From contig CAIIXF020000004.1 in NCBI GenBank assembly GCA_903813345.2, positions 22,321,985 through 22,385,984 on the forward strand: a stretch of 64,000 nucleotides of DNA, read 5' to 3'. The position numbers and the translations under genes were made by a program. Shown piece after piece: positions 1-64,000 of this stretch. This DNA comes from Owenia fusiformis (Eukaryota > Annelida > Polychaeta > Sabellida > Oweniidae). Position 1 is the first letter of the stretch, and every line of letters starts with the position of its first letter. The notes below the pieces were generated by a model. That model did not search any database and was not told the origin of the DNA. It saw only the letters and a program-made list of their open reading frames with translations.

Positions 1-623
1 GTGACCTAGTTTAATGACCTTGACCTTTGACCTTGAAAATTTCACTTTTTCAGACCTCAGTAGGTGTTTTGTAATTAAGCTGACCTAAATTTAAATCCAA
101 AATATAAATTTAGAAAATCAACTTTTTTGACCTTTTCAAGGTCACTGAAGGTGAATGAAAGGTCAAATCTAAAATCTAAGGTCAGATTCGAACTTCTGAG
201 AACTTGAAGATGTTTTTAAAAAAAAAAATTGGTCAATTTGGAGCAAGTTGAAAAATTCAAAATGGCCGCCAAATTGAAAAATTCAAAATGGCCACCATGT
301 AATTCAGCCAGCATACCCAAAACCTAATCAAATCTTGGCAATAGTCTGCTCTTGCATCTGTAAAAATTTCAAGTTGAACGGATAAGTGGTTTTCCTGGAA
401 TTTTGATGACAAGATTTTTTGAAAAATTCAAAATGGCCGCCACGTAGTTTACCCAGCATGCCCTTAACCTAATCAGATCTTGGTACTAGTCTGCTCTTGC
501 ATCTGTAAAAATTTCAAGTTGAACAGGTAAGCAGTTATCCTGGAAATTTGATGACAAGATTTGGTTTATGTCCCGCCCGCCCGCACGCCCGCCCGCACGA
601 CCGCACGCCCGCCCGCCCGCCCA
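1..623. repeat. ATGGCCGCC-type tandem element with GC-rich tail
   Basis: The segment opens with GACCTTGACCTTT-like short repeats. It continues with two copies of a ~150 bp unit (about 264-420 and 421-570), each with a core like AAATGGCCGCC and the shared phrase CTGCTCTTGCATCTG. It ends at 569-622 in a GC-rich run of CCCG/CGCAC units that contrasts sharply with the AT-rich surroundings. The same layout (ATGGCCGCC units followed by a simple GC-rich tail) recurs at 38.4-39.5 kb, and the GACCTTG part recurs at 28.77-28.99 kb, so this is a dispersed element. The class is unknown and the left end lies outside the window. Confidence 0.7.
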
Positions 624-968
624 ACAGCACAAGACGACAACAATATAGCACTTTTTCAAAGTGCGATAAAAATCCTATAAACAATTTAAACAAGAATCTG
701 TTCCTCAATGTTCTTCATTCTTTTGTGAATTTGTAAAGGCGTTTTGGCATTAGCATTCAGAAATTAGTAGTGTAAAAAGTCAATAAGCCCATTTTGACCA
801 TTTGGGGTCTTTATCTGATTATGGATGCTTTCTAGGGGTTTAACTAGCACATACTCTAAAGACTTCTGTATAAATGGCCCCCTGTAAACACTGAACAATT
901 TTCCTAAGCAAATTTTTTAAAAATTTACACAGGTTTTACTGTAACTATTTTATTTATCATTCTGGGAT

Positions 969-1007
969 CCACAGCCTGTCCTTATCCCGTGGATACACAG
1001 GCTGTGG
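969..1007. repeat. Perfect 11 bp inverted repeat (hairpin)
   Basis: CCACAGCCTGT at 969-979 pairs exactly with ACAGGCTGTGG at 997-1007 across a 17-base loop. A related half-arm (CAACAGCCTGTGG) lies near 39.78 kb, which suggests a fragment of a dispersed fold-back element. Confidence 0.6.
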
Positions 1008-1081
1008 GAAAACAGCTGCAGAATATGTTTCCTTTAGCCTGAAATGTAGGCACTTATTATATCAATTACAAGGATCAATTA

Positions 1082-1510
1082 CCCAAATGCGAGTAGGTAG
1101 TTACCAGTTTCACCACCAGGTAGCTGATTCGGGTCAATTAACATGGCAGGTATATAAGAAAGTTCCCTTAAACTTGAATATTATCAATTTAAGTGGCTCA
1201 ATTTTCATATAACCCTTATGTGTCTGATACTTATACTCATGAAAATATGTCCAGTAAAGCAAAATATTATCTGTCCACTAAAAGAAAAGATATTTCATTT
1301 TTGTGATTTTATAGCATGGGGTCTATGGGGAATCTCCCCGAGCTAGAAGTCACATTTTCAAAGAAAATTAATTTTTCAAAGTTGAATAACACTTTTTAAA
1401 ACCACATTTCTAGATGTAATTTTACATGTAGATTTCAAATATGATATTACTTTGACTGAATTTTGAATTTTTAATGACGTAAATCAAGATTATTTCTACT
1501 CGCATCTGGG
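1082..1510. mobile_element. 429 bp MITE with TTA target duplication
   Basis: The ends are inverted repeats: CCCAAATGCGAGTAG on the left and the complement of CCCAGATGCGAGTAG on the right, 14 of 15 bases matching. TTA lies directly outside both ends (1079-1081 and 1511-1513). A related inverted copy lies at 58626-58932 and a truncated right end at about 6387-6461. A 3 bp TTA duplication is typical of PIF/Harbinger elements, but the terminal bases are not the usual GGG/GRG, so the superfamily is left open. There is no coding capacity. Confidence 0.75.
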
Positions 1511-1576
1511 TTATTGATCATGAGTATTGCATAGTCAAGTTGGCTAAAATTTAAATTAGAAAACAATAAACAAAAA

Positions 1577-1680
1577 GGCATTAACATATAAAATGTTACC
1601 ACATGTCATTTGTTACAGATGCCAAACTTTGATCACCAACAACCATTCACCGTCACAAAACAATATGTCACCACCAAATA
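1577..1680 (+). repeat. Interspersed family B copy
   Basis: It begins with AAGGCATTAACAT, followed by a CATTTGTTACAGATGCCAA block and AACAATATGTCACCACC. The same three blocks in the same order recur near 12.55, 14.85, 24.11, 26.38, 33.61 and 38.24 kb. Confidence 0.65.
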
Positions 1681-3491
1681 GAAATGAATTTTGTAAACAT
1701 CATCATAGTCAGTTTAATAAATGTAAAAACAAGAACTACAAAAAAGGTTTTCTATGCAATGAATTTAATGAATTATAAGAAGGTTCAATCTTAGGCAATA
1801 CTTTATCCTCAAAATGTACTCATTTACTCGGAGAATGCAGTGGGTAGGAACATGTTTTGTCTCACGATAAATAAGAGTCTCTCTCAAACATTAGATAAAG
1901 AGGCGCTCTGATAAAGAAGAATGCTGTTTTATGGGACAGATAATCTATCATACTAGAACATAACTATTAAAGCCTTCAATTCTACATATGATTTATGGCA
2001 CATATGTCATCTAATTTGACCTATTGTAATTCAATACTCCTATTCGCGATAAGAGTTCAGGTGGTAATTTACATAAATATCTCCCATGATGCATCGCTTT
2101 GGAAGGGACAAATTTTCATTGGCCCGCCGAACGAGTCGATTACTCTGAACGTTTCTCAGCTTCTGATCTTCCATCAGCCCTCAAGCATAGTTATATAATC
2201 AAATCTATTCAATAATCAGAAAGATAATCGGAGATTCAAAGTAACATTATTTATATTTTTTGATATTCGATGGCGTCTGAGCAATTTCTGGGATATCAGT
2301 GATGTCACTGGAATTGGACGGCATTTTTAACTACACATTACTTCGGATTTGGGGATTATAGCTCAAATTGCTTTGTCATATATCTTAATTACATACATAC
2401 CTATCGTTTGTGCAAATGAAACTCTACATAAAATGTTTAATAGAGCCGCAGTGCGGCATTGAAAATAGCACCCCTGTGTAACCCAATGGGAAAGAACCCG
2501 GATGTAGATGAAGTTGTACCATACATGAGAGCTCTTCAAACGAGAGGTTGCTAAACTGAACGAAATTAAACGTTATCGCGTATTGGTATATTATGGCAGG
2601 ATTTCTATTAGGTGACCTTAACATACTTCAATCATCTTACATTCTGTAAATAAGGATTTGAAATGTGAGTTAGGAGCTAGTGAAGGCATATTAGAGAGGT
2701 TTTGCACAACATTTATAGCTTAAAGTATCTTAAATATGTAGCGCATTCTTCAGATTTATGCATAGTAGTTCAATTGATGAGATGTGGTTGTGGCCACGTT
2801 TTAGCTAAAACCCGTTATGTGAAACTATCTCAGAGATTTATCTGAAAACATGTATGGTTCTATCCAAGCCCATCTTTCCCAAACGCTTGTATTTCAATGG
2901 ATAGTACAGCCTGTGAATCCCATAATAGGTATTCATACTTGTAAAAATAACATCCATAACTTATTAACCACCCCTCGTACTTCATACAGACCTAAATAGA
3001 TTCATATCTTAATGGGATCTTTTGAGATTTGATATTGATTCTGAGATGCAATCATTTTTGTAAACAAGTCTGTGAATTGAAATTGATCTACTGCTGTTTT
3101 GTAGATAACATAATCAAATTTAAAACTGGCTGGCTATGAAGTCAATGTGCAAATACAAAGTAAATGCTTTTCAATAAGTTGCGTATCAATCTTAATTCTT
3201 CAACTTGAACAGTGATCTGTATCTTGATCTGTCAAGTATGAATTAGTTTTTGAGATTCTAATAGCAGGTTTGCACCCACCTGAGAATTCTAAATTTAATT
3301 TTATTCTATTTTCATTCCAAATACTCCTTACCATCTCTCTCTATTGTAATACATAATGTTTTAATGAAAACACATTCAGCTTTACTCTTCTACCGATTGG
3401 TGTGTGCATATATCATTGAAAGTCACTAATTATGAGAACCTTTTCAATAAAGTTTCAATTTTACTTGATTATTCTCAAGCAACTGCCTTAC
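1681..3491. other. No gene recognised; possible intron of the minus-strand gene
   Basis: AT-rich unique-looking DNA. A patch at 2000-2200 and one at 2440-2630 are less AT-rich and hold short open frames on the minus strand, but without convincing splice sites. If the minus-strand exons at 3.5-5.2 kb are real, their downstream exons should lie here or left of the window. Confidence 0.4.
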
Positions 3492-3534
3492 CAAAATTTT
3501 AAAGGAAAATACTTCAGACATTTTTCAACTAAAA
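3492..3534 (-). CDS. Candidate exon 3 of unrecognised spliced gene
   Basis: On the minus strand a strong acceptor (pyrimidine-rich tract ending TTTTCACAG) precedes 43 bases that end at TTTTG followed by the donor GTAAGG. Only one frame is open and it reads LVEKCLKYFPLKF. That frame needs one base from the preceding exon, which matches an exon 2 ending at 3936 before the donor GTGAGT. An exon this short can arise by chance, so it rests mainly on the phase agreement and the quality of the splice sites. Confidence 0.25.
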
Positions 3535-3935
3535 CTGTGAAAATGAAGCTTAAGAGTAGAAATATACATCCTTTAGCATTGAATCTGTCTCATTTATTCA
3601 CATTTGCCTCATCAAACTTTTTATCCTGGCTACACCACTGACATATAAATGTTTGAAAATCATGTGTAAGAATTGCAGCTATTATGAGTTAACTTCAGTA
3701 AGCAATATAAGAACAGACTCAAAAATATATTCACTTATGGTGAGATGAGTGTAAGTAACCTCCCCCTCTCCTACTTAAAGAGATAGGTAAATACAATGGA
3801 GGAAGGAAGTGACCAACTCCCAACATCCTCACTTCATATATATAATCCCAATATTTACTGTTTTGCGACACATATACCATGACCAAAATTGAAATATTTA
3901 TAACTCTGTGAGTTCATTCATTGATACATACTCAC

Positions 3936-4038
3936 AAAACTTTTCATTTTGACCTACTTTCCAGACACCATATTTCAAAAACGAGTCAAAATACTTTCCT
4001 TCGTGCATGTAAGAGCATTTGCGTTGGACACCGTGATA
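3936..4038 (-). CDS. Candidate exon 2 of unrecognised spliced gene
   Basis: On the minus strand a classic acceptor (CCTTCCCCACCACC, then TTATTGCAG) opens an exon that reads YHGVQRKCSYMHEGKYFDSF and continues LKYGVWKVGQNEKF, ending before the donor GTGAGT. An alternative donor GTAGGT 22 bases earlier would end it after VWK, in phase 0. The incoming phase (0) agrees with the first exon at 5117-5200. The composition looks like real protein, with many aromatic and charged residues. The family was not recognised. Confidence 0.4.
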
Positions 4039-4348
4039 CTGCAATAAGGTGGTGGGGAAGGGTTGGCTTACTTTCCTTCAATACTTTCAACTTTCTTACA
4101 AATATGTTCACAAGCACTAGTTTTAGTGTACCTGCCATATCTATTGAAAACAGATGCTATTTTAGAGCCTTTAAATGCTCCAATTTGTATATAGTTTAGG
4201 GACAGAATTGCCAATCAGGTAAAATGTTTACATAACTTTCCCCATAAGAGTTGGAAATTGAACTCAGGTATAATATAACTAAACCCATATGCTGCGTCTA
4301 CCTGGTTGAAATATACTTCTGCTTCTACTTTTATACACAATTTTGCCA

Positions 4349-4505
4349 TATTTCTCTCTAAAATTTGAATGAAATGTCTGATTTTCTTTCATTTCTATAC
4401 AATTTAGCGTGTTAACTACATGCCTGTTTACTTTATTCCTTGCTAATTCTCCTCCTTTGCACTCTATTTTATGTTTTGAAATGAGACCATTGTGACATTT
4501 TATTG
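4349..4505 (+). repeat. Interspersed family A copy
   Basis: It runs from TTTCTCTCTAAAATTTGAATG through CTACATGCCTGTTTAC to the ACATTTT end. It is nearly full length and slightly diverged in the final third. Confidence 0.75.
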
Positions 4506-4644
4506 ATAGATTATGTAAATACCTGTGCCTTTTATTCACCATATTATACCTTGCTTCAACAGATCATGCTAATTTTGACAGGCAATCAATCTTGAAAATA
4601 CATGTTACAAGAACAGATTAATTACACAGGAATTTCCCTTTATA

Positions 4645-4925
4645 AATATCAAGCTAACCTGCAGAATTTGAAAATGGTAACTGAGTTGAGTAGCAAATCA
4701 AGCCAACCTGCAGAACTTGAAAATGGCAACTGAAGTTGAGTAGCAAATCAAGCAAACCTGCAGAACTTGAAAATGGTAACTGAGTTGAGTAGCAAATCAA
4801 GCCAACCTGCAGAACTTGAAAATGGCAACTGAAGTTGAGTAGCAAATCAAGCCAACCTAACTTGTAAACTGCAAGTAAACTTGAGTGGCAAATCAAGACA
4901 AACTGCAGAACCTGAAAACGGCAAG
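4645..4925. repeat. ~54 bp tandem repeat
   Basis: About five copies of a unit containing CAAGCCAACCTGCAGAACTTG, AAAATGG and GTTGAGTAGCAAAT. Alternate copies are more alike (GTAACTGAGTTG versus GCAACTGAAGTTG), indicating a ~108 bp higher-order unit. Confidence 0.8.
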
Positions 4926-5116
4926 TAAACTGCTACTGAAAATAGGGTAGTTCAGGCAAGCCAAATTTAACCTTACTTGTTGTCTTGATAGGAACTCATG
5001 GTATTTGATGATATTTCTGAGTTAGAACTGATAAAATGAATGGTTTCTATCAGTGTATCCAGATCTAAAAGAGAACTTCAAATTGTGAGTGAAAAATTAA
5101 TGTTTTCTCAACCTAC

Positions 5117-5200
5117 CCTAAGTCCCAGCATCCAGGCGCATATTTGAACCATCGCTTTCTCGTGTTGCTCCTTCATAAAACTATCCCATGCGGTCGCCAT
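5117..5200 (-). CDS. Candidate first exon of unrecognised spliced gene
   Basis: On the minus strand an ATG in good context (TCCATGG) starts a 28-codon frame, MATAWDSFMKEQHEKAMVQI then CAWMLGLR. It ends exactly at the donor in AGG|GTAGGT, phase 0. The patch is clearly richer in GC and CpG than its surroundings. A perfect 16 bp palindrome of the RFX X-box type lies 15 bases upstream of the ATG, with two further X-box-like sites within 0.9 kb. Short exons at 3936-4038 and 3492-3534 continue in compatible phase. X-boxes are typical of ciliary genes, so a ciliary role is an inference only. The gene would continue past the left edge or end in the first 3.5 kb. Confidence 0.45.
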
Positions 5201-5214
5201 GGACACAAATGCAT

Positions 5215-5230
5215 GGTTACTATAGTAACC
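5215..5230. promoter_or_regulatory. Palindromic X-box-like site
   Basis: GGTTACTATAGTAACC is a perfect palindrome matching the RFX pattern of two RYYNYY-type half sites with a 2-base spacer. It sits just upstream of the candidate minus-strand ATG at 5200. Confidence 0.45.
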
Positions 5231-5873
5231 AAATAACAATAGTATTTTCTGACTGGTTCATAGATGTACCATCAGCAAATTTCCATTTCTGATTTACACA
5301 ACTCCTGTTTTGCTATATATATCCAATGTTTAAGTTTCTCTATCAGATCGGGTTAATATATCCCCGGAGAAAATGGGTATTTAATTTAGTGCATACCTCA
5401 TCTGATATTCCAATATCTGTATCAAAAATATATATCATCATTTAAGTCCTTATTTACTTTCTAGAGGATAAAACACACTCTATTGACACAAATCTGTCAT
5501 CGCTAAAGCAACGTTTTATTTTATATCCTTGTTATGCAAATATTGCATAATGAAACATTGCTTTTCCTGAAGCAAATTGTTTTATCACTATGGTGATGTC
5601 CAGAACTTGTTATAGATACAGTACATCCTTTCTGTAGAATTCTGAGAAATTCTAAGCTTACATCCCAGCTCTAAGCAATTACTGCAAACAATTATATATG
5701 TATGTATATACAATTGTAATATATATCATGAAATTGTATCCATGTGTGGTATGCATGGTATTAGATCAGTATGGCATTTAACCAATAGTCAGATTTTCCT
5801 TGGATTCATGCATTATTCCTTTAAGTCCATAATTCCTTTCAGATAAGCCTATTACTCCTTTAAATAATCCACG

Positions 5874-5887
5874 GTTGCCATGGCGAA
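5874..5887. promoter_or_regulatory. X-box-like site
   Basis: GTTGCCATGGCGAA has a perfect left RFX half site (GTTGCC), an AT spacer and a near-perfect right half. It lies 674 bases upstream of the candidate minus-strand start at 5200. Confidence 0.35.
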
Positions 5888-6055
5888 TCTGTTGTATAAA
5901 AAAAATTCAGTTATCATCCATGTTATTTTGTGTTATTTCTCAATAATTAGCATTTCTTTCCAAATTTAAGACTCTTCGCACTTTGTCCATCTTGTCTTAT
6001 AATTTTCTCAGGGGACAAAGATAGATACTGTCAATATCATAGCATCACAAATATT

Positions 6056-6069
6056 GTTACCATAGCAAC
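6056..6069. promoter_or_regulatory. Consensus X-box (RFX site)
   Basis: GTTACCATAGCAAC matches the canonical RFX X-box exactly in both half sites with a 2-base spacer. With the sites at 5215 and 5874 it makes three X-box-like sites in under 0.9 kb, all upstream of the candidate first exon on the minus strand. Confidence 0.45.
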
Positions 6070-6386
6070 GTGAATTTTCATCATGTTGTTCCATTGATAA
6101 ATGATACAGCTGTTGAAAAGAGTTCTGAATGACCATTCATATTTCCCGATCCTTTATTCATCCCAAATATTATTGATTCTTTATTTTTATTGAATCATTT
6201 TCATATGTTACTTTTAAAAACAGATTTCCCAATGACCATTTACAACTCCTAGATCTTTTCTGTATCCTAATAAAATATTGATTCTTATGAAGTGGCTTTT
6301 AAACATTGCTTTTTATTTGTGCATTAGAATTAATTTGACATTATATTAATAATCAATATGTTATGACTGCCACTTAGATTTTAAAT

Positions 6387-6461
6387 GTGATATCCCTCTG
6401 ACAAAATTTTTTATATTTAATGCAAATCAAGATCATTTCTACTTGCATCTAGTCTATTGAT
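6387..6461 (+). mobile_element. Truncated right end of the TTA-flanked MITE
   Basis: It matches about the last 75 bases of the element at 1082-1510 (TTTAATG, AAATCAAGATCATTTCTACT, TGCATCTAG). The left part is missing. Confidence 0.6.
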
Positions 6462-6483
6462 ATTTTGGCCTGATTGTAAATGT

Positions 6484-6556
6484 AGCTTCTCTCTAAAATT
6501 TGAATGAAGTGTCTGATTTTCTTGCATTTCTCTTTTTTAAAACATGGCCACCTTGT
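6484..6556 (+). repeat. Family A copy with internal deletion
   Basis: The first ~50 bases of the family (CTCTCTAAAATTTGAATGAAG to TTGCATTTCT) are joined directly to its last ~25 bases (TTTTAAAACATGGCCACCTTG). Confidence 0.65.
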
Positions 6557-6667
6557 CCAATTTTATGGCATTTCTAAACAATTCTAGCAGGGATTATCAA
6601 AGAAATTCCATTTGCCTATTGATTAAATTACCTCTTCCCTATGGCCTAATTTCCTGAAAAAGTCACG

Positions 6668-6830
6668 GTGGTCAATAATGTTACAGTTTTGAAATGCAAA
6701 ATAGAGTGGAAAAGGGTGGAATTAGCAAGGAATAAAGGAAACAGGCACGTAGGGAACACTCTAAATTATATAGAAATGCAAGAAAATCAGACACTTCATT
6801 CAAATTCTAGAGAGAAATTGTGCAGGATAT
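6668..6830 (-). repeat. Interspersed family A copy, reverse
   Basis: Reverse-oriented and nearly complete: TTTTGAAATGCAAAATAGAG at its left, TTCAAATTCTAGAGAG at its right. Any reading frame here is repeat, not gene. Confidence 0.75.
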
Positions 6831-8317
6831 CAGAGAAAAGTGTTGAGAAATTTATGACAAAAATACAAGTAGTAATATTGTACATTCTATTACAGGAAGA
6901 AACTCGCTTTTAAATGAGTTAAATCAATCTTTTGAAATAAAAGGAGTATTCAATGCTATATGCTATAAGCAGGATTTTCATAAATTGCAGATGTTACATT
7001 CCTAATCAACAACATCTGGCTGCAGCTGTGGATTTATCAACCAACTTTTGCCAACCTTTAAGCTTACATAGAGACCTGATCCCTCTGGCAATTTTTTCTA
7101 TCTTCTAAAATTATTTCATACAAAAAAAATGTTGAACTACAAAGTATTAAGAAAATTGCCATGTGGAGATTAGTTAGTTTAGTTCTTTAAGAAACAATAC
7201 AATAGTACAAAGATTGCATTATTTTCTCAAAATCTAATTATTACCTAATATCCCTGAGGTATTTTTAGTATGTTTTTTAGGGCTTAATTTAATAATTCAT
7301 TCTGCAAATCTAATCTCGATTTCTTCCTTTGAAAACTAGAAAGCTATGAAGAAGTATATTCCGAATGTGTGTATAACCTGCAATCACTGAAACATTAAAG
7401 ACCAAGTATAGGGTACACAATGTAGACTTTTGTCAATAATGAATATATTCATAAATCAAATTGACCTAGTTTTAAATTTGCATATTGTTTATTAATAACC
7501 AAGGTATTATATTGCTTAACAATCAAACTTCAATTTTAGCTTCATTGCCTAATACACTCCTTAAAAAAGTTAAGGATCAGTGGTTTTCCTCATAGGTTTA
7601 TATGTTAACCCCCATATTTGTTTGAACGATTATTTTCTAAGCGTGGAACAAAACATTTTTTGAAAGTATATTCCTTAATAAAATATATTGATCTTAATTT
7701 TTTGTATCTACTTCATGGTTGCATAGTTCCTTGTAAGGTAAAAAAAGTATAAGATGAAAATCAATAAAAAGTAAAGTCAAACTGACTCTTGTGCTTTAGT
7801 TTATCTATTCCTGTCATTTGCAGGATTAATAGTAAGAGATGTACTTATGCTTCTTCTAGAAGCATTATTAACTATGATTACAGGGTATAATTTAGTTTTT
7901 TTGAGCACAAAGCTAGTTTTAATAGAATGTTAAAGAAATAAATGCCAGATCATTAGTAAATAGAAAATTTAAGATGCAAATAAAAATGGCTTTTTTCTAT
8001 AATTGTGACCTTTTTATAAATAATCAATTTTTTCAGTATGGCTTTAATTAACTTGACATTTAAATATAAATCTAGGTTTGAATAATATAATGCCATAAAA
8101 ACTGACCATGTTAAAATGGCAATTCACCTTTGAGAAAATATAGAATAATATATTGATAAGACTGTCAATTAAAAATTACAAAATCGATTATGGACAACTT
8201 TACTGTCAAATTATAAATGCAAATATCTCAGTTTTGATACATAATGCATCATTTTTACGTCATAAATGCTTAAATAGATCAAGGCAGGTCTGATATACGA
8301 GATCTCCAGTTCATCAA
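6831..8317. other. AT-rich DNA, nothing recognised
   Basis: No open frame of note, no clear inverted ends and no tandem array were seen on either strand. Confidence 0.5.
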
Positions 8318-8462
8318 TATGGGTCAATAATTGACCTGGTCATCATTTACAGGAAGCAATATTCTAACTGGTTTTTATTTATATGGAGAAATATCTCAAC
8401 TGGTCATTGTTTACATGGGTCAATATCTGAACTGGCTATTATTCATATGGGCCAATATCACA
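8318..8462. repeat. ~37 bp degenerate tandem repeat
   Basis: Four units of the form ATGGGTCAATATCTGAACTGG plus TCATTATTTAT are visible; the short plus-strand frame through it is a by-product. Confidence 0.65.
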
Positions 8463-8744
8463 ATTCTGTTTAAAACCCATTTGTGTGTGTTACATCTATT
8501 TTTACATATAAAAGATAAGTTATTGATATGATTACAGTTAGGATCAAGAGAAATATGAATTATTTCATTCGGGTACTTTAAAAAAATAATCAAGTGTGTG
8601 AAAGCCAGGATTTAATTTTCGGGAAAGGCCTTAGCACTTGAATCTAGCTATTTTTAGCATTATGATGTCTACCGATAGCTTATTCTTGTCTTTCTAAGAA
8701 AACATGTAAAATCAATAGATGGCATCAATATGCCAATAATGCCA

Positions 8745-8990
8745 ATTATCATATGTTCATTTGTAAATTTTGACTTACATAACAAACGGACCATAATAAT
8801 AAAAAGTTACAGTTGCTAGGTAACACAAAGATAGGTTTAATCCCTATTCCCTAGATCCTCACCACCTTGATTAATCTGTATTATCATTTTGACTTATCTA
8901 ATGGACATATCATAAATAAAAACTACAGTTGTAGGGTGACAATACTATACAATATCGTTAAATCCTAATTCACTTAATCCCCACCCCCTT
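8745..8990. repeat. Twofold degenerate direct duplication
   Basis: The stretch ATCATATG...CATTTTGACTTACATAAC...TTACAGTTGCTAGG is followed ~125 bases later by ATCATTTTGACTTATCTAA...CTACAGTTGTAGG, both leading into a cytosine-rich CCTCACCACC/CCCCACCCCC stretch. The X-box-like GTTGCTAGGTAAC at 8812-8824 lies inside the first copy and is not kept in the second. Confidence 0.55.
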
Positions 8991-10112
8991 GACCCCCTCC
9001 TTGTCAATCTCCAACCTCACCCCATTGACCTCTACCTCAGTCTTCCCCCTTACCCTCTAACTCCCCTAAAATCTGATTCCACTCGCTCAAACATGTATAA
9101 TATGATAAAAAAAAGAAAGTGCCAAAAGATACATCCATGTAACTGACCCATGTAAAACCGTACCAAAACTTTACCAATTTAAAAATAATCGATGCCCAAT
9201 GCAGCTCCTCCTTTATTGAAAATGTTTCAAAATTGCAAGTTTAAAAAACTCTTCAATATGTTTCTGACGTGTAAAATGAAGCGATTTTGTGAAAAAATAA
9301 TCTGACACCATCAATATGGTGCAGGCCTGCCATTCAGAAATGCAGAACATTAATGAAAACCTGAAGACCAATTCAGGCTATAAACACGCCTGAAAATCCT
9401 TGATGCACAGATGTAGCTCGTGGTAAAGACCTATTATCCAAGAAGCATCAGCCTTACAAAATACTGTGTACTTTTAACACCGCAAAAACGTGTATTGTAA
9501 TATCCAACTGAAATTCACAAAATCCAATCCATGTAATCTGATGAGTATTCCTTTCCTATGGTATCCTCCTTTCCAATGATATATCTATGTGTAGTTTTAT
9601 CCATATATGAATGTATATTTTGTAGAAACAATCCAATTTTGCTGTTTTTACTCGGAATAAGGTTTCCTATTGAATGATTGTATTGGAGATCTGAGATGAG
9701 ATGATAGAATAGCCCTTACAAACAATCTTGCATGGTCATGAATTTCCTTGCAAAATAAATTAAGGGAAAGGGCAGAAAAATGTAGATGTTTTAGGATTAA
9801 AGGAAAAATATGTGATTTTGATACAAATTGATCATGATGAAATTTTAGTGCAGTGTCTTTGTGGAACTTATATGTCTAGAATCTTGTTTGATATTTTGTG
9901 AGGATTTTTTCACAATTTATCCTTTGCTTTATCTCAGATTGCTTGGACTTAGTTCAAATTGTTTCAATTTTGTAACTTGCAATTTGAATTACATGAGATA
10001 TTATGTTGATTTAGATCTTCTATTTTTCCATTTTGTAAGTCTGTTAGTCCATTTCAATTACTTTTTTCCCAAGATTTTTTACAGCTTCCGAATTGAAGAT
10101 CAAATAACTTGT
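8991..10112. other. No gene recognised
   Basis: It starts with a pyrimidine-rich strand (9000-9070, many CCCC and CTCC runs), then AT-rich DNA. A hydrophobic open frame around 9861-10172 has no ATG at its head and runs into a repeat, so it was not called. Confidence 0.45.
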
Positions 10113-10304
10113 GAACAAAACATCCGTCTGCTTATGCTTATTTCACTCAATTTCTCTCTAAAATTTGAATAAACACCTTACATTTTATGCATTTCTATAC
10201 AATTTAGAGTGTTGACTACATGCCTATGTACTTTATTCCTTGCTAATTCCACTCTTTTCCACTCTATTTTACATTTCAAAACAAGACTACCATGACATTT
10301 TCTT
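10113..10304 (+). repeat. Family A copy with 5' CCGTCTGCT end
   Basis: It starts with ATCCGTCTGCTTATGCTTA, which appears to be the true left end of the family, and runs to CATGACATTTTCTTG. This is one of the longest copies. Confidence 0.75.
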
Positions 10305-10629
10305 GTACAACAGATCAATTCTATGCTGAAGGGAATATGTTACCAACATAAACCTTACAAATTCTATTCAGGATTTTCTTTTTCAGATTTCAATGAATAT
10401 TTCCTTGAAATGAATTAATTATTGACTTATATCAGGTCAATCACTTTTTCCGACAAAAACGTTTTTTGATTGATTGGAGTTGTATAATTAACAAGTTATA
10501 ATTTCTCATCTCATGTTTTAATTTGTTTATTTTATTTTTTATTAGAATTCTGTTTTTAGATTAGTAGTCAATCAATATGTCTGCTCCATTAAGTTTTAAT
10601 TAAAAGGCTTTTTATATTTTTTCATACCT

Positions 10630-11690
10630 AATAAGCAATCAATGAACGACAATGTATTATACAAGTAATAAAAAGAAAAATACTGATTTAACTGATTTAA
10701 TACTTTCAAACATTAATAGACTAATAAAATGAAGTTCAAATTATGGAACTCAATAGATTTTTTCAGTTCATATGATCTCACTCGATATACAATGGGTGCA
10801 ACATCTTGAGTACTGGGGACTCAAAAAAGTTTAATCAAAAATACAAATATTCATTTTTCTCAAAAAATGAGTATACAAAGAAAGGTATTCAAATTTAAAC
10901 TGTACTCAAAGAAATAAGTACATATGCAATGATATATAGGCATAAAATGAACAAATCAGGTCTGGGAAACCTGGAGGCCAAAAACATTTCTAAGACACAA
11001 TCAGACAAAATGAACTTAAAGGGTTTACACAATGAACAATAATGAATGAACTAAAGGAATTAGCCCATTTTCAACTTTCCCCATCACTTTCTGCCTTGAG
11101 GAGTGTGTCGATTTCCTCTCCAATAATCTCTCTGTACTTTTAAAGACTATTTAAGATCAGACTAGAACTAGGGAAACAAGGAGATACAAAGATTTTTGAA
11201 GAAATAAAGCAGTGAATGTCCATTAGATTGAACACTGAATGTTTGTGAATATCTCTTTCACACATTTAAACACTGAATGTTTGAATATCTCTGTCACACA
11301 TTTTTAATTTCATTTCATTTATTAATGTTAATGTTATACAAATGAATACCAGTTTGATGCAAATAAGACCCAATAACCTCACAAAAGTAGCTGTCTTGCC
11401 CCTTAATGGAAATTTGAATGCTAAAAATGCCAGGTACTTATGAAGGCACAAAACTGATTCCCATCCTGATTGTTTGTTTTTTTAATTTTTCTTAATCAAG
11501 CAATCAATGGATCACTAACTTAACAAGTAAAAAGAAAAATACATGTACTGATTTAACACTTTCAAACATTAATAGACTAATAATATGCTGTTCAAATTAT
11601 GGAACTCAATAGATTTTTTTTCAGTTCATATGATCTCACTCGATATACAATGGGTACAACACCTTGAGTACTGGACTCAAAGAAATATAG
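10630..11690. repeat. Dispersed direct duplication (10.63-10.83 and 11.50-11.69 kb)
   Basis: About 190 bases are repeated with an offset near 860. Shared phrases include CTTTCAAACATTAATAGAC, AATTATGGAACTCAATAG and ATATGATCTCACTCGATATA. The DNA between is unrelated AT-rich sequence holding a short twofold repeat (GAATGTTTG-type, 11229-11301). Confidence 0.7.
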
Positions 11691-11866
11691 AGCTTAATAA
11701 TTTTTTTTCCAGTTTACAAGAAACAATACATGATGAGTACTACAACTTGAGGATTTTGATCGACCTGATCTCAGTATTCTGATTGGTCAAGGCCAGATAA
11801 AAGAAACATCTAACTGAAAGAAAGTAGACAAAGCTCTCTTTTAAAAAAAATCAAACCATTAGAGAA

Positions 11867-11998
11867 CTATTGTCTTCCACGCTTATTTAACACAGTTTTC
11901 TCCTGAAAATAACCGTTTCACCTTTCAAACTATTGGAGAACTATTTTCTTCCATGCTTATTTAACACAATTTTCTCCTGAAAATAACTGTTTCATCTT
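11867..11998. repeat. 74 bp tandem duplication
   Basis: The unit AGAGAACTATTGTCTTCCA ... CTCCTGAAAATAACCGTTTCA occurs twice in a row with few differences. Confidence 0.75.
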
Positions 11999-13424
11999 GA
12001 TGTATTCAAATGCATTCAAGGTTTATACTAAAAGAATCACTTAGATTCAGTTAACAATTTCCTTCCATAAACATCCACATCTTAAAATAGAGCAATTATG
12101 CTTAACAGAATATACCTCTGAAACAGATTTCCTGAAAAAATGACATCCATTAGTGTGAGGAAAAAGGATATTATCGGTTAAGGTGATCCTAGTAAGGTGA
12201 ATTTTGGGAAATCAGCAAATCATTTGAAATGCACAACCTTAATCCAGTTAACATAATATTCGTATTAGTCTACGTCCGTTGTGCCCTCCACTACACATCT
12301 CCCCTGTCTGAGAAATTGGAGTCAAGTAGTGGGAGGGGGATGGTCAAAGGGGCTTGTAGCTAGATTCTTCTCAAACATACACATTTCTAGATAGCAGACA
12401 TCTATGTGAGATCTTTTAAGATAAGCCTTGTCGGGGGAATTTAAGTAAATCAGCAAAACATTCTAAATGACAATCCTTAAATCTAATAATAAAATAATTT
12501 TCACATTTTCTGATAGCAATGACATTGATGAAGACACACACATTGAAATCATTTGTTACAGATACCAATCACTGGATGCAAACCATTGAATGCCCAACAC
12601 TGACCACTATACACAAAAAAGTTGGAGACTATATCAATATGTCACCACAAAATAAATGATAAATCTCAAGTTTTTGCATTGTTAACAGCTCTGCCCAAAA
12701 CAATGGAGTAGAAATTCGAGGCAAAAATACATACATGATATCTACTTTGCTTCACACCCTTATATCACATTGAAAATGATCCATCTTGCTCAAAGTGTAA
12801 GAATTACATATTTCACCAGCGTAGAGTTTGATTGAATCAGTGGAGCATGATTATTTATGATCATGTTTGTATATCTCTCTTTTCCCGTTGCAGAGGGCAA
12901 GATGTTTTATGAGTTTTGTGATTGAATCAGTCAACCAAAGTTATTTTTATTGTCAGTCAAGTTCATCACATATCTATGAAATGAGGGCTGTCAAAAATGT
13001 TTTTGGAATTTGAACTTGGTATATTGGCATGGTATATTTTTTATAGCATTAGCTAAATGTCTGTTTAATACTGATTTTTCTCTTTATCACTTCGAAACAT
13101 TTGCATTTCAAAATCATTAACTCATGATCAGTTTTCTATAGGATAGATAACTTCCGATAGAAAGCACAGATTTATTCAATAAAAATGCAATTAGACATAA
13201 GAAGGTTTTAATGAATCAATTTTATTTCAATCAATATTTGTTATAAAATATATGTCAGTTCAATTGGATACAGAAACATCAGCTGTTTTCCAAATAAGGC
13301 TGTTAGTTGTCCGTGCATTTATCTTGTTTCTTTAAATAACACGTTTTTTCTCATCTTTTTAGCATAACTTTGCATATTTTGTAATTGTGTTTCTTGTGTT
13401 ACCTCTAATGTTACTTATTTATTT
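11999..13424. other. No gene recognised; contains a family B copy
   Basis: AT-rich DNA. A family B copy lies at about 12553-12650 (CATTTGTTACAGATACCAA, then AGTTGGAGACTATATCAATA). A short GC-richer patch at 12280-12360 shows no usable frame. Confidence 0.5.
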
Positions 13425-13735
13425 CCCCCCTTGATAAAAGTCCCTAATTTTCCCTACAATAAATTTCCTGGATTTCCCCTTGATTCAATACCCTGGTTTT
13501 CCCTAGAATCAATTCCCTGGTTTTCCCTAGAATCAATACCCTGAATTTCCCTTTGAATCAATTCCCTGAATTTCTCTTAAATCAATTATTCCCTGAATTT
13601 CCCATTGATCCAATTCCATGAATTTCCCCTTAAATCAAGTTGTTTTCCCTTTCAATCAAGTCCATTGGTTTCCCCTCAAACACATTTCCTGGATTCCCCT
13701 TAAATCAAGTCCCTAGGGCTTCTCCCTTTGAATCA
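13425..13735. repeat. ~28 bp degenerate tandem repeat
   Basis: About ten units built on TTCCCTTGAATCAATTCCCTG. Spacing and bases vary, indicating an old array. Confidence 0.7.
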
Positions 13736-14138
13736 AGTGAAAGTGAAGTGGAAACATCCATTGTGTAAGACTTCAGAATACAAATTGAAAAACTAAATAC
13801 ATAGGTATATCCATGTATAGTTTAAGGCGATCTACGAGGCATTCTTCCTCTCCATTGATCGAACATCTTCAAAAGATCAATTACACGATTTTAGCCATTA
13901 TATTGCAAGATTCGTGACAATTAAGAGACAACGATTGCTACGTTTGATGATACTACTGAAGAGTTCATTTCCTTTCTGTGTATAAAACGTCCTTGATGGG
14001 ATCCCCGCAAGTCAGATGCCGTGATAAGTTGTGTTTAAGATGCAACATAAAGGGTAAAGGAAATAGCAAGGAATGTACTACTCCTTCCGGATTCAAAAAT
14101 ATACTTGGACTTTTGTGTCCATTCATTTTCCAATCAAT

Positions 14139-14345
14139 TTCTCTCTAAAATTGGAATGAAACGTTGCTCCTGTTTTCCATCTGTTTGTCATCTTAATTTC
14201 TAACATTTTCTCTCTAAAATTACAATGAAGTGTTTGATTTTCTCGCATTCCCATACAATTTAGAGTGTTAACTACATGCCTGTTTATTTTATTCCTTACT
14301 GATTCCACTCTTTTCCACTCTATTTTACATTTTAAAACACAACCT
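14139..14345 (+). repeat. Family A, partial plus full copy in tandem
   Basis: A first short head (TTTCTCTCTAAAATTGG) is followed at 14203 by a nearly full copy ending CATTTTAAAACACAACC. Confidence 0.7.
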
Positions 14346-14497
14346 GGCGAAGAATGACAAAGGGACATGTTTTGAAAGACATGACATTTCTAAGTTCGTC
14401 CAAATCTCTGTTGTATCGCATAATGATTCATGAGAGGAATAGTAAATTGTATTATAACAATTCCAGAAAAATAAATACATCAGCCATGCCTATTTCA

Positions 14498-14655
14498 CTC
14501 AATTCCTCTCTAAAATTTGAATGAACTGTCTGATTTTCTTACATTTCCATAAATTTTAGAGTATAAACTACATGCTTATTTGGTTTATTCCTTTCTGATT
14601 CCACTCTTTTTCACTCTATTTTATGATTTAAATCATGACTCTTGTGAATTTCTTA
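14498..14655 (+). repeat. Interspersed family A copy
   Basis: Starts TTCCTCTCTAAAATTTGAATG; the middle is diverged (TAAACTACATGCTTATTTGG) and the tail is recognisable. Confidence 0.7.
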
Positions 14656-14814
14656 AGGGAAAATCCTGCCTTCTCCATGACACCTTAAATCTTTTTCTGA
14701 TTTGTTCAATTTAGGTTTATTATGAAAAGATCAAGCAGACGTCAGCGTCAGGTTTGAACTTAATTTGCTTTTCATGTCCGTCTACACATTTTCTCATCTT
14801 CTGAATTTGTGAAA

Positions 14815-14990
14815 CAGAGAAAAGAGTGGATTCAGCAAGAAATAAACATGCAAAATGTCACCACCTGCCATTTGTTAAACACCCTCCGCTTGTTACAGAT
14901 ACCAAACACCAACTTCTGAACATCATTCACAAAAAAGTTGGAGACTAAAACAATATGTCACGATTTCTGGTGGGGACATAATAACTAGGG
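14815..14990 (+). repeat. Family A fragment fused to family B copy
   Basis: A reverse family A fragment (AAAAGAGTGGATTCAGCAAG) runs straight into family B (AACATGCAAAATGTCACCACC, TTGTTACAGATACC, AAGTTGGAGACTA). The two families are neighbours several times in the window. Confidence 0.6.
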
Positions 14991-15215
14991 TTATAATAAC
15001 AGCAGGCAAAAAGCAATTTTCTGTTTGATTTTTCTATAATCTTTAGTTATTTCGAGAAAATGGCATCATTGACATTAATCTTTGCAAGTTATAAGATAGT
15101 TTGAAGTAGTTTAATCAACCATGTGTGTCATTTAGATGTACTAACTATCAATTATGATCAAAGACATTCATAAAAGAGAAGACTTGACTTTGGTTTTCCT
15201 CAAGAAAATATCAGA

Positions 15216-15668
15216 GTTAAAAAGAGTGGAATCAGCAACGAATAAAGTAAACAAGCATGTAGTTAACACTCTAAATTATATAAAAATGCAAGAAAATCAC
15301 ACTTCATTCAAATATTAGAGAGAAATGGAGAGAAATCAGTATGGAATAAAGTAAACAGGCATGTAGTCAATACTCTAAATTGTACAGAAATGCAAGAAAA
15401 TCAGATACTTCATTCAAATTTTAGAGAGAAATGAGTGGAATCAGCAAGGAATAAAGTAAACAGACATGTAGTTAACACTCTAAATTGTATAGAAATGCAA
15501 GAAAATCAGACACTTCATTCAAATATTAGAGAGGAATGGAGAGAAATCAGTGAGGAATGAAGTAAACAGGCATGTAGTTAACACTCTAAATTGTACAGAA
15601 ATGCAAGAAAATTATATAAAAATGCAAGAAAATTAGATATTTTATTTGAATTTTAGAGAGAAATCGAG
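15216..15668 (-). repeat. Tandem cluster of about four family A copies, reverse
   Basis: Successive truncated copies each carry AATAAAGTAAACAGGCATG, ACACTCTAAATTGTA and GCAAGAAAATCAGA. The similar sequences at the two ends of the family (TTTCACTC and CCACTC) would favour unequal crossing-over. Confidence 0.8.
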
Positions 15669-16451
15669 TGTAATAAGCATAATAGACAAGAATGAAATTT
15701 CAAAAAAGGCAGGACATGAACTACTGTCAGACTCTTCTAATAGTCTCAGGGACAATAGTATGCAAAACTAACTGATGTTAATTCTAGTTCTTACATGTAT
15801 ATGAAGTTCAAGGAGGATTGGCTCCCAGCATTCTTCCATCACCTTACTGGCATTGACCAATTTGGTAATTGTATTATATTATCATACTGTTCTTCTCCAG
15901 ATGAAACATTTAGTTAGGAGATGAACATAATGGTAATATTATTACCAGAGTCAATTTGCCAGTCAAAAAAGAAGGCAAAAGAATGCCTGGTGCAAATCCT
16001 CCTTATACATTGTACTTTATAAAGTTGATGTTTTTAGAAATGATAATGCGGTGACATCTTTATTTTATAGATGAAATGAAAAGTATGTTGAAGCATGAGC
16101 TGAATAATTAAATATAAAGTATATAGAAATTCAGATACACAAATGCAAACATTCAACAAGTCATCAAACCTTTATTGCATCATATTATACATTGCTACAC
16201 ATTGTTTATTGCATCATATCATACATTGCTTATTGCATTACATTGGCTATTGCCTCTTATTGCTTATTGCCAGAATTGCCCATTTGCCAAAATATATGTG
16301 CAGCTATTTATGTATAGAGGCTATAAGTTTTACCATTATCATTTTTTTGAAATATTTCCCCGATATTCTGCTCATAGACTTCTCCAAGAAAATTACATAT
16401 GTACAAAAATTTTTGTAGAAAAATATGTGTAAACTTACTAAAATGCCAAAA
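15669..16451. other. No gene recognised
   Basis: It holds a degenerate TTGCATCATATTATACA-type short repeat at about 16172-16270. Overlapping frames on both strands near 16143-16544 are low-complexity. Confidence 0.45.
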
Positions 16452-16590
16452 CGGTGATGTTTTAAAATGTAAAACAGAGTGGAAGAGAGTGAAATCAGCA
16501 AGGAATAAAGAAACATGCAGTTGAAACTCAAAATTGTCTAGCAATTCAGAAAAGTCAGACAGTTACTCCAAATTCAAAGACTGAAATGTG
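16452..16590 (-). repeat. Family A copy, reverse, diverged
   Basis: TTTTAAAATGTAAAACAGAG to TTACTCCAAATTCAAAGA; older than most copies. Confidence 0.6.
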
Positions 16591-16720
16591 TTGAAAGGGA
16601 ATGACAAATGAGAATTTTAGGTGAAAGGAGTGTGTTGATCAGAGCACTAAATTGCAATATTAAATATCTCAATGTGATAGAACACCCTAATGAAGATTTC
16701 TCTCTTGTCTATTTCATGCT

Positions 16721-16880
16721 ATTTCTCTCTAAAATTTGAATGAAGTCTCTGATTTTCTTGCATTTCTTTGCAATTTAGAGTGTTGACTACATGCCTATTT
16801 ACTTTAAATCCTGGCTAATTCCACTCATTTCCACTCTATTTTTGATTTTAAAACATGACCACCTTGACATCTTTCTGAAG
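16721..16880 (+). repeat. Interspersed family A copy
   Basis: Nearly full length, ending AAAACATGACCACCTTGAC. Confidence 0.75.
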
Positions 16881-17145
16881 CCAGACATAATCAGTTGATG
16901 TCAAGAGCAAGAAATTGATAAATCTTTTCTGTAGTAAAGCAATAAAGTCACCAACTGTCTGCTTGAAATATCAACCAAGTCATGTTCCCTTCACTCAAAT
17001 AAGGGCTGTTTTATTGAACACTAAATGCATTTTACTTTGAGGAACAGCTTGATTCACAAAGTTTCAGTTGCTCCAACTTCAAGTTATAACCACAAGTCAA
17101 AGATGGTGAGGGAAGTTATACATTCTTTAATCCTGAGAGTTAGAG

Positions 17146-17352
17146 TCAACATCACAGTCCAGTTGGCAAGCCATACATACATCATAGTCTAGTTGGCAAG
17201 CCATACATACATCATAGTCCAGTTGGCAAGCCATACATACATCATTGTACAGTTGGCAAGCCATACATACATCATAGTCCAGTTGGCAAGCCATACATAC
17301 ATCATAGTCCAGTTGGCAAGCCATACATACATCATTGTACAGTTGGCAAGCC
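17146..17352. repeat. 30 bp minisatellite, about 7 copies
   Basis: The unit is CAGTTGGCAAGCCATACATA plus CATCATAGTC. Copies with ATTGTA in place of ATAGTC occur every third unit, so the array grew by 90 bp blocks. Single stray units lie at about 17791-17852 and 18026-18048. The cysteine-rich minus-strand frame through it only reflects the 30 bp period. Confidence 0.85.
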
Positions 17353-17399
17353 ATACACACAGCTGAGACTGAGTGACCATTCATTAGAGATTGAAGCAG

Positions 17400-18424
17400 G
17401 AAGATACAAAAATAAATGAAAAAGTGAATGAACGCAAATGTATAAAATGTTCAGATAATTGTGTTGAAGTTGAGCTGCACTTTGTTATGAGATCCAAAAT
17501 CTACGAAAGTGAGCGCACTAATATTATTAGATAAAATTCAAACGTTAAATAAGGACTTTTCTAACATGACTGAGGAAAACAAGTTCCTATACATTATGTC
17601 ATACAAACCAAATATGGAGGAAGTCCTGCATTTCATTGAAATGTGCTTTAAGAAAAGAAATCTATAACATCGCAACCATTTCAACACAATATCTTTGTAG
17701 ATTAATGTGACTGTATAAATGTAGTCTGTATAATTGTAGTCTGGCCATGCCCTGATAACACAATGGCCGCGCCTTAATAAATTCTAAATCATAGTCCAGT
17801 TGGCAACCCATACATACATATCATAATCCAGTTGGCAAACCATACATAGTTTTTCTATACTTATGGGAGGGGGTACTGACTTAGACACGGTTTCTTTTCA
17901 CATTAGATTATGGTAATTGTGATAGTTGGGGTTTGCTCTCCTTGCTCTTAGATGTTTTCTATTCTTGTGTTCTGTAACAATTTTTGGTCTTTCCTCTTTG
18001 GCACCTGTGCATACATACTGTATATATAGTCCAGTTAGCAAGCCATAGATAAACTTCCAAAAGGAACATATGTTTTGGTACATAAAATAAACTATTCACT
18101 CCTTCCCAATTTACCTGAACATAATCCAGGCCTTGGCCCTTATTGTCTTACTGCCATTAAATATATCTTACACTGTGCAGTCTTTATGTGAGTCACTGGG
18201 AATATCATTAAGCTCTCTAAGAAAAACTTAAGTCAAAGATAACATTATATAATCTTAATAAAGGTTAATGTGTATCTCAGCTAAGTTATATAGATATCAA
18301 TTTAACCTTACCAACAACATGATTAAGCTAAATATATGATGTGCAGTAGTTGGTCACAATAGGGGAGATATAATATATTTCCCTAAAGATATATGATATT
18401 CAAATTTTGTCATGATATGAAGAC
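17400..18424. other. No gene recognised
   Basis: AT-rich DNA with the stray minisatellite units named above. No supported frame or inverted ends. Confidence 0.45.
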
Positions 18425-18765
18425 CATCATTTAAGATACCAGGCCACTTATGGCCACTTTATATTCACCCTAAGACAATCATATAAGCCACCTTACGGCC
18501 ACCATATAGGCCATCCTAAGACAAGCAACCGTAAGGTAACCATATAAGGTAACTTAAGATCATCATATTAGCCACCTTAGGAGTACCATATGAGCTACCT
18601 TGAATCCTTAAGACTAACTCACAAGCCACCTTAAGATCACCATCTTAGCCACCTTAAGACTATATAGCCACCTTAAGACCATCATAAATGACACCTTAAG
18701 ACTACTGTATAGCCACTAAGACTACCATATTATCCACCATATGAGGTACCTTAAGACATACAAAA
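18425..18765. repeat. ~24 bp degenerate tandem repeat
   Basis: The unit is close to GCCACCTTAAGACCATCATA, with about 13 diverged copies. It lies just 3' of the candidate exon at 18897-19223, that is, in its putative intron. Confidence 0.75.
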
Positions 18766-18896
18766 CCACAAACTTGAAGAACATTTCTTTAGATATCTAC
18801 CAAAACATTCAAAACTATTCATGTTCAATATCAGAACAAAGCAAAACATGCTGAGTTAGACAAAAAAACAACAATATATATAAGAGATGTACCTAC

Positions 18897-19223
18897 CCAG
18901 CATTCCCTGTCAAAGAGTTCATAGTTCAATCTTCGTCTTACATTATCTGGATAAATCCATCCATATTTTTGTAAATCCTCATTCAGCTCCTTCCTATCAG
19001 ATACAGCGCAGATGGGTCTAGTGCAAGTTTTCGACGTCTCTGTCCGAGTCGTTAAACTGACAGATTTAAATCTGGAAAGTTTTTCGCGGTTGTTCAAACC
19101 AATCTTTGGGTGTATTTTTAACCTCGACATATTTCGCTTTGGAATAATTTGATTATTGCTTACGATTATTTTGTCCATTAATCCACTGTGTTTGTTCGTC
19201 CATTCATCAATGTCACACTGCAT
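18897..19223 (-). CDS. Candidate exon of unrecognised spliced gene
   Basis: On the minus strand an ATG with an in-frame stop 18 bases upstream opens 109 codons, ending CTGG|GTAGGT, a good donor, phase 0. The stretch has normal codon composition and CpGs, unlike the AT-rich surroundings. The protein starts MQCDIDEWTNKHSGLMDKII. It is basic in the middle (NREKLSRFKSV) and ends LQKYGWIYPDNVRRRLNYEL and FDRECW. No membrane segment is seen. It looks like the first coding exon of a cytosolic or structural protein; the family was not recognised. No following exon could be placed with confidence. Confidence 0.5.
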
Positions 19224-19281
19224 TGGATCGTTAATGGTTCACAAAGAGCTTGTATTTTTCCATTTGGTCCTGGCTATTTTA

Positions 19282-19425
19282 TGCATTTTCTCTTTAAAAT
19301 TTGGAAGAAATGTCTGATTTTCTTGCATTTCTATACAATTTAAAGTCTTAACTACATGCCTGTTTAGTTTATTCCTTGCTGATTCCACTCTTTTCCGCTC
19401 TATTTTTTAAATCAAAACATGATGT
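19282..19425 (+). repeat. Interspersed family A copy
   Basis: TTTCTCTTTAAAATTTGG to TTTAAATCAAAACATGATG. It lies directly upstream of the candidate minus-strand exon at 19223. Confidence 0.7.
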
Positions 19426-19559
19426 TGATATTTTATTTTCAGCAATCTCAGACGATATTCTGAGTTGAGGTAATTAAGTCAGCTTGCTTGATTACATTCA
19501 TGTTATACTGCATAACTGAGATTTCTTGAATCAGTCGCAGAAGCCATGCCTTTTCCATA

Positions 19560-19708
19560 CTTTTTCTCTCAAAAATTTGAATGAACTGACAGATTTTCTT
19601 GCATTTCTATACAATTTAGAGTGTTCACAAAATACCTATTTATTTTAATTCTTGCTGGAAACCACTCCTTTACTTAATTTTGCATTTCAAAATGATGACA
19701 TTTTCTAA
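19560..19708 (+). repeat. Interspersed family A copy
   Basis: TTTTCTCTCAAAAATTTG to GATGACATTTTCTAAG; moderately diverged. Confidence 0.7.
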
Positions 19709-20069
19709 GTGCTGATATCAAAATGTTAAGTTTTTCTTCCTTCACCTTAATTCCTTTTTCTAGGAAGATACATTTTATTACGTAAGGATTCATTCGCCCT
19801 TGCAGAAAATTTAAAATTGATAGTTTACTAAAATGAAATATCAAAATGTCAATTGCCGTATTCCATTTGTTGAAGACATCAAAGAAAGACAAGAGGATAT
19901 CCATGTGTATACTTAAGTAAATATAAAAATCTAAATTTAAGAAGATAATGTCCAAAGATGCTGTGGAATGACATTCTTTTAAGGGACAAAACAAAACACT
20001 TCAATCCTGCATATATAAAGTAAATCTGATCAGAAATGTTTTTTGTTTCCCGTGCAGATATTCCATGAT

Positions 20070-20250
20070 GGTTACATTTATAATCAAAAATAGAGTGAAA
20101 AGTAGTGGAATTTGCAAGATAAAAAGTAAACAGGCATGTAGTCAACACTCTAAATTGTTTAGAAATGCAAGAAAATCAGACACTTCATTCAAATTTTAGA
20201 GAGAAATTGAGAGAAATAAACATGACCTCAACTAGATTTTTAGCAGACGG
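20070..20250 (-). repeat. Family A copy, reverse, with AGCAGACGG end
   Basis: The body runs to AAATTGAGAGAAATAAACATG. AGCAGACGG, the family's left terminus in reverse, follows ~20 bases later. Confidence 0.7.
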
Positions 20251-20607
20251 ATTTACCTAATGAGGGAGAGAGATTAGAACTGGATTTATTACCTCAATCT
20301 AAGATGCAACCAAGCCTTCAATCGTAACATCTTAACATCTTATTTTACTCCTATTCTCTGTAAGATTTGTTTGACAGAAAAATCTACTTTAACTTATATT
20401 TCTACATAAGTTGACACTTGACACAGAGACTTTCAGCCTACTTCATTCATTTACGTTTTTCCATTTTTGAATTCATGAATAAATGTGGGAAGATTTTATT
20501 CACAGGTAATTCCTCCTTTGTCTTTAACTATTGTAATGGAGTGAGTTAAAAGAGAGGATTTGTAAATACATGAAGCAAAGATTTATCAACTTTGAAATGT
20601 GTTATGG
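20251..20607. other. No gene recognised
   Basis: AT-rich unique-looking sequence without supported features. Confidence 0.45.
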
Positions 20608-20885
20608 AGCTGTCACACTTTTGCTCACTGTTTCCTGACTGTGTGAATACTTTGGGGCAGACGGCATGACACAACATATAGATACACAGTACACAAGCAA
20701 GCTGAACCACAAGTAATTAACCAGCAGCTGACCGCTCTCGCATATAGTCTCTTTGTTACGTAATACAGTGAGGTAGAACAAATAGTTTTACAGTAAGATC
20801 TCCCATCAAACTAAAAACAAAAATTAATGCTCAAAATTAACCACACAGTGGTGAACGGTGAGCCTACACTGCTAATGTGACAGCT
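20608..20885. mobile_element. MITE with AGCTGTCACA ends, copy 1
   Basis: The left end is AGCTGTCACACTTTTGC and the right end is the complement of AGCTGTCACATTAGC. A second, shorter member lies at 32507-32719 and shares GGGGCAGAC, the AAAAATTAA...GCCCAAAATTAA region and the right end. No target duplication is clear, so the superfamily is unknown. Confidence 0.65.
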
Positions 20886-21543
20886 AATTCAAACTAAGTG
20901 GTGTCTAAATGTTGAAATGAGAAGTGAAGATTAATGCATTAAGGGAAGATATAAATTATGATTTCATTTTGATTTGAGAAGAAGTTTGATTTTTTGAAAA
21001 ACAACCTTAAATGACATACAAGAAACTGACAACTACAATTTCCATGAAATGAATGAAAGACTTTTTGGTTTTTAAATTATCTTAAATTAGTTGATTGTAC
21101 GTAATTCTATTGTCAGTGACGCAATTCATAATGATTAAAAATGGATGAATGTTTCTTGTGATCTTCAAAATACTTTCCCTGGGGTGTTATTCAAATTCAA
21201 TCAAACATAATTCTCTGATCAATTACGCAATACGTAAAAGTACAGAAATGGGAACTCATAAGACGCCACACAATTTATACTCTCCTATACTTTATAACTG
21301 AGAAAAGACAAATTTTACTCTTTATTTCTTTAGTTTACTGTACTCTTACATTTCCAGAAGGGACACAGAATCTCACTTAAGAGAAGTTAGTATCCTGAAG
21401 GAGAAACTATAAACTAAAAAAACGTCTAGCAGTATACTCCCCTGATACAATTGTTTGAGTGCATCATAAACTTCAATAGTATATTATCCCATTTGGATAT
21501 CAGATTAATTACATACACCTTCAATTCTGAAAATCGTCTGATC
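20886..21543. other. No gene recognised
   Basis: AT-rich DNA; no frame, tandem repeat or inverted ends were seen. Confidence 0.45.
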
Positions 21544-21715
21544 ATGCTTTTTTCACTCAATTTCTCTCTAAAATTTGAATAAAGTGTCTGATTTTCCTGC
21601 ATTTCTATACAATTTAGAGTATCAACTTCATGTCAGTTTACTTTATTCCTTGCTGATTCCATTCCTTTTTACTCAATTCTGCTTTTCTAAAAATGACCAT
21701 CCTAACCTTTCTCAT
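21544..21715 (+). repeat. Interspersed family A copy
   Basis: ATGCTTTTTTCACTCAATTT through CTTTATTCCTTGCTGATTCC; the tail is diverged. Confidence 0.7.
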
Positions 21716-21814
21716 TTTCTCCTTTATCACAATATAGCTTTCTTCTCTTCTTTTATAGCATCCTAAGTAAGGCTAACTCCAGATTTATGAAGTCTCTGAT
21801 ATTAATAGGACCCT

Positions 21815-23173
21815 CACTCTAAAAAATAATTACTTAAGTTTGTATTATCTTTGTATTCACAAGTAATTTAATTACTAGGTCAGGTAATTGTTTTTGTCCC
21901 AAAGGGGTTTTCATTTTTGTAATTATATTACTAGCAAAGTATTATTTTGACTGAATTACTATATTGAGTAATTAAAAAATTACTTGTATTATAAATAATT
22001 ATAATTATTAAGTAATTATTTTACTCTATTCTATAAGTAATTGTTTTGCTCCAAAATGTATTCTATATTTGAGGATAAAATTACTAAGTAATTATATTAC
22101 TTAAGTATTGAAATTACCTAATTAAAAATTGAATAATTTGTTCAAGACTTTTTTTCTTTTTTTTAACTTGGCTAGGATTTATTTACATATTATCAAGAGA
22201 ATTCTTTTGTTCTCAAGTTTCCACATATGTCCATGATTACATACAGCACTTTGAACAAATTGTAACCTTACCTTTGGAGACCAGACCTAATAGTAAACTG
22301 AATACCACAAAATGGAGTTTGTCTTATTAGGATAATATCAAATAGAGTTAGCATTAATTAATCGTATGTTAATCAGCTTCACATAAAATTGACATAGTTC
22401 TTTGCAAATTTATTATTTTATAATTTTGTTACAGTTTCTTTTAATAAAGAATTAAATCTTGATTTTAAAAATATTAAAAAACATGATATCAAACTACATT
22501 AAGTAATTTAATTACTATTTTAAAAATTTAGAATACTAAGTATTAGAATTACTCAGTATAATCTTATCATTTTATTGCAGTTAAACATATTAATTCATTA
22601 ACATTGCTATTATATAGTAATTCAAATATCAAAAGATTACTCAGTAACGTATGTCCAATTTAATGCAATTAAACTTAGTAATTCCTTTACATTGCTGGTA
22701 TTATCATATTTCTATCAAGTAATTCAAATATCAAAAAGATTACTTAGTAATGTATTTCGAATTTAGTGCAATTAAACATTTATTTGGTACCATTTATTTA
22801 CATTGCTAGTATTATAATATTTCAATATAGTAATTTGAATGTTAAAAGAATTACTCAATAATGTATTTTCAATTAAATGTTATTAAACATAGTAATTCAT
22901 TTACATTGCTAGTATTACTATTAATGAAATGTTAAAATGCAAATGGGGAATAAAATTACCTAGTAATATTATTACTTTTATATGCAAATAAAACAGAAAC
23001 AGAAACAATTTATTTACAAATAAAGTATTACAATTACTTAAGTAAGTAATTCACACAAATAAACAATTACTAAGTAATATGATTACATTTTAGGTGACAT
23101 AAGTAATTTATAAATTACTTAGTAATCAATCAAATTACTTCAGCTAGCTGTCAAGTAATATTTTTTTAGAGTG
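21815..23173. mobile_element. 1.36 kb inverted-end element of TAATTACT motifs
   Basis: The left end CACTCTAAAAAATAATTACT and the complement of the right end (CACTCTAAAAAAATATTACT) match at 18 of 20 bases. The interior is mostly repeats of AGTAATT/AATTACT, which are themselves partly palindromic, with a ~115 bp period between about 22540 and 22920 (TTACATTGCTAGTATTA). No coding frame was seen. A target duplication is not obvious. It appears to be a non-autonomous DNA element whose interior has been amplified from its own end motif. Confidence 0.65.
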
Positions 23174-23292
23174 CTAGATCTAATAATAAAGGTGCAGGTT
23201 CAAATATACTCCTAGATATTCTTTGTTTGCTTGTTTGTTTGTTTACCTACTTACTTGTCTACTTGCTTGTTTACACGTTTGCTTGCTCTAAG

Positions 23293-23439
23293 CCAAGACT
23301 ATCTGATGTCATAATAAATGAGCTATATCAACATATCCCATTGTCTCCAGAAAGGAAGCCTCCGCCAAAATCATCTCCTTTGTGTTCTAAACTATCATAT
23401 GAACAACACATACCGTGTTTCCTTAGGATTTCTGCATGA
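23293..23439 (+). CDS. Possible terminal exon, unrecognised
   Basis: A long pyrimidine-rich tract (CTTGTTTGTTTGTTTACC onward) ends TTGCTCTAAG. It is followed by 48 codons, PRLSDVIINELYQHIPLSPE then RKPPPKSSPLCSKLSYEQHI and PCFLRISA, ending in TGA. The residue mix is protein-like, but the open stretch is short and no upstream exon was found. It could be a gene fragment. Confidence 0.25.
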   Translation, partial: PRLSDVIINELYQHIPLSPERKPPPKSSPLCSKLSYEQHIPCFLRISA

Positions 23440-23536
23440 AAATCAAAAACATACTTTCTGCTTTGGTGTAAATATAGTTTCTGAGAACAAGAAGTTATCA
23501 TGTCCAGCAAGGGATGAGTACAACCTGAACTCAAAA

Positions 23537-23705
23537 TGTCCGTCTGCTTATGTTTTTACAACCTGTTCTCTTTAAAATTTGAATGAAGTGTCTGTTTTTT
23601 TTGCATTTCTATACAATTCAGAGTGTTGACTACATGCCTGTCTATTTTATTCCTTGCTGATTCCACTCTTTTTCACTCTATTTTGCATTTTAAAACATGA
23701 CCTTT
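23537..23705 (+). repeat. Family A copy with 5' CCGTCTGCT end
   Basis: Starts GTCCGTCTGCTTATG and runs to TTTTAAAACATGACC. Confidence 0.75.
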
Positions 23706-23779
23706 TGAAATTACTTTTAGGATGATGTCATTGGCCATCAATAATTCATAGTCATTAGGATTACCCGAAAAAAGATCAT

Positions 23780-23940
23780 GACAAGTATTTTTTAAAACAA
23801 AAAATAGAGTGGAAAAGAATGGAATTAGCAAGGAATGAATTTAACATACATATAGTTAACACTCTAAATTGTATAGAAATGCAAGAAAATCAGACACTTT
23901 AATCAAAATCAAGAGAGAAATGACGTGAAATGAGCATGAA
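23780..23940 (-). repeat. Family A copy, reverse
   Basis: AAAAAATAGAGTGGAAAAG to ATGACGTGAAATGAGCATG; lies ~75 bases from a forward copy, forming a loose inverted pair. Confidence 0.7.
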
Positions 23941-24110
23941 CTGAAAGTATCTTTAACCCAAGATATAATTATCCTGTAAAATAACACCCAATGTCTACAG
24001 GTGATAAAACAATCATAAATTAGCCATAGTAATAACTAGTAATTTACCATGAATACTTATTTTCTTAGAATTGTGAGGAAAGCAATTAACAAATAGCAAG
24101 TAATCAACAA

Positions 24111-24245
24111 GGCATTAACATCCAAAATGTCACCACCTGCCATTTGTAACAGACTCCATTTCATTTGTTATAGACGCCAACTGCCAAACATCAAACATCA
24201 ACTGCCAAACTACATAAAAGAGACTATAACAATATCACTTGTGGT
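24111..24245 (+). repeat. Interspersed family B copy
   Basis: AAGGCATTAACATCCAAAAT, CACCACCTGCCATTTGT and GAGACTATAACAATATCAC occur in the family order. Confidence 0.7.
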
Positions 24246-24639
24246 TGGGACATAAAAAGTTGATTCAAGAAATTGAAAAAAATAGGATACAATGCATATG
24301 CAAAATAAAAAATTAAGAAAAAGGAAAATTACCATAAGAAATACAGTATAACTTGCAGACTTGTTGCATACTTACCAAACAGTACATAAATGACAATCTG
24401 TAAGCGGATCACCTATCTGAATGGAAAACTTCTGCTAAGAGAACACTTGTCGCAGAAATTGTTACCCACTAACTAAATAACTAAAAAATGACAATCTTTA
24501 AGTGCAAAATCTCCAAATTAGTTCACTATAAGTGATCTTCTAATACAGTATTTAATGAAAATAGATTTTTCGATAAATCCGCATGCTGATGGTACTTAAG
24601 CGCTTTTACTCAGAGTGCAGATCATCTTACTAGATAATC

Positions 24640-25275
24640 CAAGGAGATCAACCTAGAGATAATCCATGCCTGTCTGCCATTTGCTTATTATTTCTTAAGT
24701 ATTCTAAAATGCAAATGCAAGATTAGCCTAAAGATAATCCAAGGAGATGAGCCTAGAAATAATCCAAGGAGATTAGCCTAGAGATAATCCAAGGAGATTG
24801 GCCTGGAGATAATCCAAGGAGATTAGGCTAGATATAATCCAAGGAGATTAACCTAGAGATAATCCATGCCTGTCTAAGGCTAACCCAAGGGGATTAGCGT
24901 AGAGATAATTCATGCCTGTCTGCCATTTGTTAATTAATTAATTATAAGTGTTCTAAAATGCAAATCCAAGATTAGCCTTGAGATAATCTGTGATTAATCC
25001 AAGGAGATGAGCCTAAAGATAATTCAAGAGATTAGTCTCGAGATAATCCAAGGAGATTAACCTAAAGATAATCCAAGGAGATTAGCCTAAAGATAATTCA
25101 AGAGATTAGTCTCGAGATAATCGAAGGAGATTAACCTAAAGATAATCCAAGGAGATTAGCCTAAAGATAATTCAATGAGATTAGCCTAAAGATAATCCAA
25201 GGAGATTAGCCTAGAGATAATCTAAGGAGATTAGCCTAGAGATAATCCAAGGGGATTAGGCTAGAGATAATCCAT
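24640..25275. repeat. 24 bp minisatellite, about 25 copies
   Basis: The unit is ATAATCCAAGGAGATTAGCC plus TAGAG. Three higher-order boundaries each carry CCATGCCTGTCTGCCATTTG, and two carry a TTCTAAAATGCAAAT phrase. Confidence 0.85.
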
Positions 25276-25469
25276 GGCTGTCTGCCATTTGCTAATTATT
25301 TCTTATGTGCTCAAAAATGCAATTTCTTTAATTTTATAAAATCACATTGATGAGGAATTGTAGAATAAAGGTTTGCCATGACCCCCATTCCATTAAAAAT
25401 GTGCACTAAGCTAATCTTACGAGGCAATACAAGGCTCTACAAGGTTCTCCAAGGCAATTTTTATTCCAT

Positions 25470-26130
25470 ATCTGTCAGTCTATTCTATACTTGTCTTTTT
25501 TATATCTGTGTTTCCTTTATCTAGATTTTCTATATCTGCCTATTCTATTTCTGCATAGAAAAGCCAAATCTGGCTATTTGTACTTGGCTATTCTATGTAT
25601 ATTCTATGGCTGGCTTTTAGTATCTGTCTATTCTGTCTGCCTATTCTATATCTGCCTATTCTATGTTTGCTTATTATTTATCTACATATTCTATGTCTGC
25701 CTCTTCTAAGTTTGCCTATTCTTTGTCTGCCTATTCTTTTTCTACATATTCTATATTTGCCTATTCTATGTTTGCAATTGGCTATTCTATATGTGCCAAT
25801 TCTGTATATTCAAGTATATATCAGCCTATTCTATGTCTGTCTATTCTATATCTGCCAATTCTATATCTGCCTTTCTTTACTATTCTCATTTCACTTTAGT
25901 TGCATCATTTCACTGTATGTGTCCCCATTTCTCTTTTGACTATAAATACCTCATTTAGATATTTGTCTCATTTTACTCTCTACGTTTCAATCAGCATATC
26001 TATATCTTATTTCACTTGATTTTTTTCATTTCACTATATTTATCTCATTTCACTCTATCTGTATCGTTCACTATATCCATCACATTTTATCAATACATTT
26101 CATTTCAATATATTGTCTAATTTCCTTGTT
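25470..26130. repeat. Degenerate ~15-18 bp pyrimidine-rich arrays
   Basis: First a TATTCTATGTCTGCC-type array (to about 25875), then a TTTCACTCTATATTTATCTC-type array (about 25880-26110). Overlapping frames through the first are leucine/tyrosine low-complexity translations of the repeat. Confidence 0.8.
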
Positions 26131-26381
26131 CTACAAATGCTCTAATATTCTCTCATAATATTCCAAAACGACTGATGTTGATTTTGATAAAACTGTTCTG
26201 TGATTGCTCTTAGCTTCAGTAGACTTACAATGAGGGATGCAATTAAAGAACATTGTACTAAATTGTGCCATAAGGCCAGGGTAAGTGAACTATTTGTTTC
26301 TGTTATTGCAAATAAGAAATTTTCAATTCAATGTTATAGTTGAACATTCTGGTTTTATGTTAGTGAAAGTAAAGACAAGGT

Positions 26382-26480
26382 ATTAACATGCAAAATGTGA
26401 TCATCTGTCATTTGTTACAAACACCAACCTCTGAACACAATCAACACAAAAAAGTTGGAAACTTTAACAGTATGTCACCA
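26382..26480 (+). repeat. Interspersed family B copy
   Basis: AAGGTATTAACATGCAAAAT, TCATTTGTTACAAACACC and AAGTTGGAAAC mark the family. Confidence 0.65.
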
Positions 26481-26622
26481 CTTATGACAGAAGAAATATC
26501 TGATGTGTGCATCATTGGTTTTGAACTATGGAAAATGAAAAGCATAGAATAATCTTGTAGCCAGACAGTCAGACATCAATTTTAATTTGTGACCAAAAAT
26601 CAGAACCGGAAAATTAACCTAC

Positions 26623-26735
26623 TCTAGCCTAGAGCCTATAAATATCCAGATCCTAACATGCTGTATTCTATTATCACTCGTGAATGCCGAAATCCTATTC
26701 AATTTCCGTTTCTCAAGACACCACTTCTTTGGTAC
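26623..26735 (-). CDS. Possible exon, unrecognised
   Basis: On the minus strand 38 codons are open: KKWCLEKRKLNRISAFTSDN then RIQHVRIWIFIGSRLE, ending at GA|GTAGGT. The residue mix is protein-like and the segment is richer in CpG than its surroundings. The acceptor side is weak, with no clear pyrimidine tract, so the call is tentative. Confidence 0.22.
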
Positions 26736-26848
26736 ATTTCAAACTAATCTCGCACTAATAATGTTTGCATAAACTACAATGTCCGTCTGTTCAGGCAATT
26801 ACTCAAATATCATTGGGTCAAATGTTGTTTATGTTTTATATGAATGTG

Positions 26849-27060
26849 CCTAATGTGACATATAACTTTTGGTGAAAAAAATTCAAAAATGGTCAGCGTT
26901 TCAAAAAATGGCCATCATTTAAGTGTCAATTTTAGTTATTTTATTTACTTATACAATTGTAGTAAAAATATGTTTTGAATGCAAAACATCATTTATGATA
27001 TTAACTTCCAAAATGACATATAACTTTTGATGAAAAAAAATATTTCAAAACTGGCCATCC
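26849..27060. repeat. Twofold direct duplication with ATGGCCATC motifs
   Basis: GACATATAACTTTTGGTGAA and GACATATAACTTTTGATGAA begin two copies ~155 bases apart; each continues into a TTCAAAA-TGGCCATC-like motif related to the ATGGCCGCC elements. Confidence 0.6.
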
Positions 27061-27662
27061 TCTGTAAGTGTAACACCTATGTGTTGTCCAGTGTAACAAT
27101 TGTTACATATACCAATCACCCCCCCCCCTTTGGTGTTAGATCATCTTTCATTTAAAGTTTTCTAAACAGAAGTTAACATAAATTATGAAAAATAATAAAA
27201 ACAATAAACAAACCTTTGCCTAGCTTGAATAGAGTCGGCTAGATCAGAACAGCAATTGCTAGATGCAAAATTATCCCATTTATTACAAAAGACAAAATCA
27301 TGACAGGGTATCATGAGAAACATCATAAGCGTGATCAAAAAATATTACAATGGTCTTGCTTTTAAATTCTTAATAGCGCAAGAATGGAGATGAATTCATA
27401 AGAACAAATTACACAGATGCAGAGCAAACATTCAAAATTATATAAAAATGTCCAAAAATCAGATACTTCATTCAAATTTTAGAGAGAAAAATGAGAAAAA
27501 CTGCAAGCAGATGGATATTTCATGTACAGGTCAACAAGCAATATTTCAGGCTCTACCTCTCCTTAAGTTATACACAAATTGAATCTGGAATTCGTAATGT
27601 GAATGTTCACAATAAATTCCCAGTTTTCACTTGATAAATGAACCATTGTTCTAAACAATTAA
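27061..27662. other. No gene recognised; diverged family A copy
   Basis: A 10-base C run lies near 27120. A diverged reverse family A copy at about 27430-27525 ends with GCAAGCAGATGG. Confidence 0.5.
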
Positions 27663-28028
27663 TGCACTCACGACTAAGCATTCTCCATAAAAATGAAGCC
27701 TCCTGATGACTCCGTCCATATAAATGAAGACTCCTGGGTCAGCTAACAAACTTGGGTGAATCTTTAATGCAAACGTCCCCAATAAATTCCAATTTAATCG
27801 AAATAAACATTCCTATTTAATCTTATTTTCTCCAGAAGAATTAATTGATGAACGGCAATATAAATGGCCTTTCCTGGCCAATGACTTATATCTTCGACTC
27901 AACTCTTAGCCCGATCCTTTGAAAATAATGAAATACAGAATACTTTAGATTGTCATGTTGCCTTGATCACGGAAACAACTATAATTCTGCATGTGACATT
28001 CTCAATTTGTAATATCCATTTAAAGATA

Positions 28029-28196
28029 ATGAATACGCTCAAAACAATCGTATTTCTCGTATGTTACATCCTGTATGCAATGATCATCTGTGACCTTTTG
28101 AAAACATCAAGAATTTTGGTCGGGAAATTCCCCCTTATTGAAGACTTGTCTCCAAGAAATACTTCCTTGAGATTTTTCACTCATTTACAACATTAA
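28029..28196 (+). CDS. Possible 55-residue ORF with hydrophobic N-terminus
   Basis: ATG starts MNTLKTIVFLVCYILYAMII followed by CDLLKTSRILVGKFP, and the frame stops at TAA. The first 21 residues look like a signal peptide or single membrane segment. The length is compatible with chance, and no homology is recognised. The frame contains GGGAAATTCCCC (28122-28133), a textbook NF-kB-type sequence, at present of no known meaning. Confidence 0.2.
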   Translation: MNTLKTIVFLVCYILYAMIICDLLKTSRILVGKFPLIEDLSPRNTSLRFFTHLQH

Positions 28197-28404
28197 TTAA
28201 TTAACCCATTAACCTTTCAGAGGCAGGAGACATTTATTTAAATCTTAATGATAATTTATATCCATATATAAGCACCGGCTCTTATGCAGAGCACCATGAC
28301 AAGAAAGAACATCACTAACTAATACTTATGACATTTATTGCTTTCTAATACTATTGAATAACTCTTATGAACTGAAGAAAAAAATCAAAGTATTGGTCTC
28401 ATTA
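28197..28404. other. Nothing recognised
   Basis: Short AT-rich stretch with no supported feature. Confidence 0.4.
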
Positions 28405-28563
28405 TAAAATGTTAAATTCAGTGAAAAAGAGTGAAATCAGCAAGAAATAAAGTATTCAGACATTAGTTAATCCTCTAAAATGTTAAGATAAATGCCTAAA
28501 ATTAATAAAGTTTTTTCAAATTTTGGAGAGAAATGGAGTGAAATAAGCCTGAGCAGACGGACA
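28405..28563 (-). repeat. Family A copy, reverse, with GAGCAGACGG end
   Basis: AAATGTTAAATTCAGTG to GTGAAATAAGCCTGAGCAGA; diverged in the middle but with a clean terminal motif. Confidence 0.7.
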
Positions 28564-28663
28564 TCTTCAGAATAAGTCAGGAATTAAATAAATGTTCTAA
28601 TCTCAGTCATTGATCTCAATTTGATTAAGTGCATAGAGTTATGGTAGTGCAGTGAATATTTGA

Positions 28664-29590
28664 TGTCAAACACCTCTATAGGTCAAACATCTCTGTTAGT
28701 CGAGCACCTATGTAATTCAAATACCTATACAAGGCATTAACATGACAAAATGTGCTCACTAGTTGCTCACAATATTATGTGTTCAGATTTGAATTTCTGA
28801 GAACTAGTTGATTTTGAAGAAATAAATTGGTCAATTTGAAGCAAATAGAAAAATACCTTTTTTTGACCCTGAGAAGGTCACTGAAGGTCAAATGAAAAGT
28901 CAGATTTGAACATGAAGATGATTTTGAAAAAAAATTGAAGTCAGTCTAAACAGTATTTGTTAAGTTATTGGAAGTTCTAAGAATTTGTTACAGACGTTAC
29001 AGACGCCAACCACCAAAGGCCGTAAAAAAGGGAGACCATAGCCTCTAAGTCATACACCTCTTTAAGTCAAGCACCTCTGTAAGTTAAGCAGTCCTGGATG
29101 TCAAACACCTCTGTAAGTCAAACACCTTTGTTAGTCAAACATCTCTGTTAGTCAAACAGTCCCATATGTCAAATACCTCTGTTAGTCAAACAGTCACAAA
29201 TGTCAAATACCTCTGTTAGTCATACAACTAAGCAAGTCAAACACCTCTGTAAATCAAACAATCCTGTATGTCAAACAGTCCAGTATGTCAACAAACACCT
29301 CTTTAAGTCAAACACCTCTGTAAGTCAAACACCTTTAAAAGTCAAACACCTCTGTAAGTTAAGCACATCTGTTAGTCAAACACCTCTATTAGTCATTCCT
29401 GTTTGTGGAACACCTCTGTAAGTCAAACACCTTTAAAAGTCAAACACCTTAGTAAGTCAAACACCTCTATAAGTTAAGCACATCTGTTAGTCAAACACCT
29501 CTGTTAGTCTTGTAAGTCAAACATTCCCATTTGTCGAAGACCTCTGTAAGTCAAACACATGTGGAAGTCAATCAGCTCTGAAAACCGAAC
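28664..29590. repeat. ~19 bp minisatellite GTCAAACACCTCTGTAA
   Basis: Roughly 35 copies of GTCAAACACCTCTGTAA with variants (CACATCTGTTAGTC, CAGTCCTGTATGTC). The array is interrupted at 28737-29040 by family B fragments and by a GACCTTG-type segment matching about 120-250 of the window (GGTCACTGAAGGTCAAATG). Confidence 0.85.
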
Positions 29591-29730
29591 CAAACATCTC
29601 TGACTGTGAATTGAACAAATTTTAATCTCAGTGACCAGAATGCACTTCTACACAGATTGATGTAAAGCACTATTGGATTATGTGTTCTGGAAAACACTGA
29701 TTGCTTCTTGAGAGCTTCAGTTTTGCTAAA

Positions 29731-29912
29731 AATGTCTGTCTGCTAGTGACACATTTTAATTTTTCTCTCTAAAATTTGACTGAAGTATCTGATTTTTTTG
29801 CATCTCTATACAATTTAGATTGTCAACTACTTGCCTGTTTACTTTATTCCTTGCTGATTCCACTCTTTTCCATTCTAATTCATGTTTTAAAAGAAGACCT
29901 ATGATAATTCAG
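29731..29912 (+). repeat. Family A copy with 5' GTCTGCT end
   Basis: AATGTCTGTCTGCTAGTGA to CATGTTTTAAAAGAAGACC. Confidence 0.75.
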
Positions 29913-30600
29913 TTGCAGGCACGTCCTTCTGAATAAGAAAATTGTGCAGTCGACTGTGATCCAACAGGAAGTAAATTTCTTACTTTTCAAACGCCACATA
30001 AATTAATAGCTCTTGTAAATGGCATGACGAACATATTCTTGTAAGTGAAACTGAATAGAAAGTAAAGAAATAAGCAAGGAATTAGCCAGAAATACAAGAT
30101 ATTTCTTAACTTTAGTCGAATATGAGAAACAATAAAATAACATTTAGGTGACCTGTTCTAAGACATGCTTCAATGTTTTGACATTGTCCAGGAACTCAAT
30201 TCCTTGGTAATTCCTCGCTTTTAAGTGTTTTCAAAACATAATTTGTCTTCTGACTTCAAACACTTCATAGAAGAGATCTTGTCATAATAAGGAGGGTCAA
30301 AGTAACCTATAGGGAATTGAACGGAAAGTACGAGAATTATTACCTTGGAAAATATAACGTTTCAGCACTCACTTGACAAACCTATCATTAATATTACTCG
30401 AGCACTCAAACAGCACTTAAAGTGACAATATGAACATTTTACTACATTGGAAAGCACAACACTACAGTCTGTTCATAATCACCAGTTGAATCTAAAAAGT
30501 AAGAAATCTAAAGACCATTGCGCAATGATATATGGAAAATCATATCCAGACTGCACATTAATGACATTTGCATATTTCCAATTATTTAGTTTTTAGTGCA
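29913..30600. other. No gene recognised
   Basis: A possible short minus-strand exon (29984-30050) has a strong acceptor and a GTAAGA donor but only 22 open codons; see findings. Confidence 0.4.
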
Positions 30601-30716
30601 ATAAGCCTGTGCCCTCTTATAATTTGAGGTCTATCAGCCATGTTAATTTTTCATAATTTTTTCAGAATTAACATGGTGGAAAGGCATCAAATTATACGAG
30701 GGTACAGACTTTATAA
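30601..30716. mobile_element. 116 bp fold-back MITE
   Basis: The left arm (GCCTGTGCCCTCTTATAATT, CCATGTTAATT) pairs with the right arm (AATTAACATGG, AAATTATACGAGGGTACAGA) along almost the whole element, leaving a short central loop. TA dinucleotides at both outer ends would fit a mariner-type insertion, but this is not certain. Confidence 0.65.
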
Positions 30717-31019
30717 ACAAATTTAGAACCAATCCAAGATATTTCTGAAAAAAATGAGAGGGATATGTGGAAAAAATCACAAAATGAGAGCATTTTTATC
30801 AGAATATATGGATCGCCCCTTGTACAAATGTCATCCGAAGACATCAACGATATTCAACATAAAATATATCTAATATTCCAATATGTACATTTCCAGTCAA
30901 TCCCATACCACTTTGAGTGATATGGGGCACGAGTGGGTACACCACCTGCATGGCCCGATACCATTGTTATCCTTCAACCATGTTACACTGTAATGGTCAT
31001 ATCTTTAAATGTACAATCA

Positions 31020-31168
31020 GTGATCTTTCCCCAGCATTTTTTCAAGCGGGTGCTTCACCCATTTTAGATTATGAGTGTATATACCCGCCTGAAGTTCCTG
31101 TCCAAAGTTTTGACCAATTTTGGCCAGGATTGTAGAAAAAAAAGTTGAGGAAATATCCTGGAGAGAAC
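31020..31168. mobile_element. CTCCCCAG-ended MITE, copy 1
   Basis: The left end GATCTTTCCCCAGCATTTTT and the complement of the right end (GTTCTCTCCAGGATATTT) are related. It contains the GTGGGTGC-like motif (GCGGGTGCTTCACCC). A clearer relative lies at 32025-32224. Confidence 0.6.
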
Positions 31169-31243
31169 AATATACAGTTTTATAAGAAAGAAAATTACTC
31201 ACCTATTTTTTCAAGTTTCAATTCGAGTTCAGTCATCAAGTAA

Positions 31244-31308
31244 TATTTGTTGTTGTTGTTTTGTTATTATTGTTGCATTGTTGTTGTTTTTGTTGTTGTT
31301 TTGTTGTG
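31244..31308. repeat. TTG/TTTTG microsatellite
   Basis: Irregular run of TTG and TTTTG units. Confidence 0.85.
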
Positions 31309-32024
31309 AAGTCCCAATTTCAAGTACATATGAAAATAGAAAGAAACAATGTTTTAATCAATAATTGTACAAATTGTAATTTTATTGTAAATGTTCAATG
31401 GTTTATCAAATGATAAACTTGATCTTAATGTACTTCAATCTCAAATGAATACTCAATTAAAATCAATGATCAGATACCACAGCAAATATATTGAATAACT
31501 TTATAACAAAATTCAATATGGAATATTATAAAAAGTGATTATGAAATATTCCATATGGTTCATCAGACATCAATAAAAAATATATAAATTTTCCATGTAA
31601 TATATAAAACTTCAATAAAATTGCATAGTAATTTACATCAGTTAGATAATAAAATTAACATATAAATTCGTAACAGAATCTTGTATGCACTGAATATAAA
31701 GTATTTTATGTGGTCTATAAAATATTGATAAATTGTTAACAATGGTGGTTTAGATCATTTATATGCTAATAAAATCATTGTTTATATGTGGATGTTCCGT
31801 AATATACTGTATTCAAATAATACGCTTTATGTTGCCCTTTGTGAAAATAATCAACTTCATAGCTAAAACCCTTTACATAATTAATTTAGCATCATAACTC
31901 TGTGACTTAAACGATTTTTAGATGATCTTAATGATCCAAGAACAAGCTATAATGTCCTTCATGAGAGTTTGATTAAGTAACAGGGGAGTTAATTGTTTCT
32001 GCAAATGCCTTGGAAACTGCACGG
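31309..32024. other. AT-rich DNA, nothing recognised
   Basis: Very AT-rich (about 31320-31950); no frame or repeat structure stands out. Confidence 0.5.
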
Positions 32025-32224
32025 TGTTCTCCCCAGGATTTTTTCTCAAGTGGGTGCAAAGTTCTCATTTTCACAATTCATACCAAGATTAGTCAAAATA
32101 TGACAATTTTTCATGATTTTTCTCATTTTCAAGTGGGTGCAAATGGATTTTCAGGTGGGTGCAAGCCTATTTTCAAAATCTCAGGTGGGTGCTGCACCCA
32201 CTTACTTTAATGCTGGGGAGATCA
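32025..32224. mobile_element. CTCCCCAG-ended MITE, copy 2 with GTGGGTGC repeats
   Basis: The ends TGTTCTCCCCAG and the complement of TGATCTCCCCAG match at 11 of 12 bases. Five GTGGGTGC(A) motifs sit inside, one inverted near the right end. The short plus-strand frame through it is incidental. No convincing target duplication was seen. Confidence 0.7.
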
Positions 32225-32506
32225 CTACTGCGTGTTTAGACTTAACTCACAATTGATAGTGTAATCTAGAGTTTAAAACCTGCCAATAGGGACTTGTAAT
32301 GTTTTTCACAACCTAAATGTGAAAGGAACATATTTAAGCGATGCATTTGTATAGGCGATTGGTCATACGTATGGGCTGCAGTTTCTATTTTATATGCAAG
32401 CTTAAACTCCTTAATGTCTCAGAATTCAATTTTTTATTTGAACAGACTTGCTATTTTGTTGGAATGTATGATACTACATATGCAAGTCTACGAATCAACC
32501 TTATGG

Positions 32507-32719
32507 AGCTGTCACACTAAGGCCTTGTTGGCTCACTGTTCACCACTATGAATATATTGGGGCAGACAGAGGGGCATGAACAAGACACAATAAGCAAAAT
32601 AAAAAGTTTTATAGCAAAAATCCAAATCAAATACAAAAATTAAAATAAATGCCCAAAATTAAGTACATGTTGGCGAGCGATTAGCCCACACCGCTAATGC
32701 TAATATTAATGTGACAGCT
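32507..32719. mobile_element. MITE with AGCTGTCACA ends, copy 2
   Basis: Left end AGCTGTCACACTAAGGC; right end complement AGCTGTCACATTAATATTA. About 65 bases shorter than the member at 20608-20885. Confidence 0.65.
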
Positions 32720-32748
32720 ACTTTACAAATTCTTTTTAGCATTTTTAA

Positions 32749-33443
32749 CCTTTGGCCTGCTGCTGGCGGACGCGTCCGTCGAGACTAAAATGTCTCTCAC
32801 AACTGCCGGCGGACCCGTACGCCCGATTTCAAACTTTTAAAAACTTTACTTTTTCGCGCCATTCGTATTGTCCAATTAGATTGCCCGATTTATTCAGTGC
32901 CTAACATGACTTCCTGGTGACCTAGAAATGGCGATATTTCGAAAAATAATTCTCAATTCAACAATTTAAACAGTGTTTTAGTCGTTTTTAGTGAACGAAT
33001 CGTACAAAATGGTGGACAAATACGATCACAACGAAAATGTGGAGGAAATTGATTACGATTTCGAGCTCTTTAGGCTCTTGGAAGCCGATAACGGTCATCG
33101 AAAATAGAAACTAGAATATTTTCTGAATTGAAAAATTGAACATTCGATCGCTGCAAATTCAGATTAGGATTCTGACCAGACGAAGGGGCGGAGCGGCGGA
33201 TTCCGGAGGAGTATTCATGGTATATTTATGCCCAGTCGTGTTAATGTACGAAAAAATTCATGAGAACATTTTTTTTCATGAGCCAGGCCACTGTATCTTC
33301 CCTTTGTGAAAATGTTATCCAGATTCATTCAGTAGTTATTGAGATATTAATTATTTAGTCCAGGCATATCATTTTTTGCACTCTTTGAAAAATAAGCCAG
33401 TTGCGTGGGATATATTTGCTGAAATAAGGCAGCATGGTAAAGG
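32749..33443. mobile_element. 695 bp piggyBac-type element, internally deleted
   Basis: TTAA flanks both ends (32745-32748 and 33444-33447), the diagnostic piggyBac target duplication. The terminal repeats CCTTTGGCCTGCTG and CCTTTACCATGCTG (right end, complemented) agree at 11 of 14 bases. The left 150 bases are much richer in GC and CpG (GGCGGACGCGTCCGTCG) than the surroundings. Only a vestigial N-terminal reading frame remains, so the element could move only with a transposase supplied in trans. Confidence 0.85.
33009..33107 (+). pseudogene. Remnant start of a piggyBac transposase ORF
   Basis: Inside the piggyBac-type element, ATG in good context (AAAATGG) opens 32 codons starting MVDKYDHNENVEEIDYDFEL and ending in TAG. 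The acidic composition fits the N-terminal start of piggyBac transposases. The DDD catalytic region is absent, lost in the internal deletion. The assignment rests mainly on the position inside the element. Confidence 0.45.
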
Positions 33444-33605
33444 TTAATAACCATATTCTATGATATATATCTTTGAACCTTACAGTTATACATTTGACTA
33501 CCCTGACATCTATCAATGAAAAATGTTATAAAATTACACAAGAACCTAACAATGAAATCTTCATTGTTGTACCCTGGGGTCCATATCAAAGGCAAATATA
33601 AATAC

Positions 33606-33735
33606 AAGGCATTAACCGTGCAAAAAGCCACCACCTGCCATTTGTTACAGATACAGAATCCTTAACATCAACCAGCAAACACCATCAAAAGTTGGAGACT
33701 ATAACAATATGTTATCAATTCTGAGGTGACATAAT
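33606..33735 (+). repeat. Interspersed family B copy
   Basis: AAGGCATTAACCGTGC, CCACCTGCCATTTGTTACAG and AAAAGTTGGAGACTATAAC occur in family order; ends close to the neighbouring MITE. Confidence 0.7.
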
Positions 33736-33779
33736 AAACACAATACCATTTCTGATTATTGATGTATGACAATGCCTTA

Positions 33780-34195
33780 GGGGAGGCATCAAAAGTTCGA
33801 TGTCGGATAGAAAACAAAATAAATCTAGGTAGGGGAGAGGGGGTTCAAACCCATTTCAGTTTGCTATCCGACAAATTTTAACATTTCAAATTTTTGGCAA
33901 TTTCGACTCCGAATGCCTTGGACTGGTTTAAAAATAAAGATTTTACCTGATGCTTTCTTCGTCAAGATCATTCCAATGGATTCTATTCTATCAATAGTTG
34001 TTAAAAGCCGCAAATTACGATAGGAATTAACAAAAACTAGATCGTGTTAAGCAAAAATTTTTCAAATTCTTGAACCGGAAGTCAGCGATCAACTTTCATG
34101 GTATTTAGTTTTTGGGGGGAGGGGGGGGGGGGGGTCAGAGTCAAAACTAGATTTATTTAGTTTCCGATCCGACATCTAACTTTTGATGCCTCCCC
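33780..34195. mobile_element. 416 bp MITE, ~50 bp inverted ends, TTA duplication
   Basis: GGGGAGGCATCAAAAGTT... on the left is mirrored on the right over about 50 bases with few differences (GATGTCGGAT, AAATAAATCTAG shared). TTA lies outside both ends (33777-33779 and 34196-34198). TIRs starting with G runs and a 3 bp TTA duplication fit PIF/Harbinger. The interior includes a long G run at 34114-34132. The well-preserved arms suggest a fairly young insertion. Confidence 0.85.
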
Positions 34196-34264
34196 TTAGT
34201 GATCATTATATATTGTCCCTAAATGAGGTATTGTATTACAAAAGTCAAGTACTACAAATCTCAT

Positions 34265-34458
34265 CAGCAGACGGAGTAATATATTTTCATTAATTTCACT
34301 CAATTTCTCTACAAAATTTGAATAAAGTGTCTGATTTTCTTGCATTTCTATATAATGTAGAGTGTTAACCACAAGCCTGTTTAGTTTATATCTTGCTATT
34401 TCTTCTACTTTTCATTCCATTTTGCATTTTAAAACATCACTCCATGACATTTTTCTGG
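34265..34458 (+). repeat. Interspersed family A copy
   Basis: TTTCACTCAATTTCTCTACA to AACATCACTCCATGACATTT. Confidence 0.75.
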
Positions 34459-34570
34459 TGGGTGAATGTGTAACATTTTATGTATCAGCAATCTAATCTA
34501 GCCATATAATAAAAATAATGATCTGAGCAAATCATCAAACAAAATATGATGAGGTCCCGATAAAGAAAAT

Positions 34571-34730
34571 GACGTGACAATCACATTTTGAATTGCAAAA
34601 TAGAGTGGAAAAGAGTGGAATCAGCAAGGAGTAAAGTGAACAGGCATGTAGTCAACACTCTAAATTGTATAGAAATGCAATAAAATCAGACACTTCATTC
34701 AAATTTTAGAGAGTTAAAGAGCGAAACAGA
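34571..34730 (-). repeat. Family A copy, reverse
   Basis: TTTTGAATTGCAAAATAGAG to TTCAAATTTTAGAGAG; close to consensus and facing the forward copy ~110 bases to its left. Confidence 0.75.
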
Positions 34731-35329
34731 CAATGTCGCAATGACATTTTTTCCTGATCTGGCAAATTAAATCATCAAATGAAAATAGTGAAAGGATGAT
34801 GTAAGGAGAACAGATATATAGATTATCTATCAGCGACTCAAGCCTCAGGATCTTGTTACCAATAAACAATAAAGTAGGGGGCCAATATTCCTTTCAGCCC
34901 AATCCCCCTCAAGTTATTTACTGAATTTACAAATTCACAATACAAATACACAATACAACCTTTGGAAATGAAGAAATAAAAAATAAAAATGTCAAGATCA
35001 ATTTTTCATCATGTTAAAGAAAAATCGAAAAATAGAGCTCTGTTACTTTTGGAATAGTGCAATGCAGTACAAAAATTATGGATTGGATTGCAGACCTTAG
35101 TTTTGCTTGGGGTTGGATAATGTAGTTATAATTATAAATCTGTGAAATAACGTACTGCTTGGATTGGCCAAAATTTAGCTGATCAAACTAGCAGGTGTTC
35201 ATTATTGAAAACATGGAAATCCATCCAGATTAATAAAATGGTACGAAAAAGTGTTCACATTGAGAGGTGTTCAGATTAGAGAGGTGTTCCGATATAAGGT
35301 TTTACTGTACATGTATTTTGCATACCTAC
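34731..35329. other. No gene; dispersed GTGTTCAGATT-type fragment
   Basis: At about 35231-35313 repeated GAGAGGTGTTC units lead into AAGGTTTTACTGTACATG. The same kind of sequence occurs near 50.64-50.83, 59.38-59.51 and 61.99-62.35 kb, so it is a dispersed fragment. The rest is AT-rich. Confidence 0.45.
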
Positions 35330-35437
35330 CTTTCTATACCCCAGTTGTTTACGAAATAGTCCCAGTCTGAATCTCAAAAATCTTTGCTTCAAAGAGTTTA
35401 AGTCAATGGGTAAGCTTAGTCTCTTCTTGAAATGCAT
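35330..35437 (-). CDS. Possible exon, unrecognised
   Basis: On the minus strand 36 codons from an ATG read MHFKKRLSLPIDLNSLKQRF then LRFRLGLFRKQLGYRK. They end exactly at AAAG|GTAGGT, a strong donor, phase 0. The frame stays open ~15 codons further upstream, into a tandem-repeat region. The peptide is strongly basic and leucine-rich. It may be a first exon, or an internal exon following the one at 41691-41813, which also ends in phase 0; the acceptor would be weak. Confidence 0.3.
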
Positions 35438-35449
35438 TGGACACTTGTT

Positions 35450-36400
35450 TTTGTGACACTTTAATCTAATGACACATTAGAGTTTTGACACATTAGTCTA
35501 GTGACATTTTTTGATATGCTTTAATCTAGCCTAGCTGATACTTTTTTCTTTGAATATCATCCAGATATGACACTTTATTCTTCATGACACTTAATGCTGG
35601 TGACACTTAATTCTTGTGACACATAATTTTAGTGACACTTAATTCTGGTGAAACCAATTATTGTTACTATAATCTTGCACTCCTAATTCCATTGACACTT
35701 GATCTTACACGTAAGTTTTCAGACATTTTTGACACATTATAATTTCAATACAATCCATTTGACACTTAATTCCTGACACTTAATCTGAGTCTCACCTCAT
35801 GGCACTAATTGCTATCCTTCATCTTAATGACACTTTAATCTTGTGACACTATAATCCTGTGACAGTTTCTTCTTGTGACACTTCATTAAAATAATAACAC
35901 TGTAATCCACAGTATAACACATTACATATAATCTATTTCAATTGCAAAATGTCTCCATGACAACTGACACTTTAATCATAGATTGTGAATATTTCTGATT
36001 TAGAAAGAATGTTGAATACAATTTCTCCAGTCCCAATGCATTGTAATGTAATTTCTATTGATATGACACACATTGTCTCCAAATAAATGAATATTGTCAT
36101 CAATGACACATCTGAATATTATCTCTAATGACACATGTGAATACTATCTCCAATGACACATGTGAATACTATCTCAATGACAAATGTGAATATTATCTCT
36201 AATGACACATGTGAATAATATATCCAATGTGCATGGATACTATCTCTAATGACACATGTGAATATTATTTCTAATGACACATGTGAATATCATCTCTACT
36301 GACACATATGAAATTGCAGCAATGACACATGTGAATTTCATCTCTAATGACACATGTGAATATTGTCACAAATGACACACATGAATCTCTGGCAATATCC
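35450..36400. repeat. TGACACTTAATCT and ATGACACATGTGAATATT arrays
   Basis: Two related minisatellites: an irregular GTGACACTTTAATCT array to about 35990, then a ~25 bp ATGACACATGTGAATATTAT plus CTCTA array at about 36085-36390. Both share TGACACA/TTT. Confidence 0.8.
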
Positions 36401-36884
36401 ATGAATTCTCCTCATTCATAGATAAATAAAATCTTAATCCACAAATTTCATTACGATCAATGTTCTTGCGCTTGCCTCCCTAGGGGCAATAATTGGAACG
36501 GGCACCTCATATAATTTAGAATGTTGTACTTGGCCTCATTGCAAGTAATCCATCTTTAAAATACACCAAACATATTTCTGAAATATCCTGTTCTTAGAAT
36601 TAAAGATTTCTGTTTATTGTCTGGTAGAATACATTCCTCTTTAACACCTGTATCCTCTCAATCTTTTTGTTAACTTTTTAACCAATTTAGATCTGTCCAA
36701 TTCCTTGATATTTTCCTAACTCACTCACTAACTCTCTCTTGCATTTTGAAACCTGAGTACTGAGGTACTTTGAATAATTTTAAATAATATGATGTCACTT
36801 ATATTCCATAATCCAGAGAGATGAAATGATTAGGAGAATGTTAGTCTGTATAATATCATATTGTACTATTCCCTGGAAAAATAT
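36401..36884. other. Nothing recognised
   Basis: AT-rich DNA; a short GC-richer patch at 36470-36510 has no frame. Confidence 0.45.
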
Positions 36885-37066
36885 ACGTCTGCTCATAGTT
36901 TTGCTCGATTCACTCTGTAAATTTTGAATAAAGTGTCTCATTTTCTGACATTTCCATATGATTTAGAGTGTTGACTACATGCCTGTCTATTTTATTCCTG
37001 GTTAATTTCATTCATTTCCACTCTATTTTACATTTCAAAACATGACCACCATGCATGGCATTTCAC
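36885..37066 (+). repeat. Family A copy with 5' ACGTCTGCT end
   Basis: TACGTCTGCTCATAGTTTTG to CATGACCACCATGCATGGCA; a near full-length copy. Confidence 0.75.
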
Positions 37067-37304
37067 TTTAGGCAGATGTAATGAACAGTATGTATCAATC
37101 CCATCAGGCTTTAGACCTGACAATGAAATATTCAATGTTGATTGGCTAATACTCATCATGTGATATGTATATGTCTCACTTAAAATGAAAATATTTATGT
37201 TTAAAGATCTATATTTGGTAACACCTTTTTCATGATTTGTTTTTCTATAAACATCTACCTTAATAGCATTTTCATTCAAAAATAGTTTATTAATTCAAAA
37301 TCAA

Positions 37305-37430
37305 TTTGCCTATTTCACTCGATTTCTCTCTCAAATTTGTGTGTGTGTTGACTTCGTGCCTGTTTACTAATTATTCCTTGCTTATTTCACTCTTTTTCAC
37401 TTTATTTTACACTTCAAACATGACTCCTAC
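37305..37430 (+). repeat. Family A copy with internal deletion
   Basis: ATTTCACTCGATTTCTCTCT is joined to TTGACTTCGTGCCTG; the middle ~40 bases are lost. Confidence 0.65.
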
Positions 37431-38234
37431 TTTCCGTTCCAATTCATCACAAATTGGAAAACAAAAAGACGCATGACATTATGCTTGGCAAGATTATAAG
37501 CATAAAGTCATCTTGCTTTTATTCTATTACTATCAATTCTCCATTTTTCAATAACAAAGCACGTTGACAGCTTTCCTCTTGTGGCAAGGTTATCAGTTAA
37601 ATTAAATGTCACCTTGCGGTTATTATTGCATCAAGTCATGTCGTTGAGCATACTACATCAACCAATCTATCTCAATATTGAGACCGAGAAAGCGACCAAA
37701 ACCAGGAACAAAGAGGGAGATGCCTATTAGAAGGGGGGTGGGAGGGGTGCGATGGATGCCACTATCAATTTCTCTTACATTTACCTTTTCATTCTCAAAA
37801 ACCCCCAGATTGCAGAAAATAATCTAAAAAGTTCAAAATTTTCTCAGTCCCTCTAGGAAATAATGCTTTCCTTCGCCTACTAAGTTTCCCGATTCAACAA
37901 ACCTAATTTTACAAGTACCAATGAAGAGTAAACCTCACCTCTTACACAACTGAGAATTAATTAAAAAACAGATGCAACTGTTAAGCGTGGAAAGAATATG
38001 TATTCCACCTGTAGGGTAGGATAGTTAACTCTATTAGGTTAAAATGTAGGTACTAGGGGAATTTAAGTCGCATAGCTATTTTGGGACTATTTCATAGACA
38101 ATTAAAGATCGGATGCTTTATTTTTGGAACTCAAGCTATGCTGGAAATCCATTGTGATAACCACGCCTCCTTTGTCTTAAGACTTTCCAAAGTGGCTCTC
38201 GCAAACGATAGACAAGATTTGAGGATTGACGAGA
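37431..38234. other. No gene recognised
   Basis: AT-rich DNA with a G-rich patch near 37731-37750. Nothing else supported. Confidence 0.45.
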
Positions 38235-38400
38235 CATAAACATGCAAATGTCACCACCAGACAAGGTGACAAGGCCATTAACATGCAAATGTCACCACCA
38301 GTCATTTGATACAGACACCGAACATGAACTGCCGAACACCATCAACAAAAAGATGAAGACCATAATAACAATATGTCAACACTTCTGGCATGACATAACC
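38235..38400 (+). repeat. Family B copy with duplicated start
   Basis: The ACATGCAAATGTCACCACCA head occurs twice 44 bases apart before the rest of the family (ATACAGACACCGAACA, ATAACAATATGTCAAC). Confidence 0.65.
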
Positions 38401-38439
38401 AGAACAACGGCAACGCCAAAGCGTAGCGAATCCCATCGA

Positions 38440-39540
38440 ACAGCCATAGATGGCATTTTTACAAACAAAGTATATAGCAAAAATGGCAGGCATTTTTCAA
38501 AATGGCCGCCTTCTACCAAAAGTGTCATTAGACCATTTGCCATACTTATAGTATTAATATACCAAATATGAACAAAATCGCTCTATTACTTTTCGAGTTA
38601 TAGTAAAATACGTTAAAATGGTGGCCATTTTGAAAAATGGCCGCCTTCTACCAAAAGTGTCATTAGACAGTGTGCCATGCTTACAGTATTCACATACCAA
38701 ATATGAACAAAATCGCTTCACTACTTTTCGAATTATTATAAAATACATTAAAATGGCGGCCATTTTTCAAAATATTTTTCAAAATGGCCACCTTCTACTT
38801 AAAGTGTCATAGGATAGTGTGTCATGCTTTTAGCATTCACATACAAAATATGAACAAAATCGATCCACTACTTTTCGAGTTACAGTAAAATACGTTAAAA
38901 TGGCGGCCATTTTGAAAAATGGCCACCTTCTACCAAAAGTGTCATTAGACAGTGTGCCATCCTTATAGTATTCACATACCAAATATGAACAAAATCGCTT
39001 CACTACTTTTCGAGTTATAGTAAAATAGGTTAAAATGGCGGCCATTTTTCAAAATGGTGGCCATTTTTTAAAATGGCCACCTTTTACCAAAAGTGTCTTT
39101 AGACAGTGTGCAATGTTTATAGTATTCACATACCAAATATGAACAAAATCGCTCCACTACTTTTCGAGTTACAGCAAAAATCATAAAATAACGAGTAAAG
39201 GCCGCCATTTTTCAAGATGGCTGCCATGTGCTTCTTTAATATCTACATTTCTAGCTTTATTAATGTCCTATATAATTTTTTTACATCTAAAACATATTGC
39301 TATTTCAGTTTTACATATTGCACCTAAATTACTGTAAATTCGGCACTAAAATGGCCGCCATTTTGAAATGAGCGGCCATTTTGAATATCGGCTTTCGAGC
39401 AGAACTTCTACCCCCATAGGTTATATGTGTACAAAATATGAACAAAATTGGGCCAACGGTATTTGAGTTATTGCCCGGACGGACGGACGGACGGACAGAC
39501 GGACAGACGGACAGACGGACGGACGGAGGCGTTCCCTATA
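38440..39540. repeat. ~140 bp ATGGCCGCC tandem array with CGGA tail
   Basis: About five units each contain AAAATGGCCGCCTTCTACCA, AAAGTGTCATTAGACAGTGT, CATACCAAATATGAACAAAA and CTACTTTTCGAGTTATAG. The array ends in a CGGA/CAGA simple repeat (39477-39527) and TTCCCTATATCCC. The short frames on both strands are translations of the unit. The layout matches the element at 1-623. Confidence 0.85.
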
Positions 39541-40851
39541 TCCCTCCGAACTTCGTTCGATGGGATAATAAGAGGGAGCCTTGTGAACCAGAATGCTGAA
39601 AACCCAATCAAAGTCTCTCTGTTCTGTTCTAAAGAAAGTTTGATTGGGTTGCAGGAAATCTAAATAAATTAATTATAAAATCTCTACTCGAGCATGAAAC
39701 CAAAGCTGTGTTTTTACCTATATTCAGCTGGAGAATAACGTTAGTTAACTGATGCCTTAATCCATTTTGGGATCAACAGCCTGTGGTACAATAACTCTTG
39801 AAGTATTCCTTCTCAAGCATTAGATAATACTGAGGGAGTCTGTTATTGTGCCATGAATTCATCTCGAATAAGGGTGGTCCATGAAAAAATCATAAAACCA
39901 TGTGTTGAACAAAAAACCTAGACCAGGTGAGAAATATTGGGTATTGCCCACCCGGTTGATATAAAGTATTATTATCCACCTTGTCTAGATACTAAAATCT
40001 GATTGGTTCTAAGCTGTTGGTAATTTGGCCATATCTGACCAATATTTTACTTTGTTCGTTAGGTGGAATAATTAAACACAGGTGTATTGGAAATAGAGGA
40101 CTATATTTCCATGGTGCTGTTTATGCAATAAAACAACACATTTTCTCAAATCATCAGGGTACTTTCGTTAACTGCATTAAAGAGTCTCGTTAAGTGCATT
40201 AAAGAGTCTTGTTAAGTGCATTTTAAAGAGTTTCCTTTCAGGAATCACTTGAGAATATTGTATTTTATCTGCTTGGCTGTTTTCAGCTTTAGCGTAAATA
40301 TATCTTTCTCTCTATATTTTGAAAGAACCAGTGGCTTATTATCTTGCATTTAAACAGTTTAAAGTGTTAATCTGTTAATACAGCATTACCAATGAAATTC
40401 ATGATTTTAAACAATAAAAACAACAAAATAAGAATGGGTGCCATGTCATTCTATGAGTTCTAACAAAAAATGGGGATGGGGGATGAAGTGGGGAATAGGG
40501 ATTAGGGATGTCTTCTTCCAATCCTTTAGTAAAACAAATCATTTGGCCCATTGATCCGCAGATAATTGAATAAAAATAAATGAACTTATAAAAACATCAG
40601 AATTAGCATATGAAAGGGCGAGGGGGAGTGGGGAATAGGGAGTGGGGAGGTCTACTTCCAATCCTTCAGTAAAACAATTTCCTTAGCATTGATCTACAGA
40701 TAATTGATTCATTTCTTGTATCACTAGCTGATATGGCTTTTCAATCAAATATAATGATAACAAAATCAATCGTAATTATATCAAGATTTTGACACCATCT
40801 GATCATCTTACCATTCAATAACATCCAAGGAGTAAAATTATTGGAAGAATT
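39541..40851. other. No gene; small direct repeats
   Basis: A threefold AAGAGTCTCGTTAAGTGCAT repeat lies at 40166-40232. A ~90 bp block is duplicated at 40471-40562 and 40616-40704 (GTGGGGAATAGGGA, ACTTCCAATCCT, TAAAACAA). A degenerate family A copy lies at about 40301-40382. Confidence 0.55.
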
Positions 40852-41003
40852 GTTTTGAAATGCAAAATATGTGAGAAATTAGTGGAATCAGCAAGGAATA
40901 AAGTAAACAGGCATGTAGTCAACACTCTAAGTTGTATAGGAATGCAAGAAAATCAGACACTTCATTCAAATTTTAGAGAAAAATTGAGCGAAATAAGCAA
41001 GGA
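40852..41003 (-). repeat. Family A copy, reverse
   Basis: TTTTGAAATGCAAAATATG to AATTGAGCGAAATAAGCAAG; close to consensus in its core. Confidence 0.75.
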
Positions 41004-41160
41004 AAACAAGAAATTCATTCACTGGTTTATCTATGTAGAGATAACAAACCATAAATGCACTTTAACACAATCTTCCAAATTCCACATCAAAATAATTGAA
41101 ATGATGAATATGAGAAAAATGTCTATTCCCTTGTCATCCTTTTCTCCCTAAAATATTGTT

Positions 41161-41295
41161 TGCTCATCCTTATTCCACTCTTTTTTGAATGAAGCGTCTT
41201 ATTTTCTTGCATTTCTATACAATTTAGAATGTTGATTTCATGCCTTTTTACTTAATTCCATGTTGATGCCACTCTTTCAACTCTATTCTATAGAT
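41161..41295 (+). repeat. Family A copy, rearranged head
   Basis: TGCTCATCCTTATTCCACTC is joined to TTTTTTGAATGAAGCGTC and continues to the tail; the usual CTCTCTAAAA block is missing. Confidence 0.65.
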
Positions 41296-41690
41296 AGAAA
41301 ATTAGATATATACCCTCGGAAATCAATATCCATAATACAATTTAGGTTTCCATCTATTGTGAATTCTGAATCAGAAATTCATACAAAAATGCAGATAAAT
41401 GCAGAAACTGAAAATATAGTCAAACCTGTATAAATGAAAACAAGAAATTGTTACTGTTGAAGTAAACATGCTTTCCTGCTCACAAGTAGAGTTGTATCAT
41501 CTGAAAATAATTTGACTTCTCTCATCTAAAAAGAGTTTTATTTAACACGCCTTCAATGAGAATTAAATGCAGCAATTCATACCCGGAGAAAGTGTCATCT
41601 ACCCATATACATGGACTTGACTGGGGGGGGGGGGGTATGGGGTAACTGAGAAAATGAATAGAAATAACACATTTCTTGAACAATACTAAC

Positions 41691-41813
41691 CCGATTCCGT
41701 CTCCATGTGACAACCATCCCAGCTGCCACTAACATCATTGACAAATTATCAATCACTAAAACTTCCGCTTTTTGTCTACGCCACAACTCTTTATCCCAAT
41801 CCCGGGCGGCCAT
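41691..41813 (-). CDS. Candidate first exon of unrecognised spliced gene
   Basis: On the minus strand an ATG in excellent context (CAAAATGGCC) opens 41 codons, MAARDWDKELWRRQKAEVLV then IDNLSMMLVAAGMVVTWRRN and R. They end exactly at CGG|GTTAGT, phase 0. The first 60 bases are CpG-rich (GCCCGGGATTGG) against AT-rich flanks, as at many invertebrate start exons. The hydrophobic run VLVIDNLSMMLVAAGMVV, followed by TWRRNR, could be a core beta/alpha segment or a short membrane helix with basic end. The family was not recognised. Downstream exons should lie below 41.69 kb. Confidence 0.5.
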
Positions 41814-42091
41814 TTTGATATTGTGGATACATGTTAATGTCGATGAAGACTAGTCAGAAATACTTTACTCCATAAGTATTTCAGTTCTTCCGCAAACTGT
41901 CACTTTGCAACCATTTTTTTTCTTTTTTCCGAGCACACATTCACATTAATTTAGATTAGGCATAACATTTAAAGGCGCATTGTCACAAGTATTTTTTTTA
42001 ATAGTTCTTTTCTCAAACATAGGTGTCAGACGGTCTTTTAGTCAAATACAAATTTCTTTTTATGATCCCTACATGATCTCCTGATGTAAAA

Positions 42092-42290
42092 ATGGGAATA
42101 TTTCCGTCTGCTTAATACCCATGCATTATGGGAATATTTTTGTCTGCTTAATACCAATGCATTATGGGTATATTTCTGTCTGCTTAATACCAATGCATTA
42201 TGGGTATATTTCTGTCTGCTTAATACCAATGCATTATGGGTATATTTCTGTCTGCTTAATTTCAATGCCTTATGGGTATATTTCTGTGAT
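42092..42290. repeat. ~40 bp tandem repeat with GTCTGCTTAAT
   Basis: Five copies of TTCTGTCTGCTTAATACCAA plus TGCATTATGGGTATA. The GTCTGCT motif is also the left end of family A, and a diverged pair of units occurs at 44368-44430. Confidence 0.85.
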
Positions 42291-42589
42291 TAGTCAATAT
42301 TTTCAAATGTTCCCAAATAATGTATAACACCATTGTATACATTTCATATTATGGTTAAACACATGGTCTTCCTGGGAATTCTGAATTTTGGCAACTAACT
42401 TCAATAATATCACTACTGTATGAAAGATGTCATTTATGATATTAATGCTTTAAGAAGCAAATTGCATGTTCCTAAATATGTGATGTTAAAAAGATGTCAC
42501 TGTTAAACTACTGATCCAAGGCAGACCTGTTTAGGAACTGAACTACAAGCCTAATGAGTGCATCACATTGCATGGATAGAATGCAACAG

Positions 42590-43400
42590 ATCCAATGAGT
42601 ACAGAACTAAAGAGTGTATGCTACAAGTCTAATGAGTGCATCACAATACAGTAGAATACAATACAGATCCAATGAGTTCATAATGTATATCCAATAATTG
42701 TGTAGTGCCACTATATCCAATGAGTGTACAAATACAGTTTAATAAAAATATAGATCAAACAATAAGTCCTCTATCCAATGAGTATACAGTCAAGACTGAT
42801 CCACTGAGTGTATCACCAATCCAATGAGTATACAGTAAAGACTGATCCACTGAGTGTATCACCAATCCAATGAGTATACAGTAAAGACTGATCCACTGAG
42901 TGTATCACCAATCCAATGAGTATACAGTAAAGACTGATCCACTGAGTGTATCACCAATCCAATGAGTATACAGTAAAGACTGATCCACTGAGTGTATAAT
43001 ACAGATCAGGTGAGTATATATATACAGATTATATGATCCTAGCCCTATGCATCCAATGAGTGAACATCTTATATTCAATGAGTGAACACCTTATTTTTAA
43101 TGAGTGCATATTGTGTATCCAATATGTATATATAGTGTATCCAATGAGTGCATACTATATATTCAATGAGTGTATATTATATATTCAACAATGAGTGTAT
43201 ATTATGTATCCAATATGTGTATATGACATATCCAATGAGTGTATATTATATATCCTATGAGTATATATCACATTTCCAATGAGTATATATCAAGCATCAA
43301 ATGAGTGTTTCATGTATGTAATAAATATATCCAATGTATCCAATGAGTATATATTATCTATCCAACATCTGTCTGTATCAAATGAGTAGATGTGACATAT
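42590..43400. repeat. ATCCAATGAGTGTA arrays
   Basis: A precise 44 bp unit (CCAATGAGTATACAGTAAAG plus ACTGATCCACTGAGTGTATC) is repeated about five times at 42773-43000. It is flanked on both sides by looser ~20 bp ATCCAATGAGTGTATA units. Confidence 0.85.
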
Positions 43401-43786
43401 CCAATAGGTATAACAATATTCGAGCGAACTTCATCAATCAAACTTCCAACATGATTACATCAAAATCACAATATATGGAAAATCTCAGATAGTGATGATT
43501 ATAACAATTCTCCGCAGCATGTTCAGATTAGCTTCATATAATCTGGAATTCCTATTATACATCAGGTATCATATACCCTTTGCCATAACAGTCCACTGTC
43601 CCACACTCTCAATACTTTAGATGAACCACTGAACCAATCACAGCCTGCTGTTACTATTTTATGATTTTCTGAATAACTGTTTGTTTATATAATTTGGGTA
43701 TAATTTCTGAGATGTTTCACTGCTCATAGATTTCATCAATGCTCTCTGATTGGTTCAAGGCAAAATTGTTGATTTTTCTTTTCTAG

Positions 43787-43919
43787 TCAGAGGATGATGT
43801 GCATTCTGATGAAACCAGGGAAGGATAGCAGCGCTCCTGTTAGAGAACAAGCCATCAAATTATTACATGATAAGTCTACAGCATTCAGACCTCAAAATAC
43901 GGCTATTTTCCTCCTTCAT
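43787..43919 (+). CDS. Possible exon, unrecognised
   Basis: A strong acceptor (TTTTTCTTTTCTAG) precedes 44 open codons: QRMMCILMKPGKDSSAPVRE then QAIKLLHDKSTAFRPQNTAI and FLLH. The donor would be CAT|GTACAG, which is mediocre; otherwise the frame closes at TAA 21 bases later as a terminal exon. A further possible exon (44051-44138, ending CAG|GTATGG) has two open frames and was not called. The family was not recognised. Confidence 0.3.
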
Positions 43920-45242
43920 GTACAGTCAACTTTAATGTAAAAATGATATATTAAATAGAAGCATGATATTCTCCTTTGGTTGAAGTTTTGCCTCATATAC
44001 TCACTAATTTGCCTCACTTTTGTTTTACTACAATGTGTGTTATGTCTTAGATCTGTTTCGCATTACACATCACTGAACATAATGTATTGTGCAGAATTTC
44101 TTGGATCTGCTATGAATTACACGTCACTGAACTCACAGGTATGGAGGTTAATCTTTTTCACATGCTCAGTCTCAATGTAAAGTGAGTCTATAAAATAAAT
44201 CCTAAATGTATATCTTTATATATGATAACAAATCCCTTTATATTTTGATCCTGATCCAATTTGATCCAATTTAATCCTTTCCTAGATTCCAAGAATATTG
44301 AGTCTTTCTGTGAAGTTAGAATTCATATGTGATTATATTTATTACATAATAAAATTGATATCCAAATCCGTCTGCTTTGTTCCAATGCATTATGGGAATC
44401 TTTCCATCTGCTCTGTTCTAATGCTAGCCTTGCCCAAGTCAGTCTCTTTTACTTATCTTAATTTCTATTATGAATAATGGGTATATTTTGTAGTTATTTC
44501 TTATAATGTCACCTTTGAATATTCAATATGATTGTTTATATCCCATATTTATTATGGGTAATTTTCATCATGTGATATATTTCAATCAATAATAATTGTC
44601 AATCTATCCATAATCATTCATCTGAAACTGAACTTAATCTGCGATAATATATCACTTTCTATTTCAATCTCGATCGTGTTCGATCCCATTCGATCCTGAT
44701 TGATAATCAACTGACGGAGATCGGATCTTGTTGTGATTCAACACATCCTTATATAAATCACTGTCTAAAGTCTCATTTTCCAAAGATCTTTATTTATAAG
44801 ATCCTTCCCATGCTATCATCGACACGCTGAATGAACTCATTTTATTTATGCATCTATCTGTTTCTTTTATTACGTTCTTCATGGTCAATAATGTGAACTA
44901 AATTACCCAAACTCATAAAAATACAAATTATCTGAAGTTATATTTCAAAATTTTGAAATATTTCTTTAATAAGATTTCAAATTGAAGATTCTGGTTCATA
45001 GTGTTTATTTCAAATTTCAGTTTCTCTTATTTAAATCATATCTCTTTTGCCTCATCTTTTTGTCTTTGTCTCTGTTTTTTCACTTTCGTTAGTATTGGTT
45101 AAAACCTAGGTGTCCGTATCATTCATTATTTTCCGTGTGAAATTGAAAACGAAGCTGTATTTTCTTGTTTTCTAATTCACTTTCTGACTCTTATTGCGTG
45201 TAACTCCAAATTGACACAAATCATCTCCCTCTTAAAAAGTTA
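43920..45242. other. No supported gene
   Basis: AT-rich DNA. It contains a 45 bp imperfect duplication at 44050-44138 (ATTACACATCACTGAAC / ATTACACGTCACTGAAC) and a stray pair of GTCTGCT units at 44368-44430. Confidence 0.45.
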
Positions 45243-45412
45243 ACAATGGCCATGTCAACAAATTCAAAATTTCTCAAGAAATAGAGAAATTAGCAAGAAA
45301 TCAAGTAAACACCAACAGAGTTCATATACTAAATTATATAAAAATGCTTTAAAATGAGACACTTTAGTCAAATTATAGAGAGATATGCGTGAAATAGATA
45401 CAAGCAGACGGC
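45243..45412 (-). repeat. Family A copy, reverse, with AAGCAGACGG end
   Basis: A diverged body ends with GAAATAGATACAAGCAGACG. Confidence 0.65.
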
Positions 45413-45555
45413 TTTCTCGTTCCGTTCAGATTGAGAGACGACACTTATTGCCCTATAGTATAATCCAATTCTTCATTCAATATCACGCTTTTCAATGCAG
45501 TAATCCTCATTGATACGGGATCACCTTTCCCACGACAAAAAATGATTTTTCATCT

Positions 45556-45716
45556 CACATATTCGATGCTATTTCTCTTTAAAATTTGAATGAAGTGTCT
45601 GATTTTCTTGCATTTCTGTATAACCTAGAGTGTTGACTACATGCCTGTTTATTTTATTCCTTGCTGATTTCAATCTTTTCTAGTCTATTTTGCAATTCAA
45701 GTTATGGCCACTATTA
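45556..45716 (+). repeat. Interspersed family A copy
   Basis: CTATTTCTCTTTAAAATTTG to CAATTCAAGTTATGGCCAC. A weak reverse copy follows at about 45815-45920. Confidence 0.75.
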
Positions 45717-45920
45717 CTTTTTATCATGACAAAAGATCACCTTTGTAAATGAGGTTCTCTAAAGCAGACAATCTTGTCCTAGAATGTTCTAATTTAAAAA
45801 ACTGCCATATCTAATGTTACGATTGTTAAAAACTCAAAATAGAGTGAATAATAAGGAGTGGACCAACAAGGAAAAAAATAAACAGACAAACACTCAACAT
45901 ATTGTATACAATTTGTACAA

Positions 45921-46339
45921 TAGCATACAATACTGGTTTGAATTGAAAATTGATTTTGATATATTCTTTACAATCTCCATGGAATTACAAACAAAGACAG
46001 CCTTATTTTGTTAGAATATTCAATTAAGAAAAATTGGAAATATGTCTTATCTTTATGTGTGTGTTATTAAAAGATGTAGAATCAATACTGTTTGTTTAGC
46101 CTATAATGATAGAGATAGACATAAAAAGAACAACTCGGGTGATTGTAGCTTTCATATTGAAGGGAGATTACAGAATAGCCAAAGAAGCAAATTCAAAAAA
46201 TTCAATTAGGGTCGTTACACAATCTCCTGTGGGAGATATTTAGATCATACAATCAATGATAAAAGAATAGTATGATTGACAACATTGAAATCCCATATAA
46301 GATATATTTATTTAAAATCCATATAAGTTAAATTATGGG
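45921..46339. other. Nothing recognised
   Basis: AT-rich stretch before the 30 bp minisatellite. Confidence 0.4.
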
Positions 46340-46865
46340 TCGTGGCTCCTGCAGCTAGTAGGGGCATAAACATCCCAGCTGCAGCTAATAGGGGCATAAA
46401 CACCACAGCTGCAGCTTATAGGGGCATAAACATCATAGCTGCAGCTAGTATGGGCATAAATATCACAGCTGCAACTAATAGTGGCATGCATGAACATCAT
46501 ATCTGCAGCTAAAAGGGGCATAAACACCACAGCTACAGCTAATAGGGGCATAAACATCGCAGCTGCAGCTAATAGGGGCATAAACACCACATCTACAGCT
46601 AATAGGGGCATAAACACCACATCTACAGCTAATAGGGGCATAAACATCACGACTGCAGCTAAAAGGGGCATAAACACCACAGCTGCAGCTAATAGGGGCA
46701 TAAACATCATGGCTGCAGCTAAAAGGGGCATAAACACCACAGCTGCAGCTAAAAGGGGCATAAACACCACAGCTGCAGCTAAAAGGGGCATAAACACCAC
46801 AGCTGCAGCTAAAAGGGGCATAATCATTACAGCTGCAGCTAAAAGGGGCATAGAGATAACAGCTA
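46340..46865. repeat. 30 bp CAGCTGCAGCTAATAGGGG minisatellite
   Basis: About 17 copies of ACAGCTGCAGCTAATAGGGG plus CATAAACACC, with AAAAGGGG replacing AATAGGGG in the right half. The 30 bp unit is a multiple of 3 and lacks stops in several frames, so frames of 130-172 codons exist on both strands. They are alanine/cysteine-rich period artefacts. Confidence 0.9.
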
Positions 46866-47144
46866 CAATGTGTCAATATATGTTATCCAATGACCACAGA
46901 GTAATTTATGGAAATACTTTATCTGAGAAAGTCTGTTTTACATCTTTCAAGGGCAGATTTACTTGAACTATTTCATAAGAAATAACTAGGTTCAATACTG
47001 AAAATGATATAATCTTGAAATGGTAGAGCATCAAATTGATTATCCCATCTTGCCTAAAGCCACAGTGGCCCTCTCCCTATACAGCTCATCTTTACAAGGA
47101 GTTGAAGAATGTCTGCTGAGAGGGATCCAAATCTTGATGAGACT

Positions 47145-47215
47145 ATTTATATATATATATTGATTCTTGATTGATGCAAGGTTGCGAGTTCAATTCTCAC
47201 TAGAGTAGAGTGACT
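47145..47215 (+). mobile_element. Possible tRNA-derived SINE fragment
   Basis: After an AT run, the stretch GGTTGCGAGTTCAATTCTCA resembles a tRNA B box/T-arm (GAGTTCAATTCTC). No convincing A box or cloverleaf precedes it, so this is at best a degraded SINE head. Confidence 0.25.
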
Positions 47216-48647
47216 TTTGAAGAAATCCTAGGGGTGGAATTGAGCTAATGTTTGGATAATGGGAAAAAACTACCCTGACGATTAGAGTATGAGAGATGCA
47301 AATGTAAATGAAATTGACCAAATCAAATCAAAGGGTAATAAAAAACACAATATCAATTAAAAGCTTTCTTTTTAAAAATGTTATTGAATTCGTAAAAAGT
47401 AAAATTAATTGAGGAATCATGTTATCATCCTTTACAACTGATTGAGTATACAGTCTTTAAATACTTGACAATTTCATGATCTAGCCTATTTTAATGGAAT
47501 ATCAACTAAAACTGTCAATTTTGCAATGAAACAATGATTTTCAATTTAGATGTCTATAATGTGAATGACTTTAATTTTGGCCTAGCAAGTATGTTATAAA
47601 TTACAAAGATTGATTATTTCAAAGATCAATAGGAAGGAGTGAAGTTTTAAAGGTCACAATTTCTCTATAGACTTCCCCTTTAATTACCCGTATCAAGCTA
47701 TTACTCTCTTTAAATAGATTTAGTAAATAAATTGCTTGTCATGAGACCTCAATTTGTCATGATGTATGTCTGTGTCTTGTCATGATATACTTTCACAGAA
47801 TGGTTATTTTTTACATTTATCTCCAAAATTAGATACATCTACCACTCGCTCCCAAAGGAAGATGCACCTATGAAGCACTTTTGAGTCTACATTATTGAAA
47901 AACTTATATATGCTTCTCAAGGCACGTTAAATATACAAAAATTAGAGACAAACATATTTTGAAACCAAAATTAACGCAGCTGAGAATTAATTGCAAAATC
48001 TCAAATTGAATAGAGAAAAATATCATTAACATACACATGTATGTATCACTGGTTAAGAAATTAAAGAGATTGGTCTGTAAAAAGCATCAGTGTAAAATAA
48101 TTTTCCATTATTTATTGATCACCCCTCGTATTATGTCTAAGAGAATGCCTTGTTTTTGAATGCACATCTATATGAAAGATAAACTCAACAACTGATAATA
48201 ATATTGTCTTTGTCCTGTTATTTGCTCTAAAGTAGATTCATATCAGTCAAGAACAGAAGAAAATCGTGCTTGTATCATTCAGTTGGTTTGTTTTTTATAA
48301 TTCTATCTGCTATTTCTTAACCAACTTGAAAGTAAATGTCTTGTCATAATATTTATTGTTATTTTGGCTTGGGACATGTTCTGTCATGTATATTTGATAC
48401 AGTGCTTTATTTCTTGAACATTTCAAAGTCCATTCGATATGTTTAACTTGAGATTCATGACATTTAGCAAAATATTTTTGACTGCTTGCAATTAGTTTCT
48501 TTTCTGCTGTTTGTTTTCATCATTTGCCTTCACAATCACATCTGTCTGATCCAGAACTGAATTGAAATAAATCGAAAGAGATAAGCTAATTCCCAATTTC
48601 CAATATTGTTCTCGCTTAACATTCATTGGAATGCTTGTTTGATTTCG
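47216..48647. other. AT-rich DNA, nothing recognised
   Basis: No supported frame, array or inverted ends on either strand. Confidence 0.5.
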
Positions 48648-48788
48648 CCAATTATTTCTCTAAATTTTGAATGAAGTGTCTGATTTTCTCGCATTTCTAT
48701 ACAATTTAGAGTGTTGACTACATGCCTGTTTGGTTTATTCATTGATATATATTCCACTCTTTTACACTCTATTTTACAATTCAAAATA
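48648..48788 (+). repeat. Interspersed family A copy
   Basis: ATTTCTCTAAATTTTGAATG to TTACAATTCAAAATACTG. Confidence 0.7.
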
Positions 48789-49144
48789 CTGAAAATCATA
48801 AGTTAACATTGGAATTTTGTGAAATATGATTATAGAAAATATAATATGCAGATCTACATCAGGATATTGAACCCCTGGAATGGATTTCAAAAACAGGATT
48901 TCAAATAAAAAAAATCAGAGAAGAGTATAGGTTTCAAAATGAGCGTGGAATGGGAAAGGGGGGGGGGATTTGTACCAGAATGTCTTTGATTCTTGTAATC
49001 TTGATTTTCAATTATTCCCATTTACCTTTGATCTCAAAACATCAAAATATTTCATATTTTTCCGGTATGGATTTTTCTTATAATGGCAAATAGATTATCA
49101 AAGCACATGCTTGATTTACTTGTTTACTATAAAATGTACTATCT

Positions 49145-49300
49145 GTTTGTCTGCCCTTGGTTTTTTCTTATCTATCTCTTTAATATTTGAATAAAGTGAA
49201 TGATTTTCTTGCATTTCTATATAATTTATAGTGTTTACTACATGCCTGTTCACTTTATTTCTTGTTTATTCCACTCCTTTCCACTTTGTCATTTTTGTGA
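49145..49300 (+). repeat. Family A copy at the start of duplication unit 1
   Basis: TTGTCTGCCCTTGG to CCACTTTGTCATTTTTGTGA. Its tail continues directly into DNA that is duplicated at 55240 onward, so the segmental duplication begins inside this repeat. Confidence 0.7.
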
Positions 49301-49679
49301 TGGATTTCAGACTGATGAGTTGCACATTTTTGGTAACATATGTAACAATTTAGCATGTTCTAAGGTTATTCCAAGTAGGGAGTGAAACTCAAAATGCATT
49401 CAACAGATATATTTTTTTCAAAATAAGTATTAGATAATTCAAAAATATAAAATCAGCTATAAAAGTCAGAGAGTGGTATAGATATTTGATATTGAAAAAG
49501 GGCACTTTGAGCTATACGAATGAGACAAATAGAGAATAAATGAGATGAAATTAATTAGTTAAATCATTGGGAATCACTATTTGGAATGATAATTTGAGGA
49601 ATTCTACATCCAACACTTGAGTAGATCAACTTAATTTGCTCTTCATTCATCCAGTTCATTAAAATATCAGAGTTTCCTT

Positions 49680-50235
49680 GTAGATTTGTATTATTCATTG
49701 CATGGATGGTTGAGCTTAAGTGGTGTTATGCATTGCGGCATTTGTTGTTGAGACAATTGATGGCATGCATTACTGCATTTATAGTTGAGCAATGCATCGA
49801 TTGTTGAGCTCATGAATTGCTGCATTGACAATTGGGCTCAAGTGATGTCATGCATTGCTGCATTGATTGTTGAACCTTATTGATGTCATGCATTGCTGCA
49901 TTGATTGTTGAACCTTATTGATGTCATGCATTGCTGCATTGATTGTTGAACCTTATTGATGTCATGCATTGCTGCATTGATTGTTGAACCTTATTGATGT
50001 CATGCATTGCTGCATTGATTGTTGAACCTTATTGATGTCATGCATTGCTGCATTGATTGTTGAACCTTATTGATGTCATGCATTGCTGCATTGATTGTTG
50101 AACCTTATTGATGTCATGCATTGCTGCATTGATTGTTGAACCTTATTGATGTCATGCATTGCTGCATTGATTGTTGAACCTTATTGATATCATGCAATGC
50201 TGCATTAATAGTTGAACCTTAATGATGTCATGTAC
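49680..50235. repeat. 38 bp satellite GTTGAACCTTATTGATGTCA
   Basis: About 13 units of GTTGAACCTTATTGATGTCA plus TGCATTGCTGCATTGATT. Roughly eight central units are identical, showing very recent expansion. Unit 2 carries a shorter, more diverged version (58440-59130). Confidence 0.9.
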
Positions 50236-50837
50236 CAAACTTAAAAAAGATTAGTTATATCAGAGTATAGTTCACTTGTGTCCAACTGAGTAATCAGGGT
50301 CACCATTTTATATATTTTCATATATATTATATTGCTTTTGATTTCAAAGGTAAATTCACATTGATAAACCAAACAAGTTTCCTCTTCGAAATATGAAACA
50401 TGTTTCTACATTAAAATCGTTCCAATTATTGAGGAAATTATTTGAAAAAAATTAGAGATAAAAAAATGAAAAAAGATCATATGTCATGCTTAATGTCATT
50501 ACACTGTCAACATTTCATCTTCAATTGATATATTTGTTGGATTATTTACAAAATGAACTCATTCATCATTTCGAATGATAATTATTGCATCTTAAGAAAA
50601 AACAAAAACAGTTAATTCTGTATATCCAATGATGTCTCTCATCTGAACACCTCTCTATGTGAAGTGAACATATTTTATTGTTTCAATATTTCCAATCTGC
50701 TATAGATTTTTATGTAAAAATACTTATGCCATACAGTAACCTACATATTAAGAAACATTGAAATGTGAACACCTGCCAATCTGAACACTTTTGGCAGGTA
50801 CAAAAATGTGTTCTGATTATACAGGTTTTACTAGTAC

Positions 50838-51130
50838 AATAATGTCATTTCTAAGGGCAATATTTCACTCTATTGCTCGCAGAAATGACGTTATTAGTAT
50901 TATTACCACCGTTAACGACCAGGGCTGAAATAGCAAGAAAATCTTACGCAATGAACAATATCTAATTTCCCGGGAAAAATTGCCGGTCCAGAATATATTC
51001 TAGACCGGTCCATGACTCCATATGGACCACCACTATGACGTCACACATTTCTCAGGTCGATATAGTAAAATGAACGCCTTCTAAACTAGCACTAAAACCC
51101 CTAGAACTGGCCCGGCAAGGTGGTAATAAT
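50838..51130. mobile_element. Nested fold-back insertion specific to unit 1
   Basis: A 58 bp hairpin (AATAATGTCATTTCT at 50838 pairs with AGAAATGACGTTATT at 50881-50895) is followed by a segment with 12 bp perfect inverted ends ATTATTACCACC (50899-50910) and GGTGGTAATAAT (51119-51130). This second segment contains another hairpin around AGAATATATTCT (50998-51009). The paralogous place in unit 2 (about 59520-59540) lacks it all. Confidence 0.6.
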
Positions 51131-51199
51131 GTAGTTTTCATTTCTTGTACTTAGTGATCATCCACATAGAACAAATGGTAGTATTTGAATGTTAATCAA

Positions 51200-51576
51200 T
51201 AGAGGTGTCATGGATACCATATTTTGTTCCGATCCTCGGAATTATGCCCTCGGAAAGGAAAACAGAACACAAATTGAGAATTTCGGTTCGGTTGCGGAAC
51301 AAGAACATTTTACCCTTTCACAACTTTTGGCCCTCAAATCGCCACAAAACAGCATTTTCTTTCAATATGTTGCACCAAAAGAGGTTCATTCTTTTCACTC
51401 CTTCTCATTGAAGAGTTTTAAAGAGCGTTTCGCTACCAAATAGACCTAGATGATCAACTTATTTTAATCTTATACATGCAGTCACTCTGTTCGGAACCAT
51501 TCCCAAATTGTTCCGTTCCGAAGCAAAATGTTCCGAACCTAACCATTCAGATTTTTTTTGTTCCGTGACATCTCTA
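51200..51576. mobile_element. 377 bp hAT-type MITE with TTAATCAA duplication
   Basis: The ends TAGAGGTGTCATGGA and, complemented, TAGAGATGTCACGGA match at 13 of 15 bases. The 8 bp TTAATCAA lies on both sides (51192-51199 and 51577-51584), diagnostic of hAT. Unit 2 has the uninterrupted site GTTAACCTATTACTTTTAC at about 59570. The element's right part and the flank are then repeated once more (51610-51908). Confidence 0.9.
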
Positions 51577-51908
51577 TTAATCAATTACTTTTACATTCAA
51601 ATTCAAATTCATTTTACCCTTTCACAACTTTTGGCCCTCAAATCGCCACAAAACAGCATTTTCTTTCAATATGTTGCACCAAAAGAGGTTCATTCTTTTC
51701 ACTCCTTCTCATTGAAGAGTTTTAAAGAGCGTTTCGCTACCAAATAGACCTAGATGATCAACTTATTTTAATCTTATACATGCAGTCACTCTGTTCGGAA
51801 CCATTCCCAAATTGTTCCGTTCCGAAGCAAAATGTTCCGAACCTAACCATTCAGATTTTTTTTGTTCCGTGACATCTCTATTAATCAATTACTTTTACAT
51901 TCAAATTC
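51306..51908. repeat. 304 bp tandem duplication across the hAT MITE end
   Basis: Two near-identical copies (51306-51609, 51610-51908) begin CATTTTACCCTTTCACAACT and end ACATTCAAATTC. Each contains the element's right end, the target duplication and its flank, so the duplication followed the insertion and is recent. Confidence 0.9.
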
Positions 51909-52697
51909 CATATTTTACTTGACAACAGATACACCACAATGTGCAGTATCAGGCAGTTAATGAAAAGAAAATAATAAATATGAATAAAAATATTTTTTAT
52001 AGGGTTCTCACTAAATTCTCCGGGGTCTAATGTCTTTAGACCCCTTGCTCTAGAGTCAAATAGCTTTTCCGGAGTCTAAAGTGTTTTCCAGAGTCTAATT
52101 TTACATTTTTGTCACATTATTTGTGGTTAAACTCTTGAGAAAATACATAAAACTGGATACAAACAAGGAATAGGAAGTCAGAAACCTTTTAGAAATGTAT
52201 ATTGTGCTATTGTGAAGATAATCATTAGTAGTATTTTGAAAGTATACTAATATGATATCTCTGATCTCACATGGGGGGAGGAGTAGTCAAAATCCAGGGT
52301 CTAAAAATTTCCTGGTAACTTTTTTTGTACACACACAAATTAAGTTTATTCCAATTTTAACATGTTACATATAATCTTATACAATTTGACGCAAAGCATA
52401 TATTGTAGTTCAAGGATCAAACTTTATCATACTATCTAAATAATGAAACATTTTTTGTGTGTGTTTTATTTTGTTTTATTCCTTGCTTATTCCACTCTTT
52501 TCAAATCTATTTTACATTTTAAACATGACATCCATCACATTTTGGCCTTCAAGATCACTTATACGAGTCTATTTTTTAATAATCTTATCACTTTTCAATT
52601 AATCATTAACATATTTCACAAGAAATCTAATTAACTTCAATTAATTTTGGTAGTTGGTCAAAGTTTAAGTGTTGATTCATTCGAATTAGCACATAAA
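51909..52697. other. 5' flank of cGLR gene 1 with insertion
   Basis: About 52000-52440 (GGGGTCTAATG and GGAGTCTAA motifs) is absent from the matching part of unit 2. A family A tail at 52463-52546, followed by TTCAAGATCACTTATAC, is shared with unit 2 (59705-59790) and marks the conserved proximal flank. No promoter element can be assigned with confidence. Confidence 0.5.
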
Positions 52698-52793
52698 ATG
52701 GCGTATGCAACAAGGAATGCAGGAAAACTATCAAAATTGACAGAACCACCTTTGGGCAAAATATATTCATTAAAATACCTGAAAAGTGATTGA
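52698..52793 (+). CDS. In-frame upstream ORF, relic of the ancestral start
   Basis: ATG in good context (TAAAATGG) opens 31 codons, MAYATRNAGKLSKLTEPPLG then KIYSLKYLKSD, closed by TGA. The first 11 residues are nearly identical to the start of gene 2 (MAYATRDAGKL), and the rest resembles a decayed N-terminal repeat unit. It is in the same frame as gene 1 (ATG 52809), separated only by the TGA and five codons. It could act as a regulatory upstream ORF, a readthrough leader, or merely a relic. Confidence 0.5.
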   Translation: MAYATRNAGKLSKLTEPPLGKIYSLKYLKSD

Positions 52794-52808
52794 TTGAACA
52801 TATATATA

Positions 52809-54593
52809 ATGGGAAACACAAAGTCAAAATCCGACATAAAAATGGGTAACATGAGTTCAAAACCTGTGTTTTCTGGACAATATCCTTTGGGCAAGCACAC
52901 TACATCTACAATTCATTCTGAGTCAAAACAGGACATTCTTCAAGCAACTGTGTTCACTGGACCATATCCTTTGGGCAAGCACACTACTTCTACAATTCAT
53001 TCTGAGTCAAAACAGGACATTCTTCAAGCAACTGTGTTCACTGGACCATATCCTTTGGGCAAGCACACTACTTCTACAATTCATTCTGAGTCAAAACAAG
53101 ACATTCTTCAAGCAACTAAAGACATTAATGAAGCAGTCGGAGATACTCCATTGTCATTCAAAAACATAACAGAGGCAGCTAAGAGAATTATTGAAATAAC
53201 AGACATTCCAACACCAAGCAATTCAACAGATGAAACACCGACACCGAGACTCACAAACTTTGTTAAATATGTCTCATACCATGTTGACATTAGGAATAGA
53301 TACACTTCTAAAGAACTTAAACTCCAGACATCTTATGTTGAAAAACTGGTTCAGTCCATCTGTAGAAATGCTGGTATAAAAAATCAAACCTTGAAAGTGA
53401 ATGAGATCATGCGTAGAGGAAGCTTCTATGATGGAACTAAGATAGTAGAGCCTAATGAGTATGATTTCCTTGCAATTCTAGCAATGTTTGATAGTAAAGT
53501 AATTGAGGTGAAGGATGTGAGTGAGGAGTGTAGGTTCACCAGACAAGGGGGGTACTATCACATTAAAGTCAAGCGAAAGTCTTTAAAGCATTCCCTACCT
53601 GATTACTGCATAGAGGAGCATGAAGGTGAAAACTACATTCAAATATATCTTGTTAAATCTCTGCTATTGGACACTGTAGTGGAGACTCTTCAGAACATGA
53701 GTGATGTCAAGTTTATTGGATTTAGAGATCATGAAAGAGATACCACTACTAAATACAACAAGGGTGACATAAGTGTACATATGGGGGACTATGGATGCCA
53801 CTTACATGGTCCAAGTATATGGCTACGTGTTGGTGGACCAGTGTGTACTGTAGATATTGATCTCTGCTTTTGTGTAGAGCATAAGCTACACAAGCTAGGG
53901 AGAAGTGTCCTGCTTATTGAGGACTATACTAGTGATAATTGTCAAGTGAGTCATTGGAAGGAGTCTGTGGTAGATCCTACTGATGACAACAAACACCAAC
54001 TAACACATCCCCACCATCAACTATTGTTACTTTTCAAGTATGCAGCTTATCTACCTAATAAGGTGGATATCAAAGACTACCGTCCTCCTTCATCTTATGC
54101 TCTGAGAACATTACTGTTGCACCACCAGCAGCAATGCCAGTCTACTCAAGTAGGGGAGTGCTTCATGGATGCTGTGAAGTACATGTGTTATGACACTGAT
54201 ACGATTGATGATCATCAGAATACATTTAGGATACGACAAAGAGGGCTGAATGACAAGACAATACCAGACATAATCTACCCACAGAGAGACATCAGACTTT
54301 ATAATGTATACTCGCTGCCCACACCTGCAATGTTACTCTGGCTGATACAACATGTTCGACATACCAGTGACTGTAGCTGGTGGGAGAGACTATTAGATCC
54401 AACATTCATCAGCAATGTTACTGAGACTGAGTTACTACACTCTTTAGTAACTGAAGTAAGGAGTGTAGACAGTGAGCATGTATGGGATGCATTGGAAAGA
54501 AGTAATATAACCAGAGAACCCCAAATCATCAAGTTACAATGGAAGCACCAGGATGACACTGAAACAATATTAGAGTTTGAGATCAAGTTGTAG
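52809..54593 (+). CDS. cGAS-like receptor (Mab-21 nucleotidyltransferase), gene 1
   Basis: A single-exon gene of 594 residues. By family, cGLRs bind double-stranded RNA or another ligand and make a cyclic dinucleotide that activates STING; ligand and product here are unknown. Residues 1-19 are MGNTKSKSDIKMGNMSSKP, with a candidate N-myristoylation motif (G2, S6). Residues 20-103 are three 28-residue repeats (VFTGPYPLGKHTTS...). From about 147 comes the nucleotidyltransferase core, with spine helix, RRGSFYDGTK (G204, S205), NEYDF (E217, D219) and VDIDL (D349). The Mab-21 C-lobe follows (HPHHQLLLLFKYA, SYALRTLLLHHQQQC). No H-x5-CC-x6-C zinc ribbon of vertebrate cGAS is seen. The ATG at 52809 was chosen (ATAATGG); the frame extends upstream only through TTG to the TGA at 52791. 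Its closest relative is gene 2, 5.4 kb downstream. All catalytic acids are present, so activity is expected. Confidence 0.88.
   Translation: MGNTKSKSDIKMGNMSSKPVFSGQYPLGKHTTSTIHSESKQDILQATVFTGPYPLGKHTTSTIHSESKQDILQATVFTGPYPLGKHTTSTIHSESKQDILQATKDINEAVGDTPLSFKNITEAAKRIIEITDIPTPSNSTDETPTPRLTNFVKYVSYHVDIRNRYTSKELKLQTSYVEKLVQSICRNAGIKNQTLKVNEIMRRGSFYDGTKIVEPNEYDFLAILAMFDSKVIEVKDVSEECRFTRQGGYYHIKVKRKSLKHSLPDYCIEEHEGENYIQIYLVKSLLLDTVVETLQNMSDVKFIGFRDHERDTTTKYNKGDISVHMGDYGCHLHGPSIWLRVGGPVCTVDIDLCFCVEHKLHKLGRSVLLIEDYTSDNCQVSHWKESVVDPTDDNKHQLTHPHHQLLLLFKYAAYLPNKVDIKDYRPPSSYALRTLLLHHQQQCQSTQVGECFMDAVKYMCYDTDTIDDHQNTFRIRQRGLNDKTIPDIIYPQRDIRLYNVYSLPTPAMLLWLIQHVRHTSDCSWWERLLDPTFISNVTETELLHSLVTEVRSVDSEHVWDALERSNITREPQIIKLQWKHQDDTETILEFEIKL
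52866..53117 (+). repeat. 84 bp coding repeat x3 in gene 1
   Basis: Units at 52866-52949, 52950-53033 and 53034-53117 encode 28 residues each (VFTGPYPLGKHTTST, IHSESKQDILQAT). Units 2 and 3 differ at very few bases; unit 1 has SGQ in place of TGP. Gene 2 has only one short counterpart (IFTGPYPQHTQTN). The unit is rich in S/T and likely unstructured. Confidence 0.9.
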
Positions 54594-55212
54594 TATATTC
54601 AAGTAAGTGTGACAGTTCTCTCCACACATGGTTCAAATACTTTGAACTGATATCACGCAGGTATACTTGAAACATTCTCACAAGTTAATATGTAAAGTAA
54701 ATATGTTAAATTGATATGTAATCATATTGCAAGTCTAAAAAAGATTAATAAAAATAAATATGGAAATTCAAATTCTAGAAGGTTAAGTTGATAAATAAAT
54801 ATCAGTGATGAGCAAAACAAAAGAATTAGAAAATAAGTAACACTTTTCTACACCATTTCCAAAATAGAATATAAATGACATATGTACTATGCTATGCTCA
54901 ACACATGCACCCAAATAATCACCTTATAAAGAGTGACACCCCTGCCCACTAAAAGGTGAAATCATTTCATATATCTCAATGCAATCAACTTTATTTTTCA
55001 GTCTATGACTATTAAACAACAACAAAGAGGCACAACAACAGGTGTAAGAGTTTGAAGAGCTCTATCTCTAGTTGTGGACTATACTATCTATAGTAAAACC
55101 TGTCTAAGTATAAACTTTACAGGTCTCGCTGTATATATGAGGGGTTTCATAACTATCAAAGAATGTGTACATGTATGATTCAATAATGACATTTGAGAAC
55201 CCAACAAATCAC
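54594..55212 (+). other. 3' flank of gene 1, shared with gene 2
   Basis: Strongly similar to 61500-62440 (ACATGGTTCAAATACTT, ATATCACGCAGGTATACTTG, CACCTTATA...GTGACACCCCT, ACAACAAAGAGGCAC), with a ~300 bp gap relative to unit 2. It ends at GAACCCAACAAATCAC, the duplication junction. Confidence 0.75.
54747..54758 (+). terminator. Polyadenylation signals of gene 1
   Basis: Two overlapping-register AATAAA hexamers occur ~154 bases after the stop; gene 2 has an AATAAA at the corresponding place. Confidence 0.55.
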
Positions 55213-55439
55213 TCTATTTTGCATTTTAAAACATGACTACCTTGTCATTTTTGTGATGGATTTCAGACTGATGAGCTGCACATTTTTGGTAACATATGTA
55301 ACAATTTAGCATGTTCTAAGGTTATTCCAAGTAGGGAGTGAAACTCAAAACGCATCCAACAGATATATTTTTTTTAAAAAAAGAATTAGACAATTCAAAA
55401 ATGTAAAATCTTCTATAAAAGTCAGAGAGTGGTATAGAT

Positions 55440-56891
55440 ATCTTATATTGAAAAGGGTACTTCTGAGCTACAAAAAGAGAATAAATGAGATGAAATTAAT
55501 TATTAGTTTAATCATTAGAATCACTGTTAGAGGGTAATATGGATATCTGATAGAGAACAGGGTATATTTGAGCTAGACAAATGAGACAAATAGAGAATAA
55601 ATGAGATGAAATTAATTAGTCAAATCACTAGGAATCATTCTTAGAATGATAACTTGAGGAATTCTAAATCCAATTAGACACTTGAGTGGAATCAGTCTTA
55701 GTTAGAGGGTAATATGGATATTTGATATTGAAAAAGGGTACTTTTGAGCTATACAAATGAGACAAATAGAGAATAAATGAGATGAAATTAATTAGTTAAA
55801 TCATTAGGAATCAATCTTACTTAGAGGGTAATATGGATATCTGATAGTGAACAGGGTATATTTGAGCTAGACAAATGAGACAAATAGAGAATAAATGAGA
55901 TGAAATTAATTAGTTAAATCATTAGGAATCAATCTTACTTAGAGGGTAATATGGATATCTGATAGTGAACAGGGTATATTTGAGCTAGACAAATGAGACA
56001 AATAGAGAATAAATGAGATGAAATTAATTAGTTAAATCATTAGGAATCACTCTTACTTAGAGGGTAATATAGATATCTGATATTGAAACAGGGTACTTTT
56101 AGCTAGACAAATGAGACAAATAGAGAATAAATGAGATGTAAGTTAATTAGTTAAATCATTAGGAATCAATCTTACTTAGAGGGTAATATAAATATCTTGT
56201 AAGGAACAGGGTACTTTTAGCTAGACAAATGAGACAAATAGAGAATAAATGTGATGATATCAATTAGTTAAATCATTAGGAATCACTCTTACTTAGAGGG
56301 TAATATAGATATCTGATATTGAAACAGGGTACTTTTTAGCTAGACAAATGAGACAAATGGAGAATAAATGTGATGATATCAATTAGTTAAATCATTAGGA
56401 ATCACTCTTACTTAGAGGGTAATATAGATATCTGATATTGAAACAGGGTACTTTTAGCTAGACAAATGAGACAAATGGAGAATAAATGTGATGATATCAA
56501 TTAGTTAAATCATTAGGAATCACTCTTACTTAGAGGGTAATATAGATATCTGATATTGAAACAGGGTACTTTTAGCTAGACAAATGAGACAAATAGAGAA
56601 TAAATGTGATGATATCAATTAGTTAAATCATTAGGAATCACTCTTACTTAGAGGGTAATATAGATATCTTGTAAGGAACAGGGTACTTTTTAGCTATACA
56701 AATGAGACAAATAGAGAATAAATGTGATGGTATCAATTAGTTAAATCATTAGGAATCACTCTTACTTAGAGGGTAATATAGATATCTGATATTGAAACAG
56801 GGTACTTTTAGCTAGACAAATGAGACAAATAGAGAATAAATGAGATGTAAGTTAATTAGTTAAATCATTAGGAATCACTCTTACTTAGAGG
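55440..56891. repeat. ~118 bp satellite, about 12 copies
   Basis: The unit contains TTAGAGGGTAATATAGATAT, CTGATATTGAAACAGGGTAC, TTTTAGCTAGACAAATGAGA, CAAATAGAGAATAAATG and AATTAGTTAAATCATTAGGA. Unit 1 has only one diverged copy (about 49470-49640). Two more copies resume after the hAT element (58106-58330). Confidence 0.9.
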
Positions 56892-56899
56892 GTAATATA

Positions 56900-58097
56900 T
56901 AGAGAAGGGTCGGTCACGGTTCGGTTCGGTTCTGTACGATTCTCCGCTCTTGTCTCTCGGTTCGGTCGGTTCTTCAATCATATACTTAATAAGGTGGGCC
57001 TCATAAATTGCAATTGTTGCCACAAATATGGCAACATAAAAAGGTGTTTCTCTTTTATTTTGTATTATTGGGGGATATAATTTTATTTCAATCTTATAAA
57101 TGATCAATATGGAATGACGATAGCTGATAATCATTGAATATTTATGGAATTATATAACTAGAATTGAACTACTGTATTTGTAGGTGGCTATCAACAAGTC
57201 GCTTGCCCCATATTAGATGGGAGGGATTCCTTTTTAAACTGGGTCTGGTTGGGTAAGACCTTTCAATATGTTTCCTCACGACAGATATGTTTCCTGAAAA
57301 CTTAAATTATATGGATAGCACAGATGTCCTTCAGTTGGGAATAACAGTACAGTGGGCTAGGGGGGTGTTTACCCAAATTCTCAACCTGACTTAGGACCTG
57401 GGGTAGGACACATGAAAAAGTGTAAATATCATTCATAAAAATGTTACTATGAGTGGGTAATAGAAGGCAGTTCCAAGATAGGGAATGAATTGAAGTCTAA
57501 AAAAGATCGCAGTCTTAATTTTTAATAAAAAAAATTTACAAAAAGTTTCAATCACAAAAATTGGAAACCTGCAGCGTATTTCAATGTCTTGTGCACAACC
57601 GACATAGGGTAGACGTATTCTCATCGTAGAAACCGAATACTTCCAAGCATCCAACTTAGGCATCGCGGGGAAAGGCTCTATGACGGTTTTACTAGCTCTT
57701 TGCCTAAGACTTCGAAAACTCTTCCGCCATTTTTAAACACAAGTGTTTCCGCGCGAAATTAATTCATGCTCCCAAATAGAATTATGTTCCCTCGAGACGT
57801 GGAAGCACAATGTAATATCCAAGGAGACGATTTTATTACCCTATGGATCGTTTAAAGTTGTTCAATTGTCGTTTAAATGGTACTTTCATTCGCTATTTAG
57901 ATGAAATAGAGCTGTAATTATTTGCGCAAAAAATTGGTATTCATGTTACACTGCACGAAAATAAAGTATTTCCCCGGGAATGATGGAACCGTTCTGGACT
58001 CAGTTCTTGGTATGGTGATCAGACGGTCCCAGTAGAACCGTGAGGCCAAAAACCGCGGTTAATCGAATCGAACCGAACCGTAACCGACCCTACTCTA
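56900..58097. mobile_element. 1.2 kb hAT-type element with GTAATATA duplication
   Basis: The terminal repeats TAGAGAAGGGTCGGTCACGG and, complemented, TAGAGTAGGGTCGGTTACGG match at 18 of 20 bases and continue into GTTCGGTTCG repeats. The 8 bp GTAATATA is duplicated on both sides (56892-56899, 58098-58105). It interrupts the satellite. No hAT transposase remains. The interior is GC- and CpG-richer and contains an exon-like frame (57569-57663, minus) and an AAAATGGCGG start context, possibly captured gene sequence. Confidence 0.9.
57569..57663 (-). pseudogene. Exon-like frame inside the hAT element
   Basis: On the minus strand an ATG opens MPKLDAWKYSVSTMRIRLPY then VGCAQDIEIRC, ending at a possible donor CAG|GTTTCC. 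A pyrimidine-rich acceptor (ATCTTTTTTAG) follows 72 bases later, at 57496. It could be a captured host exon or a decayed transposon exon. No domain was recognised. Confidence 0.25.
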
Positions 58098-58439
58098 GTA
58101 ATATAGATATCTGATATTGAAACAGGGTACTTTTTAGCTAGACAAATGAGACAAGCAGGGAATAAATAAGATGAAATTAATTACATAGTTGAATCATTAG
58201 GAATCAGTCTTAGTTAGAGGGTAATATAGATATCTGATTTTGAAACAGGGTACTTTTGAGCTATACAAATGAGACAAATAGAGAATAAATGAGATGAAAT
58301 TAATTAGTCAAATCACTAGGAATCATTCTTAGAATGATAATTTGAGGAATTCTAAATCCAATTAGTCACTTGAGTAGATCAACTCAATTTGCTCTACATT
58401 CATCCAGTTCATTAAAATATTAGAGTTTCCACGTAGATT

Positions 58440-59130
58440 TGTATTATTCATTGCATTGATGGTTGAGCTTAAGTTATTGTTATGCATTGCAGCATTTGTT
58501 GTTGAGCTTAATTGATGTCATTTGCTGCATTAATTATTGAGCTTAATTGATGTCATATATTGCTGCATCAATTGTTGAGCTTAATTGATGTCATGTATTG
58601 CTGCATTAATTGTTGAGCTTAATATCCTAGATGCAAGTAGAAATAATCTTGATTTGCGTCATTAAAAATTCACAATTCAGTCAAACTGTTGTCATATTTG
58701 GAGTCTACATATAAAATTACATCTAAAAATGTGGTTTTGAAAAGAGTTTATCAACTTTGAAAATTTAATTGTCTTTGATATAACTATCGCATACATAAGG
58801 GTAATATGAAAAGTGAACCACTAAAACTGATACATATTCAAGTTTAAGGGAATTTTGTAATACCCTGCCATGTTATTTCCCCCGAATCAGCCACCTGGTG
58901 TCGAAACTGGTAACTACCTACTCGCATTTGAGTAATTAATGTAATGTATTGCTGCATTAATTGTTGAGCTTAATTGATGTCATTTGCTGCATTAATTATT
59001 GAGCTTAATTGATGCAATGTATTGCTGCATTAGTTGTTGGGCTTAATTGATGTCATGTATTGCTGTATTAATTGTTGGGCTTAATTGATGCCATGTATTG
59101 CTGCATTTGTTGTTTAGCTTAATTGATATT
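58440..59130. repeat. 38 bp satellite, unit 2 version, interrupted by a MITE
   Basis: Diverged GTTGAGCTTAATTGATGTCA plus TGTATTGCTGCATTAATT units before and after the inserted MITE at 58626-58932; about nine units in all. Confidence 0.85.
58626..58932. mobile_element. 307 bp MITE, inverted relative of 1082-1510
   Basis: Ends CCTAGATGCAAGTAG and, complemented, CTCAAATGCGAGTAG. The interior shares AAAAATTCA, ACATCTAAAAATGTGGTTTT and GTAACTACCTACTCGCATTT with the complement of 1082-1510. About 120 bases of the larger copy are absent. Flanking TAA-like bases are ambiguous because the array is AT-rich. Confidence 0.75.
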
Positions 59131-59987
59131 GCACATCAAATGCATTTTCTCTTTAAAATATTAAACATGTTTCTCCATTAAAATTGTTCTACTATTGAAA
59201 CTATTTGGATAAAAAGAAACAAATAAAAAATGAAAAAATATCATATGCCATGCTCAATATCATTACACTGCCAACATTTCATCTTTAATTGATATATGTG
59301 TTGGATTATTTGTGAAATGAACTCATCATTTCAAATGACAATTATTGCACTTCAGAAAACAATTACTTGTACAGTAAAACATCTCAATGTGAACACTTTT
59401 TTAATCTCCCAGACTTCCATGTATAGAAACTGACATATGAAAAACTTGAAAGATGAACACCTGCCAATTTGAACACTTTTGGGTAGACCCAATGGTGTTC
59501 CGATTGGCAGGTTTTATGTTTTATGTATTATGCATTGTACTTAGTGATTATCCACATAGAACAAATCCTGTTAACCTATTACTTTTACATTCAAATTACA
59601 TATAGTGTGATGTTTGTATTTTACATTACAACAGACATACTACAATGTGTATTGTGTAGTATCAGGCAGTTAATGGAAAGAAAATAATAAATATGCATAA
59701 AAATACATTTCTAAGTCTTTTTTATTCCTTGTTAATTCCACACTATTTTGCATGACCGCCATGACATTTTTGCCTTCAAGATCACTTATACAAGAATACT
59801 ACTAAGATAAAAATAATGTCTATTGTCTTGTATTCTCTTATCACTTTTCAATTAATCATTAACATGATTTATAAAAAATCCAGTAAACTTCAATTTATTT
59901 TGTAATACAATGTATTCTATAGTTGAAGAGAAGTACCTGTATGAAGGTCAAGGTTTAGGGGTGGGTTCATTCAAAATAGAATACAAA
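59131..59987. other. 5' flank of cGLR gene 2
   Basis: Matches unit 1 proximal flank (TTGATATATGTGTTGGATTA, TCAGGCAGTTAATGGAAAG, TTCAAGATCACTTATAC). It retains the empty site of the unit 1 hAT MITE at about 59565-59585. A TATAAAAAA stretch lies ~115 bases before the chosen ATG. An upstream in-frame ATG (59910) would add 26 residues. Confidence 0.55.
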
Positions 59988-61499
59988 ATGGCGTATGCAA
60001 CAAGGGATGCTGGAAAATTACCAATATTTACTGGACCATATCCTCAACACACACAAACAAACACGAGGGACAAGCAAATTGAGAGGTTAACCAAGTTTGT
60101 AAATCATGTCTCTCATCATGTGGATGTTAGAAATAGATATTCACCCGAGAAACTCAAATTTCAAACATCTTACATTGAAAATGTGGTTCAGTCCATTTGT
60201 AAAGATGTTGGTATCAAGAATCCAGCCTTGATAGTGAATGAGATCATCCGAAGAGGGAGCTACTATGATGGAACCAAGATACTTCAGCCTAATGAGTATG
60301 ATTTCCTTGCGATTCTAGCCATGTTTGACAGTAAAGTCATTGAAGTGAAAGATGTGAGTGAGATGTGTAGTTTCACCGGAAAGGGGTACTATCATATTAA
60401 AGTAAAGCGCAAGTCTATAAAACATCCCCTCCCTGATAACTGCATAAAAGAGTATGAAGGCGATAGCTACATTCAAATAGATCTTGTTAAATCTCTGCTA
60501 TTGGACACTGTAGTGAAAACTCTTGAGAACATGAGTGATGTCAAGTTTATTGGATTTAAAGATCATAAAAGAGATACCAGTACTAAATACAACAAGGGTG
60601 ACATAAGTGTAAATGGGGGGAACAATGGAGGCCACTTACATGGTCCAAGTATAGGGCTACGTCTTGGTGGGCCAGTGTGTACTGTAGATATTGACCTTTG
60701 CTTTTGTGTCGAGCAGAAGGCACATAGGCTGGGGAGAAGTGTCCTGGTTATTGAAGAAAAGGCACCAATAGTTGATAAATGCCAAGTGAGTCATTGGATG
60801 GAGTCTTTGGTAGATCCTCCTGATGACAACAAACACCAACTAACACATCCCCATCATCAACTATTGTTGCTGTTCAAGTATGCCGCTCATCTACTTGATA
60901 ACATGGCTATTAATAAGCTCTACCCCCCTCCTTCATCTCATGCTCTGAGAACATTACTGTTGCGCCACCAGCAGCAGTGCCAGTCTACTCAAGTAGGGGA
61001 ATGTTTCATGGAGGCTGTGCAGTACTTGTTTGAGGACACTGATACAATTGATTATCATCAGAATACATTTAGGATACTACAAAGATGGCTGAATGACAAG
61101 ACAATACCCGACATAATCTATCCACTAAGGAAGATCGGACTATATGATAATACCTCACTGCCCACACCTGTAATGTTACTCTGGCTGATACAACATGTGA
61201 GACATACCAGTGACTGTAGCTGGTGGGAGAGACTATTAGATCCAACATTTATACAACTTATTCATTATACCAGTGACTGTAGCTGGTGGGTGAGACTATT
61301 AGATCCAACATTCATCAGCAATGTTACTGAGACTGAGATACTACACTCTTTAGTAACTGACATGAGGAGTGTAGATGAGAAGCATGTTTTTGCTGCAAGG
61401 ATAAGAAATGAAGAAACAGGAGAACCTCAAATCATCAAGTTACAATGGAAGCACCAGGATGAAACTGAAACAGTATTAGAGTTTGAGATCAAGGAGTAG
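59988..61499 (+). CDS. cGAS-like receptor (Mab-21 nucleotidyltransferase), gene 2
   Basis: A single-exon gene of 503 residues from ATG 59988 (ACAAAATGG); an in-frame ATG at 59910 would give 529. The 59988 start is preferred for its context and because MAYATR-AGKL is kept in the unit 1 relic. N-terminal residues 1-40 include one IFTGPYP motif. The catalytic signature is complete: RRGSYYDGTK (G90, S91), NEYDF (E103, D105) and VDIDL (D234). The Mab-21 C-lobe follows (HPHHQLLLLFKYA, SHALRTLLLRHQQQC). No zinc ribbon and no myristoylation motif at either start. A 21-residue segment with SDCSWW and RLLDPTFI occurs twice near residues 406-442. The protein is very similar to gene 1 across the core. 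The expected role is a ligand-activated cyclic dinucleotide synthase upstream of STING; ligand and product are not known. Confidence 0.88.
   Translation: MAYATRDAGKLPIFTGPYPQHTQTNTRDKQIERLTKFVNHVSHHVDVRNRYSPEKLKFQTSYIENVVQSICKDVGIKNPALIVNEIIRRGSYYDGTKILQPNEYDFLAILAMFDSKVIEVKDVSEMCSFTGKGYYHIKVKRKSIKHPLPDNCIKEYEGDSYIQIDLVKSLLLDTVVKTLENMSDVKFIGFKDHKRDTSTKYNKGDISVNGGNNGGHLHGPSIGLRLGGPVCTVDIDLCFCVEQKAHRLGRSVLVIEEKAPIVDKCQVSHWMESLVDPPDDNKHQLTHPHHQLLLLFKYAAHLLDNMAINKLYPPPSSHALRTLLLRHQQQCQSTQVGECFMEAVQYLFEDTDTIDYHQNTFRILQRWLNDKTIPDIIYPLRKIGLYDNTSLPTPVMLLWLIQHVRHTSDCSWWERLLDPTFIQLIHYTSDCSWWVRLLDPTFISNVTETEILHSLVTDMRSVDEKHVFAARIRNEETGEPQIIKLQWKHQDETETVLEFEIKE
61205..61312 (+). repeat. Coding duplication in gene 2 (63 bp insertion)
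   Basis: TACCAGTGACTGTAGCTGGT through GATCCAACATT at 61205-61250 recurs at 61268-61312, spaced by 18 other bases. It adds 21 residues relative to gene 1 without shifting the frame. Confidence 0.9.
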
Positions 61500-61649
61500 A
61501 ATACTCAAGTAAGTGACAGTACTCTCCATACATGGTTCAAATACTTAGAACTTATATCACGCAGGTATACTTGAAACATCCTCACAAGTTTATATTAAAG
61601 TAAATGCATTGAGTTGATATGTTATCACATTGCAAGTCTAAAAAGAATC

Positions 61650-61655
61650 AATAAA
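61650..61655 (+). terminator. Polyadenylation signal of gene 2
   Basis: AATAAA 150 bases after the stop, in the block homologous to the gene 1 signals. Confidence 0.5.
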
Positions 61656-61989
61656 AAAAATATGCAAATTCAAATTCTAGAAGGTTTAGTTGATAAATAA
61701 ATTATAATATCAGTGATAAACAAAACAAATGAATTGAGGAAATTAATGACACTTTGTTTTCTATACCATTTCCAAAATAAAATGTAAATGACATATGCTC
61801 CACACCTGTACCCAAATAATCACCTTATATCAAGTGACACCCCTCCCACTAAAAAAAGGTGAAATCATTTCTTATATACCAATGCGATCAACTTTATTTT
61901 TCAGTATATAGATGACTATTAAACAACAACAAAGAGGCACTACAAGAGGTGTAAGAGTTTGAAGAGCTGTATCTCTAGTTGCGGACTAT

Positions 61990-62345
61990 ACTATCTATAG
62001 TAAAACCTGTCTAAGTGGAACACCTTTGTTATCTCCTAAATGTGTGTACTTGGGACGTGTTCCACTCATAGAGGCTCATTCAACATAAAAGTCAGTTTGT
62101 CTTGTGACTCTTAAAAGTGTTCTACTTGTTCCACATATAGAGGCTCATTCAACATAAAAGTCAGTTTGTCTAAGGACTCTTAAAAGTGTTCTACTTTGGA
62201 TAGAGGTTCATTTTACATTAAGTCTTAGGAACTCTGAAGTGTTTCACTAACAGATATGCTCCACTATAAAAAGGGTAATCCTAATTTTCACTCTTTGGGA
62301 CTCTGAAAATTGTTTAACAGAGGTGTTCTACTAGAAGAGGTATTC
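61990..62345. repeat. AAAACCTGTCTAAGTGG-type repeat with 70 bp duplication
   Basis: A unit with ATAGAGGCTCATTCAACATA, AAAGTCAGTTTGTCT and GACTCTTAAAAGTGTTCTAC occurs twice, followed by weaker copies. Unit 1 has a deletion that joins CCTGTCTAAGTA to TTTACAGGTCTCG. Confidence 0.7.
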
Positions 62346-62440
62346 CATTTTACAGGTCTCGATGTATATATGAGGGGTGTCATAACTTTCACATAATGTG
62401 CAAGATTCAATGATGGCATTTGAGAACCCAACAGATCACA

Positions 62441-63427
62441 ACTGTGGGGTCCCATTATCATACTCTTTGTCAGAGGGTGGTAATATTACTTACTGATGAT
62501 CTCAGGGTACTAAGTCAACTCATAGAATAGTCATAATACTAGCACTCTGACTACCTTTACTATTTTAATTTCAATAAATTACATGTCCATGCAAATGTGT
62601 TATAATTGAAAATGAAGAAAATCTGCAAACATTGTCATCTGAACACTTGATATTGTAAATAAATACATGGATTGTAAATAAATACACGAATTGTAAATAA
62701 ATACACAGATTGTAAATAAATACACAGATTTGTATTTGCATATAAAATATTTGTTTTCTATGTTTGTATATGTGTGATAATAACATACTATTTTAACATT
62801 ATTGCCAATGATATAGCTGCAGCGTTACATACAGTATATGACAATAACATCATCATCAATCATATATGAAATAAAACCCATGTCTAAGACACTGTTTCAT
62901 ATCATTTCTCTCTTATGGTATCAACAATCAGGGAGATCAAGTTGTTAAATCAGCCTTATCGACGTAGCATGACTCAATTATCAAGTGTGTGTCTCACTGA
63001 ATGAATGTTTTCGAGACACTGATGATAATTGGCAAGGTGTGTGCCTCACTGAAAGAATGTGTCTGAGACACCAATAATAAGGTACGTATGATAAACAATA
63101 TTTCACCTGAAAATCAAAAATGGACTCTAAATATTTACCAAGCATGTCTTAATATGATCAGTTCTTCATTTTCATCTGCAGCCCTAGTCTTTATTGGGCA
63201 TTTAACAAGCAGTGCTACCATCTATTCCGTAGCAGTGAAACAACCTTTTATTACCAGATGATTTTTTAATCAGATTATCGTAAAAAGAGAATATCAGTCC
63301 AGCTGGAAAAACAACATGCTATAAATTATATTACATCATTGATTCTTCCTGTCTTTAATCCTACCATTAATCACTGGCATATAAGCTTAGATGTCACATT
63401 GACATTTGTATCAATCATTCTAAATTG
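62441..63427. other. Right flank of the duplication; small repeats
   Basis: No longer homologous to unit 1. It has four ~20 bp TTGTAAATAAATACACAGA units (about 62653-62728) and a twofold ~65 bp duplication around 62975-63075 (AGTGTGTGTCTCACTGAATG / GGTGTGTGCCTCACTGAAAG). No gene. Confidence 0.6.
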
Positions 63428-63697
63428 GCCGTCTGCTCATGCTTATTTCACTCAATTTCTCTCTAAAATTTGAATGAAGTGTCTGATTTTCTTGTATTTC
63501 TATACAATTTAGAGAATTGACTACATGCCTGATCACTTTATTCCTTGCTGATTTCACTCGATTTCGCTCTAAATTTGAATGAAGTGTCTGATTTTCTTGC
63601 ATTCTTTTATAATTTAGAGTGTCAACTACATGTCTGTTTATTTTATTCCTTGCTGATTCCACTCTTTTCCACTATATTTTCCATTTGAAATCATGAC
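63428..63697 (+). repeat. Family A tandem pair with 5' GCCGTCTGCT end
   Basis: A copy from GGCCGTCTGCTCATGC runs to GATTTCACTC, where it merges into the head of a second copy that runs to the tail (GAAATCATGACAAC). This shows how the similar ends give head-to-tail copies. Confidence 0.85.
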
Positions 63698-64000
63698 AAC
63701 AATGTGTCATTTTTGTCTTTGATGATCAATTCTTATTAATTCCTTTAAGGTCTTAATGACCGCCATGCCCATATATGGTTGTGTTACTTTATTAGTCTTA
63801 CAGTAATAATCACCATTTAGAATATTACCTGTGTTGGGATTACAGGATTCATTATCACTGGGAAATTACAATAGTGTGGCAATATTCAACCCTTTCGAAT
63901 AGTTTCATTTTCCTTCATAAAAAGAGAGCTTCATGTGCTGGGTTTTGAATCTCACTTTTCTGTAATTTGAAATAATCTGAAATATTTTATAACTTAACTT
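63698..64000. other. Nothing recognised
   Basis: Short AT-rich stretch to the window edge. Confidence 0.4.

Follow-up and report, generated by a model that had tools for sequence, protein, structure and literature searches.

A head-to-tail duplicated pair of cGAS-superfamily genes in the annelid Owenia fusiformis, with a probable gene conversion at the 5' end of one copy

Introduction

Expansions of cGAS-like sensors are already known, and other immune gene families are known to undergo tandem duplication and gene conversion, with head-to-tail copies exchanging segments, an arrangement that the locus described here resembles. The cGLR superfamily is the clade with Mab21 domain PF03281 (PMC10732462). 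The coral Stylophora pistillata has 42 cGLRs and 7 STINGs (PMC9980059), and the published cGLR motif consists of h[QT]GS with 50-90 residues to the third acidic residue (PMC9980059, section 19). In the related field of OAS proteins, N-myristoylation of human OAS2 is reported to be necessary for localisation and antiviral action (PMC13372824).

The window analysed here, 64,000 nucleotides of the Owenia fusiformis genome (GCA_903813345.2, contig CAIIXF020000004.1), contains two neighbouring genes, gene 1 and gene 2, that invite comparison with these systems. Like animal cGLRs (PMC9980059), they encode a Mab-21-type nucleotidyltransferase with a GS motif and an acidic triad, and, as in S. pistillata (PMC9980059), they belong to a large expansion within one genome (93 cGLR-superfamily loci) that also has several STING receptors. 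The parallel with human OAS2 (PMC13372824) lies in the way of working, with a lipid anchor at the N-terminus of an immune nucleotidyltransferase; OAS2, however, belongs to the OAS superfamily, and the lipid anchor of gene 1 is a prediction. Our reading of the locus, to which we assign a probability of about 0.6 as one account, is that a tandem duplication closed at a microhomology joint, that the 5' end of gene 1 was later converted, and that both products are probable nucleotidyltransferases.

Results

Two collinear units lie head to tail

A sequence-only reading of this DNA had described duplicated units of ~6-7 kb whose flanks match block by block. A collinearity check of 49278-55212 against 55213-62440 bears this out: eight paired blocks, all on the plus strand and including non-repeat flanks, run collinear across both units, which measure 5.9 kb (unit 1) and 7.2 kb (unit 2). 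The units, the paired blocks (unit 1/unit 2) and the repeats within them are as follows.

49278-55212, plus strand: unit 1, blocks collinear with unit 2, unit-start matches
55213-62440, plus strand: unit 2, blocks collinear with unit 1, end block 62349-62439 pairing with 55116-55212
49283-49581/55239-55528, plus strand: paired block, collinear homology
49464-49873/58212-58616, plus strand: paired block, collinear homology
50378-50600/59145-59359, plus strand: paired block, collinear homology
51878-51992/59568-59705, plus strand: paired block, collinear homology
52524-52748/59751-60038, plus strand: paired block, collinear homology
53253-54409/60090-61252, plus strand: paired block, collinear homology
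54594-55109/61500-62016, plus strand: paired block, collinear homology
55116-55212/62349-62439, plus strand: paired block, collinear homology
49286-49470, plus strand: unit-start sequence, 185 bp, genome search matches in units 1 and 2 only
49843-50232, plus strand: 38-bp minisatellite of unit 1, unit 2 counterparts at 58452-58623 and 58933-59127
51200-51579, plus strand: high-copy transposon-like insert of unit 1, not seen in the counterpart stretch of unit 2
51306-51908: perfect 304-bp tandem repeat of unit 1, overlapping the insert 51200-51579
55688-56899, plus strand: 118-bp tandem array, 10 copies, expanded in unit 2

Unit 2 is longer than unit 1 in part because of the 118-bp array. Divergence between the units is 5-21%, depending on block, and 10-12% in non-coding flanks. 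Heterozygous assemblies can yield tandem placement of similar units, and two haplotypes set in tandem by the assembly would give a comparable picture; the divergence of 5-21%, the unit-specific insertions and expanded arrays, and the position of the locus within one contiguous 31.9-Mb scaffold make such an artefact extremely improbable. We conclude that an ancestral segment carrying a single cGLR-superfamily gene was copied head to tail, and that the duplication is old.

The gene family counts 93 superfamily loci; for the unit start, a genome search listed matches in the two units only, 95% identical over 49286-49470 (2 candidates, 2 scored). The 3' flank, 54594-55212, has a full-length match in unit 2 only, as two pieces; the remaining four matches are short pieces adjoining three neighbouring paralogs (5 of 5 candidates scored). 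Because the search skips very common words, these counts hold at the sensitivity used. Searches with 50240-52800 and 50236-51170 returned a high-copy repeat besides the query, and since the unit 2 copy itself is absent among the matches listed, they are uninformative on further unit copies. An Rfam scan at the gathering threshold and a tRNA scan of the window gave no matches. A COX1 search gave none either, and the assembly probably lacks the mitochondrial genome.

The joint shows microhomology rather than paired repeats

The sequence-only reading had also placed a sharp junction at 55212/55213, in the tail of a family A repeat, with unit 1 beginning inside a family A copy. Both points are confirmed: left of the junction lies the homologue of 62439, right of it a family A tail followed by the homologue of the unit 1 start, and unit 1 starts inside the copy at 49173-49285.

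49173-49285, plus strand: family A repeat body, tail missing, left edge of unit 1
55209-55256, plus strand: inter-unit joint, TCAC occurring in some family A copies as well as at the unit end, then family A tail

From these points a mechanism had been drawn in which two family A copies crossed over unequally; it is not borne out. Family A sequence does occur at the joint as well as where unit 1 begins, and family A is abundant, with 34 matches in the window, tail matches at 23673, 34412, 16832 and others, and 1622 first-look candidates in the genome (40 scored). However, for such an exchange the segment must also carry family A at its right end, and no copy was found in 62000-63000, the next matches lying from ~63458; at the joint, the unit end and family A have only 3-4 bp in common (joint and unit 2 end compared with the family A copies). 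A repeat-mediated duplication has the same repeat at both segment ends, and here family A marks the left breakpoint alone, which is weak evidence because body matches already cover 5.3% of the window. Unit 2 may later have lost a right-end family A copy; unequal crossing over is, on balance, distinctly improbable. To judge from the joint sequence, 3-4 bp of microhomology would instead have brought the right end of the segment together with the interior of the left-edge family A copy, in the manner of end joining or template switching.

Both genes encode probable nucleotidyltransferases

The genes had been called intronless, which is shown for the coding part alone, each gene being one uninterrupted open reading frame (ORF) with start and stop.

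52809-54593, plus strand: gene 1, Mab-21/cGAS-superfamily ORF, 594 aa, long-form N-terminus
59910-61499, plus strand: gene 2, Mab-21/cGAS-superfamily ORF, 529 aa, short-form start MAYATRDAGK at 59988
53418-53423 (GS), 53457-53459 (E), 53463-53465 (D), 53859-53861 (D), plus strand: gene 1 active-site residues, derived from core residues 58, 59, 71, 73 and 205
61203-61328, plus strand: 63-bp in-frame tandem duplication of gene 2, a similar one present in the paralog at C4:28.846 Mb

The catalytic cores are 78% identical, with dN/dS = 0.39 between them. The two genes match Pfam Mab-21 (PF03281) at 41 and 38.3 bits (cut-off 24.1), as do 22 of the 31 paralogs at E ≤ 0.01, and a profile of the 31 paralogs (alignment A3, 31 of 35 ORFs, without L001, L010, L012 and L031) matches cGAS structures, 7ftn with E=2.2e-7. 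The 41 profile matches listed comprise cGAS, in one case within a fusion, cGLR1, a Mab-21 domain protein and chains that bear the name 'Uncharacterized protein'. The alignments to the cGAS structures 7ftn and 4k8v span the GS/ExD and SSY..KT..GxCF regions and, as printed, stop short of the third acidic residue, which is assigned from family conservation, not from a structure. The AlphaFold2 model from the two window sequences, with pLDDT 32.7 and pTM 0.22, is not usable. Vertebrate cGAS has a zinc thumb with paired cysteines; neither core contains a CC pair, so no cGAS-type zinc thumb is present here.

The active-site residues GS, ExD and D205 are conserved throughout the divergent paralogs (31/31), all of which thus carry a G[S/G] loop and an [E/D]h[E/D]...[E/D] triad, a retention that suggests selection on catalysis. 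In contrast to the published motif (PMC9980059), Q or T precedes GS in 1/31, with R there in 27/31, and the second and third acidic residues are 119-150 apart in 31/31, vs 50-90. The name cGLR is apt at superfamily level, by PF03281 and the cGAS profile, and does not apply under the strict motif. The departures from that motif would fit Mab-21-like folds with structural or regulatory roles and no cyclase activity, and nucleotide signalling by Mab21L1-related proteins is, according to PMC9980059, not understood; yet the retention of GS, ExD and D205 in every one of the 31 paralogs, and several STING-like loci in the same genome, make this reading unlikely. Matches of single exons to the STING ligand-binding domain (PF15009) number 25 at E up to 10 and 14 at E up to 1e-3, and at least 8 loci have at least two such matches each, some second matches being weak. 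Both proteins are probably active nucleotidyltransferases, predicted to produce a nucleotide second messenger that one of these STING-like receptors would receive, with the gene 1 product presumably working at membranes and that of gene 2 in the cytosol.

The 5' end of gene 1 probably has a separate history

The two genes differ most visibly at their fronts.

52698-52793, plus strand: short-form start relic MAYATRNAGK..., upstream of gene 1 and in its frame, with a stop codon at 52791-52793 (translation in three frames, aligned to gene 2 and the paralogs)
52809-52865, plus strand: two myristoylation-like starts of gene 1, MGNTKSKS and MGNMSSKP
52864-53117, plus strand: 84-bp in-frame repeat, 3 copies, 97% matches, in the gene 1 N-terminal extension
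52795-53361, plus strand: proposed conversion tract of gene 1, right edge possibly as far as ~53607

The N-myristoylation consensus begins with Met-Gly and has favoured residues at positions 3, 6 and 7. Both starts of gene 1, whose start codon may be at 52809 or 52842, match it, and MGNTKSKS is likely, as a prediction, to be a myristoylation signal.

Upstream of the N-terminal extension gene 1 pairs with unit 2. The extension itself is identical at 197/209 aligned bases (94.3%) to g23.301m, a paralog at C4:23.301 Mb on the same scaffold, 0.93 Mb from gene 1, and over 368 bp, reaching into the core, identity is 91.6%. Gene 1 groups with g23.301m in the tree of core codons 1-119 and with gene 2 in that of the rest of the core; AU tests reject, for codons 1-119, the pairing of gene 1 with gene 2 (p=0.031) and, for the remaining core, that of gene 1 with g23.301m (11 genes, p=0.008). 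A MaxChi-like test on gene 1 with the pair W2 (gene 2)/g23.301m places a break at core codon 38 with p=0.00025, the floor of 4000 shuffles; gene 1 was given 12 tests of this kind in all. At four-fold sites the two genes differ in 14/31 (45%) over core codons 1-120, a split picked after identity windows had been seen, vs 125/1207 flank positions in five of the eight non-coding blocks (Fisher 1.3e-6; the omitted three differ by 12-21%) or 238/1924 in all eight (Fisher 8.5e-6). Over codons 121-446, 15/95 four-fold sites differ, and the comparison with flanks gives p=0.12 (five blocks) and 0.34 (eight).

Other tests returned weaker signals. Among six fixed 75-codon windows, gene 1 + gene 2 is rejected in the last only (AU 0.047, favouring g22.421m) and not in the first (0.136), and gene 1 + g23.301m in codons 151-225 only (0.0235). 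When all 14 genes are compared across 218 codons, a shorter 3' stretch, W1+W2 (gene 1 + gene 2) comes out best and nothing is rejected. The mirror MaxChi-like test, on gene 2 with the pair W1 (gene 1)/g23.301m, is not significant (p=0.49). PHI gives p=0.11, not significant, with 10 of the 14 genes and p=0.027 with the 6 closest. The selection, tree and recombination tests covered up to 14 genes, leaving out g12_26.67, and the 3' tree and fixed windows 11, leaving out the truncated g22.309m, g12_31.60 and g22.319m.

These data also bear on a history free of conversion, in which an ancestor with a long N-terminus was followed by its loss in gene 2, whose 5' end also evolved fast. The ancestor may have been long, since the 28.846 Mb paralog combines a MAYA head with a long extension; gene 2 has a long branch in codons 1-119 (0.148), and PHI on 10 genes is not significant. 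Loss alone, however, leaves the 92-94% identity of gene 1 to g23.301m there, and the lower identity elsewhere, without explanation; the grouping of these two genes is rejected in the rest of the core; and loss cannot lift four-fold divergence to 45% beside flanks that differ by 10-12%. We regard this history as unlikely. Most likely, in a reading that is supported and not proven, the 5' end of gene 1 (~52795 to 53361-53607) was later replaced through gene conversion by sequence related to g23.301m, although this donor candidate starts MEN, without glycine. The replacement would have exchanged a short N-terminus for a long one with a myristoylation-like start, and part of the extension would since have been tripled in frame. 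Because gene 2 evolves fast in codons 1-119, and because several distant paralogs appear closer to gene 1 in the 5' stretch than gene 2 does, gene 2 or both genes may be altered.

The process of expansion had been thought visible here at sequence level. The view is not a clean one, the 5' third of gene 1 having a separate history and the pair being part of a larger cluster where transposon-like inserts interrupt two neighbours.

Discussion

A tandem duplication is in itself ordinary; the 5' swap, if confirmed, would be new for the cGAS-related family. Among titles and abstract openings on gene conversion in cGLRs we found no study of cGLR evolution, and the word 'myristoyl' is absent from the main text of PMC9980059. 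It is possible, though we hold it doubtful, that cGLR paralogs of this animal exchange N-terminal targeting modules by gene conversion, gene 1 being the converted, myristoylated twin of a soluble gene 2; such exchange would let soluble and lipid- or membrane-anchored forms of one sensor core arise repeatedly.

The two genes form a natural pair, with the same genomic unit, similar catalytic cores and different fronts, and so bear on how copies gain new properties. If the front sets the position of the sensor, the pair would test whether location alone alters what an innate sensor detects, as has been argued for human OAS1 and OAS2 (PMC13372824). The published strict cGLR motif would, moreover, overlook a large clade with seemingly intact active-site residues.

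Some minor observations concern the paralogs. Common inheritance of the 63-bp duplication by gene 2 and the 28.846 Mb paralog was considered; 45 to 53 of 63 nucleotides agree among the four copies, counts that do not decide the matter. In viral contigs two stretches matched a pattern, and neither encodes a relative. A Met-Gly scan of 35 ORFs, upstream of the first GS only, listed no Met for nine, and these 9/35, read by eye, have no Met-Gly start upstream of the core. Some other paralogs start with MGN or MGC, and g24.828 (whose tail has no Pfam match at E up to 1) and L015 carry multi-pass membrane tails.

Tandem duplication and the joint between its units

The window spans C4:22321985-22385984 of a genome of 498 Mb and 525 contigs. 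On C6, three above-threshold matches to the annelid erythrocruorin linker domain point to an annelid source. The features considered are:

49278-55212, unit 1
52809-54593, gene 1 (594 aa, long N-terminus)
55213-62440, unit 2
59910-61499, gene 2 (529 aa)
61203-61328, in-frame 63-bp duplication within gene 2; a paralog at 28.846 Mb carries one at the corresponding site

The two units share homology blocks in the same order and on a single strand. Genome searches show that, among the matches listed, 185 bp of the unit start occurs in the two units only (95% identity), and that the 3' flank has a full-length match solely in unit 2, its remaining four matches being short pieces adjoining three neighbouring paralogs; the homology between the units is therefore not repeat noise. 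The units are unequal in length because of later changes: unit 2 carries a tandem array of 118-bp repeats, whereas unit 1 has a high-copy insert as well as a perfect 304-bp tandem repeat. We conclude that the tandem segmental duplication proposed in the sequence-only reading is confirmed. Two high-copy repeats lie in the window, at 50828-51133 (~300 bp) and 51200-51579 (~380 bp), the second being the insert of unit 1.

That reading is supported in part: its proposed mechanism, recombination between copies of the family A repeat (body ~110 bp, tail ~40 bp), is not supported. The 34 matches to the family A body (query included) make up 5.3% of the window; genome-wide, 40 of 1622 first-look candidates were scored. 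Unit 1 ends in ...AAATCAC and at 55212/55213 runs straight into the family A tail TCTATTTTGC..., the end of unit 2 reads ...AGATCACAACTG, and the joined partners thus had only CAC or TCAC in common. A search for family A around the end of unit 2 (62000-63000) gave no match. Compared with crossing over between A copies, end joining or template switching gives the better fit, provided that the right end has not lost an A copy since.

Probable mosaic history of gene 1

Across the whole core (the shared Mab-21/cGAS-superfamily region), gene 1 shows nearly the same identity (86.0-86.8%) to gene 2 as to three further paralogs, gene 2 ranking last among the four. Its synonymous distance to gene 2 (0.316) is larger than its distances to the other three (0.222-0.231), although the flanks of the pair diverge by only 10.4% (125/1207, five blocks) or 12.4% (238/1924, all eight blocks). 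With a split at codon 120, picked post hoc, four-fold sites of the two genes differ at 14/31 in codons 1-120 (Fisher vs. flanks, 1.3e-6 or 8.5e-6) and at 15/95 past codon 120 (0.12 or 0.34), with p=0.0024 for the earlier vs. the later codons. The excess divergence is thus located at the 5' end.

In its N-terminal extension gene 1 shares 94% identity with the extension of g23.301m, a paralog 0.93 Mb away (C4:23.301 Mb) and candidate donor, and the match continues through the first 146 core bases. The sequence just upstream of gene 1 preserves a short-start relic, MAYATRNAGK, in collinear arrangement with unit 2, and a comparable relic is present in g23.301m. AU tests disfavour grouping gene 1 with gene 2 for codons 1-119 (p=0.031) and grouping gene 1 with g23.301m for the remaining core (p=0.008), so that trees of the 5' part and of the rest conflict in both directions. 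A MaxChi-like test, one of 12 on gene 1, places a break at codon 38 (p=0.00025). Several points weigh against the mosaic, among them the post hoc choice of the codon-120 split. PHI gives p=0.11 for 10 genes, though p=0.027 for the 6 closest. The mirror test, in which gene 2 is the target and gene 1 and g23.301m are the pair, is non-significant (p=0.49), a point in favour of no conversion in gene 1, which we nevertheless regard as unlikely. In six fixed 75-codon windows, the grouping of genes 1 and 2 is not rejected in the first and is rejected solely in the last, favouring a third paralog. Gene 2 is itself divergent across the 5' stretch; exchange may instead have affected gene 2, or both genes. 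We favour conversion at the 5' end of gene 1 without regarding it as proven, and tandem duplication followed by that conversion is the best explanation of the whole, with a probability of roughly 60%. The duplication is an event of ordinary kind; the proposed later twist is unusual and testable.

Predicted enzyme identity and N-terminal features

Both ORFs match Pfam Mab-21, and a profile built from 31 same-genome paralogs matches cGAS structure 7ftn (E=2.2e-7) over the GS...ExD surroundings and the C-terminal lobe. The putative active-site residues GS, ExD and D205 are retained in all 31 paralogs. Q or T precedes GS in only one of them, and their second and third acidic residues are 119-150 positions apart; both features depart from the cGLR definition of PMC9980059, and we therefore keep the earlier cGLR assignment at the level of the superfamily and not of the strict motif. 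With a dN/dS of 0.39 for the core of gene 1 against that of gene 2, the coding sequences appear to be under constraint. An AlphaFold2 model from two input sequences was not usable.

Gene 1 starts MGNTKSKS, with a second start MGNMSSKP; of the 35 ORFs examined, 7 have such a Met-Gly start ahead of their core. We take gene 1, g24.828 (MGNATSKQ), g24.918 (MGNTNSQL) and L028 (MGCSLSKS) to be nearest to the myristoylation consensus. In g24.828 (C4:24821001-24831000, ORF 6521-8602) that start lies ahead of the nucleotidyltransferase core, and six predicted membrane segments follow the core in the same ORF; a Pfam search with this tail gave no family. According to PMC13372824, OAS2 antiviral activity requires N-myristoylation and OAS2 itself carries the lipid, whereas the anchor of gene 1 is predicted. 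A more distant paralog (C4:5490900-5493100, ORF 501-2201) has three predicted membrane segments 3' of its core.

The 63-bp duplications of gene 2 and the 28.846 Mb paralog may be of shared or independent origin. At 46349-46864 is a 30-bp minisatellite with 17 copies, across which several reading frames of either strand are open; its ORFs are probably spurious.

Paralog family and neighbourhood

A tblastn search of the genome gave at least 113 matches, merged to at least 93 loci, at least 19 of them on C4; 93 is a lower bound because scoring was limited to the best candidates. The close clade is located chiefly on C4; in a local cluster there (22.31-22.42 Mb) the window pair is flanked by two reversed genes on its left and by a reversed gene plus a partial copy on its right. 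Inserts split the coding parts of both left neighbours (22.309 and 22.319 Mb); they measure 1069 and 1255 bp, bear terminal inverted repeats, adjoin TA and are presumably Tc1/mariner-type elements. A paralog at C12:31596000-31605000 is split by 1522 bp of satellite-like sequence, pieces of which match parts of window 1-673 at 94-96% identity; the repeat in which the window begins is thus present on C12 as well. STING-like loci with at least two exon matches number eight in the genome, the second match being weak in some. Clusters of STING-like loci lie at C7:10.96-12.83 Mb, C5:30.33 Mb and C346.
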